A stretch of 64,000 nucleotides of DNA from Alphaproteobacteria bacterium (GTDB taxonomy: Bacteria > Pseudomonadota > Alphaproteobacteria > WRAU01 > Hepatincolaceae): NCBI GenBank assembly GCA_009780035.1, contig WRAU01000005.1:1-64000 (forward strand), written 5' to 3'. How positions within the stretch are numbered: the first letter of the stretch is position 1; every line of letters starts with the position of its first letter. The position numbers and the translations under genes are program-made. This document shows, one piece after another, positions 1-64,000 of this stretch. The notes beneath the pieces were generated by a model that ran no database searches, was not told where the DNA came from, and saw only the letters and a list, made by a program, of their open reading frames with translations.

Positions 1-100
1 ACGATGCCTTTGCTATTAATAGCAGCATTTCAATCCTGTTTTGCTCCACCATTTGATTTTCTGGATCGCTGTAGTCAATTTTTTTGATTCTAACTTTCAT
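1..100 (-). CDS. Leftward early phage gene, N-terminal 33 residues (partial)
   Basis: An open frame starts at an ATG whose complement is at 98-100 and runs off the left edge. A strong purine-rich Shine-Dalgarno (GGGGGA) sits seven bases upstream on the minus strand. The visible peptide starts MKVRIKKIDYSDPENQ. It lies about 70 bases downstream of the leftward promoter in the left inverted repeat, so it should be the first gene of the leftward early operon, where temperate phages place recombination or integration functions. Too little is visible to assign a function. Confidence 0.6.
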   Translation of the reverse strand, partial: MKVRIKKIDYSDPENQMVEQNRIEMLLLIAKAS

Positions 101-149
101 TTTTAATCCCCCATAATTTCTTTTTTCCCTTTAGTGCTATAAGGCGGTA

Positions 150-239
150 TGTAGTGGTATTTGCCTTTATACACTTAATATAAAGTGTATAAAAGTGCAA
201 GTCAAGTGCAAAAATAAATTATTTTTAAAAAACAAGGTA
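150..239 (-). repeat. Left arm of perfect 90-bp inverted repeat (PL/OL block)
   Basis: Bases 150-239 are the exact reverse complement of 2577-2666, 90 of 90 positions. The arm contains a complete promoter and operator set reading leftward. The repeat starts and ends abruptly on both sides. Confidence 0.97.
177..205 (-). promoter_or_regulatory. Leftward early promoter PL with embedded operators
   Basis: On the minus strand TTGACT (200-205) and TATATT (177-182) are 17 bp apart, a good sigma-70 promoter. An 11-bp dyad (166-176 and 183-193) brackets the -10 hexamer, and a direct repeat TTGCACTT overlaps the -35. The neighbouring CI-like repressor is the obvious ligand. Transcription would begin near 170 and enter the gene cut at base 1. 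Confidence 0.75.
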
Positions 240-276
240 ATACAATGTTTTATAGGCGTGTAAAAAAACTTTTTCA

Positions 277-298
277 TAGATTCGCAGCTACGAATCTA
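277..298. repeat. 8-bp hairpin TAGATTCG / CGAATCTA
   Basis: Perfect inverted repeat (277-284 and 291-298) with a six-base loop, in the gap between PL and the 425 operon. No T-run follows on either strand, so a terminator role is doubtful; it may be an operator. Confidence 0.4.
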
Positions 299-374
299 CT
301 AATTCAAGGAATCTAGCAAAAACATAGGAATATTAAGGGTTTGAAAGTGTTTTTATTAGTTAGCAGAATCTCTA

Positions 375-403
375 TTGCGAATCCCCTAAAAAAATTTTAT
401 TAT
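375..403 (+). promoter_or_regulatory. Putative promoter of the three-gene cassette
   Basis: TTGCGA (375-380) and TATTAT (398-403) are separated by 17 bp, 21 bases before the start codon at 425. It lies outside the inverted repeat and carries no copy of the repressor dyad, so the cassette could be expressed in the lysogen independently of PL and PR. Confidence 0.5.
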
Positions 404-424
404 TAAAATAAAAAGGTTAAAGTA

Positions 425-901
425 ATGAGGTATCTAATTATTATTATAGTCTGCTTTTGTGCGTTTGAGCTTAAGGCAGAGGTTCTTACTTTTCATTGCA
501 AAACAGACGATTCGTTAGGAAATTCAGGTGGCTTTGCTGGATACAATAAGTTAGATAATATTAGTTTGGATTATTATTTTCAAACTGGAAAAGAAAGAGG
601 TTTTATTTTAACAAAGCTCAATAATTTATCTGTAAACGGGGTTAGCTTAATAAGCAACCTAAAAGCTAAATACAAAATAGGCATAGTTCCACCAGAAAAC
701 CCAAAAGATATAGAAAAAGCTATGCTTTTAAATGCTTTTGCTGGGGACTATAATAAAATGGAAATATTTAATATTTTTTTTAATTTTGAAAACAATAAAG
801 TTGTAGCTGTTTACTCTTTACAATCAATAGAAGAAGACGGAGCTATATCAATAAATACAATCTCTTCATGTATGAAAGTTGAAGATTATTTAATAAATTA
901 A
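425..901 (+). CDS. Secreted protein of the immunity cassette, gene 1
   Basis: 158 residues. A hydrophobic stretch (about residues 3-15) ending in ELKAE forms a classic signal peptide, so the product should be periplasmic. The mature part starts with a cysteine about eight residues in and has a second cysteine near the C-terminus, which could form a disulfide. The stop codon overlaps the next start by one base (translational coupling). No family is recognised. By position inside a prophage immunity region it is a candidate lysogenic-conversion or superinfection-exclusion gene; the function is inferred from location only. Confidence 0.75.
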   Translation: MRYLIIIIVCFCAFELKAEVLTFHCKTDDSLGNSGGFAGYNKLDNISLDYYFQTGKERGFILTKLNNLSVNGVSLISNLKAKYKIGIVPPENPKDIEKAMLLNAFAGDYNKMEIFNIFFNFENNKVVAVYSLQSIEEDGAISINTISSCMKVEDYLIN

Positions 902-1317
902 TGAAATCAATATTTATAGCTACATTCTTTTTGTTTTTTGTTGCTAATCTAGTTGCAGAAAGCCTTATTTGCGAACCTACAGACAATTGGCAATACACGG
1001 AGTATGAAGAGGGAGCCGCTTATTTTAGCAAGTTTGATACATCAAAAAAATACAGAAAAAAAATAAAATTGCAGTTAGAAAAAGATAAAATAATATTATC
1101 TGATCTTGATGGCGTTATTGCGGAGGCAAAAATACTAATCAATACTCCAGAGATAAGAGGTAGCGGCATGTTAGTAATGGCTTATACTTATACAAGGAAT
1201 CCTAACACAATGTATAACTATACTATAACTAGATATAATGCAGGTAGTTATTACTTAACGGTAAATTATAACATTGAGACATCGCAAGCGGGGATTATGC
1301 AATATGTTTGTAGATAA
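901..1317 (+). CDS. Secreted protein of the immunity cassette, gene 2
   Basis: 138 residues with an N-terminal signal peptide (hydrophobic residues 3-17, cleavage likely after NLVA). Like its upstream neighbour, the mature protein has one cysteine just after the signal (LIC) and one at the very C-terminus (YVCR), the same size and cysteine arrangement, suggesting a diverged pair or a shared small beta-rich fold. The start overlaps the previous stop and the end overlaps the next gene, so the three genes form one operon. The function is unknown. Confidence 0.75.
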   Translation: MKSIFIATFFLFFVANLVAESLICEPTDNWQYTEYEEGAAYFSKFDTSKKYRKKIKLQLEKDKIILSDLDGVIAEAKILINTPEIRGSGMLVMAYTYTRNPNTMYNYTITRYNAGSYYLTVNYNIETSQAGIMQYVCR

Positions 1318-1879
1318 AAAAATATTTATTATAGCTATTTTTTTTATTTTTCCAAGTTTTGTATGGGCGTATGGGGAATATACGAGCGAAGATATTCATT
1401 CATACGGAATAGATTATGATATGACTTTGTTGAAGAAAATCCTTAATAATGATTTAGAAATCGCAAAAGAGATACGGAAACAAGGAATAGAGCAAGGACG
1501 AGATATTCATGTTAGAAAAAATAAATTAGGAGAGTTGTATCTTGAGGAAAACGGTGAATTATTAGGAAAGTATCAAGTCTTTAATAAACAAGGGCTTTCT
1601 CAATTTGATATGGCACATTATTACTGGCTGACATGGATAATAATTATTTCTACTTCTTTTGCTTATTATCGTATAGTTTTTGAAAACAAAAAGACAAAAA
1701 AAGGCACTAAAGTTTTATTATCTTTGCTTGTTTTTTCTATCGTTCCACCTTTAATTGTTTCGCCATTTTATGAGAATACAGGGGAAATATTCGGTTGGAT
1801 ATTTGGTATATTTTTCTTTGGTATTTTTATATTATTTTTCGCTAAAATGCTATTATTTATTTTTAATAAGATGTTTTAA
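1304..1879 (+). CDS. Membrane protein carrying a virion-protein domain; candidate superinfection-exclusion protein
   Basis: 191 residues from the ATG at 1304, preferred over the upstream TTG at 1274 because a purine-rich GCGGGG lies upstream and a signal sequence begins there directly. Layout: signal peptide (residues 1-22, ending FVWA), periplasmic domain (about 27-102), then three hydrophobic segments at about 106-126, 136-160 and 166-190. The periplasmic domain matches residues 8-85 of the internal virion protein at 13239: both contain EIR, then G, then QGRDI, then RKN, then GE, then K..N..GLS in the same order and spacing. This suggests interference with ejection of an incoming related phage; the role is inferred, the similarity is seen. 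It converges on the repressor gene with a 4-base overlap. Confidence 0.8.
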   Translation: MFVDKKIFIIAIFFIFPSFVWAYGEYTSEDIHSYGIDYDMTLLKKILNNDLEIAKEIRKQGIEQGRDIHVRKNKLGELYLEENGELLGKYQVFNKQGLSQFDMAHYYWLTWIIIISTSFAYYRIVFENKKTKKGTKVLLSLLVFSIVPPLIVSPFYENTGEIFGWIFGIFFFGIFILFFAKMLLFIFNKMF

Positions 1880-2505
1880 TGCAATTTTTTAAAAAATGTT
1901 CCTAAAACTTCGCCGATAACTTGAAACTCATATTTAGGAGGTATAGGAATTTCTATTGTTTGATAGGTTTTATTATTAGATATTAATAAAATTTTATCTG
2001 GTGTTCTTTGGACTCTTTTAAAATAAAATTCCTTATTGTAAATAAAAGCATATAATCCATCGTTATTAAAAAAATTTATAGAACTATCAATGATTACTGT
2101 TTCTCCGCTTTCAACATCAGGCGACATAGAATCGCCCTGAATTGTAAACATAATTAAATTATTTACATTTCTTTTTGTAATTAGCTCTAAAAAATCTTTA
2201 TCAATTTCCATAATGCTATACTCTTTATTAAGTGAATAAATAGGTTCAACCCCTTGCCCTGCCGATAGTTTGTGAGTAAATAACTTTAGAGAAATTTTGC
2301 TTGAAACTACAGCTTCGTTTGTATTTTTTATAAGTTCGTCAGGCGACACGCCTAGGGCTTGTGATAGTTTTTCAATTGTATTTTTTGTCAATCTTGTTGC
2401 TCCTCTCTCTATATCTCCAATATGACCAGAAGACAACCCACTTAATTTTGATAATTCTTTTTGAGATATATTTTTCTCTTCTCTAATTTTTTTTAAGTTT
2501 TGCAT
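1876..2505 (-). CDS. CI-type prophage repressor (XRE HTH plus LexA/S24 peptidase domain)
   Basis: 209 residues. Residues 3-60 form an XRE helix-turn-helix. Residues 75-209 form an S24 autopeptidase: cleavage dipeptide Ala82-Gly83, catalytic Ser126 in GDSMS and Lys163 in FYFKRV. Such repressors hold lysogeny and self-cleave when RecA is activated by DNA damage. It is read leftward, divergently from PR, and is flanked by two identical operator blocks, which it most likely binds. Its own promoter lacks a good -35, as in positively autoregulated PRM promoters. All expected catalytic residues are present. Confidence 0.93.
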   Translation of the reverse strand: MQNLKKIREEKNISQKELSKLSGLSSGHIGDIERGATRLTKNTIEKLSQALGVSPDELIKNTNEAVVSSKISLKLFTHKLSAGQGVEPIYSLNKEYSIMEIDKDFLELITKRNVNNLIMFTIQGDSMSPDVESGETVIIDSSINFFNNDGLYAFIYNKEFYFKRVQRTPDKILLISNNKTYQTIEIPIPPKYEFQVIGEVLGTFFKKLH

Positions 2506-2548
2506 CTATCTACTCACACCAAAAATTACAGCTTTGTTTGCGAGTTTT

Positions 2549-2554
2549 ATTATA
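2549..2554 (-). promoter_or_regulatory. Repressor promoter (PRM-like) -10 hexamer
   Basis: On the minus strand a perfect TATAAT lies 44 bases before the repressor start, but no recognisable -35 sits 17 bp upstream. The missing -35 falls just inside the operator-bearing repeat, a layout expected for a promoter activated by its own repressor. Confidence 0.5.
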
Positions 2555-2576
2555 AATCTCATTTTGAATGCCTGCA

Positions 2577-2666
2577 TACCTTGTTTTTTAAAAATAATTT
2601 ATTTTTGCACTTGACTTGCACTTTTATACACTTTATATTAAGTGTATAAAGGCAAATACCACTACA
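2577..2666 (+). repeat. Right arm of perfect 90-bp inverted repeat (PR/OR block)
   Basis: Exact reverse complement of 150-239. The two arms enclose 2,337 bp holding the cassette and the repressor gene. Confidence 0.97.
2611..2639 (+). promoter_or_regulatory. Rightward early promoter PR with embedded operators
   Basis: TTGACT (2611-2616), 17-bp spacer, TATATT (2634-2639). An 11-bp dyad (2623-2633 and 2640-2650) is centred on the -10, and TTGCACTT occurs twice (2605-2612 and 2616-2623), 11 bp or one helical turn apart, over the -35. Repressor bound here would block polymerase. Transcription should start near 2646, giving a leader of about 415 bases before the first gene at 3061. Confidence 0.8.
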
Positions 2667-2708
2667 ACCCAAAGTATAACGGTAAGTAGTAAAAAAAAGG
2701 TTAATTAT

Positions 2709-2783
2709 GCCGGCAGTAGCTTAAGTAGGAGAGCATAGCCTTTGGGGGCTAAAGATGTAGGTGCAAGTCCTACCGCCAGCACA
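2709..2783 (+). tRNA. Degenerate tRNA-Pro(UGG)-like element in the PR leader
   Basis: The stretch folds as a cloverleaf: D-arm with a canonical-looking sequence (GTAGCTTAAGTAGGAGAGCA), anticodon stem TAGCC/GGCTA (2736-2740 and 2747-2751), T-arm GTAGG/CCTAC (2757-2761 and 2769-2773) and a seven-base acceptor with two C/A mismatches. The anticodon loop is TTTGGG, six bases; one more G in the five-G run would give a normal loop with anticodon UGG. The T-loop is TGCAAGT and the 3' end is ACA, not CCA. It is likely a decayed tRNA or a tRNA-like RNA element, not a working tRNA. Confidence 0.5.
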
Positions 2784-2795
2784 TAGAATTAAGAA

Positions 2796-3009
2796 TTAGC
2801 AGGTTTTAAAAAGTTCCTGTTAATAGATTCGGGGGTCTTTTTATCGCTATTAATTCCCCCGAGTTTTAAAAGAATTTAAAATAAGCCTACGAAACTCTTG
2901 TTTTTTAACAGGTAGTAGCCATAGGCTTCAGTAATTGGCTGGTTTTGTTGCAAATCTTCCAGTCAATCGCAGGGGCGATAAAACACACCCGTTGAAATCT
3001 ACCCCTGCG
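2796..3009 (+). ncRNA. Structured PR leader RNA with five successive hairpins
   Basis: Five stems follow one another: 2796-2803/2816-2823; 2829-2835/2856-2862 (TCGGGGG/CCCCCGA); 2883-2889/2922-2928 (AAGCCTA/TAGGCTT); 2934-2942/2959-2967 (ATTGGCTGG/CCAGTCAAT); 2968-2975/3002-3009 (CGCAGGGG/CCCCTGCG). The last two abut directly. Non-Watson-Crick pairs in the first and fourth stems are G-T on the plus strand, so the RNA form is plus-strand. None has a following T-run. The position just after an early phage promoter recalls RNA-encoded antitermination such as HK022 put sites, but no sequence match is claimed. Confidence 0.55.
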
Positions 3010-3060
3010 TCCCTCCATAAAAAATAAATGCAACAAAAAAAGAAGGGAGTTATTAAATAA

Positions 3061-4047
3061 ATGCAACAAAACCATAAAAATCCGCCGCAGAATTATAACG
3101 AGATTATTGATAATCTTATGCTGCAAGACAATAAGCATATTGCTAAAATACTGCAATGTTCCACTCGCACAATTCAACGCCAACGCAAAGACAATAAATT
3201 AGCAGCTTATATGCTAAGACACATACATTATATACTTAATAGTGTGTATACATTGCAGAACGATTTGTATAATAAAAGCGATGTGGTTATTTCCAAAATG
3301 GAAAATACCACTAAAAATATGGGTAGTGTAAAAAATTCACATACCACTAATGACATAGCAATAAATAATGCGACAACAATGTCGCCGACACCAAATTATA
3401 ATGGCGACAAAAAGCGACACAGCAACGACAACGACATGAGTGTCGACGACAGATTAAAATCTCTTGAAAACAAGGTAGACCTTATACTTTCGCTTTTACA
3501 AGGCAATGCTATGGCGACAAATAACGACAGAAACGACAACGACATGAGTGTCGACGACATAGCGACAAAAAGCGACAGTATATATATTAATAATAGTAAT
3601 AATATATTAGATAATAGTATTAATAAAACATATAGTGTCGCCGACACGACAGACGACAGCGACAAGATTGTTGTAGGGGATACGATTGACAGTATTGAAG
3701 ATGGCGAATATTACGAGACGCCTCCACCTGAGTTGATTGACGAGCTAGAAGAACAGATTTTTCGCGAAGAAATATGGCAGCGTTATCCAAAAAGTCAGAT
3801 CAAATCTAATTTTAAAACCGCATTAGCAAATTACATGGCTCTTAGTGTAGAAGATAGAGGCAGCTTATTAGGTAGCATAAACGATGTTGTAGCGTATTAC
3901 GGTAGAAAGAAGTCAAAAGAACATGTTAAATCACTTACAGCTTTAATTAGAGAAAGGCATTGGTTGTTAGTAGGTGGCGAGGAACAGGAGCAGCCACACA
4001 ACAATACTAGCAGCAATAATCAAGCAGCCAATTATAATTATTTTTAG
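3061..4047 (+). CDS. Phage replication initiator candidate (lambda O-like by position and embedded iterons)
   Basis: 328 residues, first gene of the rightward early operon. Residues 20-45 look like a helix-turn-helix (KHIAKILQCSTRTIQRQRKD). The middle is Asn/Asp/Thr-rich and low in complexity, with a duplicated NDNDMSVDD and a short coiled coil (DDRLKSLENKVDLILSLL). The last ~100 residues form a helical domain of unknown family. The DNA of the low-complexity middle consists of clustered CGACA repeats followed by an AT-rich tract, the arrangement seen when a phage origin lies inside its initiator gene. An initiator role is inferred from this and from its place before nuclease and terminase. 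Confidence 0.65.
   Translation: MQQNHKNPPQNYNEIIDNLMLQDNKHIAKILQCSTRTIQRQRKDNKLAAYMLRHIHYILNSVYTLQNDLYNKSDVVISKMENTTKNMGSVKNSHTTNDIAINNATTMSPTPNYNGDKKRHSNDNDMSVDDRLKSLENKVDLILSLLQGNAMATNNDRNDNDMSVDDIATKSDSIYINNSNNILDNSINKTYSVADTTDDSDKIVVGDTIDSIEDGEYYETPPPELIDELEEQIFREEIWQRYPKSQIKSNFKTALANYMALSVEDRGSLLGSINDVVAYYGRKKSKEHVKSLTALIRERHWLLVGGEEQEQPHNNTSSNNQAANYNYF
3368..3665. other. Putative phage replication origin: iteron cluster plus AT-rich tract inside the initiator gene
   Basis: CGACA and its complement TGTCG occur many times between 3370 and 3664. A 28-bp unit is repeated exactly at 3424-3451 and 3532-3559, 108 bp apart, and GCGACAAAAAGCGACA occurs near 3404 and 3562. A run of almost pure A/T (about 3578-3634) follows and is bordered by further CGACA motifs at 3636-3664. 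Iterons beside an AT-rich unwinding region are the hallmark of theta origins; in lambda the origin likewise lies within gene O. Confidence 0.6.
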
Positions 4048-4114
4048 TGAGTTTTGAAAAGCTAAGCGTTGCAAGCCTTTAAGGCACTTCAAGAGAACAA
4101 AAAGAGAACAAAAA

Positions 4115-4585
4115 ATGGATTTAAATTTAACGCAGCCAAGCACAAAAAAAGTAAATGGCGGACACAAGGCTAAAATCGGTGGTGAAGCGTTTGAGAATTA
4201 CTTTAAGCGTATCTTGGAGGATATTCAAGCGGAGACTGATTCTCCTATTGTATGTTTCCGCAAGCATAGTAATGAGGTAGTGGGAGCTTTAACCTTTAAA
4301 AAAATGTTTGGCATGGTTAAAAAGCTGGGTTATTTAAAAGGTGATTTGGATTACTCTATTACGCTGCGTGGAGGCAAAACATTATTTGTTGAATGTAAAA
4401 GTGGCAACGCTAAGTTGACGAAAGAGCAAGAGGATATGATTGAACGGTATAACAACAACGATGTTCCTTATGTGATTTTTAGCCAAAAATTACATGATAA
4501 ATTTTTCAATGTTGTGGCAACAAATAGCTTTGCTAGTGATAAGCTAAAAATAAGAACATACATTGATTATATGCTAGGTAAATAG
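4115..4585 (+). CDS. PD-(D/E)XK nuclease, VRR-NUC/Holliday-resolvase-like
   Basis: 156 residues. The core motif is Asp77/Asp79 in GDLDY followed by Glu93-Cys-Lys95 in FVECKSG, then the KLTKEQEDMIERY helix typical of VRR-NUC nucleases (Gln in the LT.EQ motif). An upstream Glu24 completes the usual acidic set. Phage enzymes of this type cut branched DNA during replication, recombination or packaging. It lies between the initiator gene and the terminase genes. The exact substrate cannot be told from sequence. Confidence 0.75.
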   Translation: MDLNLTQPSTKKVNGGHKAKIGGEAFENYFKRILEDIQAETDSPIVCFRKHSNEVVGALTFKKMFGMVKKLGYLKGDLDYSITLRGGKTLFVECKSGNAKLTKEQEDMIERYNNNDVPYVIFSQKLHDKFFNVVATNSFASDKLKIRTYIDYMLGK

Positions 4586-4587
4586 AT

Positions 4588-5037
4588 GTGCCAATTACAA
4601 AAGAGGAATTTAAGCGGCTTAGCAACCACGATAAGCGTCTTGAGGTTGCAAAGGAACTAAAGGCTAATCGCACAGTAAGAGAGATAGCCGATAAGTTAGG
4701 AGCATCACATAATCTTATTGACAAGGTTAAAAGATGGCAAAAGCAAGAGGAAGCCAGCAATAAGGATAAAGAAAATAAAGCAATTGAAGTATCGCAAGCC
4801 CTTGAAACTCTTAATAAAGTAGAAGAGATAGATAAAAAGACAGAGCAAGCCGAAAAAATATTAGAGCGGCTAGAAAATGCGGACAACGACCTAGATTTAA
4901 AAATTAACAATATAATACACTTAAAGCATGAAATATTAGAAGACATACTAAAAAATATAAAAATGAAAGTTAAAGACAAAGAAAATCTTAATGATTACGA
5001 ACAAAAAATTATTACGGAAATGATAAAACAAAGTTAA
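4588..5037 (+). CDS. Putative terminase small subunit
   Basis: 149 residues from a GTG at 4588, two bases after the previous stop; the overlapping ATG at 4586 is in another frame and soon stops. Residues 25-50 form a helix-turn-helix (TVREIADKLGASHNLIDKVKR), followed by a long charged coiled coil to the C-terminus. HTH plus oligomerising coiled coil directly before the large subunit, with a one-base overlap, fits a small terminase that recognises phage DNA and assembles a ring. Sequence identity to a known family is not established. Confidence 0.65.
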   Translation: MPITKEEFKRLSNHDKRLEVAKELKANRTVREIADKLGASHNLIDKVKRWQKQEEASNKDKENKAIEVSQALETLNKVEEIDKKTEQAEKILERLENADNDLDLKINNIIHLKHEILEDILKNIKMKVKDKENLNDYEQKIITEMIKQS

Positions 5038-6464
5038 TGCAAAGCTCAATTCTTGTAGAAAACTACAAGTTAAAACTCGCTACCAAGTATCTTAAGAAAT
5101 ATGGAATTATTCTATTCAAGAATAAAGAAGTTAAACAGGAATTAAAGCATTGGCAACCGCAACCAGAAGCACAAAGCCGATTCTTTGAATATCTATTATC
5201 TTCGCATATAAATATTCTTGGCTACGGAGGTACTCGCGGCAGCGGCAAAACAGAAGTCGGCATTAACGGTATCATTGCATTAATGTTTGATTTGGCTGAT
5301 AAGTTCAATGGCATGTATATTCGTAATACTGCCAAAGGGTTAAAGCCAGTATTCCGCAGATTAAAGAAAGCCTTAATTCGTGAGGGCTTAAAGGAACGGA
5401 AAGACTTTTTTTGCAACAAAGTTGATATGCAAATTGAGCTTAAGACGGGAGCTTTATTATCATTTTTTTATGTAGATGGTGAGGGCTTAGAAAATATACA
5501 AGGCGAGAATTTCTCCCATGTAATCTTTGAGGAGCCGCAATACATCAAAGATATGAACGCTGCATTATCTGCCGTTAAAGCTATGTGGCGGTCGGCTCAT
5601 GGAATTACTAAAAAAATGATATTTTTATTTAACCCATTAGGTGCAAGCACTAAGTGGCTAAAGGATTATTTTGTTAGTAATGGCAGCTATAATATCACCG
5701 AGGAAGACGGGCTTCAAAAAGTATTCGTATTTGCTTCCGTAAACGATAACAAAATATTGCTAAAGAACGACCCATCATATTACAAAATGCTTGAAAACTT
5801 GCCAGAGGTTTATCGTAAGGCATGGCTTGAGGGAGACTTTAATGTTTTAAGCGGCGTGGCATTTGATAATTTGACCTTTGAGGGCAATGGCTTTGAGGAT
5901 AAAAGTTTCCGTCCCTATGATTATCCTTATTATATTTCATACGATTGGGGATTCAGCGATGCTTCGGTGATTGGGTTTTATTCTTTGATAACCAACGAAC
6001 ACGGTATTAAAACCCTAGTTAAATTCAAAGAGCTTGTATACAAAGGTGTTGATGCTGAAACTCAAGCCCGCAATCTTAAAAGAGAACTTAGCTATTTAGA
6101 CTATGGCAAAAATTTAAAAGGTGCAGTGGCGGACGGGCAAATATTCGCAAAATCGGGAGCAACTGGCACGCCAATTGCAGATTATTTTCGTGAGGTGGGT
6201 ATTAATTTTGTGCGTGCTAAAAAAGATAGATTAAGCGGATTCCAGCATTTATATAGTGCTATCAACAACAAAAGGTTAGTAATTTCTAAAGCCTGCAAGT
6301 ATTTTTGGGATACAGTGCCGAATTTGGTATTAAGCGATAAATACGATGGTGATATTGAGCGGAACCCAAAACAGGAAGACCACGCTTATGACGAAACACG
6401 GTATATGATTATGCACCTTGCCAATGAGCTTAAAATAAAAATTAAGGGGTTTAGTTATGAGTAA
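5037..6464 (+). CDS. terL: Terminase large subunit (packaging ATPase-nuclease)
   Basis: 475 residues. Walker A is GGTRGSGK (residues 64-71); Walker B is HVIFEEP (Glu165/166). The C-terminal RNase H-like nuclease shows SYDWGFSDAS near residue 300 and VADGQI near 365, each with a metal-binding Asp, and a late Asp/Glu-rich segment (QEDHAYDETRY). The enzyme cuts concatemers and pumps DNA into the prohead at the portal vertex. It overlaps the small subunit by one base and the portal gene by eight bases. Confidence 0.95.
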   Translation: MQSSILVENYKLKLATKYLKKYGIILFKNKEVKQELKHWQPQPEAQSRFFEYLLSSHINILGYGGTRGSGKTEVGINGIIALMFDLADKFNGMYIRNTAKGLKPVFRRLKKALIREGLKERKDFFCNKVDMQIELKTGALLSFFYVDGEGLENIQGENFSHVIFEEPQYIKDMNAALSAVKAMWRSAHGITKKMIFLFNPLGASTKWLKDYFVSNGSYNITEEDGLQKVFVFASVNDNKILLKNDPSYYKMLENLPEVYRKAWLEGDFNVLSGVAFDNLTFEGNGFEDKSFRPYDYPYYISYDWGFSDASVIGFYSLITNEHGIKTLVKFKELVYKGVDAETQARNLKRELSYLDYGKNLKGAVADGQIFAKSGATGTPIADYFREVGINFVRAKKDRLSGFQHLYSAINNKRLVISKACKYFWDTVPNLVLSDKYDGDIERNPKQEDHAYDETRYMIMHLANELKIKIKGFSYE

Positions 6465-8007
6465 AGTATTAAGAGATTTAGAGGCTATTGAAGCCGCAAT
6501 TATTGCCAACACCGAAAAGAAAGAAGCACCAATAATAACTGCGGGAATGGTAGGTATTGCTTATGCAATGTTTTTTGATTCTACTGGTATTGGTGATAGT
6601 GCAAATTACCAGCAAAAAACCGAAAAAATTATAACAGGATTGTCGCCTGCCAGTTTATTTTTTAGGGACTTAGTAGCCGCGAAAATGTCTTTATTATTTA
6701 CAAAGTTTCCCGAATGGAAAACTAACAATACTGATATTGACAATTTCCTTAAGGATAACAAAGAAAAGTTAGAGAAGTTCTTTTTTAATGTTGTGCGTGA
6801 TTATGTTTTGTATGGCAATATCGCCGTATTTATTAATGCAGACAATGAATTAGAAATAGTTATTAATAGTTTCCAGACTGCTAAAAATAGTTTGATTTTA
6901 CAACGAAACTTGGCTCCAGATAGCAAAACCTTATTAAATAATGCGTCAATACAGACGCAAACACAAGTTTATGAGGTATTCAGCGATGGGGTGCGATTTA
7001 TTCGCACAAATCCTAATGAGTATGTGGAGAATGGTGAAAATTATTCTAATGCGGGCATGAGCTTAACAGATACCGCATTTATTAATTTTTTGTGGGATAA
7101 ATTTATTCTACTTGAACGGCTACATTCAAAGATTAGGGGAATTGTGGCAAGCATACAACACTATGCTTTAGCAAGTGCAAGCAACCGAGAATACTTAGAA
7201 CAAATTGAGGACTTCCGTGTTATAGAGCTAAACGCCGAAATATTCAATTTTAATGAAATTGGGGCTTTGTTAGGCTACAACGATAATTCGGCTATTTTTG
7301 CAACATTACAAGGGTTGCAAGCAGAGAAAGCCGAGCTAGAGGCAGATATTACAAGGCTTGCTAAATTAGATTTAGTATTTAGCGTAGATAAAGAAAATCC
7401 AAGCGAAACCAGAATTGCCGCTAATAATAGAGTGCAATTATCTAGTAATTTTTGGCGGCAAGAGCAAGCTAAATTTAGCAATTTTGTTAAAGCAACTACG
7501 CAAGCCTTATTGTTGCAGGAACAAATAGCACCTAAGGAAGATGTGCTTAATTTGCAGCTAAATTCTATTTCTATTGTAGAGGAAGAATTCAGGGAGCAAA
7601 AACGCATTAATGATATTCAGCAAATATCGCAATTGATTATGCAGGGTGGAAGCATGCCACCAGCTGCGGCACAGGTAAATTATTTAATGGCAAAAGAAAT
7701 TGCATCTTCCGCCAGTATTAGCGAGGAGCTTAAGGTAGCACTTAGTAATTTGGTTGTAGAACAAGAGCAAGCTAAGCAGCAAGCCGCACAACAACAAGGG
7801 CAGCCAACACCGCAAGATTTAGACAATGCAAAAACGCAAACCGAGATTGCTAAAAACCAAGCCCAAACGCAAAAGGCAGTGGTGGAAACTGAGCTATTAC
7901 CTAAGCGGTTGGCAATTCAGCAAAAAGACGAGGAGCAGCAAACTATGGACGCTCAAACCAGAGCTATTAGATTGCAAAACAAAATAAATAATCAGGAGAC
8001 TATATAA
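6457..8007 (+). CDS. Portal protein (head-tail connector)
   Basis: 516 residues immediately after the terminase and before the scaffold-capsid pair, the standard portal position. The N-terminal two thirds are alpha/beta with segments such as NVVRDYVLYGNIAVFI, common in portal stems and wings. The last ~100 residues are Gln/Ala-rich and predicted coiled coil, comparable to the barrel of podovirus portals. The size fits T7-like connectors. Assigned by context and composition. Confidence 0.75.
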   Translation: MSKVLRDLEAIEAAIIANTEKKEAPIITAGMVGIAYAMFFDSTGIGDSANYQQKTEKIITGLSPASLFFRDLVAAKMSLLFTKFPEWKTNNTDIDNFLKDNKEKLEKFFFNVVRDYVLYGNIAVFINADNELEIVINSFQTAKNSLILQRNLAPDSKTLLNNASIQTQTQVYEVFSDGVRFIRTNPNEYVENGENYSNAGMSLTDTAFINFLWDKFILLERLHSKIRGIVASIQHYALASASNREYLEQIEDFRVIELNAEIFNFNEIGALLGYNDNSAIFATLQGLQAEKAELEADITRLAKLDLVFSVDKENPSETRIAANNRVQLSSNFWRQEQAKFSNFVKATTQALLLQEQIAPKEDVLNLQLNSISIVEEEFREQKRINDIQQISQLIMQGGSMPPAAAQVNYLMAKEIASSASISEELKVALSNLVVEQEQAKQQAAQQQGQPTPQDLDNAKTQTEIAKNQAQTQKAVVETELLPKRLAIQQKDEEQQTMDAQTRAIRLQNKINNQETI

Positions 8008-8682
8008 ATGGACGAAGAAGAATTAAAAACCACAGAAGAAGCCACTCCAGATGGAGGGGTAGAAACCACAGAAAGTGAAACGGCTCAAGCTCCAGAAGAT
8101 GGCAATCCCGATTTCAGCGATTTAGAGGCATTATTTACTGACGAGCAATTTCCTATGTTATTGCAAGAATTACGAGTAATTCAGCAAGGTTTGGGTTTGC
8201 CAAATATGAAGTCGGTATTTCTGTATATGTTTATGCTTGTGGATACTATCGCTAGCAGCCATGAGCTAGCTCAAATGGTAATGTTGCAATCTAAGCATGT
8301 GGACGGAGTAATTACGCCAGAAGAAATACATAAATTAGCTGGTGCTGGCGATGCTGAAGATATGCTAGACGGCGGCAAAGACGAAGCAAGCGAGGGTGAG
8401 GGAGAAGGTGGCAATTCGCCATTCCCAAATATGGCAGATTCAATCGCTCAAGATGTTAAGGCAGGAATACAAGCGGGAGCCGATGGCTTAACTGGCACAG
8501 GAGAGGCAGCACCTAACCAAGTAGCACCAACTAATCAATCAGCCCCAGCTGCAGCACCTACAGATAGCAAAGATAGAATCACTATTAAAACTATCGCGGT
8601 TGATGGCGGAGGCGGTGATAACAAAGAAGAAACCATGAGCGATTTTATTAAGCGTAAAAAGGGCGAAATGGGAGTTCAGTAA
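8008..8682 (+). CDS. Capsid assembly scaffold candidate
   Basis: 224 residues, strongly acidic, with a disordered N-terminus (Glu/Thr-rich), a short helical middle (residues 45-95) and a Gly/Ala/Pro-rich tail ending in a basic segment (DFIKRKKGEMG). Acidic disordered body plus basic C-terminus right before the major capsid gene is typical of scaffolding proteins, whose basic tail binds the coat protein. It starts in direct register after the portal stop. Confidence 0.6.
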   Translation: MDEEELKTTEEATPDGGVETTESETAQAPEDGNPDFSDLEALFTDEQFPMLLQELRVIQQGLGLPNMKSVFLYMFMLVDTIASSHELAQMVMLQSKHVDGVITPEEIHKLAGAGDAEDMLDGGKDEASEGEGEGGNSPFPNMADSIAQDVKAGIQAGADGLTGTGEAAPNQVAPTNQSAPAAAPTDSKDRITIKTIAVDGGGGDNKEETMSDFIKRKKGEMGVQ

Positions 8683-8734
8683 AAAATTAAAAAATGAGGA
8701 GCAAAATTATTAAGACTAACAAAAGGACAAAATT

Positions 8735-10108
8735 ATGAGTGTAGAACAAATAGCTAGGGTATCGGTAGCATATTTTATAGAAAAAGTAAGTAGAAGCAGT
8801 ATTTCTAATTATCCAATTTTAAACGAGCTTTATGAGGCAGGTTGCATTAAAGGTATCCCCTTTGGTGCAGATATTCGGCAGCCTACCATATTAGCAAGCA
8901 ATATTCCCGACCCAACCGATTTAGATGGTAATAGCATGACAAGCCAAAATACTAATGCTACAACATCGGCAATATATAACTATAAAGTTATACCAAAAAA
9001 AATCCCGCTTTCTATGGAGCAAATTATGCAAAAGGCTTCTAAAGATACCGCAAGGGTTGATTGGATAAATGGCGAAATGACCTCAGGTGCGGATTCAATC
9101 TTGCTTGCAACCGAATTACAACTTCAAAGTGATGGCACTTATGCAAGCGGATTGTCTTTTGATGGCGTTCGTGGAGCGGTATCTACAACTCCAACCATAG
9201 GTTCGTTCGGGCAAATTGACCGTTCAGTTGAGCCAAGATGGAGGAATAAAGCCTATAATGGATTAGATAGCACTTCAAGCGTTCCTGATGCTGGAAATAC
9301 TGCAGATTTAAGCAATATCCTAGGCAGACTAAAATATATTATTAATGGTTTACAAGTAGGTAAAAGTGGATGCACACACGCATTTTGCTCGCCTGATATG
9401 TATGAGCTGTTTGAGACTGCTGCAGAAGACAAACAACGGGTAATTACAAATAGTGATACAACCCCAATCGGATACCAACGCATGACTTACAAAGGTGTCA
9501 AGATAGTTAATACTGGCGGCTTACAAAGAGTGGATGGCAATCAGCTTTTAGGCTTCCCGGAAAAAACTGTAGTTTTCATGACTTTAAAAAGAGAAAAATT
9601 TTCTTTTAACTTCTTTGACCAGACTAAATTTAACGACGAATTCCGTAAAATGATTGCTTACACAAAAGACCCTGAAAGTATGCCGTTTAATCTAGCTGCC
9701 ATGATTACGCCTAATGCTGAAAATGGTATTTTAATGCACAAATCGGCTACTAACTCAACATACTATATTGAGCCAAGAATTACCGGCAATGCAACTTACG
9801 GCGATTTGCAAGCTACTGCAATTTACTTTGAAGCTCCAGCAACAACCCCGCCAGCTAAAGGGTTTACTTTAAGTTCAAACACTTCAACGGTTGCGGCAGG
9901 CTCTACATCAACTGTAGATATTGCTTATACTAATGGTGCTACGGCTGCCGATATTACGATATCAAGCTCTGATACAGGTATTGCAACCGTTGCAGTTAGC
10001 GGAACGACTATAACAATAACAGGAGTTGCCGCGGGCAATGCTAATATAAATGTTTCTATAACTGGGGATTCAAGTTCGCAGCAGACAATTGCCGCAACCG
10101 TAAACTAG
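8735..10108 (+). CDS. Major capsid protein with C-terminal Ig-like (BIG2) domain
   Basis: 457 residues with a good Shine-Dalgarno (AAAGGACAAA). Residues 1-370 have the look of an HK97-fold coat protein lacking a long delta domain. Residues 375-457 are a bacterial Ig-like group 2 domain (LSSNTSTVAAGST, then SSDTGIATV, then ITGVAAGNANINVS), appended after a PATTPPAKG linker. Such domains are displayed on the capsid surface and in other phages bind glycans or mucin; here the binding role is inference. It lies at the centre of the head module. Confidence 0.85.
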   Translation: MSVEQIARVSVAYFIEKVSRSSISNYPILNELYEAGCIKGIPFGADIRQPTILASNIPDPTDLDGNSMTSQNTNATTSAIYNYKVIPKKIPLSMEQIMQKASKDTARVDWINGEMTSGADSILLATELQLQSDGTYASGLSFDGVRGAVSTTPTIGSFGQIDRSVEPRWRNKAYNGLDSTSSVPDAGNTADLSNILGRLKYIINGLQVGKSGCTHAFCSPDMYELFETAAEDKQRVITNSDTTPIGYQRMTYKGVKIVNTGGLQRVDGNQLLGFPEKTVVFMTLKREKFSFNFFDQTKFNDEFRKMIAYTKDPESMPFNLAAMITPNAENGILMHKSATNSTYYIEPRITGNATYGDLQATAIYFEAPATTPPAKGFTLSSNTSTVAAGSTSTVDIAYTNGATAADITISSSDTGIATVAVSGTTITITGVAAGNANINVSITGDSSSQQTIAATVN

Positions 10109-10116
10109 GTGTAAAT

Positions 10117-10569
10117 ATGATTAATTATAGCATTTATAACGGGGACGCTAAATTAGTTAGCCGCAGAGAAAGAAACCGTGTTGGACTAATATCCGACGGG
10201 GTTTCTAACTCCAACGGCAACATAAAGGTAGACTGCAAATATATTTACATTAAAGCTAAAGAGGATTTATCCGATACCGATAAGCCAATCTTTTTCAACA
10301 ATGCAGCTAGAGAGGCAGGATACTATTCACCAAGTGTTGCAAATCCAGTAGCGGCTTTTTTACTTGCACCATTACGGCAAGGCGAATATGGTTGGGCGCT
10401 GTTAGAAGGATTATTTGAGTTTAGTAATAATTATGCCATCTTTGGCGAGCAAGTTTATTTTGATAGCGATGCTGGCGTGATTACAAAAAATTCTGCAGAC
10501 ACTGTTTTAGTGGGTAGTTATTTTATGGGTTTTAGCGACGGCAAAACTTTAGCATTTATTAAAAATTAG
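10117..10569 (+). CDS. Capsid decoration/cement protein (DUF2190-like)
   Basis: 150 residues just after the capsid gene. The C-terminal half (GEQVYFDSDAGVITKNS, then LVGSYFMGFSDG) matches the pattern of DUF2190-type capsid cement proteins: 'VYWD...G.VT......LVG.A'. These trimerise on the outer capsid surface and stabilise it. Assigned from that pattern and position. Confidence 0.6.
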   Translation: MINYSIYNGDAKLVSRRERNRVGLISDGVSNSNGNIKVDCKYIYIKAKEDLSDTDKPIFFNNAAREAGYYSPSVANPVAAFLLAPLRQGEYGWALLEGLFEFSNNYAIFGEQVYFDSDAGVITKNSADTVLVGSYFMGFSDGKTLAFIKN

Positions 10570-10579
10570 GAGTAAAAAA

Positions 10580-11203
10580 ATGGCATATGATTTAAAAGAT
10601 GTATCTTCTTGGAAAAAAAGCGAAGACACAACAGAAAGCAAAAAATATTCAGCAACATTTTTTGTAAAAGATATTTTTAACCCTACGGATGGGACAACGA
10701 GAAAAGAAGTGCCGTTAATTGAATTTAAAAGCTCTTACAATAAGCACGCTTCACAAATATTTGAGGTTGATTTTGTTAGATTTACTAATTTTAAAGAATT
10801 GCAGCCGGACATTGCAAGATTCTATGCAAAAAAATACGATGGCAGCCTAGAGGATGCTAGTAAAGATGTTCGTGATGTGCTTATTTACCATGGTTTTTAT
10901 AGGTTAGATATTTGTAAAAATTATTCTCGTGAGTTTTTCTCTTCAATTTTGGCAGAAATTAAAAACGAGTTGATTATTGAAATTATGGATTACCTAAAAA
11001 GCAAAGGCTGCTTTAGCGATAAAGCTAAAAAAGTTAAGGCTGAGCCTGTTGATGTCCCAATTAAAAATAATATAAATCCTGATATTGAAGAAAAATTTAG
11101 CAAAATGCAGGAAGCAATTGATAAAAAAGATGCACAAATTGATAGATTGCTAAATATGATAGAAGCTAAAAAAGCTAAAGAACTAGAAAAAGAGGTGGAA
11201 TAA
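10580..11203 (+). CDS. Head-module protein of unknown function
   Basis: 207 residues with Shine-Dalgarno AGGAGT. N-terminal ~140 residues are a mixed alpha/beta domain; the C-terminal ~45 residues are a charged coiled coil (KMQEAIDKKDAQIDRLL). No family is recognised. The position between the cement protein and the ejection proteins, and the 1-base overlap with the next gene, suggest a virion or head-completion role. Confidence 0.6.
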   Translation: MAYDLKDVSSWKKSEDTTESKKYSATFFVKDIFNPTDGTTRKEVPLIEFKSSYNKHASQIFEVDFVRFTNFKELQPDIARFYAKKYDGSLEDASKDVRDVLIYHGFYRLDICKNYSREFFSSILAEIKNELIIEIMDYLKSKGCFSDKAKKVKAEPVDVPIKNNINPDIEEKFSKMQEAIDKKDAQIDRLLNMIEAKKAKELEKEVE

Positions 11204-11823
11204 TGGGTTTATTTGGTGGTATTGAAAAGCTATTTGGTAGCAATGGGGCGAAAAAGCCCTTTTATGATAACCAGCAGCTAGCTAAAGGGCAAGCCGATTG
11301 GCTTAAACAACAAGGCGATGCTAACAATAATTGGAATCAAGAGCTAGCTAATCAAATTATGGGTGGCTATAAAGATTTTAAGTTAAATACTGACAATACC
11401 GTAAATCAGGCTCTGCAAGGCATAGATAGGCAGCAAATGAATGACGAGGCTAAGCTGGCTAATATGGGCATGACTGGGCGTAGCAATAATGCTTTTAGTA
11501 ATCTGTATAGTGATTACGCCAGCAAAAAAGCCACCACTGAAGAGGAAATCCGCAATAATGCCAATCAAGCAATGTTTCAAAATCAAATGAACGCACTTGG
11601 GCAGGCAGGTAATGCGTATAATCAGGGTTATAACAACCAAATGAACGCTTATAATGATGCTTATGGCGGACAAATGAACGCTAATAATGCTTTAGGAGCA
11701 TATTTGGCAGGGCAAGGGCAAAATAGGTTGAGTAGTATTGGTAGTATCTTGGGTGGTGCTGCCAGTTTTGGCACAGGGATGTATCAAGCTAATATTATGA
11801 ATAAATACCTTAACGGACAATAG
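11203..11823 (+). CDS. Small internal virion/ejection protein candidate
   Basis: 206 residues, Asn/Gln/Gly-rich. It has a long helical body with repeated NQMNA/GQMNA units (about residues 125-160) and a Gly/Ala-rich hydrophobic C-terminus (SSIGSILGGAASFGTGMYQ). This composition resembles ejection proteins of short-tailed phages, which leave the capsid and form a trans-envelope channel. It heads a run of three such genes. Confidence 0.55.
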   Translation: MGLFGGIEKLFGSNGAKKPFYDNQQLAKGQADWLKQQGDANNNWNQELANQIMGGYKDFKLNTDNTVNQALQGIDRQQMNDEAKLANMGMTGRSNNAFSNLYSDYASKKATTEEEIRNNANQAMFQNQMNALGQAGNAYNQGYNNQMNAYNDAYGGQMNANNALGAYLAGQGQNRLSSIGSILGGAASFGTGMYQANIMNKYLNGQ

Positions 11824-11826
11824 ATT

Positions 11827-13236
11827 ATGGCAATAACACAAGCAGAGCTAGACGCAACTAAAAAAAGGTTGGGAATTGTAGACGAATTCGGTAATACAAC
11901 ACAAGAATCACCAAGCGTGCGTCCTGTTGGTTTAACGCAGCGAGCTAACAATGGGATTGTTGATCCAGTTTTACAAGATACTACCTCGCCGCAAGGTGAG
12001 GCTGTAGGCACTGCGGGTGCGGTGAGCAGCTCCTCTGCCGCACCTGTAGAGGCTAAATCCTCAGAGACTGCATTTGATAGACTAAACAGATATTATTTAG
12101 CAAAAATTAAAGCGGATGACGAAGTAAATAATTCTTGGCTAGGTAAAGGCTTGTCTGGGTTGCGGTTTATTGGTGAGTCTATGCAAGCTGGAGCAAATGG
12201 TGGAAAAGGGCAAATGGTGGGCGGACATTATGTGCCTAACGCTGGCGGCAATAGTTTTGATTTAGCCACTGGAGCTGCTAATAAAGAGGTTAGAGATAGA
12301 GCTGAATGGGAAGAAAAAAATTTAGAAAAAATGCAGGAAGCCCAATTTGATAATCAAAAAAATAGGCAAGATTTTGCTGAAAATATGCAGAATAAACAAT
12401 TTGATTCTGCGGAAAATCAGCGTGGTATTAATAACGATATTAGAGAGCGTCAATTTACAGAGCAGAAAGATCAAAGAGGTATTGATAATAATTTTAGAGA
12501 AAGTGAAGCAGGCAGAAATCAAGGCAATATTGAAAATCAGCAGATGGAGCAAAAATTAACTCGTGCTAGTAATGAAAACTTTAAAAATCAACAATTAGAT
12601 TTAGAAAAGCAGAAGCTAGCAGCACAGCAAGCGGCTTTAAATACTCCAGAAGCTAAAGCTAAAGCTCAAGCTGAAATGATAAAAAATAATGAAGTAATTA
12701 GAAAAGAAGAGCAGCGGCAACAAGGTAGCAAGCAAGTTGCAAATGCTTACAAAGACATTCTTAAAGAATATGAAGGCATGCAAAATTTAATTGGTAGTGA
12801 TACTATGACAAGACTGAGCCGCTCCCTAACTAACGCTGAGGGAGTAATTGCAGTTCCGGCAGAAATTGCAAGAAGTGTTTTAGCTGGCATAGGAGTAAGA
12901 GGCAAAGAAGCGGACCAGCATTACCACAATGCAAAAGCTCAAATTGAAAATATAATCTTGCCGCATTTAAAAGAGGTAGGCGGCACTAATCCAGCCGCTA
13001 AAGAAATGGAAAAGTTGCTTGAAACTGCCTTTAATCCTAATACTGACTACGGCACATCTATTGCTCTTTTGACGAATGCTTTAAGTAAATATACTGACGA
13101 AGATTTACCGCAGTTATTTAGCGAGACTGTTGGCGAGGATTTCTTAGATAGGCATAAAGTTCCTGAAAAATACAGGAAGCATATTGACGATAAAGGTAAT
13201 GTTTTAGAAAACACACCTGACATTACAGGAGAGTAA
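11827..13236 (+). CDS. Internal virion/ejection protein candidate with Asn/Gln-rich repeats
   Basis: 469 residues. Residues 170-260 are imperfect ~12-14-residue repeats (NRQDFAENMQNKQFDSAENQ and variants) predicted as coiled coil, followed by a helical C-terminal domain. Size, helical content and position between the small ejection protein and the 799-residue protein match the middle member of a podovirus ejectosome set. It has no enzymatic motif. Confidence 0.6.
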   Translation: MAITQAELDATKKRLGIVDEFGNTTQESPSVRPVGLTQRANNGIVDPVLQDTTSPQGEAVGTAGAVSSSSAAPVEAKSSETAFDRLNRYYLAKIKADDEVNNSWLGKGLSGLRFIGESMQAGANGGKGQMVGGHYVPNAGGNSFDLATGAANKEVRDRAEWEEKNLEKMQEAQFDNQKNRQDFAENMQNKQFDSAENQRGINNDIRERQFTEQKDQRGIDNNFRESEAGRNQGNIENQQMEQKLTRASNENFKNQQLDLEKQKLAAQQAALNTPEAKAKAQAEMIKNNEVIRKEEQRQQGSKQVANAYKDILKEYEGMQNLIGSDTMTRLSRSLTNAEGVIAVPAEIARSVLAGIGVRGKEADQHYHNAKAQIENIILPHLKEVGGTNPAAKEMEKLLETAFNPNTDYGTSIALLTNALSKYTDEDLPQLFSETVGEDFLDRHKVPEKYRKHIDDKGNVLENTPDITGE

Positions 13237-13238
13237 AT

Positions 13239-15638
13239 TTGTCAGATAGTGAAGAAATCCAAGATAAAGACTTATTAGATGCGGGCATTGATAGGAATTT
13301 CCTAAAAGGTGATATTGCTAGATTAAGTGGGGACGATTTTAAAAAAGCTCAAGAAATAAGGGAGCTTGGTAAAAAACAAGGTCGCGATATTAGAATCCGT
13401 AAAAATCAAGATGGCGAAATATTTCTCAGTGAGGGTGGCAAAGCCCTAATGGGTGGTAAAGTGATCAACGCTAAAGGTTTATCGTGGGAAGATGGTAAAG
13501 ACCTACTCTACGACCCTACTAATTTACTAATGGCGGTTCCTGGTTTAGGCTGGGCTGGCAAGGGTGCATCTCTATTTAAAAAAATGATGGGGTTAGGCAA
13601 GCTAGGTGCGGCAGCTGGTGTGACAGATTTAGCCACAACCACAGCCACAGATATTGCTAATAATCAAGGGACTAAATATGCTGGTGATAATATATGGCGG
13701 GCAGCGACTGCAGGGGCATTAACGCCAGCGGTGGCATTAGGTGGTGAAAAATTAGCTCGTGGAGCTGGAAAAGTTTTCGGTAAAAAAAATCCTATTAAAG
13801 ATGGCGATGTGCCTTTAACACGAGGTCAAGCCACCAATAATGCCAAAGATTTAGCCTTTGAGGGTGGTGTTTTAAAAGGTGAACACGGGCAGCCCGCACA
13901 AAAAATAATGCAGGAGCATGTAAATAAACAAGCAGAAGCAGTTCAGCTAGGGCTCTCAAAAGACTTAGGTGCAACCTTTGATAGCCCTAGCAGGAATAAT
14001 ATGTTAGGCGAGGAAATACAAGAGAATTTACGGAATTCTAAGTCTAATGACCTTGACGCTTCCAATAATTTGTATAAAGAGGCAAATTTAGATAATGCCG
14101 CTTTGAGCCGTGCTAACATACAAGAATTATTAAATAATTTAGAAAAAACTATTGGCGAGCAAGGCAGGGATTCCATTGAAAAATTTGGTAAATATGCCCA
14201 GGAATATGAAGCCTCGCAAGCAGTAGATGCCTTAAAGAAAGGGCTTGGTGTAGAAAAAAATACAACTAATGCCAATCCTAACAACATGAGCGATGTATTT
14301 AAAAATCAAGCTGGTGATGTAAATATTCGCTTTAATGATGGCAGTTTGAATAATTTTAGATATGGTGAGTTTGGCAAGAATCCAGCCACTGGAAAAGAAT
14401 ACGGTTTTGCTGGCAAAAAAATAGAAGTGAAGCACCCAAATACTGCTACTGCTGATTTTAAACAACAATTAAAAAATGCTAGATTAATAGGGTATAAGCC
14501 AAACGGGAGAAGAGTATACGAAACTCCAGATGGAACTATTGTAGCAGTTAGTAAAGATAACCAAATACTTACTGCTTATAAACCTGATGGAGTTCGTAGC
14601 CCCGCCGAGGGAACGACTCTCACTTCAAAAGAAGTGCCTACAACTCACGCCCCATCTTTACATCAAGGGACTCCATCAGTTAGTAATAATATACCAAACA
14701 ACCCTCGTAGTGTCAACAACTTAGATAACCGCATGTATCCAACGGTAAGTCTTGCCAAGTTAGAAATGGGGCGAAAAATGCTGAATGAGGCGATTGCTAA
14801 AGCTACCGCTAACCAAGATAAAACCACGCTTGCAAAATTAATGCAGGTAAAAAGTTCTTACGACAAAACTATTAGCGATATGGCAAAAGCTGGAAAATTT
14901 GAGGGCGACGCAACTCAGGTGGATAAATTATTAAAGGCACGAGCAAATAAGGCAGATTACCATTCAAAATATACAAACTCTAAGGAAGAGAATTTAAGGT
15001 CAGCTGGTGCTAGTGAAGTTTTAGATATTATTAATAATCCTAATAAAACTGGGGCAGATATTAATAAATTGCTTGACCCCTCTAAAACTACCACTACAAA
15101 GCAGCTGCAGGCTTTAAATAAGCTGGAGCAAATTTCAACTCCTGAAGACTTCAATAAAATAAAAGAAATTTATTTGAATAATCTGTTAAGCGATATTAGT
15201 GAAAAAGGTGGCGTTGGTAAATTAAGAGGACAGTCTGCAACGGATAATTTAGGAAGATACAAAAAATTACTAAATCACCTGAATGACAATTTTGTTAAAA
15301 ATCCAGTGGTTGCTAATAAATTATTGTCTAAGGAAGAGAAAAACGCACTTAAGAAACATATAAATACTATAGAAAAACTAGCAAGGACCGAAAAAGCCAA
15401 GCCGCACAGAAGTATAACTGCCGCTCTTGCAGGAGCAACCAAAGGCACTATAGGCAGAGTTCCCCTTGTAGGAGGCATATCGGTAAGTGCTTATGAAAAT
15501 ATGATAAAGCCAGTTATTGTAAGGAATTATTTAAACAAAATGATTAAAGAAAATAGAATTTCACTGGAACAGGCACAAAAGATAAGTAGAGATGTAGGAA
15601 TTATATTAGGCAATGAAAAGAAAAATACAAAAAATTAA
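13239..15638 (+). CDS. Large internal virion/ejection protein; N-terminal domain shared with the immunity-cassette membrane protein
   Basis: 799 residues from TTG at 13239, set by AGGAGAG eight bases upstream; no ATG fits. Residues 8-85 form a small domain (EIRELGKKQGRDI, RKN, GEIFL, NAKGLS) matching residues 27-102 of the protein at 1304-1879. Next comes a Gly/Ala-rich hydrophobic stretch (95-170), a helical region, an unusual beta-rich insert at about 350-450 (RFNDGSLNNFRYGEFG, then YETPDGTIVAVSKDN), a low-complexity linker and a long helical C-terminus. The ejection role comes from position and build; the insert is unassigned. Confidence 0.7.
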   Translation: MSDSEEIQDKDLLDAGIDRNFLKGDIARLSGDDFKKAQEIRELGKKQGRDIRIRKNQDGEIFLSEGGKALMGGKVINAKGLSWEDGKDLLYDPTNLLMAVPGLGWAGKGASLFKKMMGLGKLGAAAGVTDLATTTATDIANNQGTKYAGDNIWRAATAGALTPAVALGGEKLARGAGKVFGKKNPIKDGDVPLTRGQATNNAKDLAFEGGVLKGEHGQPAQKIMQEHVNKQAEAVQLGLSKDLGATFDSPSRNNMLGEEIQENLRNSKSNDLDASNNLYKEANLDNAALSRANIQELLNNLEKTIGEQGRDSIEKFGKYAQEYEASQAVDALKKGLGVEKNTTNANPNNMSDVFKNQAGDVNIRFNDGSLNNFRYGEFGKNPATGKEYGFAGKKIEVKHPNTATADFKQQLKNARLIGYKPNGRRVYETPDGTIVAVSKDNQILTAYKPDGVRSPAEGTTLTSKEVPTTHAPSLHQGTPSVSNNIPNNPRSVNNLDNRMYPTVSLAKLEMGRKMLNEAIAKATANQDKTTLAKLMQVKSSYDKTISDMAKAGKFEGDATQVDKLLKARANKADYHSKYTNSKEENLRSAGASEVLDIINNPNKTGADINKLLDPSKTTTTKQLQALNKLEQISTPEDFNKIKEIYLNNLLSDISEKGGVGKLRGQSATDNLGRYKKLLNHLNDNFVKNPVVANKLLSKEEKNALKKHINTIEKLARTEKAKPHRSITAALAGATKGTIGRVPLVGGISVSAYENMIKPVIVRNYLNKMIKENRISLEQAQKISRDVGIILGNEKKNTKN

Positions 15639-15669
15639 AAAATTAATTTTAACCCTATGGAGAATAATA

Positions 15670-17190
15670 ATGGGAATTTTATTAAAAATTGCTAGCAAGC
15701 CGGAAGAAAAGCCGAATGCAATTAAGCTGACTGCCAGCAATACAACAAATTTTATTGCTGGCGGGGTTGTTTTATTAAACAAAACAACTGGTAGCTTTAA
15801 TTCAGCTGGTATAAGAGCAAATCAGACTACTGCCAATTATGTTCTTATGCGAGTGCTAAGCGTTAATGGTAATGATGTAATACTTGACTTAAATGTTCCA
15901 AGCTCAATAACTCTTAATATTATTTCTTCTCAATCTACTATTGTAGTTGGCAATTTTGCATATATTGGTGCTAATACGGTTGATGGAGCTACTCAACAAG
16001 TTTCAACTGATCCATTTACTGCAGAAATTATTTCAATTGATTCAACGACTACACCAAGGACCGCAACTTTAAGCATCGCTTATACAGATAATATAAGCAT
16101 AGATAATGTTGGTTTCGGGGAAAAAATATTTTATGATGCTCCAATAGATGTTGGGGTTGAGACTATAAATGGGCAGCGCGGGAATGTATTTCTTGATGGC
16201 AATAACCTTAAATACGATTCCTCTACTACCTTAAACGAACAGATAGACAAATCTCTTTTAAAAGATGGTTCAGTGCAATTAGATTCGTCTTTTGTGCCAA
16301 CAAACGATTTTGATATTTCTACAAAAAAATATGTGGACGATTTAGCAGCAGGTGGTGTTGATTTAAGCCAATACCTTAAATTAGGGGAAACCTACGATTC
16401 TGCAGAAGAAATTACTATTACAGATAGTATTTCCGGCAATGAGCTTATACTTGGTGCAGGCGGAATTTCTTCAGTTGCTGTCCAGACAGACAATCTTGTA
16501 GGGAGTAATGTATCAGTTAGTTTAGTTGATAGAACTATAACAGAAAATATACCGTCAATGCTTCAAGATAATACATTAATTACAAATAAAGAAATGAAAG
16601 ATTATGTAGCAGTAAATGGTGGAGGTGGTAGTAGCGGGGTAGGAATTGGTGAGATTGTGGGGCATATTACTAATAAAGATAATTCAACGGTAATTTCCAC
16701 AGGAAATATGTTTTACCTTACGCCGGGTTCAACTAATAATCAATTTGTTTCTAACTTTAATGGATTACAAACTTTAAATATTAAAAATACCTCTGGGGCA
16801 TTAATGGGGTTAGTAATAAGAGAAGATGGCGCACTTTATGATAAAAGTAAAATATTTTATGAGATTGTTTTTGAAATTTATGCTTCTTTAAATGTCAAAG
16901 GCTATATGTTTTTACATCATTATATTAGAAACGAATCTGATCACTCTATAGTTTCTTATAAAAGAGCTACAACAAACGATGGCACTGTTAGTGGTATGTA
17001 TAGAGTAAGCTATTTTGTAGATTATAATGCAGCAAATCCAGCAAATAACGAGAATTTTGACCTAGACAATACATACATTGATGTAGGCGCGAATCAACTT
17101 TATTTATATGATGGCACTAATCCGCCAAATTTGCCAAATGCCGTGCCCGTTGATTTTAGAATTATTATAAAAAGATACTACAAAAGCTAG
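15670..17190 (+). CDS. Tail fibre / receptor-binding protein
   Basis: 506 residues from ATG 15670 (GGAG upstream; an earlier in-frame ATG at 15613 lies inside the previous gene). It is beta-rich. Residues around 175 read TINGQRGNVFLDGNNLKY, the 'vNGktGnVtL' motif of side tail fibres, followed by DISTKKYVDDLA, another common fibre motif. The C-terminal ~180 residues look like a globular receptor-binding head. It should determine host range at the cell surface. Confidence 0.75.
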   Translation: MGILLKIASKPEEKPNAIKLTASNTTNFIAGGVVLLNKTTGSFNSAGIRANQTTANYVLMRVLSVNGNDVILDLNVPSSITLNIISSQSTIVVGNFAYIGANTVDGATQQVSTDPFTAEIISIDSTTTPRTATLSIAYTDNISIDNVGFGEKIFYDAPIDVGVETINGQRGNVFLDGNNLKYDSSTTLNEQIDKSLLKDGSVQLDSSFVPTNDFDISTKKYVDDLAAGGVDLSQYLKLGETYDSAEEITITDSISGNELILGAGGISSVAVQTDNLVGSNVSVSLVDRTITENIPSMLQDNTLITNKEMKDYVAVNGGGGSSGVGIGEIVGHITNKDNSTVISTGNMFYLTPGSTNNQFVSNFNGLQTLNIKNTSGALMGLVIREDGALYDKSKIFYEIVFEIYASLNVKGYMFLHHYIRNESDHSIVSYKRATTNDGTVSGMYRVSYFVDYNAANPANNENFDLDNTYIDVGANQLYLYDGTNPPNLPNAVPVDFRIIIKRYYKS

Positions 17191-17198
17191 GGTTTAAA

Positions 17199-17660
17199 AT
17201 GCAAAAAGATACTATTAATAAAGATTTTAACGAAATAATCCTACATTGTTCAGCTACTGCCGAGAATAAATATTTTGATATTAAAGATATTGAAATTTGG
17301 CATAAGCAGCAGGGCTTTAAAAGTGCAGGTTATCATTATATTATTTTGCTTGACGGCACAATACAGAAAGGGCGACCTATTGCGGAGGTTGGGGCACATT
17401 GTGCTGATGCTGGCAAGAATCATTCAAGTATTGGTATTTGTTATATTGGTGGCTATGCTGCAGATGGCAAAACTCCAAAGGACACAAGGACACAAGGACA
17501 GAAGAAAGCTATTAATACACTTCTAAAAAACCTATTTGATAAATATCCTCAGCTTAAAGTATTATCAGGACATAATAGATACGCCCAAAAGGCTTGCCCC
17601 AGTTTTGATGTCTCTAAAGAATATAAGTATTTGCAGAAGGAGCTTGGTATTGAGATATAA
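17199..17660 (+). CDS. Endolysin: N-acetylmuramoyl-L-alanine amidase (T7 lysozyme type)
   Basis: 153 residues, a complete amidase_2 domain. Zinc ligands are His16, His125 and Cys133; Tyr45 and Lys131 complete the active site, matching T7 lysozyme His17, Tyr46, His122, Lys128 and Cys130 in order and spacing. It cleaves the amide between N-acetylmuramate and L-alanine in peptidoglycan at lysis. No signal peptide is present, so export depends on a holin; two holin candidates follow. Confidence 0.93.
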   Translation: MQKDTINKDFNEIILHCSATAENKYFDIKDIEIWHKQQGFKSAGYHYIILLDGTIQKGRPIAEVGAHCADAGKNHSSIGICYIGGYAADGKTPKDTRTQGQKKAINTLLKNLFDKYPQLKVLSGHNRYAQKACPSFDVSKEYKYLQKELGIEI

Positions 17661-17671
17661 GGTTTATTAAT

Positions 17672-17857
17672 ATGAATAAAAAAAGAAAGATTACATTCAC
17701 TATAGACGAAGACGATAATTCTATTAATGATTACAAAAAATCTCATTTGGAAAAGAAAGAAAATGATTTGTGGAAGGCATTAATAAAGTGGCTGCTGCTT
17801 ATAACGGCAACATTAATTCTGTTGTATGCATCCAATAAAATTGAAGAATTAATTTAA
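17672..17857 (+). CDS. Small single-TM lysis-module protein
   Basis: 61 residues: a charged N-terminal half and one membrane segment at about residues 39-55 (ALIKWLLLITATLILLY). Adjacent to the endolysin and a two-TM protein, it could be an antiholin, pinholin or inner-membrane spanin subunit. Sequence alone does not decide. Confidence 0.6.
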   Translation: MNKKRKITFTIDEDDNSINDYKKSHLEKKENDLWKALIKWLLLITATLILLYASNKIEELI

Positions 17858-17872
17858 AAGGAAATAAATAAA

Positions 17873-18199
17873 ATGGTTGGATTTATAAAAGCTGCAATTA
17901 ATATTGGCTGGAATTTTTTTAAGCTCAAACGGAATGAAGGTTTAATTAAAAATATGGGAGCAATCTCTCTTGGGTTGCTGGCAGTATCCATTGTTGCAGG
18001 ACTGGATACCGAAAAGCTAGAACTAATTATGCAGATATTATCGCAGCTAACAGCTCAAGATTATGTAATTATTCTTGCTAATGCGGTTATGCTATTTATT
18101 CTAGGCAGTTTGCTTTGGTTAAGTTATAAGTGGATTAAAGGCTACGGCGATTATTTAGAAGAAAAAGCGAGACATAAAAATGAAAAATCTGACAATTAA
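17873..18199 (+). CDS. Putative holin
   Basis: 108 residues with two membrane segments (about 28-44 and 64-86) and a charged Lys/Glu-rich C-terminus, the profile of class II holins. It lies two genes after the endolysin and overlaps the next gene by 20 bases. Family not recognised; role inferred from topology and neighbours. Confidence 0.6.
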   Translation: MVGFIKAAINIGWNFFKLKRNEGLIKNMGAISLGLLAVSIVAGLDTEKLELIMQILSQLTAQDYVIILANAVMLFILGSLLWLSYKWIKGYGDYLEEKARHKNEKSDN

Positions 18200-18833
18200 A
18201 GAAATAGTATCGCAAGCCTCTAATATGTTGGGTGTTGGCGTTATTGAAGATAATGATAGTTTATTCAATAATGTTGACGAAGGTAGTATAAATTGGCTTG
18301 CTTTTTGTAATATGTGTTTTGACGAAATATTTAAGGATATTTTTAATAAAAATGTTTTACTTGATGTGAGCATTTCTTTATTAACTCCAGCAAAGGCGGT
18401 AAAAAATAGCGCAGGTTATTATAGCTATGAAATAGGTAATTTGCCAATTGTTAAAATTCTGTCTGTTAGAGACGGCAATAATAAATTAAATAGGGTGGTT
18501 AGTTATGAAGAACTTAACCGATTTAGAAATAAACGCTATTCTTACATACAAAAACATTCTAGTATTGCTACTGCAGAATTATTTAAGAATTTAACTATAG
18601 AATACCTAGATAGCAGAATATTTTTAAATGCAGCAGGTGAGCTTGTAGAATCACTGATTGCCGATACTGACATTATAATTGTAGATAATAGCTTGGTTAT
18701 TTATAAATTATGTGCTTTAGTAGCAGATTCAAAAGCTATGCCGCAAGCTGCTAGTTTTAAGCAGCAATATGCGGAAAGATTAGCTTATATTATACAAGAC
18801 AATTTAATTAATAGAAAACCCTTATATTTATAA
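18180..18833 (+). CDS. Head-tail adaptor / tail tubular protein A-like
   Basis: 217 residues, mostly helical with a central beta region. Segments such as IGNLPIVKILSVRDGNNKL and LTIEYLDSRIFLNAAGELV recall T7 gp11/P22 gp4-type adaptors: 'Y.LP.....V..V' and a C-terminal helix pair ending in a YAERLAYIIQDN motif. It sits directly before the nozzle gene with a one-base overlap, as in T7 (11-12). Similarity is by pattern only. Confidence 0.55.
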   Translation: MKNLTIKEIVSQASNMLGVGVIEDNDSLFNNVDEGSINWLAFCNMCFDEIFKDIFNKNVLLDVSISLLTPAKAVKNSAGYYSYEIGNLPIVKILSVRDGNNKLNRVVSYEELNRFRNKRYSYIQKHSSIATAELFKNLTIEYLDSRIFLNAAGELVESLIADTDIIIVDNSLVIYKLCALVADSKAMPQAASFKQQYAERLAYIIQDNLINRKPLYL

Positions 18834-20296
18834 TGCCGCAGTTTCAAATTCAAATTCCGCTTAGCTTATATATTTCCAAATCAACAAACACCTCACCTAA
18901 CGGCGAGGCAATCGTTATGAAAAATTTTATTCCTACCCTAAGCGGTGGTGTGCAGTTGCGGCGGGGTCATAAACATTTAGGTTTCAGCGATATTGATTAT
19001 ATAGCTACCTTCAAATCCACCAATACACTAGTATTATTTTCTAGGACTTCCGGATTAAAAATACTTAATCAAATATATATGGTAGTTTATGAAGACGCGG
19101 ATTTTAAAAGTGTGCCAGTAAATTATATTGAAACTGCCGAAAGATTGCTACTATTTTTTAATAATGAAACCGTTAAAGAATTAAATTTTAATGGTATTTA
19201 CAATATTGAAGAAGTAAAATTTAACGACGACATTGCTAGAGTATTTTACAATGCAACAAGATATAGGAATAGACTATTTTTCATTGAGAAAGATAGTAAT
19301 ATTTTATGGTATGCAGCAATACTTGCCTATAAGGGCGACTTAGAAAGTTTTGACGCAACAGGCGTGTATAATTCTAAGGGAAAAATAGTAAATATTGATA
19401 CATTCGGTTATACTGGCGGTTTAGGTGAATTAACTTACTTAGTAGTTGCTTTTAATAGTGGCGATATTCTACTATTTGATGGTATTAATCCTAGTGATTT
19501 AACTGGTGAAAACTGGCAAGCAAAAAGAATTATAAGTTCACATCTGGATACATATAACCAAATTATTAATACTGGGTCTAATTTGTTTTTATTAACGGCA
19601 AACGGGTTGCTTGATTTGCAGTCAGCCATTCAATCTAACAATATAGCGATGGCGACTACTTTACTGATTCCTATTCAGGATACTATAAAATTTAGCCGGG
19701 CTAGAATTTTTACGCACAAAGAATATATTATAATCACGCAGTCCTCTTCTACAGAGGTATATTTTTTTGATACGCGATTAAAGGTTTTTTTTAGTATCAC
19801 AGGCTTCAGCTTTAACCATGTAGAAACTTTTCATGATAAGCTGATATTTTTAGATACTAACGGCAATTTATTTGAGGCTTTTACGGCTAAAAACGACAAT
19901 GGAAACGCAATAATCGGGGAACTAGCGACAGGCTGGCAAGATTTAGGAACACCTAATAATAAACGGATTACATTTATAAATTGCGGTATGTTTTATACTA
20001 ACGGCGATTATAAAATTCAAACAGGTATCTATAAAAATAACGATATAACCAAAGGCACAATGAAGCAATTGCCGCTTATTGCTCCAAATTCGCCACGATG
20101 GAGCAATATAACGCCCACATGGACGGAGGCAGCTAGATTGTGGTTTGGATCAAGTATGGGAGCTTATAAGTCAATTAAATTCCCCAAAATGGCACTTGGC
20201 AGAAATATTTCATTTTATTTTGTAATTCAAAGCGATAATGTTGACAGTTTTGAGTTTCAAGACATGAGTATAGATTATGATTTAATGGCTTTTTAA
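18833..20296 (+). CDS. Tail nozzle protein (T7 gp12 / P22 gp10-like)
   Basis: 487 residues, beta-rich throughout, with repeated short motifs around FGYTGGLGELTYLVVAFN and ILLFDGINPSDL, typical of the propeller-like nozzle of short-tailed phages. The N-terminus (MKNFIPTLSGGVQLRRGH) matches the 'N..P...G....R.G' start common to this class. The length is close to P22 gp10 (472). It caps the portal-adaptor channel and closes it around packaged DNA. Confidence 0.65.
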   Translation: MPQFQIQIPLSLYISKSTNTSPNGEAIVMKNFIPTLSGGVQLRRGHKHLGFSDIDYIATFKSTNTLVLFSRTSGLKILNQIYMVVYEDADFKSVPVNYIETAERLLLFFNNETVKELNFNGIYNIEEVKFNDDIARVFYNATRYRNRLFFIEKDSNILWYAAILAYKGDLESFDATGVYNSKGKIVNIDTFGYTGGLGELTYLVVAFNSGDILLFDGINPSDLTGENWQAKRIISSHLDTYNQIINTGSNLFLLTANGLLDLQSAIQSNNIAMATTLLIPIQDTIKFSRARIFTHKEYIIITQSSSTEVYFFDTRLKVFFSITGFSFNHVETFHDKLIFLDTNGNLFEAFTAKNDNGNAIIGELATGWQDLGTPNNKRITFINCGMFYTNGDYKIQTGIYKNNDITKGTMKQLPLIAPNSPRWSNITPTWTEAARLWFGSSMGAYKSIKFPKMALGRNISFYFVIQSDNVDSFEFQDMSIDYDLMAF

Positions 20297-20308
20297 TAAG
20301 GAGGAAAA

Positions 20309-21052
20309 ATGCCTAGAAATAATGACGGAAGTTTTAGCAGAGTAATAAATTGGATTAATGAACAAAATACTAATGCCAGCTTTACGGGTGCAAAATTAGA
20401 TAGCGACGCTGACGACTTAGCACAAGGCATTGAGGAAAGTTTAGATGTTTTCGGCAGAAATGGTCTGCAAGGTAATTTAAATATGGGCGGCAATGAAATT
20501 TTTGAAGTTGGTAATCCAAATACTCCGCAAAGTGCTATTAATTGGCAAAATGCTTATTTATTAGGTTCACCTTATGAACCCCCTTTTAATGCCGCAATTG
20601 ACTTCAACAATGGGGGGATTGATATAGCAAATTTCAATTTTCATTTAAAAATTGACAATCCTATATTAAGTGATTTTTTAGAGAAACAAAGAACTTGGCT
20701 AAGGTTTAGTTTTATAATAAACACGCCTTATTCTAAAGATGATGTTATTGCAGCTGGTAGGTTTGAATATATTTCTCTTGCAATTCCAGCAGGCACTATT
20801 TCCGGCTATGTTGTAAGAGATACCTTTAATGCAACTAGCAATAACTTGCCATCATTTTCTGTAGGAAGAGCATTCCAAATGGAAGCAATCAAAAAAGATA
20901 ATACATGGTATTTTAGAGAGTTTGATAATATGCGAGAGGGGGCTATTTTGTATGAAACTCCTAGTAGTGATTACATGCCGAGCGGCTATAAATCTGTTTC
21001 TTTAGGTAGTAGTAGTGTAGTTCAAACAGTTTTTGAAAAAATTAGAATCTAA
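20309..21052 (+). CDS. Tail fibre/spike protein with N-terminal virion-anchor motif
   Basis: 247 residues after a strong AAGGAGG ribosome site. The N-terminus (MPRNNDGSFSRVINWINEQN) matches the 'MPRN.DGT' opening of podovirus fibres, followed by the LQGNLNMGGNEI motif of fibre shafts. The C-terminal ~150 residues form a short beta-rich head. It is short for a spike but ends in a clean stop without debris. It is the last recognisable phage gene. Confidence 0.65.
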   Translation: MPRNNDGSFSRVINWINEQNTNASFTGAKLDSDADDLAQGIEESLDVFGRNGLQGNLNMGGNEIFEVGNPNTPQSAINWQNAYLLGSPYEPPFNAAIDFNNGGIDIANFNFHLKIDNPILSDFLEKQRTWLRFSFIINTPYSKDDVIAAGRFEYISLAIPAGTISGYVVRDTFNATSNNLPSFSVGRAFQMEAIKKDNTWYFREFDNMREGAILYETPSSDYMPSGYKSVSLGSSSVVQTVFEKIRI

Positions 21053-21125
21053 AACATGGAACAATTACGGCACAATTTATGCTGTTTTATAATATAAAAA
21101 TATACTCTACACTATAGTTATTAAG

Positions 21126-22474
21126 ATGTTAAATGGTGGAACATTGATTAATTATATAATATATAGTATAATAATTAGCAGTTCAGAGTTCTCAAGAACC
21201 TCTAAATCTACGCAATTTCCTATTGTAATTGCATTGTATAAAAAAGATATGCAGAGCATGGTTTATGAGGATATACTGAATCATGTTTTTACAACTAAAG
21301 AAGGACAGTAATTTTGTTTAAATAAATTTGATAAATTAAGTAATTATATTACCAAATATCCTAACAAATATGAAAAAAATTATATTGCTAATTTTTATAC
21401 CATGCGTGATATAAATGCCCTTGGACGATGCCGAACTTTTATTGAGACTGAATCGCCCAATTCTATCCGTGTGCCGTCTAGTAAGCTGTCCCTTTATTGT
21501 TATGCTGATGTTTTTAAGGAATATATCCAGCATATTCCCTATTATTTTGGCAATAGTGATATTATGATTAATTATAATGAATTTATTAAGCTAAAAGATG
21601 TTTTTATGCAAAAAAGTTTGTCTAAATTTAATTTTTTAAAACATCTATTACCAAATATAGCAGTGGATAATTCTGTTATTCAAAACTATTTCAAAAATCT
21701 GTTAGGTAAGCACTATGTGGATAAATAAAATTGATGAAATTACCAAAACCTTAAGCATAGCTATTCCATTAACTAAAGGCACAGAAAAAACTAGAATTAA
21801 GAAAAGAAGTTTCTTTAATGAATATGGATTGCCTGTTTCTACAAAAGCAGAATCCTTTTCTTTAAGTTGTTATGTAGAGTGGCAAATAGGATATGATGTA
21901 GTTATCAGTGATGAAGAAAAATTAAATAGAACTACTATAAAAGATAAAATTTTTACTGGAGCAAATGGTAAAAATAAAACCTTATATGAATTATCGGAGT
22001 ATGTTTATTATTTTTATAAGTGGGGATTAGTTTCAAAGGGACAGCTATTAGGAATAAAAGACTTTTTAACGAGGCTGATTGAGGAAAATTTTATAGATAA
22101 TCCTAAAAATTTTGCCATAGAAAGGAGCCACCCGATTGATAAGCAAGTTTTAGGAATTGATTTTTATTATACTCAAGTTAAGTATCCCATGCTAGTGCAT
22201 AAATTTGGTAATTATGAAATTTTAACAGAAATTAAAATTACTGAAAAACAATATGCCATAGGAGTTAACCAATGCTTTATTTTTGTTTTCATATAACTGA
22301 CTAATGTCCTTGAATCCTATTATTGGAAGGATGGCACAAACGAAAGAAACTGCAGATTTTATAATTGATTCTAAGAATATTTCTATATTCCTTGAAATGC
22401 TTAAAATTTTTGGTATTTTAAGTAAGGCTCATAATTATGATATTATAAAAATTATTAATAAAATTGTAGAATAA
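21126..22474 (+). pseudogene. Decayed gene(s) of unknown function beside the prophage
   Basis: Three fragments read rightward. Frame 21126-21308 stops at a TAA (21309-21311) and continues in the same frame to 21728. A second open stretch runs 21715-22296. After its TAA the frame stays open and a shift near 22313 leads into a 56-residue piece ending at 22474 (NPIIGRMAQTKE onward). In-frame stops plus a frameshift with otherwise protein-like sequence indicate one or two decayed genes. The middle piece has helical and EIKIT-type segments as in some restriction endonucleases, but no family can be named. Confidence 0.6.
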
Positions 22475-22478
22475 TAAA

Positions 22479-22510
22479 AATCCTATCCACTAAACATGAT
22501 GGATAGGATT
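22479..22510 (-). terminator. Terminator of the aroQ-accB-accC operon
   Basis: Perfect 11-bp stem AATCCTATCCA/TGGATAGGATT with a 10-base loop. On the minus strand it is followed by TTTTATTATT, giving an intrinsic terminator about 30 bases after the accC stop; it may also stop rightward transcription. Confidence 0.85.
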
Positions 22511-22541
22511 AAAAATGCTTTGAATTAAAATATTTTTTGTG

Positions 22542-23885
22542 CTAAGCCTTATTTTCAGCCAATAGTTTTTCCAGCCATTTAATTGTGTAAGTGCCTGCTA
22601 TGAATTCTGGTTCTTCAATTAGCCGTAAGTGCAGAGGAATATTGGTTTTTGTGCCTTCAATAATTAATTCATTTAAAGCTCTGCGCAGGCGCAGAAGGCA
22701 ATGCTCCCTATCGGTGCCATGCACGATTAATTTTGCAATCATAGAATCGTAATAAGGCGGGATAGAATATCCGCTATAAATGGCGGTATCTAAACGCACG
22801 CCGCCGCCGGCAGATGGATGGAATTGCTTAATTTTACCGGGAGTAGGCATAAAAGTAGCAGGGTCTTCTGCATTAATTCTACACTCAATGGCATGCCCCA
22901 GTGCATGAATATCTTGTTGTGTATGCTTAAGTTTTTTACCGCGTGCGATGCGAATCATTTCATAAACAATATCAATGCCAGTGATAGATTCTGTAACTGG
23001 GTGTTCTACTTGCAGACGAGTATTCATTTCCATAAAATAGAATTTTCCGTCTTCGTATAAATACTCAATAGTGCCGGCACTATAATACCCCATTTTTTGC
23101 ATGGCTTTAGCAGAAACACTGCAGATATAATCCCGTTCTTCCTCTGTTAAACCTGCTGATAGGGCTTCCTCAATTACCTTTTGGTTTCTTCTTTGCACGG
23201 AACAGTCTCTTTCAAATAAATGCAGCACATTACCATGCTGGTCGCCAAGTATTTGCACCTCTATATGCTTAGGATTCTGCAGGAATTTTTCCATATAAAC
23301 CGCAGGATTACCAAAAGTAGATTCGGCTTCACTACGCGTTAAATCAAAATTTTCAGTTAGTTCAGTTTCATTAAAAGCGATTCGCATACCGCGACCGCCA
23401 CCGCCAGCTGCTGCTTTAATAATTACCGGATAACCGAAATCGTTGGCAATTTTTTTAGCACTTTCTAAATTTACTACTTCACCATCACTACCTGGAACTG
23501 TAGGAATTCCAAGCTCAATTGCGGTTTTTTTTGCTTGAATTTTATCGCCCATAATTCTAATATGCTTAGAAGCTGGTCCAATAAAGGTAAAACCATGAGT
23601 TTCGACCATTTCTACAAAATCGGCATTTTCTGAAAGAAAACCATATCCAGGATGGATGCCATCGCTGCCAGTAATAATTGCTGCACTTAAAATTGCCTGC
23701 TTATTAAGATAACTGTCTGCAGATTTTGCTGGTCCTATACATATTGCCTCATCAGCAATTTTAACATGCATGGCTTCTTTATCGGCTTCAGAATAAACCG
23801 CAACTGTAGCAATATTCATTTCCTTTGCGGCACGAATAATTCTAACCGCAATTTCACCACGGTTAGCTATGAGAATTTTTTTCAT
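22542..23885 (-). CDS. accC: Biotin carboxylase subunit of acetyl-CoA carboxylase
   Basis: 447 residues, the full family length. It carboxylates the biotin of BCCP using ATP and bicarbonate, the first half-reaction of malonyl-CoA formation. The ATP-grasp fold is complete: the Gly-rich loop KAAAGGGGRGM near residue 165, the metal/biotin site MEMNTRLQVEHPVTE near 290, and the N-terminal ANRGEIAVRIIRAAKE. It follows accB by 12 bases in a leftward operon. Confidence 0.97.
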   Translation of the reverse strand: MKKILIANRGEIAVRIIRAAKEMNIATVAVYSEADKEAMHVKIADEAICIGPAKSADSYLNKQAILSAAIITGSDGIHPGYGFLSENADFVEMVETHGFTFIGPASKHIRIMGDKIQAKKTAIELGIPTVPGSDGEVVNLESAKKIANDFGYPVIIKAAAGGGGRGMRIAFNETELTENFDLTRSEAESTFGNPAVYMEKFLQNPKHIEVQILGDQHGNVLHLFERDCSVQRRNQKVIEEALSAGLTEEERDYICSVSAKAMQKMGYYSAGTIEYLYEDGKFYFMEMNTRLQVEHPVTESITGIDIVYEMIRIARGKKLKHTQQDIHALGHAIECRINAEDPATFMPTPGKIKQFHPSAGGGVRLDTAIYSGYSIPPYYDSMIAKLIVHGTDREHCLLRLRRALNELIIEGTKTNIPLHLRLIEEPEFIAGTYTIKWLEKLLAENKA

Positions 23886-23897
23886 AAATGAATTCCT

Positions 23898-24410
23898 TTA
23901 TTCTATAATTAATAGAACTTCACCATATTCAATAGGCTGGTTAGATTTCACTAATATTTTGGTTACTTTTCCAGATTTAGGTGCTTTAACAGGATTAAAT
24001 ACCTTCATGGCTTCGATTAAAAGCACCGTATCGCCTTCGTTTACTACTGAGCCGACTTTTACGAAGTCTTCGCTGTCAGGACCATTACTGGTATAAACAA
24101 TTCCTACCATTGGTGATAATACGGCTCCGCTATGTTTAGATAAATCTTCAGCAGGTGCTTCTACAACAGCAGCTGGCTGAGCTGCTGCAGGAACAGGAGC
24201 TTGAGCCGGCATATAAACAGGAGCCGGCATCATATTTTGATTGGGAACAGCTTGCTGGATAATTTCTTTTTTTCTTTTTACTTTAATATGAACGGTGGAT
24301 TGTTTTAAATCGTGATTAAATTCAATTTCAGAGAGGTCGGCATCCTTAAGTGTTTTTGCTAAGCCTTTAATAAAATCTGAATAGTCTTTAATATTATCAT
24401 TTTCTTTCAT
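23898..24410 (-). CDS. accB: Biotin carboxyl carrier protein of acetyl-CoA carboxylase
   Basis: 170 residues. The C-terminal biotinyl domain (about 95-170) carries the biotin-accepting Lys136 in EAMKVFN; the usual motif is EAMKLMN, so the two residues after the Lys differ slightly. The middle is a Pro/Ala-rich flexible linker and the N-terminal ~60 residues a helical domain. The thumb-containing form VYTSNGPDSEDFVKVG identifies the acetyl-CoA carboxylase carrier. It is co-transcribed with aroQ and accC. Confidence 0.96.
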   Translation of the reverse strand: MKENDNIKDYSDFIKGLAKTLKDADLSEIEFNHDLKQSTVHIKVKRKKEIIQQAVPNQNMMPAPVYMPAQAPVPAAAQPAAVVEAPAEDLSKHSGAVLSPMVGIVYTSNGPDSEDFVKVGSVVNEGDTVLLIEAMKVFNPVKAPKSGKVTKILVKSNQPIEYGEVLLIIE

Positions 24411-24479
24411 TTAATTAATCCATTAATAATTTTATAAGTATGTTTTCACATTATATATGAAAAAAGTGTTAAAAGGAAG

Positions 24480-24911
24480 TTAATTTTTACTTAAGTATTC
24501 AATTGCTAAAAGATAGCCATCAACTCCTAACCCGCATATAACACCGCTGCTAGCTTTAGAAATATAAGAGTTATGGCGGAAATCTTCCCGCTTGTATATA
24601 TTAGAAATGTGCACCTCAACAGCCTGCATTTTAGTGGCAATAAGGCAGTCCATAAGAGCAATTGAAGTATGGGTAAACCCGCCGGCATTAATAATTAATT
24701 TAGTGATCCCCTCTTTAAAAGATTGATGAATCTTATTAATTATCTCACCCTCTACATTGCTTTGAAAAAAATCTATTTCCATATGGCACTCCGCAGCTTT
24801 TTTTTTACAGAGTTTTTCTAAATCATGAAGTGTAGTATCTCCATAGATATTAGGTTCTCTTTCGCCAAGCAAATTAAGGTTAGCACCATTTATTATTAAT
24901 ATTTTATTCAT
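24480..24911 (-). CDS. aroQ: 3-dehydroquinate dehydratase, type II
   Basis: 143 residues from the ATG at 24911; AGGA five bases upstream selects it over an ATG four codons earlier. It dehydrates 3-dehydroquinate to 3-dehydroshikimate in the shikimate pathway. Family marks: INGANLNLLGEREPNIYG with the catalytic Tyr, FFQSNVEGEI, INAGGFTHTSIALMD and VEVHISNIYKREDFR with the catalytic His. The aroQ-accB-accC order is common in alphaproteobacteria. Confidence 0.96.
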   Translation of the reverse strand: MNKILIINGANLNLLGEREPNIYGDTTLHDLEKLCKKKAAECHMEIDFFQSNVEGEIINKIHQSFKEGITKLIINAGGFTHTSIALMDCLIATKMQAVEVHISNIYKREDFRHNSYISKASSGVICGLGVDGYLLAIEYLSKN

Positions 24912-24965
24912 AATTTCCTGCATTTTTAATTTTCTTAAAATAGTATGCTGGTTTTAGGAAAATTT

Positions 24966-25047
24966 CAAGAATTTTTAATAGGCTTAACTCCTTATAAAAA
25001 CTGGAGTTGTAATAAATTCTTGACAAGCGGAATAATGGGATTATATT
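24966..25047 (+). promoter_or_regulatory. Promoter of the PLP decarboxylase gene with an overlapping dyad
   Basis: TTGACA (25020-25025), 16-bp spacer, TATATT (25042-25047), 39 bases before the start codon. A nested inverted repeat just upstream (CAAGAATTT 24966-24974 with AAATTCTTG 25014-25022, and an inner AACTCC/GGAGTT) touches the -35. It may be a regulator site or the end of an upstream transcript. Confidence 0.6.
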
Positions 25048-25085
25048 TGAATTGTTTTTTTATATTTTATAGGGGATTATTTCTT

Positions 25086-26240
25086 ATGCTAAGCGATAGA
25101 GTTCAAAAGTTTCTAGCAGAGAATGCTAATAAACTTGAAACACCATATGTAATTTTTGATCTGCAGGTTTTGCGGGAAAAATATGCTGATTTCAAAAAAA
25201 ATATGCCGAATGTTGATGTTTTTTATGCAGTAAAGTGCAATCCTGCTCCGAAAGTAATTGAAACCCTTAATAAATTAGGAAGCTGCTTTGATGTGGCTTC
25301 CATTGAAGAAGTTGAACTTTGTTTATCTCTTGGAGTTGACCCGTCGAAACTATCATGGGGGTCAACAATTAAAAAGCCTTATTTAATAAAAAGAGCTTAC
25401 AATCAAGGTGTGCGGATTTTTGCAACCGACAGCATGGAAGATTTGCAAGGAATTGCAGAAAATGCACCGGGAAGTAAAGTTTACTGCCGAATCCTTGTTA
25501 ATAATAAAAATGCGCTTTGGCCTTTATCGGCAAAATTTGGTTGTTCGGTAGCAATGGCAGAGCACATTTTAGTTGAAGCCCGTGAATTAGGCTTGCAGCC
25601 TTTTGGCGTATCTTTCCATGTGGGTTCGCAGCAGTTAGACATAGAGGCTTGGGATAGAGCGATAACCAATGCAGCAATAGTATTTTCCGAGTTGAAAGAA
25701 AACTATGGCATATCTTTAGAAATGCTGAATTTAGGAGGTGGTTATCCTGCGTATGGCTATTTAACCGACCATCAGCCGATTGAAGATTATTACCAAGCTA
25801 TTAAAGAATCGTTAGATTACAATTTTGGTGAAGATCAGCCAAAACTTTTTGCGGAACCAGGCAGATTCTTAGTAGCTGATGCCGGCATTTTAAAAACTGA
25901 AGTAGTATTAGTTTCTAAAAAAAGCCATGACAGTGATTTAAGATGGGTGTATTTAGATGTAGGCGTTTTTGGCGGTTTAGCTGAAACTTTAGGTGAATCT
26001 ATCAAATATCAAATAATTACCAGCAAAGATACTGAAGAAGTTGAAATTGGTGAAGTGAATGTAGCAGGACCTACCTGCGACGGCATGGATATTATGTATA
26101 AAGATTATAAATACAGAATGCCAATGGATTTAACTATTGGAGACAGTGTTTATATTCTTTCTGCAGGAGCTTATACTACCTCATATTCGGCAGTTAATTT
26201 CAATGGTTTCAAGCCTTTAAAAGATTATTTTATTGAATAA
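25086..26240 (+). CDS. PLP-dependent basic amino acid decarboxylase (ornithine/lysine decarboxylase, fold III)
   Basis: 384 residues from ATG 25086; the frame is open upstream to 24945, but that part would be a hydrophobic extension containing the promoter, so it is excluded. The PLP lysine is Lys50 in FYAVKCNP. Other marks are SFHVGSQ, LNLGGGYP, AEPGRF and the cross-subunit GPTCDGMD cysteine motif of ornithine decarboxylases. The product would be putrescine or cadaverine for polyamine synthesis. Substrate choice between ornithine and lysine is not certain. Confidence 0.9.
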   Translation: MLSDRVQKFLAENANKLETPYVIFDLQVLREKYADFKKNMPNVDVFYAVKCNPAPKVIETLNKLGSCFDVASIEEVELCLSLGVDPSKLSWGSTIKKPYLIKRAYNQGVRIFATDSMEDLQGIAENAPGSKVYCRILVNNKNALWPLSAKFGCSVAMAEHILVEARELGLQPFGVSFHVGSQQLDIEAWDRAITNAAIVFSELKENYGISLEMLNLGGGYPAYGYLTDHQPIEDYYQAIKESLDYNFGEDQPKLFAEPGRFLVADAGILKTEVVLVSKKSHDSDLRWVYLDVGVFGGLAETLGESIKYQIITSKDTEEVEIGEVNVAGPTCDGMDIMYKDYKYRMPMDLTIGDSVYILSAGAYTTSYSAVNFNGFKPLKDYFIE

Positions 26241-26288
26241 ATCTTAAGGCGGTGGTATTATATCTGCAAACCATTGGAGATATATAGA

Positions 26289-27068
26289 TTGAAATACTTT
26301 TTTTCAGATGTTGACGGCACTTTATTGCAAGATCATAAACTAGATTCTAATACGGTAGAACTAATTAGGTTGTTTGTAGAACAGGGCAATAAGTTTATTT
26401 TAGCAACAGGAAGGATTGATCCGGATATTATTGGGCTTGAAAAAAGTTTAGGATTCTTTGGAGATTATCGTATATCACAGAATGGTGCAGTTATTAAAGA
26501 TAAAGCAGGCAATGTTATTTATAAAAAATTATTGCCTAAGGAAGTTGTGCCTGCCCTTACAGATTATATCTTTGGATTGCAGAATGTTACCGTAGAAATA
26601 ACAGAAGTAAGCAGCCGCTATGCTACCGCTCCTAGAAATATTTCTTATACCTACGAATTTACTACTCCTATAGCTGTTGACCCTAATATCCGCGAAAAAA
26701 TTCCGACATTAGAGTGCACTTTGTTTTTAATTTTATCTGATGATGCGGAGCTGTTCAAAAAAATTCAAAATGATATTCAAGAAAAATGGGGTGATAAAAT
26801 TTATGCGGTATTAACTTCGCCGGGTTGTTTAGAGGTTATATCACAAGAAGTTTCTAAGGGGAATGCTATTGCTTTTTTAGAGAAAAAGCTAGGTTTGGAT
26901 AAAAAAAATATTTTTGTGGCTGGTGATAGCTATAACGATGTTTCTATGTTTGAAAAATATAGTAATTCCTTTGGTATGAAAAATGGTGCAGCTGAGGCAG
27001 TATCTAAAGCATCAAAAATTGTAAGCAGTGTGGCTGAGGTTATTGAAGCCATTAATAAGGTTAAATAG
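26289..27068 (+). CDS. HAD-family phosphatase, Cof type
   Basis: 259 residues from TTG 26289, chosen because GGAGA lies nine bases upstream; an earlier in-frame TTG at 26274 overlaps that site. Motif I is FFSDVDGTLL (nucleophile and acid Asp), motif II ILATGR, motif III a Lys in SKGNA, and motif IV GDSYNDVSMF. The alpha/beta cap between motifs II and III is of the Cof/IIB type. Such enzymes dephosphorylate sugar phosphates or cofactors; the substrate is unknown. Confidence 0.88.
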   Translation: MKYFFSDVDGTLLQDHKLDSNTVELIRLFVEQGNKFILATGRIDPDIIGLEKSLGFFGDYRISQNGAVIKDKAGNVIYKKLLPKEVVPALTDYIFGLQNVTVEITEVSSRYATAPRNISYTYEFTTPIAVDPNIREKIPTLECTLFLILSDDAELFKKIQNDIQEKWGDKIYAVLTSPGCLEVISQEVSKGNAIAFLEKKLGLDKKNIFVAGDSYNDVSMFEKYSNSFGMKNGAAEAVSKASKIVSSVAEVIEAINKVK

Positions 27069-27161
27069 TTTAAACTTATTTATAAGATAATATCTGCTTG
27101 GCAGTTTGTGTTGGAATATTTGCGTTTATAAATGAATTCATAAATAAAAAAGAAAGAAATA

Positions 27162-27287
27162 ATGAATTGGATTAATTTAAAAAGCTATGCTCTGCGGTCT
27201 TTAGCCATAGCGCTGGGGACAATGCTTATTATTCATATTATTCTAAAGATTAAAGCATGGTATAAAAAGAAAAAAGCTGGAAGATAG
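27162..27287 (+). CDS. Small single-pass membrane protein
   Basis: 41 residues: MNWINLKSYALRS, then a membrane helix (about 14-29, LAIALGTMLIIHIILK) and a Lys-rich tail (KAWYKKKKAGR). A weak AAAGAAA purine stretch precedes the ATG. The positive-inside tail and clean length make it plausible. No homolog is recognised. It ends just before the converging corA gene. Confidence 0.5.
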   Translation: MNWINLKSYALRSLAIALGTMLIIHIILKIKAWYKKKKAGR

Positions 27288-27293
27288 TTTTTA

Positions 27294-28238
27294 TTACTTT
27301 AATAAGTTTTTCTTCCAAAGATAAAGCAGCGATGCAAATATCAGCACTATAGATAAACTAATAACAATCCAGAAACCTATGGGCTCTCCTTCAAAAGGAA
27401 TCTTCACATTCATGCCCCAAAATCCAGCTAAAACCATAGGAATGGTTAGAAGAATCGTAATATTTGTTAAAAGTTTTAAGAAATTGTTTTGATTATTGGC
27501 TACAATAGAGGCTATGGTATCCATTAAATCAATAATAATCTTTGAATAAGTATCAACCATTTCAATAGCCTGCTTATTTTCAGTGTAGGCATCATCAAGA
27601 AGCTCATCGTTAATATTCTCGAAATCAAATACACTATCTGGCTTTTTGCTCTGCAGATTGATAATTCTGGTTATAACTAAATCGTTAGAATATAAAGACA
27701 TGCTGAAAAAAGTTAAGGTTTTTTGTAGTTTAAGCGCTTCCAGCATATCGGTTTTATTATTAAATTCTACAAGTCTTTCCTCTAATCCCTCAAATTCTTT
27801 AATAATTTTACGAGTTAAAAATACATAAGTTTTTGATACTTCGTAAAGAATCCCAATAAAAATATTTATTTTATTATCAAACAAGTCATGTTTGTTGCTA
27901 ATCCGCTCAATATAAAATAAAGGATTAATAGATTCTGTTGAAATAAAAACAAAATAATTTTTAGCTATTACTATGCCAATAGGAGTTGCATCCATAAGGT
28001 TTTCTTTATTGGTAAAAGCTACATTAACAACACTTTGAATACAATTATCACGAATATCGATTCTTGAGCGTTCCTCAGGATCTAGCATTCTAATAATGCT
28101 ATAGCTAGAAATATCCAGCAGATTGCTGACAAATTCAACTTCTTCTTCTGTAGGATTATGTAAATTAATTAAGCAGTCTTTTTGTATAAAATCAATCTCA
28201 GTAAAAGTTTCATTAGAAAATTGATAAAATCTAAGCAT
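27294..28238 (-). CDS. corA: CorA-family magnesium/divalent cation transporter
   Basis: 314 residues. A large cytoplasmic N-terminal domain (1-250) with long stalk helices is followed by two C-terminal membrane helices (about 255-274 and 288-308) joined by the GMN signature (Gly275-Met-Asn277) that forms the selectivity entrance. The family forms pentameric Mg2+ channels. The residue before GMN is Trp instead of the usual Tyr. Confidence 0.93.
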   Translation of the reverse strand: MLRFYQFSNETFTEIDFIQKDCLINLHNPTEEEVEFVSNLLDISSYSIIRMLDPEERSRIDIRDNCIQSVVNVAFTNKENLMDATPIGIVIAKNYFVFISTESINPLFYIERISNKHDLFDNKINIFIGILYEVSKTYVFLTRKIIKEFEGLEERLVEFNNKTDMLEALKLQKTLTFFSMSLYSNDLVITRIINLQSKKPDSVFDFENINDELLDDAYTENKQAIEMVDTYSKIIIDLMDTIASIVANNQNNFLKLLTNITILLTIPMVLAGFWGMNVKIPFEGEPIGFWIVISLSIVLIFASLLYLWKKNLLK

Positions 28239-28309
28239 CTTTAAATTTTGTTGTTAATATTATATAATATATATTATAATCTATATTAATATTTAAATAA
28301 ATAATTAAA

Positions 28310-28750
28310 ATGAAAAAAAATTTATTATCATTATTGCTGTTTCTGTTTGCTAGCAGCTGCATTACTTTAAATAATAATTTTGAGGGATATTATTGGCGTT
28401 TAGTTTCAATTGAAGGAGAAGCTGTGCCAGTGTTCGATCAAAAATCTATGTCTAAGAAGAATGCTTATATTACCTTTCAAGGCAGTGATAGAATTACAGG
28501 ATTCAGCGGCTGCAATACCATTAATGCTAAGTTTGACAGAGATCATAATGTTACGCATTTTTTAGGAGTGGTTGCCACAAAAAACAAATGCACTCCAGAG
28601 AAAAATAAAATTGAACAAAACTTTTTAACTTTTTTAAAGATGTCTGAATATATGATTATTAACGGCAATACCTTAACTATCTATAACAAAAATAAAGATA
28701 TTGTCTTAATTTTTAAGAAAGAAGAAGCTGTCTCCGTAAAGAAAATATAA
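28310..28750 (+). CDS. META-domain lipoprotein (HslJ-like)
   Basis: 146 residues. The signal peptide ends in a lipobox FASSC, so the protein should be lipid-anchored in the envelope. The rest is one META domain: WRLVSIEG, ITFQGSDRITGFSGCN and NTLTIYNKN, with paired cysteines. META-domain proteins such as HslJ are linked to envelope stress or antibiotic tolerance in other bacteria; the biochemical role is unknown. Confidence 0.85.
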   Translation: MKKNLLSLLLFLFASSCITLNNNFEGYYWRLVSIEGEAVPVFDQKSMSKKNAYITFQGSDRITGFSGCNTINAKFDRDHNVTHFLGVVATKNKCTPEKNKIEQNFLTFLKMSEYMIINGNTLTIYNKNKDIVLIFKKEEAVSVKKI

Positions 28751-28766
28751 AATATTTTATATTTTC

Positions 28767-28834
28767 TTGTAATCTTATAAAAAATGTGCGATAATAAAAA
28801 AGACATATAAGAATCTTATTTTTCTCTTATATGT
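28767..28834 (+). promoter_or_regulatory. Cold-shock gene promoter and 5'-terminal mRNA hairpin
   Basis: TTGTAA (28767-28772), 17 bp, GATAAT (28790-28795). Transcription should start near 28802, so a perfect 10-bp hairpin (28803-28812/28825-28834) lies at the very 5' end of the mRNA, with a 33-base gap to the start codon. It could also end the upstream lipoprotein transcript. 5' leader structures control many cold-shock mRNAs. Confidence 0.55.
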
Positions 28835-28867
28835 TGTTTGTTAAATTTTTTATAAGGTTATATTGTA

Positions 28868-29074
28868 ATGCAAAAAGGAAAAGTTAAGTGGTTCAATGCT
28901 ACTAAAGGATTTGGTTTCATTGTTCCAGAAAATTCTGATAAAGATATTTTCGTTCATATTTCAGCTGTTAGTGCAGCAGGATTAAAAAATCTTCAAGATA
29001 ATCAAGCAATTGAATTCGAAATTGAAGAAAATGGCGAAAGAAAATCAGCAGTTAATTTAAAAATTGTTGATTAA
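28868..29074 (+). CDS. Cold-shock protein (CspA family)
   Basis: 68 residues, a single cold-shock domain. RNP1 is KGFGFIVPE and RNP2 is DIFVHIS, the aromatic/basic surfaces that bind single-stranded nucleic acid; the N-terminal KVKWFNATKGFGF is diagnostic. It acts as an RNA chaperone melting secondary structures in the cytoplasm. It is monocistronic, with its own promoter and a strong terminator. Confidence 0.96.
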   Translation: MQKGKVKWFNATKGFGFIVPENSDKDIFVHISAVSAAGLKNLQDNQAIEFEIEENGERKSAVNLKIVD

Positions 29075-29102
29075 ATTAAATAAAAATTTTTATTAAAAAT
29101 TT

Positions 29103-29139
29103 AAAGGAATATCAACTTTAAATGTGATATTCCTTTTTT
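29103..29139 (+). terminator. Terminator of the cold-shock gene
   Basis: 12-bp stem AAAGGAATATCA/TGATATTCCTTT (29103-29114 and 29125-29136) with a T-run to 29139: a strong intrinsic terminator. Confidence 0.92.
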
Positions 29140-29156
29140 CTTATTTAAAAAGAGTA

Positions 29157-29185
29157 TTGAATTATTTATATAATAATACTATATT
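29157..29185 (+). promoter_or_regulatory. Promoter of the tig-clpP-clpX block
   Basis: TTGAAT (29157-29162), 17-bp spacer, TATATT (29180-29185), 41 bases upstream of the tig start. Confidence 0.6.
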
Positions 29186-29226
29186 AGTTTAGTAGTATTT
29201 AATACGCATGGAAAAAGGGATTTAAC

Positions 29227-30597
29227 ATGGAAATCAAAGAACTCTCCGCTGAAGGATTAAAAAGAACCTATACTGTATCTATAAGTGCAGTTGAGCTTGC
29301 AAGCGAAAAAGATAAAAAATTGCAAAGCATTGCTAAAAAAGCCACTATAGACGGGTTCAGAGCAGGCAAAGCCCCGCTAGATAAAATTGAAGCTCAATAC
29401 GGCAATAAGGTTATCCCCGAAGTTTTGGAAGACAGCACTAATAATGCTATAGACAAAATCTATACCGATTTTAAAATTGAAACAGTTTCTGCTCCTAAGG
29501 TTAATGTGAAAGATTTCTCTATGGAAAAAGGCTTGGAACTAACCGTTGAGGTGGAGTTATTTCCAGAGATTAAAGATGTTGATTTTTCTAAAATTACTCT
29601 TAATAAGAAGGTAATTGAAGTAGGCGAAAAAGAAATAAACGAATCATTAGATCAAATGGCTAATTATTATAAGTCTTTTGAAGATATTACAGAAAACAGA
29701 GCCGCTAAAAACGGCGATGTGTTGGTAATAGATTTTATCGGCAGAATTGACGGCGTAGAATTTGATGGCGGCAAAGGTGATGATTTCCCTTTGGAGTTAG
29801 GCTCTAACATGTTTATTCCGGGTTTTGAAGAACAGCTGATCGGTAAGAAAGTTGGAGATAAGGCGGAAGTAAAAGTTCCTTTTCCTTCCGATTACCATGC
29901 GGAACATTTAGCAGGTAAAGACAGTATTTTTGAAGTAAATATAAAAAAAATGCAGCAGGTTAAAAAAGCGGCAATTGATGATGACTTAGCTAAAAAAAGC
30001 GGTTTCAGCACATTGGAAGAGTTAAAGCAGGATATTATTAAAAAATACCAAGAACACGCAGAACTTTTAGAAAAAAATGTTCTTAAAAAACAGCTTATTG
30101 AAGAGCTGCAAAAAACTGCTGATTTTGTGCTTCCAGAAACATTATTGGCTTCTGAAAAAGAAGCTCTGTGGAAAGAATTTCAACATTTTAAAGATCATAT
30201 GAAAGCCCATGAAGAAAAAGGTGATTTTGAATCTCATGGTCATGGTGATAAAGATATACAATCTTATAAAAAATCTGATGATGAAGCAAAAGCCGATCAA
30301 GCAGTTGAAGCTGGACGGCGGATAAAAATTGCTTTGCTTTTTAACAGCATTGCCTCTAAAAATTCTATTAAGATAGAAGATAAAGATCTCCAAGATGTTT
30401 TGCAGCAGGAAGCAATGATGTATGGTCGTGATGTTGGCAGCATGGTTTCTTATTACCAAAGCGATAAAAATGCTATGAGAGCCTTACAAAGCAGAGCTTT
30501 AGAGAATAAAATCATGTCTTTTGTGCTAGGTATGGTAAAATTTAATGAAAGTAAAATCAGCTTTGAAGATTACACTAAGCAATTGCAAAATAGCTAA
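29227..30597 (+). CDS. tig: Trigger factor, ribosome-bound chaperone/prolyl isomerase
   Basis: 456 residues against about 430-440 usually. The N-terminal ribosome-binding domain contains the signature variant GFRAGKAPLDKIEAQYG (residues 38-54). The PPIase domain follows (DVLVIDFIGRIDGVEFDGG, then ELGSNMFIPGFEEQL), then the helical C-terminal chaperone domain. A His/Glu/Lys-rich insert near residues 318-345 (HFKDHMKAHEEKGDFESHGH) explains the extra length. It heads the conserved tig-clpP-clpX-lon-hup order. Confidence 0.96.
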   Translation: MEIKELSAEGLKRTYTVSISAVELASEKDKKLQSIAKKATIDGFRAGKAPLDKIEAQYGNKVIPEVLEDSTNNAIDKIYTDFKIETVSAPKVNVKDFSMEKGLELTVEVELFPEIKDVDFSKITLNKKVIEVGEKEINESLDQMANYYKSFEDITENRAAKNGDVLVIDFIGRIDGVEFDGGKGDDFPLELGSNMFIPGFEEQLIGKKVGDKAEVKVPFPSDYHAEHLAGKDSIFEVNIKKMQQVKKAAIDDDLAKKSGFSTLEELKQDIIKKYQEHAELLEKNVLKKQLIEELQKTADFVLPETLLASEKEALWKEFQHFKDHMKAHEEKGDFESHGHGDKDIQSYKKSDDEAKADQAVEAGRRIKIALLFNSIASKNSIKIEDKDLQDVLQQEAMMYGRDVGSMVSYYQSDKNAMRALQSRALENKIMSFVLGMVKFNESKISFEDYTKQLQNS

Positions 30598-30606
30598 GTG
30601 AGTCTT

Positions 30607-30634
30607 ATACCGTCGCAGCACGGGTATGACGAGG
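30607..30634. repeat. Short copy of the dispersed palindromic repeat
   Basis: ATACCGTCGCAGCACGGGTAT followed by GACGAGG, a compact hairpin between tig and clpP. Its halves match the ends of the larger elements at 46524 and 52982. Confidence 0.6.
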
Positions 30635-30642
30635 ATAATTAA

Positions 30643-31251
30643 ATGACAAATAATAAAGAGCAAATGAACGGGCTGGTTCCTATGGTAATAGAAGCCTCCA
30701 GCCGCGGAGAGCGGGCTTTTGATATTTATTCTCGGCTTCTAAAAGAGAGAATAATATTTTTAACCTCGCCGATTGATGATAATATTGCCTCATTGGTTTG
30801 TGCGCAACTGTTGTTTTTAGAATCTGAAGATCCTAAAAAAGACATTGCTCTTTATATTAATTCGCCAGGCGGTGTGGTTACCGCAGGGCTTGCTATCTAT
30901 GATACTATGAATTATATCAAGTGCGATGTTTCTACTTTGTGTATGGGGCAGGCGGCATCTATGGGTTCTTTTCTGTTAATGGCGGGAACTGCTGGCAAGC
31001 GGTTTATTCTGCCAAGTGCTCGGGTTATGGTGCATCAGCCTAGCGGCGGTGCGCAAGGGCAGGCTACGGATATTGAAATTCAAGCTAAAGAAATTTTATA
31101 TTTAAAGTCTATGATTAACGAGATATATGCCAAGCATACGGGACAGCCTATAGAGAAAGTTATTGCTGCCTTAGAAAGAGATAATTTTATGAATGCGAAT
31201 CAAGCGCTGGAGTTTGGTTTAGTTGATGCAATTATCACGCATCGTAATTAA
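30643..31251 (+). CDS. clpP: ATP-dependent Clp protease proteolytic subunit
   Basis: 202 residues. The catalytic triad is visible: Ser106 in GQAASMGSF, His131 in [11 protein letters not shown] and a later Asp near residue 180. [18 protein letters not shown] is the conserved oxyanion/handle region. ClpP forms a tetradecameric barrel fed by ClpX, encoded 18 bases downstream. Confidence 0.98.
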
Positions 31252-31269
31252 TACAAAGATTGGAAAATA

Positions 31270-32571
31270 ATGAGCGAAAAAAAAGACAAAGGTAAATCTA
31301 AAGCTAAAAAGAAAGCAGCAATTTCTTGCTCTTTTTGCGGTAAAGCTCAAGATGAAGTGCTGAAAATAGTTCATGGCATGGAAGGAAATATCTGCTCAGA
31401 ATGTATAGATATTTGTTCCCTCCTTTTAAGCGAATCTGAAAATTTATTACTGGCGGCAGATAGCAAAAAAATAAATAAAAAAATGGCGGATACTTTTAAA
31501 AAATTATCGCCTCAAGAAATTTATAATCAGCTTAATTTGTATGTAATTGGGCAAGATAGTGCTAAAAAAGCTTTATCAGTAGCGGTTTATAACCACTATA
31601 AAAGAATCCTTTCTAATGCAGGCTCTAAAAATAAAGGAGAGTTTAAGGATGTTGATATTGTAAAATCTAATATTTTAATGATAGGTTCAACAGGTGTAGG
31701 AAAAACTTTATTAGCCCAAACCCTTGCTAAAGTTATTGATGTTCCGTTTGCTATTGCCGATGCTACCTCTTTAACTGAGGCGGGCTATGTGGGTGAAGAT
31801 GTTGAAACTATCTTGCTAAGGCTTTTGCAGGCAGCTGATTATGATATAGAAAAAGCGCAGCGGGGCATAATTTATATTGACGAAATTGATAAAATTACTA
31901 AAAAAAGTGATAATCCTTCAATTACTCGGGATGTTAGCGGCGAGGGTGTGCAGCAGGCTTTGCTGAAAATAATTGAAGGCACGGTTTCGTATGTAGCGCC
32001 ACAGGCTGGCAGAAAGTATCCTAATCAGGAATATATCCCTATTGATACTTCAAATATTTTATTTATTTGCGGCGGAGCTTTCAGCGGCTTGGAAAAAATT
32101 ATCCAGCAAAGGCTATCAAAAGGATCTATTGGTTTTAATGCCAGCATCGCAGAACAGTCTAATGATAAAAAAGACAACTTTTTACAATATTTAACCGAAG
32201 AAGATTTATTTAGATACGGCTTAATTCAAGAGTTTGTTGGTCGGCTTTCTTTAAGGGTTTGCTTAGACAAAATGAGTGAAGAAACTATCTACAAAATTCT
32301 AACCGAGCCGAAAAATGCTATTTCGCTACAATATAAAAAACTTTTTTCCCTTGATGGTGTAAAATTAACTTTCAAAGAAGACGGTCTTAAAGCTATAGCA
32401 AAGGCTGTTCATGAAAAACAGCTTGGCGCGCGCGGTTTAAGAGGATACTTAGAAGAAATTTTAAATGAATCCATGTTTGAGATTCCTTCACAGAAGAATA
32501 GTATCAGCGAGGTTGTAATTGACATGGATGTTGCAAATAAAAAAAAGAAACCTATATATATTTATAAGTAA
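31270..32571 (+). CDS. clpX: ClpX, unfoldase subunit of ClpXP
   Basis: 433 residues. An N-terminal C4 zinc domain (CSFCGKA, then CSECIDIC) recognises adaptors. The AAA+ module has Walker [13 protein letters not shown] near residue 139, the YVGEDVE pore/box region, Walker [11 protein letters not shown], and sensor residues. LGARGLRG is the C-terminal sensor 2. It unfolds tagged proteins and feeds them to ClpP. Confidence 0.98.
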
Positions 32572-32592
32572 AAGAATATGGGTATTGATTCG

Positions 32593-32625
32593 AAAGAGGT
32601 ATCTATATAAGATGCCTCTTTTTTT
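32593..32625 (+). terminator. Terminator after clpX
   Basis: 10-bp stem AAGAGGTATC/GATGCCTCTT with one G-T pair, loop TATATAA and a run of T. Confidence 0.88.
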
Positions 32626-32695
32626 ATGAATTAAGTTTTTCTTAATCAATTTAACAATATACTAAAAAAGAATAGAAAAAATAGAGCAAAAAACA

Positions 32696-35014
32696 ATGAA
32701 TCAAGAAAATAATGTGCTGCCATTAATTGCCGTTAAAGAAGTTGTGGTGTTTCCTCATATGATAGTATCGCTATTTGTTTCACGCGAAAAATCAATTAAT
32801 GCTTTAAATAATATAACTAAAGATTCTAATAAAATTATTGTGGTTTCGCAGAAAGATACAACAAAAGAAGATGTTCAAGAAAAAGATATTAATAGCGTAG
32901 GCACGCTGGTTGAAATTATCCAAATTGTTAAAATGCCAGATGGCAGTGTGAAAATTGCTGTGCGCGGACTTGACAGGGTAAAAATTACCAGCTCCAATGA
33001 AGATAAAAACTATATGGAAGCCGCTTATGAGGTTTTAGTGGATTCTAAAAATTATGATGAAGATAAACTGCTGGAAGTTAAAGAGAATCTCTTTTTAAAT
33101 CTGAAAAACTATATAGATGCTACCAAACGCATACCCAATACATTGCTGCCGGCAGTTAGAAAGATAGAATCTCTGGATGAGGTGTTGTATTTAATAATTT
33201 CCCATGTGGCAATTCAAGAAGAAGAAAAGCAAAAAATTTTAGAAATGGATAATCTGCTGGAAAGAGTTGCTTATGTGAACTCTATTCTTGAGGTAGAGTT
33301 AGACTTATTGGGAGTTGAAAAGAAGATTCGCGAACGCGTTAAAAAGCAGATGGAAAAGAATCAGAAAGACTACTATCTAAACGAACAGATAAAAGCCATT
33401 CAAAAAGAGCTTAATAATGGTGAAGATGTTAAAGACGAAGTTAAAGAATTACTGCTGAAGGCTAAAAAAACAAAACTTACGAAAGAAGCACGGGAAAAAA
33501 TTGAGCCGGAAATTAAAAAGCTGGCAATGATGAATCCTATCTCGGCTGAGGCAACAGTGCTGCGTAATTATGTTGACTGGGTGCTTAGTCTTCCTTGGGA
33601 TGTTAAAGCTGGAGCTAAGATAGATATTAAAAAAGCTGAAGAGTATTTAGAAGAAGAGCATTATGCGCTAGGGAAAGTTAAAGAGAGAATCCTTGAGTAT
33701 TTAGCAGTGCTGAAAAAATCGCCGAAAATGAAGGCTCCGATTCTGTGTTTAGTAGGACCTCCTGGCGTAGGAAAAACATCTTTAGCAAAATCTATCGCAA
33801 AAGCTGCGCAAAGGGAATTTGTTAGAATATCTTTGGGAGGCGTGAAAGATGAATCTGAAATTAGGGGGCATCGCCGGACTTATATTGGTGCAATGCCGGG
33901 AAAACTTATTCAGGCTATGAAAAAAGTTAAAGTAAGCAATCCTTTAATTTTATTAGATGAAATTGATAAAATGAGCTCAGATTTCCGCGGCGACCCTTCC
34001 TCAGCATTGTTGGAAGTGTTAGATAAAGAGCAGAATACAGCTTTTGTAGATCATTATATTGAGGTTGGCTATGATCTTTCTAATGTAATGTTTATCGCCA
34101 CTGCTAATTCTTTAAATATGCAGGAAGCCTTAGTTGACAGAATGGAAATTATCCAGCTAAGCGGCTATAGCGAAGAAGAAAAATTAGAGATTGCCAAAAG
34201 ACATTTAATTCCTAGAGACATGAATGAAGCGGCGCTAGTTGAAGAGGAAATTAAAATAGAGGATAAAGCCATTCTTGAGCTGATTAGAAATTACACTAGA
34301 GAATCTGGAGTTAGAAAGCTAGAGGAAGTAATTGCATCAGTTGCTAGAAAAGTTGCGATGGAGATTGTTTTAGGAAAAATCAAATCTGCCAAAATTAACT
34401 TGAAGAATCTTGTTGACTATGCTGGAGTTCCTAAGTTTAAGGATTCTGGAGTTGAAAAAGAAAATAAAGTAGGGATAACTACCGGTTTGGCTTGGACTCG
34501 TGTGGGCGGAGATATTCTTTATATAGAAGCCTTAAAACTGCCAGGCAAAGGTGAGGTTAAAATGACCGGTAAACTGGGTGAGGTTATGCAGGAATCTGTC
34601 CGGGCAGCTTATTCGCTTCTTCAGGCAAATGCTAGTGATTTAGGATTGGCAGAGAATCTTTTTACCGATTATAACTTACATATCCATGTTCCTGAAGGGG
34701 CAACTCCTAAAGACGGTCCTTCTGCTGGTGTTGCCATGACTACTTCCATGTATTCGGCTCTTTCGGGAAAAAAAGTAAGGAGCGATGTGGCAATGACAGG
34801 GGAAATTACTTTACGGGGCAAAGTTTTACCAATCGGTGGTTTAAGGGAAAAGATTCTTGCAGCATTGAGATTCGGCATCACTAATATTATTATTCCTAAG
34901 GATAATGAAAGCGATTTAAAGGATATTCCTGAAAATTCTTTGAAACAGCTTAACATAGTAAGTGTTGCTGACTTTAAGGAAGTTCTTGCGTTTGCTATTG
35001 CAAAAGAAAAATAA
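32696..35014 (+). CDS. lon: Lon ATP-dependent protease
   Basis: 772 residues. An N-terminal substrate-binding domain (1-200) and coiled-coil linker precede the AAA+ core with Walker A GPPGVGKT (354-361), Walker B LILLDEID, and the S16 peptidase domain with catalytic Ser676 in KDGPSAGVAM and the downstream Lys (GLREKILAA region). It degrades misfolded and regulatory proteins in the cytoplasm. It is separated from clpX by a terminator, so it likely has its own promoter. Confidence 0.98.
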   Translation: MNQENNVLPLIAVKEVVVFPHMIVSLFVSREKSINALNNITKDSNKIIVVSQKDTTKEDVQEKDINSVGTLVEIIQIVKMPDGSVKIAVRGLDRVKITSSNEDKNYMEAAYEVLVDSKNYDEDKLLEVKENLFLNLKNYIDATKRIPNTLLPAVRKIESLDEVLYLIISHVAIQEEEKQKILEMDNLLERVAYVNSILEVELDLLGVEKKIRERVKKQMEKNQKDYYLNEQIKAIQKELNNGEDVKDEVKELLLKAKKTKLTKEAREKIEPEIKKLAMMNPISAEATVLRNYVDWVLSLPWDVKAGAKIDIKKAEEYLEEEHYALGKVKERILEYLAVLKKSPKMKAPILCLVGPPGVGKTSLAKSIAKAAQREFVRISLGGVKDESEIRGHRRTYIGAMPGKLIQAMKKVKVSNPLILLDEIDKMSSDFRGDPSSALLEVLDKEQNTAFVDHYIEVGYDLSNVMFIATANSLNMQEALVDRMEIIQLSGYSEEEKLEIAKRHLIPRDMNEAALVEEEIKIEDKAILELIRNYTRESGVRKLEEVIASVARKVAMEIVLGKIKSAKINLKNLVDYAGVPKFKDSGVEKENKVGITTGLAWTRVGGDILYIEALKLPGKGEVKMTGKLGEVMQESVRAAYSLLQANASDLGLAENLFTDYNLHIHVPEGATPKDGPSAGVAMTTSMYSALSGKKVRSDVAMTGEITLRGKVLPIGGLREKILAALRFGITNIIIPKDNESDLKDIPENSLKQLNIVSVADFKEVLAFAIAKEK

Positions 35015-35033
35015 AAAAAAGATAAGAAAGCGC

Positions 35034-35064
35034 TTGACTATTTTATGAAATAATTTAATATAGT
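35034..35064 (+). promoter_or_regulatory. Promoter of the HU gene
   Basis: TTGACT (35034-35039) with TATAGT at 35059-35064 (19 bp) or AATATA at 35057-35062 (17 bp), about 62 bases upstream of the start codon. Confidence 0.5.
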
Positions 35065-35125
35065 AAAGAGTAAAGCAAGTTCCAAGTTCATAGCTTGCTA
35101 AAATATAATAAAAAGGATTTTTGTT

Positions 35126-35404
35126 ATGAATAAAACAGAATTATTAGATGAAATTGCTGGTCGTTCAGGATTGAAAAAAACTGATACTGCAAAAATGTTT
35201 GATGCTTTTATTAATGTTGTAGAAGGCACTTTAGCTAAAGGTGATGATATTCGTGTGGTTGGCTTTGGAACCTTTTCTGTTTCACATAGAAAAGCAAGTG
35301 AAGGACGCAACCCAAAAACTGGTCAAGCTATTAAAATTGGTGCATCTAATGTGCCTAAATTTAAAGCTGGTAAAGGCTTAAAAGACGCTGTTAATAAAAA
35401 ATAG
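35126..35404 (+). CDS. DNA-binding protein HU
   Basis: 92 residues. The helical N-terminus (MNKTELLDEIAGRSGL) and the beta-arm signature GFGTFSVSHRKASEGRNPKTG identify HU/IHF-type nucleoid proteins; the position after lon is that of hupB. It is a dimeric bending protein compacting the nucleoid. Confidence 0.97.
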   Translation: MNKTELLDEIAGRSGLKKTDTAKMFDAFINVVEGTLAKGDDIRVVGFGTFSVSHRKASEGRNPKTGQAIKIGASNVPKFKAGKGLKDAVNKK

Positions 35405-35456
35405 TGTTGTTATAGATAGATAATATAATTGTATAAATTTTATTATCTATCGTTTC

Positions 35457-35532
35457 GGGCGGTTAGCTCAGTTGGTAGAGCGTCTCGTTTACACCGAGAG
35501 GGTCGGGAGTTCGAGTCTCTCACCGCCCACCA
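35457..35532 (+). tRNA. tRNA-Val (anticodon TAC)
   Basis: Full cloverleaf: acceptor GGGCGGT/ACCGCCC, D-arm TAGCTCAGTTGGTAGAGC, anticodon stem TCTCG/CGAGA with loop TTTACAC (anticodon 35490-35492), T-loop TTCGAGT, CCA encoded. Confidence 0.98.
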
Positions 35533-35602
35533 TTGTTTTACAGTAGTATATTTTGTTTAAAGTGTTTTCTTTAATAAAATGTATATGGTTTATTTTTTTA
35601 GT

Positions 35603-35679
35603 GGGGGTGTAGCTCAGCTGGTTAGAGCGCCTGCCTGTCACGCAGGAGGTCGACGGTTCGAGCCCGTTCACTCCCGCCA
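35603..35679 (+). tRNA. tRNA-Asp (anticodon GTC)
   Basis: Cloverleaf with acceptor GGGGGTG/CACTCCC (one G-T), canonical D-arm, anticodon loop CTGTCAC with stem CCTGC/GCAGG, T-loop TTCGAGC, discriminator G and encoded CCA. Confidence 0.97.
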
Positions 35680-35693
35680 CTAAATTTGCACTA

Positions 35694-35718
35694 AAGTCAA
35701 GCGTTGCTTGGCTTTTTT
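35694..35718 (+). terminator. Terminator after the tRNA pair
   Basis: 9-bp stem AAGTCAAGC/GCTTGGCTT with a GTT loop and a T-run. Confidence 0.9.
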
Positions 35719-35791
35719 GTTATCTAAAATATATATTAATTAATTTTCTTAAGTTTCAACTCTATTAATGATAGTTATATACATAAAAGAC

Positions 35792-35833
35792 CTGTCCGTT
35801 ATTTCTATGCGGCACGGTATGACGCTGGAATTT
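35792..35833. repeat. Partial copy of the dispersed palindromic repeat
   Basis: The segment ending ATGCGGCACGGTATGACG matches the right ends of the elements at 46524-46622 and 52982-53088; the left half (CTGTCCGTTATTT) is degenerate. It sits in the gap between the tRNA terminator and the uronate cluster. Confidence 0.5.
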
Positions 35834-35898
35834 GTTTTCTGCAGTTTTGCTTTTACAGGATGAAGGATATAGCTTATAAAATTTCTGCTATAAAATAG

Positions 35899-35933
35899 TT
35901 TCACAATATAAAACTACTTTTTATATTGTGAAA
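35899..35933. promoter_or_regulatory. Perfect 15-bp palindrome upstream of the uronate cluster
   Basis: TTTCACAATATAAAA pairs with its exact complement (35899-35913/35919-35933) around a CTACT loop. It is followed by AAATAAAA, not a T-run. It could be an operator for a uronate regulator or a weak terminator; no local promoter decides between them. Confidence 0.5.
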
Positions 35934-35985
35934 TAAAATCATTTTTATTATAATAAATAGTATATAAATTATAAGAGATTAGAAT

Positions 35986-36105
35986 ATGACTAAAATCATG
36001 CTACAGCGTAGAGGAGTAAAGTTTTTAACCTGCGACTATCAAAATATTGTAGCGAATCCTAAATGGATTCATTCTAAAGGAGGCAATATTACCGTTTTAT
36101 TGTAA
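35986..36105 (+). CDS. Small ORF before uxuA
   Basis: 39 residues, MTKIMLQRRGVKFLTCDYQN onward, ending KGGNITVLL; AAGAG lies upstream of the ATG. It is basic and has no membrane segment. It may be a leader peptide, a small protein or a fragment of an older gene; the palindrome at 35899 lies just upstream. Confidence 0.35.
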   Translation: MTKIMLQRRGVKFLTCDYQNIVANPKWIHSKGGNITVLL

Positions 36106-36164
36106 TAGAATCAATAAATGCGGTGCAAAAAACACTGCAGCAAAAACTATAGGAGTATTTATCT

Positions 36165-37238
36165 ATGAAAATGACAATGCGTTGGTATGGTAAAGATTTT
36201 GATAGTATTCCGCTGGAATATATCAAACAAATCCCTAATATGAGCGGAATTGTAGGAACACTATTTGATGTTCCTGCCGGTGAGCTATGGAGCAAGGAGA
36301 AAATTAAAGAACTTAAAGATACCATTAATGCGGCTGGTTTAGAATTAGAAGTTATTGAATCTGTAAATATCCATGAAGATATAAAATTAGGGCTGCCTAG
36401 TCGCGATAAATACATAGAAAATTACAAACAAACTATTAAAAACCTTGCAGAATTTGGTATTAAAGTAATTTGTTATAATTTTATGCCAGTTTTTGATTGG
36501 ATGAAAACTGAAATGGCTTATAAATTGCCCGATGGTTCAACCACTATGGCGTTTTTTAAGGCGGGAGTTGATAAAACTCCAGAAGAAGTTGCGAAAGAGG
36601 TTTTAGAAAAAAATCAAGGAACAATACTGCCGGGTTGGGAGCCAGAAAGATTGGCTCATGTTTCATCTCTTATTAAACAATATCAAGGTGTAAGTGAAGA
36701 AAACTTAAGGGAAAATCTTAAATATTTCTTGCAGCAGGTTATTCCAGTGTGCTCTAGCGTGGATGTTAAAATGGCAATTCATCCCGATGATCCGCCGTAT
36801 TCTATTTTTGGACTTCCAAGAATTGTTAAAAACCATCAAGATTTAGATTTTATATGCTCGGCAGTTGATAGTAAATACAATGGAATTACTCTTTGCACAG
36901 GTTCAATTGGAGAAGATCCAGCGAATGATGTTGTAGCCATAGTTGCCGAATTTACTAAAAGGGACAGAATTCATTTTACCCACCTGCGGAATATTAAATT
37001 TGTTGGCGATGGTAAAGATTGTTATGAATCCGCACATTTTTCACCTTGCGGCAGCCTTGATATGTTTAAAATTGTAGAAGCCTTATACGATAATGGTTTT
37101 AGCGGCTATATTCGTCCCGATCACGGCAGAATGATTTGGGGAGAAACTGGGCGCTATGGTTATGGCTTATACGATAGAGCTTTGGGAAGTATGTATTTAA
37201 CAGGGTTATGGGAAGCCTTAGAAAAACGGAAAAGATGA
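36165..37238 (+). CDS. uxuA: Mannonate dehydratase
   Basis: 357 residues. It dehydrates D-mannonate to 2-keto-3-deoxygluconate (KDG) in glucuronate breakdown. Family signatures: the N-terminal MTMRWYG, ICYNFMPVFDWM near residue 105, MAIHPDDPP with metal-binding His/Asp near 205, and HFTHLRN and GYIRPDHGRMIWGE near the C-terminus. Length is slightly below the E. coli enzyme (394). It is the first gene of the uronate cluster; UxaC and UxuB, which make mannonate, are not in the window. Confidence 0.95.
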   Translation: MKMTMRWYGKDFDSIPLEYIKQIPNMSGIVGTLFDVPAGELWSKEKIKELKDTINAAGLELEVIESVNIHEDIKLGLPSRDKYIENYKQTIKNLAEFGIKVICYNFMPVFDWMKTEMAYKLPDGSTTMAFFKAGVDKTPEEVAKEVLEKNQGTILPGWEPERLAHVSSLIKQYQGVSEENLRENLKYFLQQVIPVCSSVDVKMAIHPDDPPYSIFGLPRIVKNHQDLDFICSAVDSKYNGITLCTGSIGEDPANDVVAIVAEFTKRDRIHFTHLRNIKFVGDGKDCYESAHFSPCGSLDMFKIVEALYDNGFSGYIRPDHGRMIWGETGRYGYGLYDRALGSMYLTGLWEALEKRKR

Positions 37239-37247
37239 TGTTTTAGA

Positions 37248-37314
37248 TTTCTACGAAAGATTCTTCCTGCTCATGTATTTATTATAAAATACGCGGAAAA
37301 ATCTTTCATAGAAA
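37248..37314. repeat. Long intergenic hairpin between uxuA and the transporter gene
   Basis: TTTCTA.GAAAGATT.TTCC and GTATTT on the left pair with AAATAC, GGAA.AATCTTTC.TAGAAA on the right, about 24 pairs. The two interruptions (37254/37308 and 37263/37299) are C opposite A on the plus strand, which become G-U pairs in a minus-strand RNA. Confidence 0.7.
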
Positions 37315-37388
37315 CCTTAAATTATTAAATTTTATTGAAAATAAATATATGGCAATTCCTCTGCCTGCATAAAAAGTGAGATAAAAAA

Positions 37389-38897
37389 ATGAGTGCAATT
37401 ATTGAAACTAATAAAAAAGTTAAGCTAGGAACTGCAATTCTTTACGGACTTCCCGATATTTTTGGCAGCGGCGGTTTCGTGATTCTTGGCGTTTACTTTA
37501 TGTTCTTTTTAACTACTTTTGCTGGAATAGATGCTTGGCAGGCGGGCTTAATTGTGGCAATTGCTAGGGTGGTTGATGCTATTGCCTGTCTTTTCATTGG
37601 ACCTTTTACTGATAACTTCTATAAATATAAGCTGGGGCAAAAATATGGCAGAAGAAGATTTTTCTTGCTATTTGGAGCTCCATTTACCTTAATTTATATT
37701 TTACTATGGGTAGTAGGTCCAGGTTTTTGGTTCTATTTAATAGTATATGTAGCTTTTGAAATATTGGCTGCATTAATTATGATACCATGGGAAACTCTGC
37801 CAAGTGAGATGACTACCGATTATGTGCAAAGAACTAAACTTTCTACAGCTCGTATGACTATCTCGGCAGCTGGAGCTTTTCTTGCTACATTTATTCCAGG
37901 ACGCATAATTCAAAGCATAGGCGAGCATAATCCTAACAGTTATTTAATTAATGGCATAATTTGGGCGGTAATTTTTGTGCTAATTTGGCTGTTATGCTGG
38001 AAAGCTACTTGGGAAAGACCAATCACTAAAGAAATGCTAGCAGAAATTGAGCAGAGAGAAAAAAAACCGAAACCAACCTTTAAAGAATGTTCGGCAAAAT
38101 TTATGCAGCTGCTAAGAGATTATCTTTCTACATTAAGAGTTAAAGGTTTCCGTAAACATTTGGCAGTATATATGCTATCATTTACAGGAAAAGACTTTCA
38201 TAATGCAATTTTTGTTTACTTTATTGTTTATTCCTTTGGGCTAACCTCATATTTTGCCTCTAATCTATTATCAATGTCAATTATTGGGATTCCTGCCTGC
38301 CTATTGGCTGGATATTTAATGGTTAAATGGGGTCCAAAATGGCTTTTAACCTATTCTTACACTTTAATGCTGTTAATGCTGGGCGGCTATTGGTGGGCTT
38401 ATAATGTGCGTCCTGATAATATGATTATGCTATTGTATATTATTGCTGCTATATACCAAATTGGCAGAGCTACCTTAGAATTTACGCCATGGAATGTTTT
38501 TCCGTTTATTCCAGATTTAGATGAGCTTTTAACCAAAAAAAGAAGAGAAGGGCTGTTTGCTGCGGTAATGACTTTCTGCCGTAAAACCACACTTTCAGTA
38601 GCCTTTATTGTTATTGGTATAATTTTAAGCAATGCAGGATTTATTAACGGCGGACAAGAACAAGAGGAGCATGTGTTGCAGGTTATTGCCCAAACTTTAG
38701 TTTTCGGCACAGGGCTTTTGATATTTTTATCTTTATTAGTAGGTTTAACTTTCAAGCTGAATATTAAAACTCATGGCATTATTATTAAAGAGATTGATAG
38801 GCTAAAAAAAGGCGGATCTAAGTTAGATGTTGATCCAGAAGTTAAAAAAGTATGTGAGGCTCTTGTAGGCGGAAAATATGAAAATATGTGGAAATAG
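37389..38897 (+). CDS. Uronide:cation symporter, GPH/MFS family
   Basis: 502 residues with about 12 membrane helices. The N-terminal part (YGLPDIFGSGGF, then ARVVDAIACLFIGPFTDN) carries the GPH-family helix 2 to loop 2-3 motif with Asp. Loop 2-3 continues KYGRRRFFLLFGAPF, the 'G.RRP..L.GA' motif of GPH symporters. By its place between uxuA and kduI it likely imports glucuronate, galacturonate or unsaturated oligouronides; the substrate is inferred. Confidence 0.88.
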   Translation: MSAIIETNKKVKLGTAILYGLPDIFGSGGFVILGVYFMFFLTTFAGIDAWQAGLIVAIARVVDAIACLFIGPFTDNFYKYKLGQKYGRRRFFLLFGAPFTLIYILLWVVGPGFWFYLIVYVAFEILAALIMIPWETLPSEMTTDYVQRTKLSTARMTISAAGAFLATFIPGRIIQSIGEHNPNSYLINGIIWAVIFVLIWLLCWKATWERPITKEMLAEIEQREKKPKPTFKECSAKFMQLLRDYLSTLRVKGFRKHLAVYMLSFTGKDFHNAIFVYFIVYSFGLTSYFASNLLSMSIIGIPACLLAGYLMVKWGPKWLLTYSYTLMLLMLGGYWWAYNVRPDNMIMLLYIIAAIYQIGRATLEFTPWNVFPFIPDLDELLTKKRREGLFAAVMTFCRKTTLSVAFIVIGIILSNAGFINGGQEQEEHVLQVIAQTLVFGTGLLIFLSLLVGLTFKLNIKTHGIIIKEIDRLKKGGSKLDVDPEVKKVCEALVGGKYENMWK

Positions 38898-38958
38898 AGT
38901 ATATTTTTAAGTAATCTTAATTAGAATGAAATGACACAAATGTGGGGCATGATAAATT

Positions 38959-39789
38959 ATGAAAGAAAGGTTTGAAGTTAGCAGAAATGAAGTGCGTCGC
39001 ATGACTACCGATGAACTAAGGGAAAAATTTTTAATAGAAACAATCTTTAAAGAAGATGCACTAATTTGGGAGTATTCTTATTATGATAGAATGATTATCG
39101 GCGGAGTTATGCCAGTTAATAACAGCCTATCTTTGCCGGAAGGTAAGGCTATTGCCTGTGAATATTTTTTAGAAAGACGGGAAATTGGCATAATTAACAT
39201 TGGCGGCGATGGTGAGATTGTGGTTGATGGTGCTAAATATAATCTTGCAGCTAAAGACGGCATGTATATTGGCAAAGGCGCACAGGAAGTTAACTTTAAA
39301 AGCCTAGATAAAAATAATCCCAGCAAATTTTATTTTAATTCGTGCCCTGCCCATGTATCTTATAAAACTGTGAAAATTAATTTTACAGATAGCAATCCGC
39401 AGCAGTTAGGTGATATTAAAACCTCTAACAAAAGGACTATCTATCAATATGTGCATCCCCGTGTATGTGAATCTGCACAATTATTAATGGGTATGACGGT
39501 GCTAGACGATGGCAATATGTGGAACACCATGCCAGCTCACACCCATCATCGTAGAATGGAAACTTATTTTTACTTTAACTTCCAGGAAAATGCTAGGGTT
39601 TTTCATTTTATGGGTGATCCTACGGAAACTAAGCATCTGCTGATTTCTAACGAGCAGGCAATTATATCGCCTAGTTGGTCTATTCATTGTGGCTGCGGCA
39701 CAGCCGCCTATACTTTTATTTGGGCGATGGCGGGTGAAAATCAAGATTTTACAGATATGGATTTTATCCCTATGGATAAGCTAAGATAA
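38959..39789 (+). CDS. kduI: 5-dehydro-4-deoxy-D-glucuronate isomerase
   Basis: 276 residues, full family length. It converts 5-keto-4-deoxyuronate, the product of pectate or glycosaminoglycan lyases, to 2,5-diketo-3-deoxygluconate. The cupin metal site is MPAHTHHRRMETYFYF (His194, His196, Glu201) with a later His in WSIHCGCG. The N-terminus MTTDELREKFLIE and IYQYVHP are also typical. KduD, which uses the product, is the next gene. Confidence 0.96.
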   Translation: MKERFEVSRNEVRRMTTDELREKFLIETIFKEDALIWEYSYYDRMIIGGVMPVNNSLSLPEGKAIACEYFLERREIGIINIGGDGEIVVDGAKYNLAAKDGMYIGKGAQEVNFKSLDKNNPSKFYFNSCPAHVSYKTVKINFTDSNPQQLGDIKTSNKRTIYQYVHPRVCESAQLLMGMTVLDDGNMWNTMPAHTHHRRMETYFYFNFQENARVFHFMGDPTETKHLLISNEQAIISPSWSIHCGCGTAAYTFIWAMAGENQDFTDMDFIPMDKLR

Positions 39790-39810
39790 AATAACAATCA
39801 GGAGATGATT

Positions 39811-40575
39811 ATGATAGAAAATTTATTCGGTTTAAAAAATAAAGTTGCCATGATAACCGGCGGCAATATGGGAATTGGCAATGCTTTAGCTATGGGTTTA
39901 GCTAAAGCAGGAGCATATTTATTTATTCCCGTGTATGATGATAATAATGTTGAAAATATGCGTAAAGAGGTAGAGGCACTAGGCAGAAAAATTGCCTTTC
40001 ATAAAACTGACCTTTCTAAAGTAGAAAATGCCTGTGCAATTGCTAATAGCTGTGTAGAAAAAATGGGTAAAATTGATATCGTTATTAATAATGCCGGCAC
40101 AATTAGAAGAAGTCCAATCTTAGAAGGTAAAAATGAAGATTGGCAGGCGGTTTTAGATATTAACTTAAATGCGGTTTATTATATCAGCCGTGAAGCTGCC
40201 AAGCATATGAAAAAACAAGGCGGGGGTAAAATTATTAATATTGCTTCTATGCTTTCATTTCAAGGCGGAAAATTTATTCCTAGCTATACAGCTTCAAAAC
40301 ATGGTGTAGCAGGGCTTACTAAGGCTTTTGCCAATGAATTGGCAGAATTTAATATCCAAATTAATGCCATTGCACCAGGATATATAGAAACCAACAATAC
40401 GGCTCCAATAAGGGCAGATAGCAAACGCAATGACGAAATTCTGGCTAGAATTCCAGCTAGTCGCTGGGGTAAAATTGAAGATCTGGTAGGAACGGCAATT
40501 TTTCTATCATCTAAGGCTTCAGATTATGTTAATGGCTATGTGATAGCTGTTGATGGAGGCTGGCTGGCTAGATAA
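39811..40575 (+). CDS. kduD: 2-dehydro-3-deoxy-D-gluconate 5-dehydrogenase
   Basis: 254 residues from ATG 39811, six bases after AGGAG; the ATG at 39805 abuts the ribosome site and is rejected. Classical short-chain dehydrogenase: cofactor motif TGGNMGIGNALA, NNAG at residue ~90, catalytic Ser in ASMLSF and YTASK (Tyr-x-x-x-Lys), then PGYIETN. It reduces 2,5-diketo-3-deoxygluconate to KDG, so it and uxuA converge on the same intermediate. Confidence 0.93.
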   Translation: MIENLFGLKNKVAMITGGNMGIGNALAMGLAKAGAYLFIPVYDDNNVENMRKEVEALGRKIAFHKTDLSKVENACAIANSCVEKMGKIDIVINNAGTIRRSPILEGKNEDWQAVLDINLNAVYYISREAAKHMKKQGGGKIINIASMLSFQGGKFIPSYTASKHGVAGLTKAFANELAEFNIQINAIAPGYIETNNTAPIRADSKRNDEILARIPASRWGKIEDLVGTAIFLSSKASDYVNGYVIAVDGGWLAR

Positions 40576-40636
40576 TTGAAGTTTTATAGTTATGATTTTT
40601 ACTTGTTGTATATATATAAACAACAAAAAAAGTTAT

Positions 40637-41413
40637 TTAATTAAAATCTATTTTACAAATAACCGGAGTATGATCGGAAGGTTTGTCTTTTAGTCTTGGA
40701 ACTTTATCAACAAAGCAATCAACAAAACCATCAGCTAAACGGGGGGAAAGTAAAATATGGTCAATTCTAACGCCATCATCTTTAGCAAAACCAGCGTTGC
40801 GGTAATCCCACCAAGTGAATAAATTTTTAGTGTTAGGATTTTTAAATCTTAAGCTGTCTAAAAGTCCTAGATTTAGCATTTTAAAATAAATATCCCTAGC
40901 AGGTTTAGAGGTTAAAGCATCGTTTGCAAAGGCTTTCACAGAGTAAACATCAATATCATAAGGAGCAATGTTAAAGTCTCCCGCTAGAATAAAATCGATA
41001 TTATTTTCTATTAAACTTTGCAGATATAAATACATATGGTTGAGCCAAGATATTTTATAAGCAAACTTATTATCCTCACTGATAATAGGGTTGCCGTTAG
41101 GCATATAGGCATTTAAAATATGAATATTTTTATGTTCAACTTCAATAAATCTTGCTTGTGCATCTTCAAAGTTGGGAAGATTTTTGTTAATAACCTTGCA
41201 TTCATTTTTTGCTAGAATTGCCACGCCATTATAAGTTTTTTGCAGATGGAAGTAAGATTTATAGCCTAAACTTTCAAATTCTTTAAAAATTTCCTCATTT
41301 TCGCCTTTAATTTCTTGCAGTAAAAGAAAATCTACAGGATTAGCAGTAAGCCACTCTTTAATAATATCTACTCTAGTTTTTAAAGAATTTACATTCCAAG
41401 TAGCTATATGCAC
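40637..41413 (-). CDS. xthA: Exodeoxyribonuclease III / AP endonuclease
   Basis: 258 residues. It removes abasic-site DNA ends in base excision repair. The endonuclease/exonuclease/phosphatase fold shows IATWNVNSLKTR (catalytic Asn), LLQEIKGENEE (metal Glu), AGDFNIAP (Asp/Asn) and a C-terminal KPSDHTPVICKI with the catalytic Asp-His. It follows the Fe-S carrier gene by eight bases on the minus strand. Confidence 0.96.
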   Translation of the reverse strand: MHIATWNVNSLKTRVDIIKEWLTANPVDFLLLQEIKGENEEIFKEFESLGYKSYFHLQKTYNGVAILAKNECKVINKNLPNFEDAQARFIEVEHKNIHILNAYMPNGNPIISEDNKFAYKISWLNHMYLYLQSLIENNIDFILAGDFNIAPYDIDVYSVKAFANDALTSKPARDIYFKMLNLGLLDSLRFKNPNTKNLFTWWDYRNAGFAKDDGVRIDHILLSPRLADGFVDCFVDKVPRLKDKPSDHTPVICKIDFN

Positions 41414-41421
41414 TGTGCCTC

Positions 41422-41760
41422 CTATATATTAAAAGAGCTGCCGCAAGAGCAGTTTTCAGTAGCCTGTTTAACATCCAGCCTAAAAAAAGAGCTTAAATTG
41501 CTGGTAATATAGTTTAATTCGGCGTCTTTAATGAACTCGGCAATCATTTTGTTGATTACAACTTTAATGCCGTCTTGACTAATTTCTACATCATCATCTT
41601 CAAGATTAGTATCTAGCTTAAATGATGAGCTAAATCCAGCACAGCCGCCGCTGCTGACTACTATTCTTAAAAAAGTTCCGCTAGTTTTTTTAGCTAATAC
41701 TTCCTTAAGTTTAGCAACAGCACTTTGTGAAATTGATATTTTAAAATTATTCTTAACCAT
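41422..41760 (-). CDS. A-type iron-sulfur carrier protein (HesB/IscA/ErpA family)
   Basis: 112 residues. The three cluster-binding cysteines are in SSGGCAGFS and ENCSCGSSF. The family delivers Fe-S clusters to apoproteins such as complex I, whose many clusters are encoded further right in this window. IscA and ErpA cannot be told apart here. Confidence 0.93.
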   Translation of the reverse strand: MVKNNFKISISQSAVAKLKEVLAKKTSGTFLRIVVSSGGCAGFSSSFKLDTNLEDDDVEISQDGIKVVINKMIAEFIKDAELNYITSNLSSFFRLDVKQATENCSCGSSFNI

Positions 41761-41831
41761 TAATAAATGCTTTATTTTTTATATAATAATATATTATAAT
41801 ATATAATAAATTTTTTTATCATAGGTGTAAA

Positions 41832-43574
41832 GTGGATTTTTATAAAGTATTCTCTAATAAAATTTTGGAAATAACGCATAATCTGTATAAAAAGGAGGGC
41901 ATGAATATAGCAAATCTGCCAGATTTTACTGTAGAAACTCCTAAGAATGAAGATTACGGCGATATTTCTACTAATGTGGCAATGGCTTTATGTAAAATAT
42001 TTAAACTTTCACCATTAGAATTGGCTGGTATTTATAAGGCAGAGATTGAGAAACTTCCTGAGGTTTTCAGCGTAGATATTGTTAAACCAGGATTCATAAA
42101 TATTATTTTTAAGAATTCTTTTTGGTATAGCTTCTTGCAGCAAATTTTAACAGAAAAAGAAAACTTCGGCAGAACTAATATTGGCAAGGGTGTGCGCGTA
42201 AATGTAGAATATGTTTCAGCTAACCCTACAGGACCACTGCATGTGGGGCATGGGCGGGGCGCTGTTTTAGGCGATGTTATAGCTTCTATTTATGAATTTT
42301 TCGGCTATAAAGTGGTTAAAGAATATTACATTAACGATGCCGGCAATCAAATAGATATTCTGGCGCATTCACTTTATTACCGCTATGCTGAACTGCTAGA
42401 TAAAGTAGGCGGTTTAGAAAAAGGCGAAGATTTTTACCCCGGTGATTATCTAATAAATACCGCCAAAAAACTGATTGCGGCTGAAGGTGATAAATGGCTT
42501 TTGGCAGATGCTGCCGAGCGGAATAACTATTTTAAAGACTATGCCGTAAATGCCATGATGGTGTTAATTCGTGAAGGCTTAGAACTTTTAGATATTAAGC
42601 AGGAAATATTCTCATCGGAAAAAACTATTGCTACGGATAGTGCTTATGAAAAAATTGTTAAAGATTTAACTGCTCGCGGCATTATTTACATTGGCACGCT
42701 GCCAGCTCCTAAGGGAGTTGATGTTGCAAATTATAAACCTCGTGAACAAAGGCTGCTTAAAACTACAGACTATGGTGATGATACTGATAGAGCTTTAGAA
42801 AAAGCTAACGGTGAACGCACTTATTATGCTAACGATATTGTTTACCATAACGATAAAATCCAAAGAGGCTTTAACAAGCTGATTAACATTTGGGGTGCCG
42901 ACCATATTGGCTATATAAAAAGAGTAGAAGCTGCAGTTGAGGCTATTAGCGGCGGCAAGGTAAAACTGCAAGTTATCTCAAGCCAGCTAGTTAATTTGCT
43001 AGATAATGGCAAGCCGCTTAGAATGTCTAAACGGGCAGGCAATTTTATTACTTTAACAGATTTAGTAAGTGCGGTCGGCAAAGATATTTTCAGATTTATG
43101 ATGATAACCCGCAAAAATGATGTAGCGCTTGATTTAGATGTAGATATTGCCAACCAGCAGACTCTTGATAATCCTGTATTTTATATTCAGTATGCTTATG
43201 CAAGAATCAATTCGGTTTTAGAAAATGCTAAAACTGCCATGAATATTACCGCCGATGATTTGAAAAACATAAATTTTGAACTCCTTACAGATGTTAAAGA
43301 AATTAAACTATTGAAGTCAACACTAAAACTGCCGAAATTCATGGAAGGTGCATTAAATAATAATGATCCCCACAGAATATATTTATATTTAATGGAAGTA
43401 GCTTCTAATTTCCATTTGTTATGGAATGCCGGACGCGAAGATGGCAGCTTAAGATTTATTATTGAAAATAACGAAAAATTAACTATTGCTAGGTTATCTT
43501 TAATTAAGGCTGTTTCTATTTGTATTAAAAATATGCTGCAGTGCTTAGGAGTCAATATTAAAGAAAAGATGTAA
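41832..43574 (+). CDS. argS: Arginyl-tRNA synthetase
   Basis: 580 residues from GTG 41832 (AGGTG upstream; no ATG fits). Class I synthetase: HIGH motif variant NPTGPLHVGHGRGAVLGD near residue 130, KMSK variant LRMSKRAGNFI near residue 400, an N-terminal Add-1 domain that binds the tRNA D-loop and a helical anticodon-binding C-terminus. The following SPOR-tatB-tatC genes are usual alphaproteobacterial neighbours. Confidence 0.97.
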   Translation: MDFYKVFSNKILEITHNLYKKEGMNIANLPDFTVETPKNEDYGDISTNVAMALCKIFKLSPLELAGIYKAEIEKLPEVFSVDIVKPGFINIIFKNSFWYSFLQQILTEKENFGRTNIGKGVRVNVEYVSANPTGPLHVGHGRGAVLGDVIASIYEFFGYKVVKEYYINDAGNQIDILAHSLYYRYAELLDKVGGLEKGEDFYPGDYLINTAKKLIAAEGDKWLLADAAERNNYFKDYAVNAMMVLIREGLELLDIKQEIFSSEKTIATDSAYEKIVKDLTARGIIYIGTLPAPKGVDVANYKPREQRLLKTTDYGDDTDRALEKANGERTYYANDIVYHNDKIQRGFNKLINIWGADHIGYIKRVEAAVEAISGGKVKLQVISSQLVNLLDNGKPLRMSKRAGNFITLTDLVSAVGKDIFRFMMITRKNDVALDLDVDIANQQTLDNPVFYIQYAYARINSVLENAKTAMNITADDLKNINFELLTDVKEIKLLKSTLKLPKFMEGALNNNDPHRIYLYLMEVASNFHLLWNAGREDGSLRFIIENNEKLTIARLSLIKAVSICIKNMLQCLGVNIKEKM

Positions 43575-43578
43575 ATAC

Positions 43579-44676
43579 ATGAATAATTTTTTCAATAAAA
43601 AAGAAGATTATACCGAAGATGAGTTCATTGGAGACAGAGAAGATTTTTTAAATCCTTCTATGAAAGATATGGATTCTAGGAATCATCCGGCAGCACCAAG
43701 AAAGAGTAAAAAAATTCCAGAGGGGGGACAGTTTATTGATTTAACTTCACTTGGCGGCAGAGCTAGCTTAATGAGAGGAACTAAAAATTTAGAATCCCGC
43801 GAAGCTGTTTCTATGATAATTAGGGGATTCGTTTTTATCTTTATGTTTTTAATTTCGCTTTTTGCGATATTCTTAATTTTTAAAACTCCTTATTACAGCA
43901 TGTATTCGCAAAAAGAGCCGATTATTTTAAATGAAAATCAAGCTATTGCAAATAATAATCCTTTTGCAGCATCGAAAGAAGAATTACAAAATAGAATAGT
44001 TGCCCTTGATGAAGATAATACTAAAATTCCTATGGGGGTAGTCTCAAAAAATACGCCTCGAGATGAAGATGAAATGCTTCAAAGAGAATTTGAGAAATCG
44101 CAGAAACCTTCTAATAAAAAAGATACCGATTTAACCAAACTATTAAAAAATAATGTAGCAGCAGGTGAATCTAAGGCGGCTAATAATAGCAGCAGTTCAG
44201 ATTTACAAAGCAATTCGCAGGAAACTGCGGCATCTAACAACGACACATTACAAAACAGAGCTAGCGGCAGCGGAACAACGGAATCATTGGCGAGCAATAA
44301 CAATGTAAATAGTCCGCAAAATTCTGCTAATACTCAACAAAGTATTACTCCAGCAATAGCTGAACAAACAGTTTGGCTTGTAACAATTTATTCTACGCCA
44401 AGACAAGATGAAATGCCGGAAAGGTTGCTTCGTTTGCGCAATGCCCATAAAAGTGCTTTAGCCGGAGCAACTTTTTATTTTGTAGAAAATTCAAATGGAG
44501 GCGCAAATATAAACTATAGAATCAGTGTGGCAAAAACAACAAGCGGTATAGCTTACCCTAGTTTTAATAACAGTGCTGAAGCAAAATCTTTTTGCAATAA
44601 CTTAAAAGCACAGGGTTTAGATTGTTTTGTCAGCACTTTTAGCAAGTCTTCCCTGCCACAAGCGATAATTAAATAA
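43579..44676 (+). CDS. SPOR-domain cell-division protein
   Basis: 365 residues: cytoplasmic N-terminus (1-75), one membrane helix (about 78-104), a long Ser/Asn/Ala-rich periplasmic linker and a C-terminal SPOR domain (about 285-360; residues VWLVTIYSTP onward to LKAQGLDCFVST). SPOR domains bind denuded glycan strands at the septum. It lies four bases after argS. Confidence 0.85.
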   Translation: MNNFFNKKEDYTEDEFIGDREDFLNPSMKDMDSRNHPAAPRKSKKIPEGGQFIDLTSLGGRASLMRGTKNLESREAVSMIIRGFVFIFMFLISLFAIFLIFKTPYYSMYSQKEPIILNENQAIANNNPFAASKEELQNRIVALDEDNTKIPMGVVSKNTPRDEDEMLQREFEKSQKPSNKKDTDLTKLLKNNVAAGESKAANNSSSSDLQSNSQETAASNNDTLQNRASGSGTTESLASNNNVNSPQNSANTQQSITPAIAEQTVWLVTIYSTPRQDEMPERLLRLRNAHKSALAGATFYFVENSNGGANINYRISVAKTTSGIAYPSFNNSAEAKSFCNNLKAQGLDCFVSTFSKSSLPQAIIK

Positions 44677-44721
44677 ATATGAACAATAATCTTCAAAATA
44701 TTTCAAAAGCAGTATTAAATT

Positions 44722-45048
44722 ATGTTTGGCATTAGCTGGTTTGAATTCTTAGTAATTATTATTGTGTCTTTTATTTGTTTAAAGCCATCAGATTTTGCTA
44801 GAATTGTTAGGGCAGTCCGTGATATGATTCGCTTTTTTAATTCCTTAATAACAGAAACTAAAGATAAATTAGATCAAAGTTTAACTTTAGAAGAATTTAA
44901 AATTGAAGAATTTTATGTTATTGATAAAAAAGATATTAAAAAAGCGGAACCCTCACAAATGCAGCCTTTAAAAAGAAAATCAAGCGGCGGTTTTAAAAAT
45001 ATTGGTAAAATTAAATTGCCGAAGAATCAAATTACAAAAAATAATTAA
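44722..45048 (+). CDS. tatB: TatB-like Sec-independent translocase subunit
   Basis: 108 residues: a short N-terminal membrane helix (MFGISWFEFLVIIIVSFICL), a Pro hinge (KPSDF) and an amphipathic helix (FARIVRAVRDMIRFFNSL), then a charged tail. MFGISWFE matches TatB starts ('MFDIGFSELL'). With TatC encoded 54 bases downstream it forms the twin-arginine substrate receptor. No TatA is seen nearby. Confidence 0.85.
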   Translation: MFGISWFEFLVIIIVSFICLKPSDFARIVRAVRDMIRFFNSLITETKDKLDQSLTLEEFKIEEFYVIDKKDIKKAEPSQMQPLKRKSSGGFKNIGKIKLPKNQITKNN

Positions 45049-45102
45049 CCGATAGCATACGCATAATAAAATCAACTTTGTAAGCAATATCAAGATAAAA
45101 GT

Positions 45103-45849
45103 ATGAAATCTGTTTCAAAAAAATTCTTAAGAAAATCTTTCCAAGAGCATATCAGTGATTTACGCAGATTTTTAATCATTAGTATAGTTATTTATTCAAC
45201 GCTTTTTGGAATCTGCTTTTATTTTTCAAGAGAAATCTATCAATTTTTTGCAGAGCCTTTGCAAGATGTTTTGCTTAAATACAGCCTTAAAAGCGACCTT
45301 TTTACCACTGCTATAACTGAAGTTTTTAGCACATACATAATGCTGGCATTTTACATTAGCTTGATTTTATTTTTCCCATTTTTTTTACTGCTGCTTTTTG
45401 TTTATCTGCTGCCGGTATTTTCAAAGCGGGAGCGTAAAATATCTATGCTTTTGCTGATACTTATTCCAGCTTTATTTTTTCTAGGAGCCGCATTTACTTA
45501 CTTTATAGCTTTTAATGTAGTATGGGATTTTTTTATTAGAATATCACTTACCTCTGATACTATTTTTTTGCCGAAAGTTTCAGAATATATCAGCCTAGTG
45601 CTAAATATGATGTTTGCTTTTGGTTTGGCTTTTCAGCTGCCAGTTTTGCTGATTATTTTAGCATTATTTAATATTATTGATGAAAAAATGATACTAAAAT
45701 TTTCTAAATATGCTATTGTTTTAGCTTTTGTAGCCGGAGCGATTCTAACTCCGCCAGATGTGCTGTCGCAAGTTGTTGTGGCAGGAATTTTGCTGATTTT
45801 ATATTTCCTTTCTTACTTTATTGTCCGGTGGGTTGTTAAAGCAGAATAA
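45103..45849 (+). CDS. tatC: TatC, core of the twin-arginine translocase
   Basis: 248 residues with six membrane helices. Signatures: the N-terminal SFQEHISDLRRFLI (usual 'HL.ELR.R'), EVFSTYIMLAFYISLI, PALFFLGAAFTYF and a late FGLAFQLPVLLIIL, followed by ILTPPDVLSQ. It binds twin-arginine signal peptides and exports folded proteins, for example some cofactor-containing enzymes. Confidence 0.96.
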   Translation: MKSVSKKFLRKSFQEHISDLRRFLIISIVIYSTLFGICFYFSREIYQFFAEPLQDVLLKYSLKSDLFTTAITEVFSTYIMLAFYISLILFFPFFLLLLFVYLLPVFSKRERKISMLLLILIPALFFLGAAFTYFIAFNVVWDFFIRISLTSDTIFLPKVSEYISLVLNMMFAFGLAFQLPVLLIILALFNIIDEKMILKFSKYAIVLAFVAGAILTPPDVLSQVVVAGILLILYFLSYFIVRWVVKAE

Positions 45850-45954
45850 AGAATTTAAGCGATAATACAAACTAAAAAATAATATATATAAACAAAGATA
45901 CGATATGAGCGAGAATATGATTAGTCAGGCTTAAAACAAATGTTTATTTTTTAT

Positions 45955-46227
45955 TTAGGATAACCAAATGAAGTAAGAAAATATCATAGCATTTACAAAA
46001 ATAAATATAAAAAAAGATAAAAACTTTTTGAAATTATTTGCTAATTTATAGCTTAACAAATAAGAGAAAATTCCTAATAGAATTAGATAAACAAATATAA
46101 AGGCTAAAGCAGAAATTACTTTAACATGAAAAACTGGATAAATATATAAATTCCATAAAAAAGGATATAAAATAGTAATAATAGATGTTAGCAAGGCGAA
46201 GATTATAACATATTTTAGAAATTTCAT
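45955..46227 (-). CDS. Small membrane protein, three TM helices
   Basis: 90 residues, mostly hydrophobic, with helices near 5-25, 35-58 and 68-88 and no conserved motif that can be named. It lies alone between tatC and tRNA-Glu. A TAATTTTATT stretch precedes the start without a clear ribosome site. Confidence 0.55.
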   Translation of the reverse strand: MKFLKYVIIFALLTSIITILYPFLWNLYIYPVFHVKVISALAFIFVYLILLGIFSYLLSYKLANNFKKFLSFFIFIFVNAMIFSYFIWLS

Positions 46228-46257
46228 AATAAAATTACCATAAATCTATATAAGAAG

Positions 46258-46333
46258 TGGCGACCCCAACGAGGTTCGAACTCGTGTTTACGCCGTGAAA
46301 GGGCGTCGTCCTAGACCACTAGACGATGGGGTC
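46258..46333 (-). tRNA. tRNA-Glu (anticodon TTC)
   Basis: Minus-strand cloverleaf: acceptor GACCCCA/TGGGGTC, D-arm TCGTCTAGTGGTCTAGGACG, anticodon loop CTTTCAC with stem CGCC/GGCG, T-loop TTCGAAC, CCA encoded at 46258-46260. Confidence 0.98.
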
Positions 46334-46523
46334 AAAATTAAATATTTAAAACAAACTATATAAAACTTTTTAAGTAATAATTGCGCTTACAAAAAAATCA
46401 TTAATCTATCGGCAAAAAAATATCTTACCTAAAACATTCTATATATTTATATTATATATTTTTTTATATTGCAAGAATTTTTTCTACAAAAATGAAATAA
46501 ATTTATTAAAGTTAAATAAATTA

Positions 46524-46622
46524 TTATACCGTCTGCAACATGGCAGCTATAGATTATTACACAAACAATAAATATTAAGCCGCGTATTGCTGCAAATAAA
46601 TGCCGTGCCGCAGACGGTATAA
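46524..46622. repeat. Full-length dispersed palindromic element (copy A)
   Basis: 99 bp with perfect 13-bp terminal inverted repeats TTATACCGTCTGC/GCAGACGGTATAA (46524-46536 and 46610-46622), further interrupted pairing inside (CATGGCA with TGCCGTG), and an AT-rich centre containing TTATTACACAAACAA. No ORF. The rest of the gap 46334-46648 shows nothing else. Confidence 0.75.
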
Positions 46623-46648
46623 CAAATCAAACAATATTAACTGATTAA

Positions 46649-46867
46649 TTATTTAGTTCTTTCCCTTTCTTTGGTGTTTCCAGCAAGCCAATCTAAATTA
46701 GAGTTAGTTAGCTGGCATAGTAATTGCATTTTAGAAAAAGCTGGATCAGATACCTCTTTTATCCATCTTCTAATTTGTTCTGTGGAAATATTAAGCTCTT
46801 TAGCTGCTTTAGTTTTTCCGCCTAATTTTCTTACTAAGTAATCGATTCTTTCTCCAAATGTTTCCAT
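46649..46867 (-). CDS. Small HTH protein (CI-repressor N-terminal-like)
   Basis: 72 residues, a single helix-turn-helix: FGERIDYLVRKLGGKTKAAKELNIS with recognition helix STEQIRRWIKEVSDP. The tail SNLDWLAGN is typical of phage CI-type N-domains ('..LDWLLTG'). There is no peptidase or sensor domain. Isolated in the chromosome, it may be a remnant or a small stand-alone regulator. The gap 46868-47153 downstream to era holds no recognisable feature. Confidence 0.75.
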   Translation of the reverse strand: METFGERIDYLVRKLGGKTKAAKELNISTEQIRRWIKEVSDPAFSKMQLLCQLTNSNLDWLAGNTKERERTK

Positions 46868-47153
46868 TCTTGTGCCCCTTTTATATTTTTTGTTAATTAA
46901 TTATGAATCATTTAATATTATGATAGCAAATAAAATAAAGATTAACAACTCTTATTTGCTGATTTTTTATTTTTTATAATACTTAGCAATTTCCTTGATT
47001 AGTAGCCTTAATTTTCGCTATTATTATTTAGAAAGTTTTGTTTTTTTGGTTAAGATAGTGTCATTTTTGCACTCATATACTGGTTATCTAATTTCTAATT
47101 TTAACTAAAAAACTCTCAAAATTTATATATATAATTATTATTAGGATTATTAA

Positions 47154-48023
47154 ATGGGTAAGAAAAAAAGCGTTTTCGTGCTGTTGATAGGAGAAACTAA
47201 TGCTGGAAAATCTACACTTGTGAATGCTGTTTTAGATTCTCATATATCTATTGTTTCGCACAAAGTGCAAACCACAAGATTCAAGATTTTAGGAATTCAT
47301 ACGGTTGAAGATTCGCAGATAATTTTTATCGATACTCCTGGAATTTTCACGCCAAAGCGAGATTTTGACAGGGAAATGCTGAATATTTCTTTTTCACAAA
47401 TAGAAGAGGCAGATATCATAGCGGTAATGGTAGATTCGCAAAAGGGAATCACTAAATATACAGAAGATATTATTAAAAAAATTCCGCCTCATAAAAAAAC
47501 TATTTTTATTTTTAATAAGGTAGATTTAATTAAAAAAGAAAAACTTTTAGAAATGCTTGGTAATATAGAAGATTCGCAGAAATTTGACAGATTTTTTATG
47601 GTATCTGCCCTTAAGAAAAAAGGCTTGCAGGATATTATTATTTATTTGGCAAACAATGCCGTGCACGATAATTGGTTTTATGAAGAAGATCAAATTTCAG
47701 ACCTGCCTTTGTATCAGCTTGCCGCAGAAATTACAAGGGAAAAAATTTATAAGCATTTGCATCAAGAACTGCCGTATCAAATTACAGTAGCCGCAGATAA
47801 GTGGGAAGAGGGCGATAACTTAATTACTGTCCATCAAACAGTTTTTGTAGCAAAAGCTAATTATAAAGGCATGATTTTAGGAAAAGGCGGCGAGAAAATT
47901 AAACAGATTCGCATAGAAGCAATGGCAGATATGCAGAAAGAGTTCGGTAAAAGAGTCAACTTATTTTTATATGTAAAAGTTGATGAAAAAATTTTTTCAA
48001 GGCTAAATCATGAATATAACTGA
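47154..48023 (+). CDS. era: GTPase Era, 16S rRNA maturation
   Basis: 289 residues. G1 GETNAGKST, the switch region KVQTTRF, G3 DTPGIF, G4 NKVD and G5 SALKKKG, then a C-terminal KH domain (GMILGKGGEKIKQI) that binds the 3' end of 16S rRNA. It overlaps recO by 14 bases, a conserved alphaproteobacterial pairing. Confidence 0.97.
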   Translation: MGKKKSVFVLLIGETNAGKSTLVNAVLDSHISIVSHKVQTTRFKILGIHTVEDSQIIFIDTPGIFTPKRDFDREMLNISFSQIEEADIIAVMVDSQKGITKYTEDIIKKIPPHKKTIFIFNKVDLIKKEKLLEMLGNIEDSQKFDRFFMVSALKKKGLQDIIIYLANNAVHDNWFYEEDQISDLPLYQLAAEITREKIYKHLHQELPYQITVAADKWEEGDNLITVHQTVFVAKANYKGMILGKGGEKIKQIRIEAMADMQKEFGKRVNLFLYVKVDEKIFSRLNHEYN

Positions 48024-48726
48024 CGAAGGGATTCTTGCTGCTAAATTTAAGTATGGCGAAAGCAGTTTAATTTTAAGCATTCTATCTAAGAATCATGGGT
48101 TGCAGAAAGGTATTTTAAAGGGCGGCATGGCGCAGAAAAATAAATCGCTGCTGGAAATCGGCAATATTTTAAAGTTTCAAAAAAGCTATCGTTCTGAAGA
48201 ATCTTTGGGTTTTTTAAAAGTTGAAATGGAGGAATCTTATCTTTATAAAATTCTCTTCAATAAAAATAAGCTGCTGGCTTTGGCAAGCATCTGTGAGCTG
48301 ATTGCCGAATTTATTCCCGAAAAAGAGGTTGATGAAGATTTCTATAATTTATCTAAAAGCACTATAGTTGTTCTGCAGAAGGAAGACTTTATTAGATATT
48401 ACATTCAGTGGGAGCTTAAACTTTTAGAAAAAATTGGCATTGGCTTAGATTTAGAAAAATGTGCGGTCAGCCATACTAGCGATGACCTTTATTATATTTC
48501 CCCAAAAACTGGGAAAGCAGTGTGCCGGGCTGTAGGGCTGCCTTACCATGATAAGTTGTTTTTGATTCCAGCATTGTTTAAAGATATGAAATCTGCAATT
48601 ACCGCAGAAAATATTGCCGAATCTTTTAATGTTTTGAATCATTTTTTTAAGATGTTTACGGCTGAGTATCATAAAAAAATACCGTTTACAAGAGAGCAGT
48701 TGATAAAAAATCTATACATAATATAG
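48010..48726 (+). CDS. recO: DNA repair protein RecO
   Basis: 238 residues. The N-terminal OB fold (GILAAKFKYGESSLILSILSKNHGLQKGILKGG) and helical C-terminal domain match RecO, which with RecR loads RecA onto SSB-coated gaps. A zinc site is not evident: the usual four Cys are reduced. It is translationally coupled to era. Confidence 0.93.
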   Translation: MNITDEGILAAKFKYGESSLILSILSKNHGLQKGILKGGMAQKNKSLLEIGNILKFQKSYRSEESLGFLKVEMEESYLYKILFNKNKLLALASICELIAEFIPEKEVDEDFYNLSKSTIVVLQKEDFIRYYIQWELKLLEKIGIGLDLEKCAVSHTSDDLYYISPKTGKAVCRAVGLPYHDKLFLIPALFKDMKSAITAENIAESFNVLNHFFKMFTAEYHKKIPFTREQLIKNLYII

Positions 48727-48771
48727 AAAAAAGTATATAATGAATAAAGTTTTATTTTAAGAGTGTGTTGC

Positions 48772-49434
48772 ATGTCTGTGGTTTTAGAAAAAGAAGAAAA
48801 ATATAATAGCGATATTATTATTAATCAGTTGCTTATGAATAATATCCGCGATGAAAAAGTAATTAATGCAGTTGTTAATTATAATCGGGGAATTTTTTTA
48901 AAAGGCGGTCTTTCGCAAATTGCCGGCAGCGACGGCTGCATTGCCTATGCAAAAAATCGGTTTCTGCTAGATGCTTCGACACTTGGCAATATGATGGAAA
49001 TGGCTAATTTTAAATCCAGCGATATTGTTCTTTTAATTGGCGCAGGCATTGGCTACGGCAGTGCGGTTATTTCTAAGATGGTTAACCGGGTAATTGCCAT
49101 TGAGGAAGATGCCGACCTGTTTAATCAGGCGCAGGCTACCATCAAAAAACTAAGAATTCCTAATGTAGAACTGTATGAATCTTCAGTTAAAAATTTGAAT
49201 TTAGTGCATCAGTTCAACCGCGTGTTTTTTGAAGGTGCTTTTGCAGAAATTCCTAATGAAATTCTGCAGCTGCTGAACTATAAGGTAGATTTAACTGGAA
49301 TCCTTCGTGAAAACAACCTCTCGCAAATTATTAATGCGAAAGTAATTGATAATAAACTGGTGCTGAAATATGGCAGACATACGGCTGCTCCTATCTCAGG
49401 GAATTTTAGCGCAGCAGAAAAATTTTCTTTTTAA
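48772..49434 (+). CDS. Pcm-family (protein-L-isoaspartate O-methyltransferase-like) protein
   Basis: 220 residues from ATG 48772; upstream GTG 48763 overlaps the likely ribosome site. The Rossmann methyltransferase core has VLLIGAGIGYGSAVIS (motif I) and VIAIEEDADLF (post I), then VELYESSV. The N-terminal substrate part is divergent: the family's usual FVP..... segment is weak. It belongs to the short alphaproteobacterial Pcm-like group; enzymatic activity is uncertain. Confidence 0.8.
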   Translation: MSVVLEKEEKYNSDIIINQLLMNNIRDEKVINAVVNYNRGIFLKGGLSQIAGSDGCIAYAKNRFLLDASTLGNMMEMANFKSSDIVLLIGAGIGYGSAVISKMVNRVIAIEEDADLFNQAQATIKKLRIPNVELYESSVKNLNLVHQFNRVFFEGAFAEIPNEILQLLNYKVDLTGILRENNLSQIINAKVIDNKLVLKYGRHTAAPISGNFSAAEKFSF

Positions 49435-49446
49435 AGGAATACAAGA

Positions 49447-50217
49447 ATGAATAATGGCAGCAGTAGTTTACCGAAATTAAAAATTCAAAATATGCAAAGA
49501 AAAAGAGAGATTGATAAAATGCTGGAGAGAGATATCTCGGGCATTGTGAATAAAAAAAGAAACTCCGGCTTAAATAATATTAAAAGCGAAATCAACGAAA
49601 ATATTGCCTCTCGCCTGCGGTCTTTTTTAGATGAAAGACTTTCTAATGGTTTTGATAAGAAAAGCCATGTGCAGAAAAGTAATCTTAATGATAGAAATTA
49701 TTATGAAGAAGATGATGAAGACTATTATGATGATAGAGAAGATGATTACGATGACTATGAAGATGACGGCTACGAAAGAAGAGAAGATGACAGACAGAAT
49801 CCTAACAGCTATCTGCCTTTTGCCTATGAAGACTTTAAGCCTGAAGTGCCGGCTGATGAAGAATTAGAGGAGATGATTCTTGGCGCGGTTATGCCTTCAA
49901 TCGCTCAATGGCTGGATTTAAATATTGACCGCATTGTGCATAAGGTGGTTAAGGAATCTTTGCAGAATAGAGGAATGCCTGAGGGTGAACCTTCTTACAG
50001 CAGTGTTAGAAGATACAGCGAAAACATCAGCGAGGCAGACGAAAATTCTAATTATTTCAACAGAGAAAGCCATTTTAGAAGAAATCCCCGCGATTATAAC
50101 GATGAGGAAGAAGAAATACTAAGCGGCAGAAGGCTGCGCAAAGCCAATATAGGCATGGGTGCAAGAATAACAAAGAAAAATAAGCGCAAATCTTTTAACA
50201 GAACTTATTATAGATAA
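49447..50217 (+). CDS. PopZ-like polar organizing protein (DUF2497)
   Basis: 256 residues. Residues about 137-175 (EELEEMILGAVMPSIAQWLD, then LNIDRIVHKVVKESL) match the C-terminal oligomerisation helices of PopZ ('lrPmLkeWLD.NLP.lVe.lV..EI'). An extremely acidic Asp/Glu/Tyr-rich linker (about 80-120) corresponds to the PopZ acidic spacer. The position directly before valS is that of popZ in Caulobacter and relatives. Unusual is a ~80-residue extension after the helices ending in a basic tail (ARITKKNKRKSFNR). PopZ forms a polar hub that anchors the chromosome origin. Confidence 0.75.
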   Translation: MNNGSSSLPKLKIQNMQRKREIDKMLERDISGIVNKKRNSGLNNIKSEINENIASRLRSFLDERLSNGFDKKSHVQKSNLNDRNYYEEDDEDYYDDREDDYDDYEDDGYERREDDRQNPNSYLPFAYEDFKPEVPADEELEEMILGAVMPSIAQWLDLNIDRIVHKVVKESLQNRGMPEGEPSYSSVRRYSENISEADENSNYFNRESHFRRNPRDYNDEEEEILSGRRLRKANIGMGARITKKNKRKSFNRTYYR

Positions 50218-50249
50218 AAGCTAAGATTAGCAGGAATTTAAGCAGCGAT

Positions 50250-50281
50250 ACTCTTTAACTTATCATTAGAGGTTAAAGAGT
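50250..50281 (+). terminator. Hairpin between the PopZ-like gene and valS
   Basis: 10-bp stem ACTCTTTAAC/GTTAAAGAGT followed by ATTATTTATTT; a moderate intrinsic terminator or leader hairpin of valS. Confidence 0.55.
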
Positions 50282-50328
50282 ATTATTTATTTAAAGACAT
50301 ATCGGATCAAAAAAACTTGGATTAAAAC

Positions 50329-52974
50329 ATGTTAGAAAACAAACATTATTCGTGGGTTGAGGTAGAGGAATATGTTCTGCGCAATATTGCAGAGCATAAT
50401 TATTATGCTGAAAATAATCCGGCAAAAATTCCCTACAGCATAATTATGCCGCCGCCTAATGTAACCGGATATTTACATATGGGGCATGCGCTGGTTACTA
50501 CTTTGCAGGATGTTCTTATCCGCTATAAACGCATGAAAGGTTTTGATACCCTATGGCAGCCAGGGGTAGATCATGCGGGTATTGCCACGCAGGTAATTGT
50601 AGAAAAACAATTAGCGCAGCAAGGCATTAAAAGACAAGATATTGGGCGCGAAACTTTTATAGAGAAAGTATATGAATGGAAAGAGCACTCTAGCGGCAGA
50701 ATTATCGAGCAAATCAAAAAAATGGGAGCTTCAGCAGATTTCTCTTATTTAGCTTTTACGATGGATTCGCAAAGTCAACGGGGCGTTTATCATGCTTTTA
50801 AAACTCTTTATGAAGACGGGCTGATTTATCAAGATTATAAGCTGGTTAATTGGGATACTCAGCTGCAAACTGCGGTTTCTGATTTAGAAGTTGAAAATAA
50901 AGAAGTTAAAGGCAAAATGTATTATCTTAAATATTATATAGATAATACGCAAAATTATATTTCAGTGGCAACTACCCGTCCGGAAACTATTTTCGGCGAT
51001 GTAGCAGTTGCAGTAAATGCTGAAGATGAGCGGTATAAAAATCTTATCGGCAAAGAGGTTATTATTCCTGTAGTTGGTCGGAAAATAAAAATTATTGCCG
51101 ATAATTATGCCGATATGTCTAAAGGCAGCGGGGCGGTAAAAATTACGCCCGCCCACGATTTTAACGATTTTGAGGTTGGCAGAAGAAATAATCTGGAATC
51201 CATCAACATTTTAAATAAAGACGGCACATTAAATGACAATGTGCTGCCGGAATTTGTAGGGCTGTCTACCGCCTCTGCCCGTAAAAAACTCTTAGAAGAA
51301 TTAACCCATAAGGATCTTCTTGAAAAAACTGAAGATCATCTGCTTAGTGTTCCCTATGGCGATAGGTCGAACTCGGTAATTGAGCCCTTCCTTGCTAAGC
51401 AGTGGTTTGTAAATGCCAGTGAGTTAGCGAAAGATGCTATTAATGTTGTCCAGCAGGGCAAAATACAATTTGTGCCGCAAAATTGGGAAAATCTTTATTT
51501 TGAATGGATGAATAATATTCAGCCTTGGTGTATTTCACGGCAGTTGTGGTGGGGGCATCGGATTCCTATTTACTATGCTGAGGGAAAAAATGGCGAGACT
51601 AAAATTTTTGTAGCGGAATCTATGGAAGAAGCAAAGCAGAAAGCTGCGGAACATTTTAAGACAGATTTTAGCATAACTCAAGATGAAGATGTATTAGATA
51701 CTTGGTTCAGCTCAAGCCTATGGCCTTTTTTAACTATGGGATTTCCAGAAAATACAGAAAAATTAAAAAGATACTATCCCAGCGATGTTTTAATTACCGC
51801 CTTTGATATAATTTTCTTTTGGGTGGCGCGTATGATTATGATGGGCATGTATTTTATGAAAGATGTCCCTTTCAAAAAAATTTATATGCACGCGCTTATC
51901 CGCGATGAACGCGGGCAGAAAATGTCTAAATCTAAGGGCAATGTTATTGATCCCCTAGATATTATTGCCAAATATGGCACAGATGCCCTAAGATTCAGCC
52001 TAACTGCTTATAGCGGGCAGGGCAGAGATATTCGCCTAAGTGAACAAATCATTGAGGGCTACCGCAACTTTGTTACAAAAATTTGGAATTCTTACAAGTT
52101 CTGCCATAGCAATGGCATGGTGTTTGCGGAAGATTTCAACCCGCAAAAGGTTGTTATGGATGTTAACAAATGGGTATTGTTTAAACTAGAAGAACTGCAA
52201 AAGCAGGTTGATGCAGCGTTTAATGGTTTAAAATTCAACGAGGCAGCAGCTAGCATTTATCAGTTTATTTGGGGAACTTACTGTGATTGGTATATAGAGC
52301 TAAGCAAGCCGATTCTTTATGTTGAAGGCGATAGTAATTCTAAAATAGAAACCCAGCAGACTATGGGGTTTGTTTTTGATAAAATGCTGAAAATTCTGCA
52401 TCCGATTATGCCTTTTATTTCGCAGTATTTGTTTGAGAATCTTCATAAGAATAGTTCTCTTGTTATCGCTCGTGAAAATTTTCCGCAGCTTAATTTTGGT
52501 TTCAGCGAAGAAAGCATTCAAAATACTGAAAAAGTTGTTAATTTAATTTCTAAAATTAGAAGCATTCGTGTAGATTTAAATATTTCGCCGGCGTTGTTTC
52601 TGCGTCTTGCTTTTGAGGGCGATAAATTGCCAGCCTATGTGCTGGATAATCTTGAGGTTATAAAAAAAGTTGCCAGACTGGAAAATATTTCTTCGCAAAG
52701 CAAACTTCCATCAGATTATATTTTAGATGTGCTGGACGGTTATACAATTGGTTTGCCTTTAGGAGATGTTATTGATATGGTAGCAGAGCGAATGCGGATT
52801 CAAAAATCAATAGATAAACTGCAGGCAGAAGCAGCAAAAATTGATGCCTCGCTTGGCAATCAGCAATTTATGGCTAAAGCTAACGCCGAAGTAGTGGCGA
52901 ATTTTCAAGGACAGCATAAAGAAATTTTAGAAAAAATTTCTAAGCTGTTGGAACTATTAAATAAAATAAGTTAA
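50329..52974 (+). CDS. valS: Valyl-tRNA synthetase
   Basis: 881 residues. Class Ia synthetase: HIGH motif PPPNVTGYLHMGHAL (residues 42-56), an editing domain with TTRPETIFGDVAVAVN, the WCISRQLWWGHRIP motif, KMSKS in QKMSKSKGNVIDP near residue 535, and the C-terminal coiled coil (RMRIQKSIDKLQAEAAKIDA) that contacts the tRNA. It charges tRNA-Val, one of which is encoded at 35457. Confidence 0.98.
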   Translation: MLENKHYSWVEVEEYVLRNIAEHNYYAENNPAKIPYSIIMPPPNVTGYLHMGHALVTTLQDVLIRYKRMKGFDTLWQPGVDHAGIATQVIVEKQLAQQGIKRQDIGRETFIEKVYEWKEHSSGRIIEQIKKMGASADFSYLAFTMDSQSQRGVYHAFKTLYEDGLIYQDYKLVNWDTQLQTAVSDLEVENKEVKGKMYYLKYYIDNTQNYISVATTRPETIFGDVAVAVNAEDERYKNLIGKEVIIPVVGRKIKIIADNYADMSKGSGAVKITPAHDFNDFEVGRRNNLESINILNKDGTLNDNVLPEFVGLSTASARKKLLEELTHKDLLEKTEDHLLSVPYGDRSNSVIEPFLAKQWFVNASELAKDAINVVQQGKIQFVPQNWENLYFEWMNNIQPWCISRQLWWGHRIPIYYAEGKNGETKIFVAESMEEAKQKAAEHFKTDFSITQDEDVLDTWFSSSLWPFLTMGFPENTEKLKRYYPSDVLITAFDIIFFWVARMIMMGMYFMKDVPFKKIYMHALIRDERGQKMSKSKGNVIDPLDIIAKYGTDALRFSLTAYSGQGRDIRLSEQIIEGYRNFVTKIWNSYKFCHSNGMVFAEDFNPQKVVMDVNKWVLFKLEELQKQVDAAFNGLKFNEAAASIYQFIWGTYCDWYIELSKPILYVEGDSNSKIETQQTMGFVFDKMLKILHPIMPFISQYLFENLHKNSSLVIARENFPQLNFGFSEESIQNTEKVVNLISKIRSIRVDLNISPALFLRLAFEGDKLPAYVLDNLEVIKKVARLENISSQSKLPSDYILDVLDGYTIGLPLGDVIDMVAERMRIQKSIDKLQAEAAKIDASLGNQQFMAKANAEVVANFQGQHKEILEKISKLLELLNKIS

Positions 52975-52981
52975 AAAATTA

Positions 52982-53088
52982 CCGTCATGCTGTGCTGCGA
53001 TACGGCATCTATAAGGTTATTATACAAAAACAAATTGCAGTTTTAATACTTTACAAAAATGGATACCGTGTCGCAGAACGGTATGACG
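52982..53088. repeat. Full-length dispersed palindromic element (copy B)
   Basis: 107 bp between valS and the nitroreductase gene. Terminal repeats of 28 bp match at 22 positions (52983-53010 against the complement of 53061-53088). The interior CATCTATAAGGTTATTATAC, then AAAAACAA, resembles GCTATAGATTATTACACAAACAA in copy A, so both belong to one family. Confidence 0.75.
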
Positions 53089-53104
53089 AAAAAGGAAAAT
53101 CATC

Positions 53105-53848
53105 ATGAGCAATGTAATTAAAATCATTCAAAACCATCGATCAATTAGAAGTTTTATAGATAAAGATATTCCCGATGAAATTTTAGATAATATTCTGCTT
53201 TCAGCACAAGCAATGCCTACTTCTAATAATAATCAAGATATTAGTGTAATTGTTTTGCGCGATAAGGTTAAAAAAGATATTATTGCCGAGCTTTCAGGGA
53301 ATCAGAAGCATATTAAAGATGCGCCGGTATTTTTAGTTTTTGTGGCAGATTTATATAAAACTCATCTGGCTGCCAAAAAAAATAGCATGCAGCAGAATTT
53401 AGAAAACCCAATGGATAAAATTATTACCGCAACATTTGATGCCGGCATTGCTATGGGGGCAGCAATTATTGCGGCGGAATCGCAAGGCTTAGGGGCAACA
53501 GCAATTGGGGCGGTTCGCAATAATATTGCCGGAGTTTCTAAAATTTTAGAACTGCCGGAATATGTTTTTCCTCTTGTAGGGTTATGCTTAGGATTTCCTT
53601 ATAATATTCCTGACAAGAAACCAAGATTCCCGTTGCCGGCTTTTGCGCATAATGAAATATATCAAAAAAATGCGATGGAAGGGTATATTAATGAATATGA
53701 TGAAATTATGAGCAATTATTTAATGAAGGTAAAAAGAGAAGTTGAGGTTAATTGGTCTTATAGAACTGCCTCTAGTATGGCAAAACCTAGCGATTCTTCT
53801 TTAGAAAATTTATTGCGTGAGCAAAAAATTATCCATAAGCAAGATTAA
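53105..53848 (+). CDS. NADPH-dependent FMN nitroreductase/oxidoreductase
   Basis: 247 residues, nitroreductase superfamily, NfsA/FRP-like. FMN contacts are HRSIRSFIDKDIP (residues 12-24), SAQAMPTSNNNQDISVIV and ESQGLGATAIGAVRNN. The C-terminal RFPLPAFAHNEIYQ is typical of the NfsA branch ('RLP....V...Y'). It reduces nitro compounds or free flavin; the physiological substrate is unknown. Confidence 0.85.
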   Translation: MSNVIKIIQNHRSIRSFIDKDIPDEILDNILLSAQAMPTSNNNQDISVIVLRDKVKKDIIAELSGNQKHIKDAPVFLVFVADLYKTHLAAKKNSMQQNLENPMDKIITATFDAGIAMGAAIIAAESQGLGATAIGAVRNNIAGVSKILELPEYVFPLVGLCLGFPYNIPDKKPRFPLPAFAHNEIYQKNAMEGYINEYDEIMSNYLMKVKREVEVNWSYRTASSMAKPSDSSLENLLREQKIIHKQD

Positions 53849-53869
53849 TATAGTATCTGCTGCAATTGT

Positions 53870-53894
53870 CATGCCATTTTCAATGGCATGACGA
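53870..53894. repeat. Perfect 11-bp hairpin, minimal member of the palindromic family
   Basis: GTCATGCCATT TTC AATGGCATGAC, followed by GAGGGC. The CATGACGAGG ending matches the repeat near 30627. It overlaps the 3' end of the small ORF at 53880. Confidence 0.55.
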
Positions 53895-54014
53895 GGGCTT
53901 TTCAAATGTTTTTTTAATTATACTTAAAGCATGATGTTCGGTTTTGCTAAATCTTTTATTAAATAATTTACCTATAGAATACAGTTTGTTAAATCTATCA
54001 AATTGTCTTGCCAT
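53880..54014 (-). CDS. Small basic protein downstream of a structured RNA
   Basis: 44 residues starting MARQFDRFNKLYSIGKLFNK, rich in Lys/Arg/Phe. A strong AGAGGTG ribosome site lies six to seven bases before the ATG on the minus strand, better than most annotated genes here. No family is recognised and there is no membrane segment. Its stop codon lies in the palindrome at 53870-53894. Upstream on the same strand lies the folded region 54047-54210, which could be its leader. Confidence 0.5.
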   Translation of the reverse strand: MARQFDRFNKLYSIGKLFNKRFSKTEHHALSIIKKTFEKPSSCH

Positions 54015-54046
54015 TGCTGCACCTCTTTCTAATATAATTATATTTA

Positions 54047-54210
54047 GGGCGGGAGATTAGCAACTCTACGACTAGGAGAGCGAGATTATTTCCACAAGGG
54101 TGTTGTATTCTCTGCTCTCCCGCCCATATATAATAATATATGAGAAAAAGAGCCATATATTAACGGAGTAGGCTCTATCCGTAGTCGTAAATATATGGGT
54201 TGCTACGCCC
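54047..54210. ncRNA. Candidate structured RNA with two alternative folds
   Basis: Fold 1: three collinear closing helices, GGGCG/CGCCC (54047-54051/54206-54210), GCAAC/GTTGC (54060-54064/54199-54203) and TACGACTA/TAGTCGTA (54067-54074/54182-54189), enclose three hairpins: GGAGAGC/GCTCTCC (54075-54081/54114-54120), CATATAT/ATATATG (54125-54131/54136-54142) and AGAGCC/GGCTCT (54149-54154/54171-54176). Fold 2: a 10-bp helix GGGCGGGAGA/TCTCCCGCCC (54047-54056/54116-54125) excludes fold 1. On the minus strand AGAGCC/GGCTCT is followed by TTTTTCTC, a terminator. The strand is unresolved; no known RNA family fits. Confidence 0.55.
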
Positions 54211-54276
54211 ACAATTAATTATTAAATAATTACTATTTATTGTCAATTTATTTTAACAATAATAGGCATAAAACGC

Positions 54277-54305
54277 TTTACACAAAGGCTTTTTTGAGCT
54301 ATAAT
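54277..54305 (+). promoter_or_regulatory. Promoter of the nuo operon
   Basis: TTTACA (54277-54282), 17-bp spacer, perfect TATAAT (54300-54305). The start near 54312 lies 27 bases before the nuoA ATG, which rules out the longer reading frame that opens at 54240. Confidence 0.85.
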
Positions 54306-54338
54306 ACCACAATATTAATTACAAATTGTGAGAGTAAA

Positions 54339-54722
54339 ATGGAAGTAGCTAATATTTCTACTGCTTATATGTTTGAATATTTCCCCGTGCTGTTTTTTAT
54401 TATTATAGCGTTAGGAATTATGGCAATGGCATTGCTTGCCTCTTATTTTATTGTTCCGCAAAATCCTTATCCTAATAAAGTATCTGCCTATGAATGCGGC
54501 TTTGATGCTATAGAAGACGCTACCAAACAGTTTGATGTGCGGTTTTATTTAGTAGCAGTATTATTTATTATTTTTGATATAGAAATTATATTTATGTATC
54601 CGTGGGCGGTATCTTTTTCGTCTTTAAACAATGTAGGATTTTACTCGATGCTTTTATTCTTGTTTATGCTAGGGTTAGGCTTTATTTATGAATGGAAAAA
54701 AGGAGCATTGCAATGGGATTAA
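54339..54722 (+). CDS. nuoA: NADH-quinone oxidoreductase subunit A
   Basis: 127 residues from ATG 54339, fixed by the promoter just upstream. Three membrane helices; the conserved loop [16 protein letters not shown]-type segment ([20 protein letters not shown]) and [22 protein letters not shown] are diagnostic of NuoA/ND3. It is part of the proton-pumping arm near the quinone site and overlaps nuoB by ten bases. Confidence 0.97.
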
Positions 54723-55231
54723 ATCTTCTTGATGGGCAAAACCAAGATGCCATTTTAAAACAGAACGATTCGCAGAAATCAGGTTTTTTTACAGCACAAA
54801 TAGATACTGTGGTTAATATGATTCGCGCAAACTCCATATGGCCAATGACTTTCGGCTTGGCTTGCTGCGCCATTGAAATGATGCACGGCTATATGGCAAG
54901 ATATGATCTGGATAGATTCGGGTCTATGCCTCGTCCTAGCCCTAGACAGTCAGATGTTATTATTGTGGCAGGAACGCTTACCAATAAAATGGCACCTGCT
55001 TACCGCAGAGTTTACGATCAAATGGCTGAACCAAGATATGTAATATCTATGGGGTCTTGCGCTAATAGCGGCGGATATTATTCGTATTCGTATTCGGTAG
55101 TAAGAGGCTGCGATAAAATTACACCTGTAGATGTTTATGTGCCGGGTTGTCCGCCAACTGCAGAGGCTTTGTTATATGGGCTTTTCCAATTGCAGAAAAA
55201 AATTAAAAGAACTGGAAAACTTTGGAGATAA
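54713..55231 (+). CDS. nuoB: NADH-quinone oxidoreductase subunit B
   Basis: 172 residues from ATG 54713, seven bases after AGGAG. It holds cluster N2, the last Fe-S centre before quinone: tandem Cys in [11 protein letters not shown], Cys in GSCANSGG and CPG motif [14 protein letters not shown]. Full family length. Confidence 0.98.
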
Positions 55232-55236
55232 CATCT

Positions 55237-55881
55237 ATGCCTTCTTTTTATATTCCTAGTGAAGAAAAAGTAAAACAATTAGAAGAAATGCAGGCTGCAT
55301 TGCAAAGCAAGCTAGGCGATTCTATTGTAGAAGCTGCAATTATTAATAATGAAGCTGAAATAACTATTCAAAAAGAAAGTGTTTTAAAAGTTTTTAAAGA
55401 ACTGAAAGATAATTCTAAATTTTTATTTAAGCAGCTGATTGATATTGCAGCGGTTGATTATCCTGAAAGAGACCAGCGGTTTGAGGTGGTTTATCTATTG
55501 TTAAGTTTAGCTAATAATTTGCGGTTGAAAGTTAAAATTAATATCTCTGAAGACTTTATTGTAGATTCCCTTACCGATATTTATACTAATTCCGATTGGC
55601 TGGAAAGAGAAGTTTACGATATGTTCGGTATATATTTCGGCGGTCATAAAGATTTAAGAAGAATTTTAACTGATTTCGGCTTTGAAGGAGCTCCTCTGCG
55701 GAAAGATTTCCCCCTTAGCGGTTTTGTAGAGGTAGAATTTAATGAAGAATATCAGCGGGTAATGTATAAACCGGTTAGACTTACTCAAGATTATAGAGAT
55801 TTTTCTTCTAATAATCCTTGGATTGATGAGGTTAAAACTGATACTTTCAATTTTTTAAACAAAAAGGCAAAAGCTGAATAA
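55237..55881 (+). CDS. nuoC: NADH-quinone oxidoreductase subunit C
   Basis: 214 residues from ATG 55237; the TTG at 55222 overlaps nuoB and its ribosome site GGAG belongs to 55237. The signature is DWLEREVYDMFGIYFGGHKDL, then RILTDFGFEGAPLRKDFPL. It is the hydrophilic partner of NuoD in the connecting module. Confidence 0.97.
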   Translation: MPSFYIPSEEKVKQLEEMQAALQSKLGDSIVEAAIINNEAEITIQKESVLKVFKELKDNSKFLFKQLIDIAAVDYPERDQRFEVVYLLLSLANNLRLKVKINISEDFIVDSLTDIYTNSDWLEREVYDMFGIYFGGHKDLRRILTDFGFEGAPLRKDFPLSGFVEVEFNEEYQRVMYKPVRLTQDYRDFSSNNPWIDEVKTDTFNFLNKKAKAE

Positions 55882-55940
55882 AAGATGTTTTATGTAAAAG
55901 CATCTAATTAAAGATTAAATTAGATTTCATAGGATTTTAA

Positions 55941-57122
55941 ATGTCTGAAGAGATAAAAGTTAGAACAACAACATTAAATTTTGGACCCCAGCATCCATCT
56001 TCACATGGGGTGCTAAGAATGGTTTTAGAATTAGACGGCGAGCTTGTAAAAAGAGTTGAGCCTCATGTAGGGCAGCTGCATCGCGGCACAGAAAAACTTA
56101 TAGAGCATAAAACTTATACGCAGAATATTCCTTTTTTTGATAGGCTAGACTATGTTTCGCCAATTAACTACGAGCATGCTTGGGTATTGGCTGCTGAAAA
56201 ATTACTGCAGCTAGAAATTCCAGAGCGGGCAAAATATATTAGAGTTTTGTTTTTAGAATTAAGCCGAATCTCTAGGCATTTGTTTGGATTAGGAGCTCAG
56301 GCTATGGACGCTGGGGCGATGACGCCAATGATATGGGCTTTTGAATCCCGCGAACAAATTATGGAATTTTTTGAGGCAACCACTGGGGCAAGAATGCACA
56401 CTAACTACTTCCGCGTGGGCGGGGTAGCTATAGATTTACCTGAGGGATTAACGGCAAAAATTCAAGAATGGACTTATCAGTTTGAAAAAGATTTTAAAGA
56501 CGCTATGGATTTAGTGGTTGATAATAGAATCTTTAAACAGCGGTCGGTTAATATCGGCAAGGTAGATAAAAACCAAGCCTTAGATTTTGGCTTTACCGGT
56601 CCTAACCTTAGGGCGGCTGGCGTAGCTTGGGATTTAAGAAAAGCACAGCCTTACGAAATTTACGATAAACTAGACTTTGATGTAATAGTTGGCACGCATG
56701 GCGATGCTTATGACAGATTCCTAGTTCGCATCGGCGAGGTTTACGAAAGTATAAAACTTATTAGACAATGTATTCTGCATATGCCTGCAGGCTTAGTTAA
56801 AACAGATAACTATAAATTTACTACGCCTCCGCGCGCTGCTATGAAAGAATCTATGGAATCTTTAATTCATCATTTTAAATTTTTCTCTGAAGGATTCTAT
56901 GTTCCAGAGGGTGAAGTATATGTTCCTGTAGAAACTCCTACGGGAGAATTTGGGGTATATTTAGTATCAAAAGGAAAAAATAAGCCTTATCGGGCGAAAC
57001 TGCGCTCAAATGGTTTTGCACATCTGCAGGCAATTAAACAGATTGGCGTTGGCTATCAGCTGGCAGATTTATCTTCCATTCTAGGCAGTTTGGATGTGGT
57101 TTTTGGTGAAATAGATAGATAG
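55941..57122 (+). CDS. nuoD: NADH-quinone oxidoreductase subunit D
   Basis: 393 residues. It forms the quinone pocket with NuoB. The N-terminal FGPQHPSSHGVLRMVLELDG carries the quinone-binding His; HRGTEKLIEHKTYTQ and PERAKYIRVLFLELSRISRH follow, and the C-terminal SILGSLDVVFGEIDR is invariant. Separate nuoC and nuoD genes are the alphaproteobacterial state. Confidence 0.98.
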   Translation: MSEEIKVRTTTLNFGPQHPSSHGVLRMVLELDGELVKRVEPHVGQLHRGTEKLIEHKTYTQNIPFFDRLDYVSPINYEHAWVLAAEKLLQLEIPERAKYIRVLFLELSRISRHLFGLGAQAMDAGAMTPMIWAFESREQIMEFFEATTGARMHTNYFRVGGVAIDLPEGLTAKIQEWTYQFEKDFKDAMDLVVDNRIFKQRSVNIGKVDKNQALDFGFTGPNLRAAGVAWDLRKAQPYEIYDKLDFDVIVGTHGDAYDRFLVRIGEVYESIKLIRQCILHMPAGLVKTDNYKFTTPPRAAMKESMESLIHHFKFFSEGFYVPEGEVYVPVETPTGEFGVYLVSKGKNKPYRAKLRSNGFAHLQAIKQIGVGYQLADLSSILGSLDVVFGEIDR

Positions 57123-57156
57123 CAAATGGGTTGAGTAAAAAATAGGTTAAAGAAAA

Positions 57157-57699
57157 ATGCTAGAAATATTTAGTTTTAGTGAAGAAAATAAAAAATTAGC
57201 ACAGGATACCCTTAAAAAATATCCGGAAAGTAAAAGATTTAGTGCAATTATGCCGCTTTTAACTATGGCGCAAAATCAAAACGGCGGCTATTTAACTGAA
57301 AATGTTATTGCCTATGTTGCAGATTATTTGGGTGTATCGGTTATGTCGGTGGCTGAGGTTGCTAATTTTTACTCTATGTATAATTTAAAGCCTGTGGGTA
57401 AATATTTAATTCAAACCTGTAATTCGGTGGTGTGCTGTATGAAAGGAAGCGATGAGCTATACGAGCATGCTAAAGAAATTACCGGAACTAAAAATAAAGA
57501 TGTTTCAGCTGATGGTTTATTTAGTGTTAAAAAAGTAGAATGTCTTGGAGCTTGCTCTAACGCTATTGCTGTGAAAATTAATGATGTTTTTGTGGAAGAA
57601 GCAACTAAAGCAAGTTTGGCGGAACGGGTGGCAAATCTTAAGCAAGGCTTGCCGTTAGAGGAAAAATTTATTGTCCGTAAGTCTTTAATTGAAGAATAG
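57157..57699 (+). CDS. nuoE: NADH-quinone oxidoreductase subunit E (2Fe-2S)
   Basis: 180 residues. Thioredoxin-like fold with the four N1a cysteines: two in LIQTCNSVVCCMKGS and two in VECLGACSNA. It belongs to the NADH-oxidising module with NuoF and NuoG. The helical N-terminus (KYPESKRFSAIMPLLTMAQ) is typical. Confidence 0.96.
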   Translation: MLEIFSFSEENKKLAQDTLKKYPESKRFSAIMPLLTMAQNQNGGYLTENVIAYVADYLGVSVMSVAEVANFYSMYNLKPVGKYLIQTCNSVVCCMKGSDELYEHAKEITGTKNKDVSADGLFSVKKVECLGACSNAIAVKINDVFVEEATKASLAERVANLKQGLPLEEKFIVRKSLIEE

Positions 57700-57728
57700 A
57701 ATACGGATTGCAATAATAGAGGTTATTA

Positions 57729-58982
57729 ATGTTAGAAAAAAACGATAGAGTTTTTAATAATTTATACGGAACAAAAGGAGTTAGCTTTGATGTGGCTAAA
57801 TCTCTTGGCGATTTTAGTAATTTGAAAGAAATTCTAGGCAAAGGTGCTGATTATATTATTAATGAAATAAAAAACTCGCAGCTTAAAGGACGCGGCGGCG
57901 CAGGGTTTCCTACTGGCATGAAATGGTCTTTTATTAATAAAAAAGATCCTCGTCCAAAATATTTAGTAATTAATGGCGATGAAGGCGAACCAGGAACTTG
58001 TAAAGACAGAGAAATTATCCGCCACGAGCCTTATAAAATTGTAGAAGGCGCAATTATTTCCTCTTATGCTATTGAGGCTAAGGCTTGTTATATTTACATT
58101 CGCGGCGAATTTATTCAAGAAACCAGAGCTTTGCAAAAAGCTATTGACGACGCTTATGCCAATGGTTTGTTAGGTAAAAATTGCTTAGGAATGTATGATT
58201 TAGATATTTACATTCACTTCGGTGCAGGTGCGTATATTTGCGGCGAAGAAACCGCTCTTTTAGAAAGCCTTGAGGGCAGAAAAGGTTTTCCGAGAATAAA
58301 GCCTCCTTTTCCAGCTGTCAGCGGACTTTATGCTAATCCTACAGTAATTAACAATATTGAAACCATTGCTGTTGTGCCGACTATTTTAAGAAGAGGGGCG
58401 GATTGGTATAAATCTATGGGCGTAGCAGAGGCAGCCGGCACAAAACTATTTTGCATTTCGGGATTTGTGAATAATCCTTGTGTGGTTGAAGAAAAATTAG
58501 GAATCGGTTTTAAAGAATTAATAGATACACACTGCGGTGGTGTAATTGGTGGTTGGGATAACTTTTTAGCAGTTATTCCTGGCGGATCTTCCACCCCAAT
58601 TATTCCAGCTGCTTTGTGCGAAAGACTGACTATGGATTTTGAGGGTATGAAAGCCGTAGGCAGCAGTTTAGGAACAGGGGCGGTAATAGTTTTTAATAAA
58701 TCTGTAGAAATTTTACGGGCTATGAAAAATATTGTTGCTTTTTATAATCATGAAAGCTGCGGACAGTGCACGCCATGCCGTGAAGGTTCAGCGGCAGCGG
58801 TTAAAATTATGAATTCCATTATAAATAAAGAAGCGCAGCCAAAAGATGTAGATTTGCTAGAGCGCATTATGGACGATACTTTCGGCACAACCATCTGCGC
58901 ACTGAATGATGCAACTGTATTTGCTGTGAAAGGCTTTTTAAAGCATTATAAAGAAGATATAAAACAAAGTTTACAAATATAA
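57729..58982 (+). CDS. nuoF: NADH-quinone oxidoreductase subunit F
   Basis: 417 residues. It oxidises NADH through FMN and passes electrons to cluster N3. NADH/FMN motifs: GRGGAGFPTGMKWSF and NGDEGEPGTCKDREI; FGAGAYICGEETALLESLEG. The N3 cysteines are ESCGQCTPCREG and a distal Cys in TTICAL. Confidence 0.98.
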   Translation: MLEKNDRVFNNLYGTKGVSFDVAKSLGDFSNLKEILGKGADYIINEIKNSQLKGRGGAGFPTGMKWSFINKKDPRPKYLVINGDEGEPGTCKDREIIRHEPYKIVEGAIISSYAIEAKACYIYIRGEFIQETRALQKAIDDAYANGLLGKNCLGMYDLDIYIHFGAGAYICGEETALLESLEGRKGFPRIKPPFPAVSGLYANPTVINNIETIAVVPTILRRGADWYKSMGVAEAAGTKLFCISGFVNNPCVVEEKLGIGFKELIDTHCGGVIGGWDNFLAVIPGGSSTPIIPAALCERLTMDFEGMKAVGSSLGTGAVIVFNKSVEILRAMKNIVAFYNHESCGQCTPCREGSAAAVKIMNSIINKEAQPKDVDLLERIMDDTFGTTICALNDATVFAVKGFLKHYKEDIKQSLQI

Positions 58983-58993
58983 GAGGATATTCT

Positions 58994-61024
58994 ATGCCTA
59001 AAATTGTTATTAATGGCGAAGAAAATGAAGTAAAAGATGGATTAACTATAATCCAAGCATGCGACGAGTTAGGAATCCAAATACCAAGATTCTGCTATCA
59101 CGATAAGCTCCCATCGGTTGGCAGCTGCAGAATGTGTATGGTAGAAATTTCTGGTTCAAGAAAACTTGTGCCGTCTTGCGCTACTACAGTTGCTGAAGGT
59201 ATGGAAATTCAAACTGAAACTGAAGCAATTCATAAAGCTAGAAAAATGGTTTTAGAAATGCTGCTGGTAAATCATCCGCTTGACTGCCCTATTTGTGATA
59301 AAGGCGGCGAATGCGATTTGCAAGATCAAACCTATCGCTATGGATTAGATAACAGTGCCATTAATGTGGTTAAACGGGCGGTTGAACAAAAAGATTTTGG
59401 TCCGCTGATAGACCCTTATATGACCCGTTGCATTCATTGCACTAGATGTATCCGTTTTGCTACAGAAATTGCCGGCGTGCAAGAGCTGGGAGCATTGGGC
59501 AGGGGTGATCATACTGAGATCAGCATGTATATATCTAAAGCCCTTTCTAGTGAGCTTTCTGGGAATTTGGCTGAAGTTTGTCCGGTTGGTGCATTAACTA
59601 ACTCGCAATATGCCTTTAAAGCGCGTCCGTGGGAATTAATCTCTACTGAAACCATTGATGTTATGGATGCTATTGGATCTAATATTAAGGTAGATGCAAG
59701 CACGCTTGCAGTGCTTCGGATTATGCCAAAAATTAATGACGAAATTAATGAAAGCTGGATAGGCGATAAATCAAGATATATTGTTGATGCCTTAAGAATT
59801 CAAAGGCTAGATCAGCCTATGGTTAGAATTAATTCCCGCCTTAGCAAGTCTTCATGGCATGAGGCTTTTAAAGTTATTGCCGATAAGTTGAAATCACTGA
59901 ACGGCAGTCAGGTGGCTGCGCTTATGGGTGATTTTGTAGATGTGGAAACTGCCTTTATTACGAAAAAATTATTTAATGCGCTTAAGTGCGATAACCTTGA
60001 TTGCAGGGGTGGCATAAACTTTGATGCTAATGATAGGGGTTCGTATTTATTTAATACAACTATAACGGGAATTGAAGAAGCTGACAGCTGTTTAATTGTT
60101 GGTTCTAATCCTAGATTTGAAGCTCCCGTATTAAATGCCCGTCTTCGCAAAAGATATTTAAAGGGCGGTTTTGAAATTGCGGTTATTGGCGATAAATACG
60201 ATGGCAATTATAAGTATGATTATTTAGGAAACAATATTGCAATTTTAAATGATATTCTTGATGGCAAGCATGAGTGGGTTAAGAAGTTAAAATCTTCTAA
60301 AAAGCCTATGATTATTCTTGGTCAGGGTGCATTCTATGGCAATGATGCTGCTGAGGTTATATCGCTGGCGAAGGCTGTGGCGGTTAAATATAACATGATT
60401 CAAAAAGACTGGAACGGCTATAATGTTCTAAATACTTCAACAGGCATGCTAAGTGCATTGGAAGCAGGATTTGTATCGCAAGATAAAAAAGTTGATACTA
60501 ACAGCATTATAGAGGCAATGAAAGCTAGAAATATTAAATTCTTGTGGCTTAATAATGTGGATAATATAAATTTTGACAGCATTCCGCAGGATGTTTTTGT
60601 AGTTTATCAGGGACATCATGGTGATAAGGGGGCGGCAAGAGCTGATGTAGTTTTATCGTCTAACTTATGGCTAGAACAAAACGGCACTTATGTAAATATA
60701 GAAGGCAGATTCCAAAGAGCCTATAAGGCGGTTCCAAGTGTAGGTGAATCTAAAGAAAGCTGGAAAATTATTAGAAAATTAGCTGAATATATAAATGTTG
60801 ATTTACATGTAGAAACATTTGAAGATCTGCGGAATCAAATAGCTGCCGCCAACCCTAATTTTAATGCCGAATTTAGTGCGGCTAGCTTTAATAATAACAG
60901 TGCTGCTGTTCCTAGTTTGGCGGGCGAGATCAAATCTGTAATAGAAAATTATTACAGGACTGATATTATCAGTAAAAATTCTGTTAAAATGGCAGAATGC
61001 ACGAAATTATTTATGAAAAAATAA
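58994..61024 (+). CDS. nuoG: NADH-quinone oxidoreductase subunit G
   Basis: 676 residues, the short alphaproteobacterial/mitochondrial-type form. The N-terminal 2Fe-2S domain has RFCYHDKLPSVGSCRMC; the His/Cys cluster motif is HPLDCPICDKGGECDLQDQ; the 4Fe-4S site is TRCIHCTRCIRFA with a later VCPVGAL. The C-terminal half is the molybdopterin-oxidoreductase-like domain without cofactor residues. Confidence 0.97.
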   Translation: MPKIVINGEENEVKDGLTIIQACDELGIQIPRFCYHDKLPSVGSCRMCMVEISGSRKLVPSCATTVAEGMEIQTETEAIHKARKMVLEMLLVNHPLDCPICDKGGECDLQDQTYRYGLDNSAINVVKRAVEQKDFGPLIDPYMTRCIHCTRCIRFATEIAGVQELGALGRGDHTEISMYISKALSSELSGNLAEVCPVGALTNSQYAFKARPWELISTETIDVMDAIGSNIKVDASTLAVLRIMPKINDEINESWIGDKSRYIVDALRIQRLDQPMVRINSRLSKSSWHEAFKVIADKLKSLNGSQVAALMGDFVDVETAFITKKLFNALKCDNLDCRGGINFDANDRGSYLFNTTITGIEEADSCLIVGSNPRFEAPVLNARLRKRYLKGGFEIAVIGDKYDGNYKYDYLGNNIAILNDILDGKHEWVKKLKSSKKPMIILGQGAFYGNDAAEVISLAKAVAVKYNMIQKDWNGYNVLNTSTGMLSALEAGFVSQDKKVDTNSIIEAMKARNIKFLWLNNVDNINFDSIPQDVFVVYQGHHGDKGAARADVVLSSNLWLEQNGTYVNIEGRFQRAYKAVPSVGESKESWKIIRKLAEYINVDLHVETFEDLRNQIAAANPNFNAEFSAASFNNNSAAVPSLAGEIKSVIENYYRTDIISKNSVKMAECTKLFMKK

Positions 61025-61054
61025 CACGGAATAAATTAATAAAGAGAAAACAAT

Positions 61055-62122
61055 ATGCTGCTATATCTTTCTAATATGATACAAGAATTCATCGCCTGGC
61101 TTTTTTCTCTTGCAGGATTGCCGGAAGCAGGCGTGCCTTATGTAAGTGTATTTATAAAAGCAATTATAATTATTGTGGTAATTATGATGTGCGTGGCTTA
61201 TTTAACTTGGCTGGAAAGAAAAATCCACGGTCTTGTGGCTCGGCGTAAAGGTCCTAATGTGGTTGGTCCTATAGGTTTATTGCAGCCGATATTTGATGGG
61301 GTTAAGCTGCTGCTTAAGGAAATGATTTTTCCAGCAAATGCTAATAAATTTATTTTTGTGCTGGCTCCGGTAATTACTTTTTTAGTAGCATTGCTTGGCT
61401 GGGTTATAATTCCTGTGGAAAAAGGAGTTGTTTTTGCCGACCTTAATGTTGGGGTGCTGTATTTGCTGGCAGTGTCTTCTTTAGCAGTTTACGGAATAAT
61501 TATGGCAGGCTGGGCTAGTAATTCGCAGTATTCTTTTTTAGGAGCCATCCGTTCTTCTTCGCAAATGATTTCTTATGAAATTGCTATGGGTGTGGTAATT
61601 GTTTGCGTAGTGCTTTTAACCGGCAGTCTTAATATGACTAAAATTGTTTTGGCGCAGCAGGATTTATGGTTTTTTATTAAATTATTTCCAATAGCAATTT
61701 TATTTTTTATTATTATTGTAGCGGAAACTAACCGCCATCCATTTGATTTACCGGAAGCAGAGGCTGATATTGTAGCAGGGTATCATACAGAATATTCCGG
61801 CTTTATTTTTGCCTTATTCTTTTTGGCGGAATATGCCAACATGATTTTAATGTCTTCGTTTTTTACCATTTTATTCTTAGGAGGCTGGCTTCCGTTATTT
61901 GATATTGCGCCTTTAAATTTAATCCCAAGTTTCTTTTGGTTTGTATTAAAAGTAATTGTTTGTTTATGGTTAATGATTCAGCTGCGGAGCATTCTGCCAA
62001 GATACAGATATGATCAGCTTATGAGATTAGGCTGGAAGGTATTTATTCCTTTAAGTTTGCTGTTTTTTGTATTTTTAGCAGTTCTTTTAAGAGCAATTAA
62101 CTATATTCCAGCGGTTTATTAG
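61055..62122 (+). CDS. nuoH: NADH-quinone oxidoreductase subunit H
   Basis: 355 residues with about eight membrane helices. Family signatures: AYLTWLERKIHGLVARRKGP near residue 50, GPIGLLQPIFDGVKLLLKE, and AETNRHPFDLPEAEADIVAG around residue 228, whose acidic residues link quinone reduction to proton pumping. Confidence 0.97.
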   Translation: MLLYLSNMIQEFIAWLFSLAGLPEAGVPYVSVFIKAIIIIVVIMMCVAYLTWLERKIHGLVARRKGPNVVGPIGLLQPIFDGVKLLLKEMIFPANANKFIFVLAPVITFLVALLGWVIIPVEKGVVFADLNVGVLYLLAVSSLAVYGIIMAGWASNSQYSFLGAIRSSSQMISYEIAMGVVIVCVVLLTGSLNMTKIVLAQQDLWFFIKLFPIAILFFIIIVAETNRHPFDLPEAEADIVAGYHTEYSGFIFALFFLAEYANMILMSSFFTILFLGGWLPLFDIAPLNLIPSFFWFVLKVIVCLWLMIQLRSILPRYRYDQLMRLGWKVFIPLSLLFFVFLAVLLRAINYIPAVY

Positions 62123-62131
62123 GAGAAGAAA

Positions 62132-62638
62132 ATGGAAAACAATAGAATGCAAAGAATAGTAGATTTTTTAAAATCTCTCCTTTTAATAGATATTTTTAAA
62201 GGGATTATACTTACCTCTAAGTATATGCTTTTTAAAAAGTCGGTAACTATTAATTATCCGTATGAGAAATCTATGGTAAGCTATAGATTTAAAGGCGAAC
62301 ATGCGCTAAGACGCTATGAAAACGGCGAAGAAAGATGTATTGCTTGTAAATTATGCGAGGCAATTTGTCCAGCACAGGCAATAACTATTATGGCTGAAAA
62401 AAGATTTGACGGCAGCCGCAGAACTATTTCATACGATATTGATATGTCAAAATGTATTTATTGCGGTTTATGTGAAGAGGCTTGTCCGGTAGATGCCATT
62501 GTTGAAACTCCGAATGTAGAATTTTCTACAGAAACCAGAGAAGAATTATATTACACCAAAGAGAAACTTTTATCTAATGGTGAGCGATGGGAAAACTACT
62601 TAAAACAAAAAATGCAAGAATTGGCAGTTTATAAGTAG
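62132..62638 (+). CDS. nuoI: NADH-quinone oxidoreductase subunit I (two 4Fe-4S)
   Basis: 168 residues. Two ferredoxin motifs bind clusters N6a and N6b: [16 protein letters not shown] and [32 protein letters not shown] is the conserved preceding segment. It links NuoG electrons to NuoB. Confidence 0.98.
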
Positions 62639-62693
62639 GATAGATAATGCTAATAGGTAATGGAAGAACAATAATAGTGAAAGTGGAAAGGTA

Positions 62694-63302
62694 ATGTTAG
62701 AAGCGATAATTTTTTATTTATTTGGCACGGTATTAGTGCTGGCTGCAATGGGAGTAGTTTTAGCAAAAAATCCTGTATATTCTGTGTTGCTGCTGATTTT
62801 TGCTTTCTTTAATGCGGCAGCTATTTTCGTATTGTTAAAAGCAGAATTTTTAGCAATGGTTTTAATAATTGTTTATGTTGGAGCAGTGGCTGTTCTATTC
62901 TTGTTTGTGGTAATGTTAATTAATCTGCGGACAGCTGAAAAAAGAAAACTTTTTACAAAATATACTATCTTTGCACTTATTTTATTAGTTATTTTAGGCA
63001 TAGAGTTATGTATTTTTATGTTTAAAGGCATTTCAGATATTAAACCGGTTATTTTAGATAGCAATTTTGCACAGTTGGGCGACGCCGTATCATACTTCGG
63101 GCAGTTAATTTTTAATAAATATTATTATTTATTTTTAGTCGGCGGACTAATTTTAACAGTGGCAATGATTGGAGCGGTAATTATTGTAGATAAAGAAGAA
63201 ACATCAAATAACCAACGGCAGGATGTATTTTTACAAAATATTCGTAGTAAGGAAAACTCTGTAAAAGCAGTTAAGGTAGAAATTGAAAAGGGTATAAAAT
63301 AA
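62694..63302 (+). CDS. nuoJ: NADH-quinone oxidoreductase subunit J
   Basis: 202 residues with five membrane helices. The conserved helix 3 segment MVLIIVYVGAVAVLFLFVVM, with its pi-bulge region, identifies NuoJ/ND6. The start has GGAAAGG upstream; the stop overlaps nuoK by one base. Confidence 0.95.
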   Translation: MLEAIIFYLFGTVLVLAAMGVVLAKNPVYSVLLLIFAFFNAAAIFVLLKAEFLAMVLIIVYVGAVAVLFLFVVMLINLRTAEKRKLFTKYTIFALILLVILGIELCIFMFKGISDIKPVILDSNFAQLGDAVSYFGQLIFNKYYYLFLVGGLILTVAMIGAVIIVDKEETSNNQRQDVFLQNIRSKENSVKAVKVEIEKGIK

Positions 63303-63610
63303 TGGAAATTACAATATTTCATTACTTAATGTTAAGCGGTTTAGTATTTTTAATTGGGGTTTTTGGAATATTCCTTAATAGAAAAAGTATTATTTCTTTA
63401 ATTATGTCTGTAGAAGTTATTTTTTTGGCAATTAATATTAATTTTATAATTTTTGCGAGCTATTGGAATGATTTTAAGGGTCATGTGCTAGTGCTGTTTA
63501 TTTTAACAGTCTCTGCGGCTGAAATAGCCATTGCCCTAGTAGCCTTAGTGATATATTTTAATAACAGGCATACTACGATTGTTGATGACTTAAGCAATCT
63601 AAGAGGATAG
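63302..63610 (+). CDS. nuoK: NADH-quinone oxidoreductase subunit K
   Basis: 102 residues, the exact usual length. Three helices with the two buried Glu of the proton path: MSVEVIFLAININF (Glu near residue 38) and TVSAAEIAIALVALVI (Glu near residue 73). Confidence 0.97.
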   Translation: MEITIFHYLMLSGLVFLIGVFGIFLNRKSIISLIMSVEVIFLAININFIIFASYWNDFKGHVLVLFILTVSAAEIAIALVALVIYFNNRHTTIVDDLSNLRG

Positions 63611-63661
63611 AGGTATATAAATACTACAATGATGAATAAAATTTAAGAGGATAGACTTAAT

Positions 63662-64000
63662 ATGATTTGGTATATAATATTATTGCCGTTTTTAGGTTTT
63701 ATAGCGGCAGGCATAATTTCTATTTTTAATGCTAAAAAAGAAAATAATAACTCTCTTAATTTTCTTGCTTGGTTATTAACTACCTTTGCAACAGGATTAT
63801 CCGCTGTTTTTTCATTATGGTTTTTTATGAATATGACAAAAATGAGCGAAACAACGATTGTTTATGAATTGCAGGATTGGTTTATTTCTGGCAATTTGAT
63901 TGTTAATTTTGCTTTTACCTTTGATAAGTTAGTAGCGATTATGGTTTTTGTGGTAGCCTTTATTTCGTTTATGGTGCACTTTTATTCTTATTTTTATATC
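63662..64000 (+). CDS. nuoL: NADH-quinone oxidoreductase subunit L, N-terminal 113 residues (partial)
   Basis: Starts at ATG 63662 after AAGAGGATAG and runs off the right edge. The first 113 residues contain an initial helix (WYIILLPFLGFIAAGIISIF), a second hydrophobic segment and TFDKLVAIMVFVVAFISFMV, the conserved third-helix region of NuoL antiporter-like subunits. Its place after nuoK is standard. Confidence 0.95.
   Translation, partial: MIWYIILLPFLGFIAAGIISIFNAKKENNNSLNFLAWLLTTFATGLSAVFSLWFFMNMTKMSETTIVYELQDWFISGNLIVNFAFTFDKLVAIMVFVVAFISFMVHFYSYFYI

Follow-up and report, generated by a model that had tools for sequence, protein, structure and literature searches.

An exported membrane protein in a prophage immunity region shares a gp16-N-like domain with the ejection protein of the same phage

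SieA of phage P22 is a prophage-encoded inner-membrane protein of 164 amino acids (aa) whose escape mutations fall in gp16 and gp20, and its authors proposed that it disturbs the conduit built by these two proteins (PMC10883804). They also found it difficult to understand how such an interaction could be kept across very divergent gp16 and gp20 proteins (PMC10883804). Ltp of phage TP-J34 is an exported, membrane-anchored exclusion protein with a soluble repeat domain that targets the tape measure protein of an incoming phage (PMC3952083), while HK97 gp15, as cited in PMC10883804, is a small, predicted inner-membrane moron exclusion protein that blocks DNA entry. SNIPE is a membrane defence acting at genome injection, and the N-terminal regions of some of its homologues are homologous to the P22 tail needle (PMC13190303); it is the nearest precedent for a defence protein that borrows a piece of the injection machinery.

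Here we analysed a 64,000-nt stretch of DNA (the window), the start of a contig (C5) of a 1.42-Mb alphaproteobacterial genome, in which the immunity region of a prophage encodes a membrane protein that shares a domain with the ejection protein of the same phage. Like SieA, this protein is prophage-encoded and of similar size (191 aa); it is predicted to sit in the inner membrane, and the step and targets suggested for it below, ejection and the gp16/gp20 conduit, are those of SieA (PMC10883804). Unlike it, SieA carries no domain copied from gp16, and sieA, which has a promoter of its own, is a late-region neighbour of gene 16, whereas the present gene lies between OL and cI. Membership of the SieA family, or kinship with proteins at the sieA position of related phages, was rejected, with no detectable similarity found (best E against P22 SieA, 3.7 over 9 residues), and the PADLOC defence models gave no match for the membrane protein.

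The other systems differ in further ways. Ltp is a lipoprotein of a Gram-positive host with a siphophage target, and it is described as binding its target and not as a copy of a target domain (PMC3952083). HK97 gp15 belongs to a siphophage and is not described in PMC10883804 as a virion-domain copy. SNIPE is a nuclease whose borrowed part is thought to localise it (PMC13190303), and it is not encoded in a prophage immunity region as the partner of an ejection protein from the same phage. By analogy, the candidate described here would resemble SieA, Ltp and HK97 gp15 in stage and location. A search of the open-access literature turned up no account of an exclusion factor that copies a domain of an ejection protein.

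The immunity region and its exported genes

A tailed-phage genome segment runs from the left edge of the window to about 22,300, with host genes beyond. It encodes a repressor, small and large terminases, a candidate portal and scaffold, a major capsid protein, three candidate internal proteins, an amidase and tail proteins. The segment lacks its left part. It shares its first 123 bp exactly with the opening of another contig of the genome (C1), where a second prophage (prophage B, C1:1 to about 28,000; L023, L024) begins with these 123 bp. Neither an integrase nor an att site was seen for the window prophage, and we infer its prophage state from the repressor, from the host genes that follow on its right side and from the left end that it shares with C1. 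The major capsid protein (8735-10108) has a C-terminal Ig-like domain, and prophage B encodes a 223-aa protein with a related one. The features of the immunity region are as follows:

118-239 (no strand): left operator/promoter repeat (OL/PL-like), with a palindrome at 166-193 and an outward promoter, TTGACT-17-TATATT, on the minus strand at 205-177
425-901 (plus strand): exported protein, 158 aa, with a predicted signal peptide and a cysteine near each end
901-1317 (plus strand): exported protein, 138 aa, with a predicted signal peptide and a cysteine near each end
1304-1879 (plus strand): exported membrane protein, 191 aa, with a predicted signal peptide (residues 1-22), a domain (25-102) and two to three predicted transmembrane (TM) helices (105-190)
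1376-1609 (plus strand): gp16-N-like domain within the membrane protein (residues 25-102), from BLASTP and profiles
1876-2505 (minus strand): CI-type repressor (HTH_3 plus Peptidase_S24), convergent with the run of exported genes
2577-2698 (no strand): right operator/promoter repeat (OR/PR-like), with a palindrome at 2623-2650 and an outward promoter, TTGACT-17-TATATT, on the plus strand at 2611-2639

The cassette and the repressor are enclosed by the two inverted repeats (122 nt, 89% identity), within which the 90 nt at 150-239 recur exactly, in inverted orientation, at 2577-2666. Each repeat carries the palindrome TACACTTWATATWAAGTGTA overlapping an outward TTGACT-17-TATATT promoter. The 20-nt palindromes are absent elsewhere in the window (expected 0.03), and the promoter scan was by itself not above chance, so that the weight rests on the pairing of promoters with palindromes. 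The layout is that of lambda, with candidate operators on both sides, outward early promoters and the repressor inside, and the 1304-1879 gene lies within this operator-flanked region, which a sequence-only reading of the window had correctly called an immunity region. In lambda, the exclusion genes rexAB are placed with cI between OL and OR, and RexA and RexB form an abortive system transcribed in the direction of cI. The likeness would lie in having exclusion genes beside cI within the immunity region; the abortive system is unrelated, and the run described here is convergent with cI.

Two side observations concern the repeats and their surroundings. The 90-nt inverted copies are exactly identical in a phage that has otherwise diverged far from known ones, an indication of gene conversion or possibly of an invertible immunity segment. 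Just 3' of the outward right promoter lies a tRNA-like RNA (2712-2778, plus strand) that scored 32.3 bits with the Rfam tRNA model (cut-off 29), has a short acceptor stem and was not called by ARAGORN; a sequence with 84% identity over about 115 bp occupies the same position in prophage B (L023:2206-2320). The presence of such an element in both leaders suggests either a function in the early expression of the phage or a tRNA that has decayed.

The three exported genes (425-901, 901-1317 and 1304-1879) overlap at their ends, the start of the second overlapping the stop of the first and the third overlapping the second, and each product has a predicted signal peptide. No known family was found for the 158-aa and 138-aa proteins. 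As possible virion copies, the former scored best against the C-terminal part of the ejection protein (17 of 3,000 shuffles as good) and the latter showed weak similarity to a 487-aa tail protein (18833-20296; 3 of 3,000 shuffles), but each score was the best of 24 comparisons and neither was convincing.

Prophage B has the same layout without the cassette. Its structural genes differ from those of the window prophage, being of a long-tailed, probably myovirus type, while relatives of window prophage proteins include its cI (43%), endolysin (60%) and a nuclease-like protein (53%). An inverted repeat of 52 nt (96%) surrounds its own cI, with sequences unlike the window repeats, and no cassette separates this repeat from the repressor gene. 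This makes it probable that the exported genes are an accessory (moron-like) insertion at a place where lysogenic genes sit.

The third gene of the run begins at ATG 1304, where the sequence-only reading had put it, and encodes a protein whose signal peptide is predicted to end VWA-Y. Two predicted TM helices are clear (about 136-154 and 163-187) and one is weaker (about 105-127), in agreement with the exported, three-helix topology proposed earlier, and the loop between the first two is lysine-rich (net +5). On this topology, which comes from hydropathy and weak models, the domain would lie on the periplasmic side of the inner membrane.

A domain shared with the ejection protein

The second copy of the domain is encoded in the third of three consecutive virion genes:

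11203-11823 (plus strand): putative ejection protein at the gp7 position, 206 aa, assigned on gene order only
11827-13236 (plus strand): putative ejection/conduit protein at the gp20 position, 469 aa, coiled-coil-like, assigned on gene order only
13239-15638 (plus strand): gp16-type ejection protein, 799 aa, by BLAST to the prophage protein P0003
13254-13493 (plus strand): gp16-N-like domain of the ejection protein (residues 6-85), from BLASTP and profiles

Residues 25-102 of the membrane protein aligned with residues 6-85 of the virion protein at 39% identity and 61% positives (BLASTP, E 4e-14), with a single gap two residues long. The virion protein was the only non-self match below E = 1 for the membrane protein among 493 stop-to-stop frames of the window (E 2e-12), and the Smith-Waterman score of 132 stood 24 SD above shuffled sequences (32 ± 4, maximum 54, n = 2,000). 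Within the core, EIRxxGxxQGRDIxxRKNxxGExxLxE, 16 of 27 residues are identical. By sequence comparison, homology between the two copies is certain, as the sequence-only reading had claimed, and they are the only two copies in the whole genome. The aligned codons share just 46% DNA identity, with the same codon at 10 of 31 identical residues; the domain copy is therefore not recent, again as first supposed, and the copies diverged either long ago or fast.

The full virion protein, which starts at TTG 13239 as originally read, has a single distant relative in the class, P0003 of genome G239, to which its residues 55-309 aligned with an E value of 4e-8 over 255 residues (BLAST). This alignment takes in the second half of the gp16-N domain, in register (INAKGLSWED with LNKPGLDLQD). 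The N-terminal region of P0003 leads in turn to proteins at the gp16 position in Lederbergvirus N7 and in Vibrio phages, and P0003 matched a phage-only gp16-N profile with an i-E of 3e-9. The domain-bearing proteins of N7, Vibrio and Proteus phages are grouped with P22 gp16 in phrog_770 ('DNA transfer protein') and are encoded 3' of annotated gp7 and gp20 homologues. Although the virion protein had no direct match to PHROGs phrog_770 or to a full-length gp16 profile, this transitive link through P0003 identifies it, at the level of sequence, as a gp16-type ejection protein. The order and sizes of the three genes (206, 469 and 799 aa) fit gp7/gp20/gp16, but gp7 and gp20 profiles matched neither upstream gene. 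Residues of about 365-450 (IRFNDGSLNNFRYGEFGKNPATGKEYG...) of the ejection protein resemble an inserted globular domain, unlike the remainder.

Viral gp16-N domains follow a pattern of a helix, a GN turn and LPSGxYxLNKPGLSxxD, directly ahead of a hydrophobic stretch. When gp16-N profiles from which P0003 and all window sequences had been left out, to avoid circularity, were run against 201 fragments of the window, the two window domains ranked first and second, with the longest aligned stretches and in the same register, at single p-values that were modest (5e-4 to 2e-3). The hhalign probability for the window domain against gp16-N was 15-31%, weak in any single comparison, and AlphaFold models of low confidence, made independently for the membrane protein and for a viral gp16-N domain, each gave a helix, three strands and a helix in that order. 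Taken as a transitive chain, these comparisons make it likely that the domain common to the two window proteins is a divergent form of the gp16 N-terminal domain. The earlier description of a 'leading domain' of the ejection protein stands in the sense of an N-terminal position and no further. In phage PfAn1, the domain comes after a transglycosylase SLT domain (SLT 20-112); this order, and its place on the N-terminal side of the hydrophobic region, make a periplasmic site of action probable. In T7, the gp16 segment that follows the transglycosylase domain cements the gp15 tunnel (PMC8954989), a segment that may be equated with the window domain on position only.

A widespread generic domain with no tie to ejection was also considered and rejected: Pfam, PHROGs, NCBIfam and PADLOC hold no model for the shared domain, it has no host-domain character, and its relatives are tied to gp16-type ejection proteins, in keeping with the link to phage ejection that the sequence-only reading had drawn. 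The window domain sequence had no match in 50,697 phage records and, in a whole-domain search of 385 genomes of the class, none beyond the window genome. An NCBIfam IglJ match (E 0.0067, 15.9 bits versus a cut-off of 100) was judged to be chance.

Copies elsewhere sit in large proteins. In each of ten complete phage genomes that encode the domain, the single copy is part of a large protein (P22 has none), and at 79 of 80 viral-contig loci the domain is again in a large protein, the remaining locus having it in a 329-residue frame close to a contig end. Within up to 10 kb on each side of the 80 loci there was no small protein with the domain, searches of 385 and 398 genomes gave convincing matches in large proteins only, and weak gp16-N matches in other genomes of the class (L100-L104) were set aside as partial or low-scoring. 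Short conserved DNA patterns searched against viral and genome contigs returned chance matches only. With no small membrane protein among about 90 other copies, the membrane-tethered copy is unique so far. The recurrence across phages that was expected to support an exclusion role did not appear: no second phage pairing the domain with a membrane protein was found, and co-occurrence therefore cannot support that reading.

Possible functions of the tethered copy

The best explanation, to which we give somewhat less than even credence, is that 1304-1879 encodes a superinfection-exclusion factor. The three overlapping genes (425-1879) would form a lysogenic, moron-like cassette between the left operator and the repressor, whose expression in the lysogen is suggested by its position between mirror operators together with cI. 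The third product would go to the inner membrane and hold its gp16-N-like domain in the periplasm, this domain being a copy of the one that precedes the membrane-active region in the gp16-type ejection protein of the phage. During infection by a related phage, whose gp7-, gp20- and gp16-like proteins are ejected into the envelope, the tethered copy would compete with the incoming gp16-type protein for a docking partner, most likely the gp20-like conduit protein and otherwise a host envelope factor. Without a working conduit the DNA would stay out, giving superinfection exclusion at the ejection step. Counting against this reading, the SieA escape mutations in gp16 fall in its C-terminal part and not at its N-terminus, and the gp16 proteins of P22, Sf6 and CUS-3 are without the domain; the case is also a single example.

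An unlikely alternative, which would also amount to superinfection exclusion but with a host factor as its direct target, is that the prophage copy occupies or shields a host envelope component, an inner-membrane protein or peptidoglycan, needed by gp16-type proteins. The probable periplasmic placement of the domain fits such receptor occupancy, as do the examples of HK97 gp15 and SNIPE, which involve host inner-membrane proteins (PMC13190303). However, no host partner is known, the copy is enzyme-free and without obvious catalytic residues, and nothing about the domain sets this alternative apart from competition for the conduit.

Somewhat less likely still is lysogenic conversion without exclusion, with an envelope-binding domain of the ejection protein re-used to anchor a complex of the two small exported proteins that alters the host envelope to some other end. 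Three exported proteins in one overlapping run, the first two without a family, would suit this account, but it leaves unexplained why the domain should derive from the ejection protein of the same phage and why it has an inner-membrane anchor. We give little weight to a role in the phage's own cycle, either aiding its own ejection proteins after re-infection or limiting ejection onto sister cells and debris during lysis: one phage does hold both domain-bearing genes, but the cassette gene has a position next to cI, within the operators, that lambda-like phages use for lysogenic genes, and the exported run is missing from prophage B. Neutral domain shuffling, in which the domain was captured by recombination and has no present function, is the least probable reading, for although only a single example is known, the core is still 16/27 identical in protein despite the low DNA identity and the frame is intact with its signal peptide and TM helices.

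If competition for the conduit is the correct reading, a factor made of a piece of gp16 would solve, for one phage, the problem of how a SieA-type protein recognises the conduit. The shared residues would then name the interface, and such a factor would demonstrate that domains of ejection proteins can become defence modules. The locus also offers a search rule, a virion domain with a signal peptide and TM helices inside an immunity region, that may reveal more exclusion genes. With greater doubt than for the single protein, it may represent a class of exclusion proteins in which a domain of the phage's own ejection protein is copied, exported and tethered to the inner membrane as a dominant-negative decoy; if so, the specificity of exclusion would come directly from the ejection machinery.
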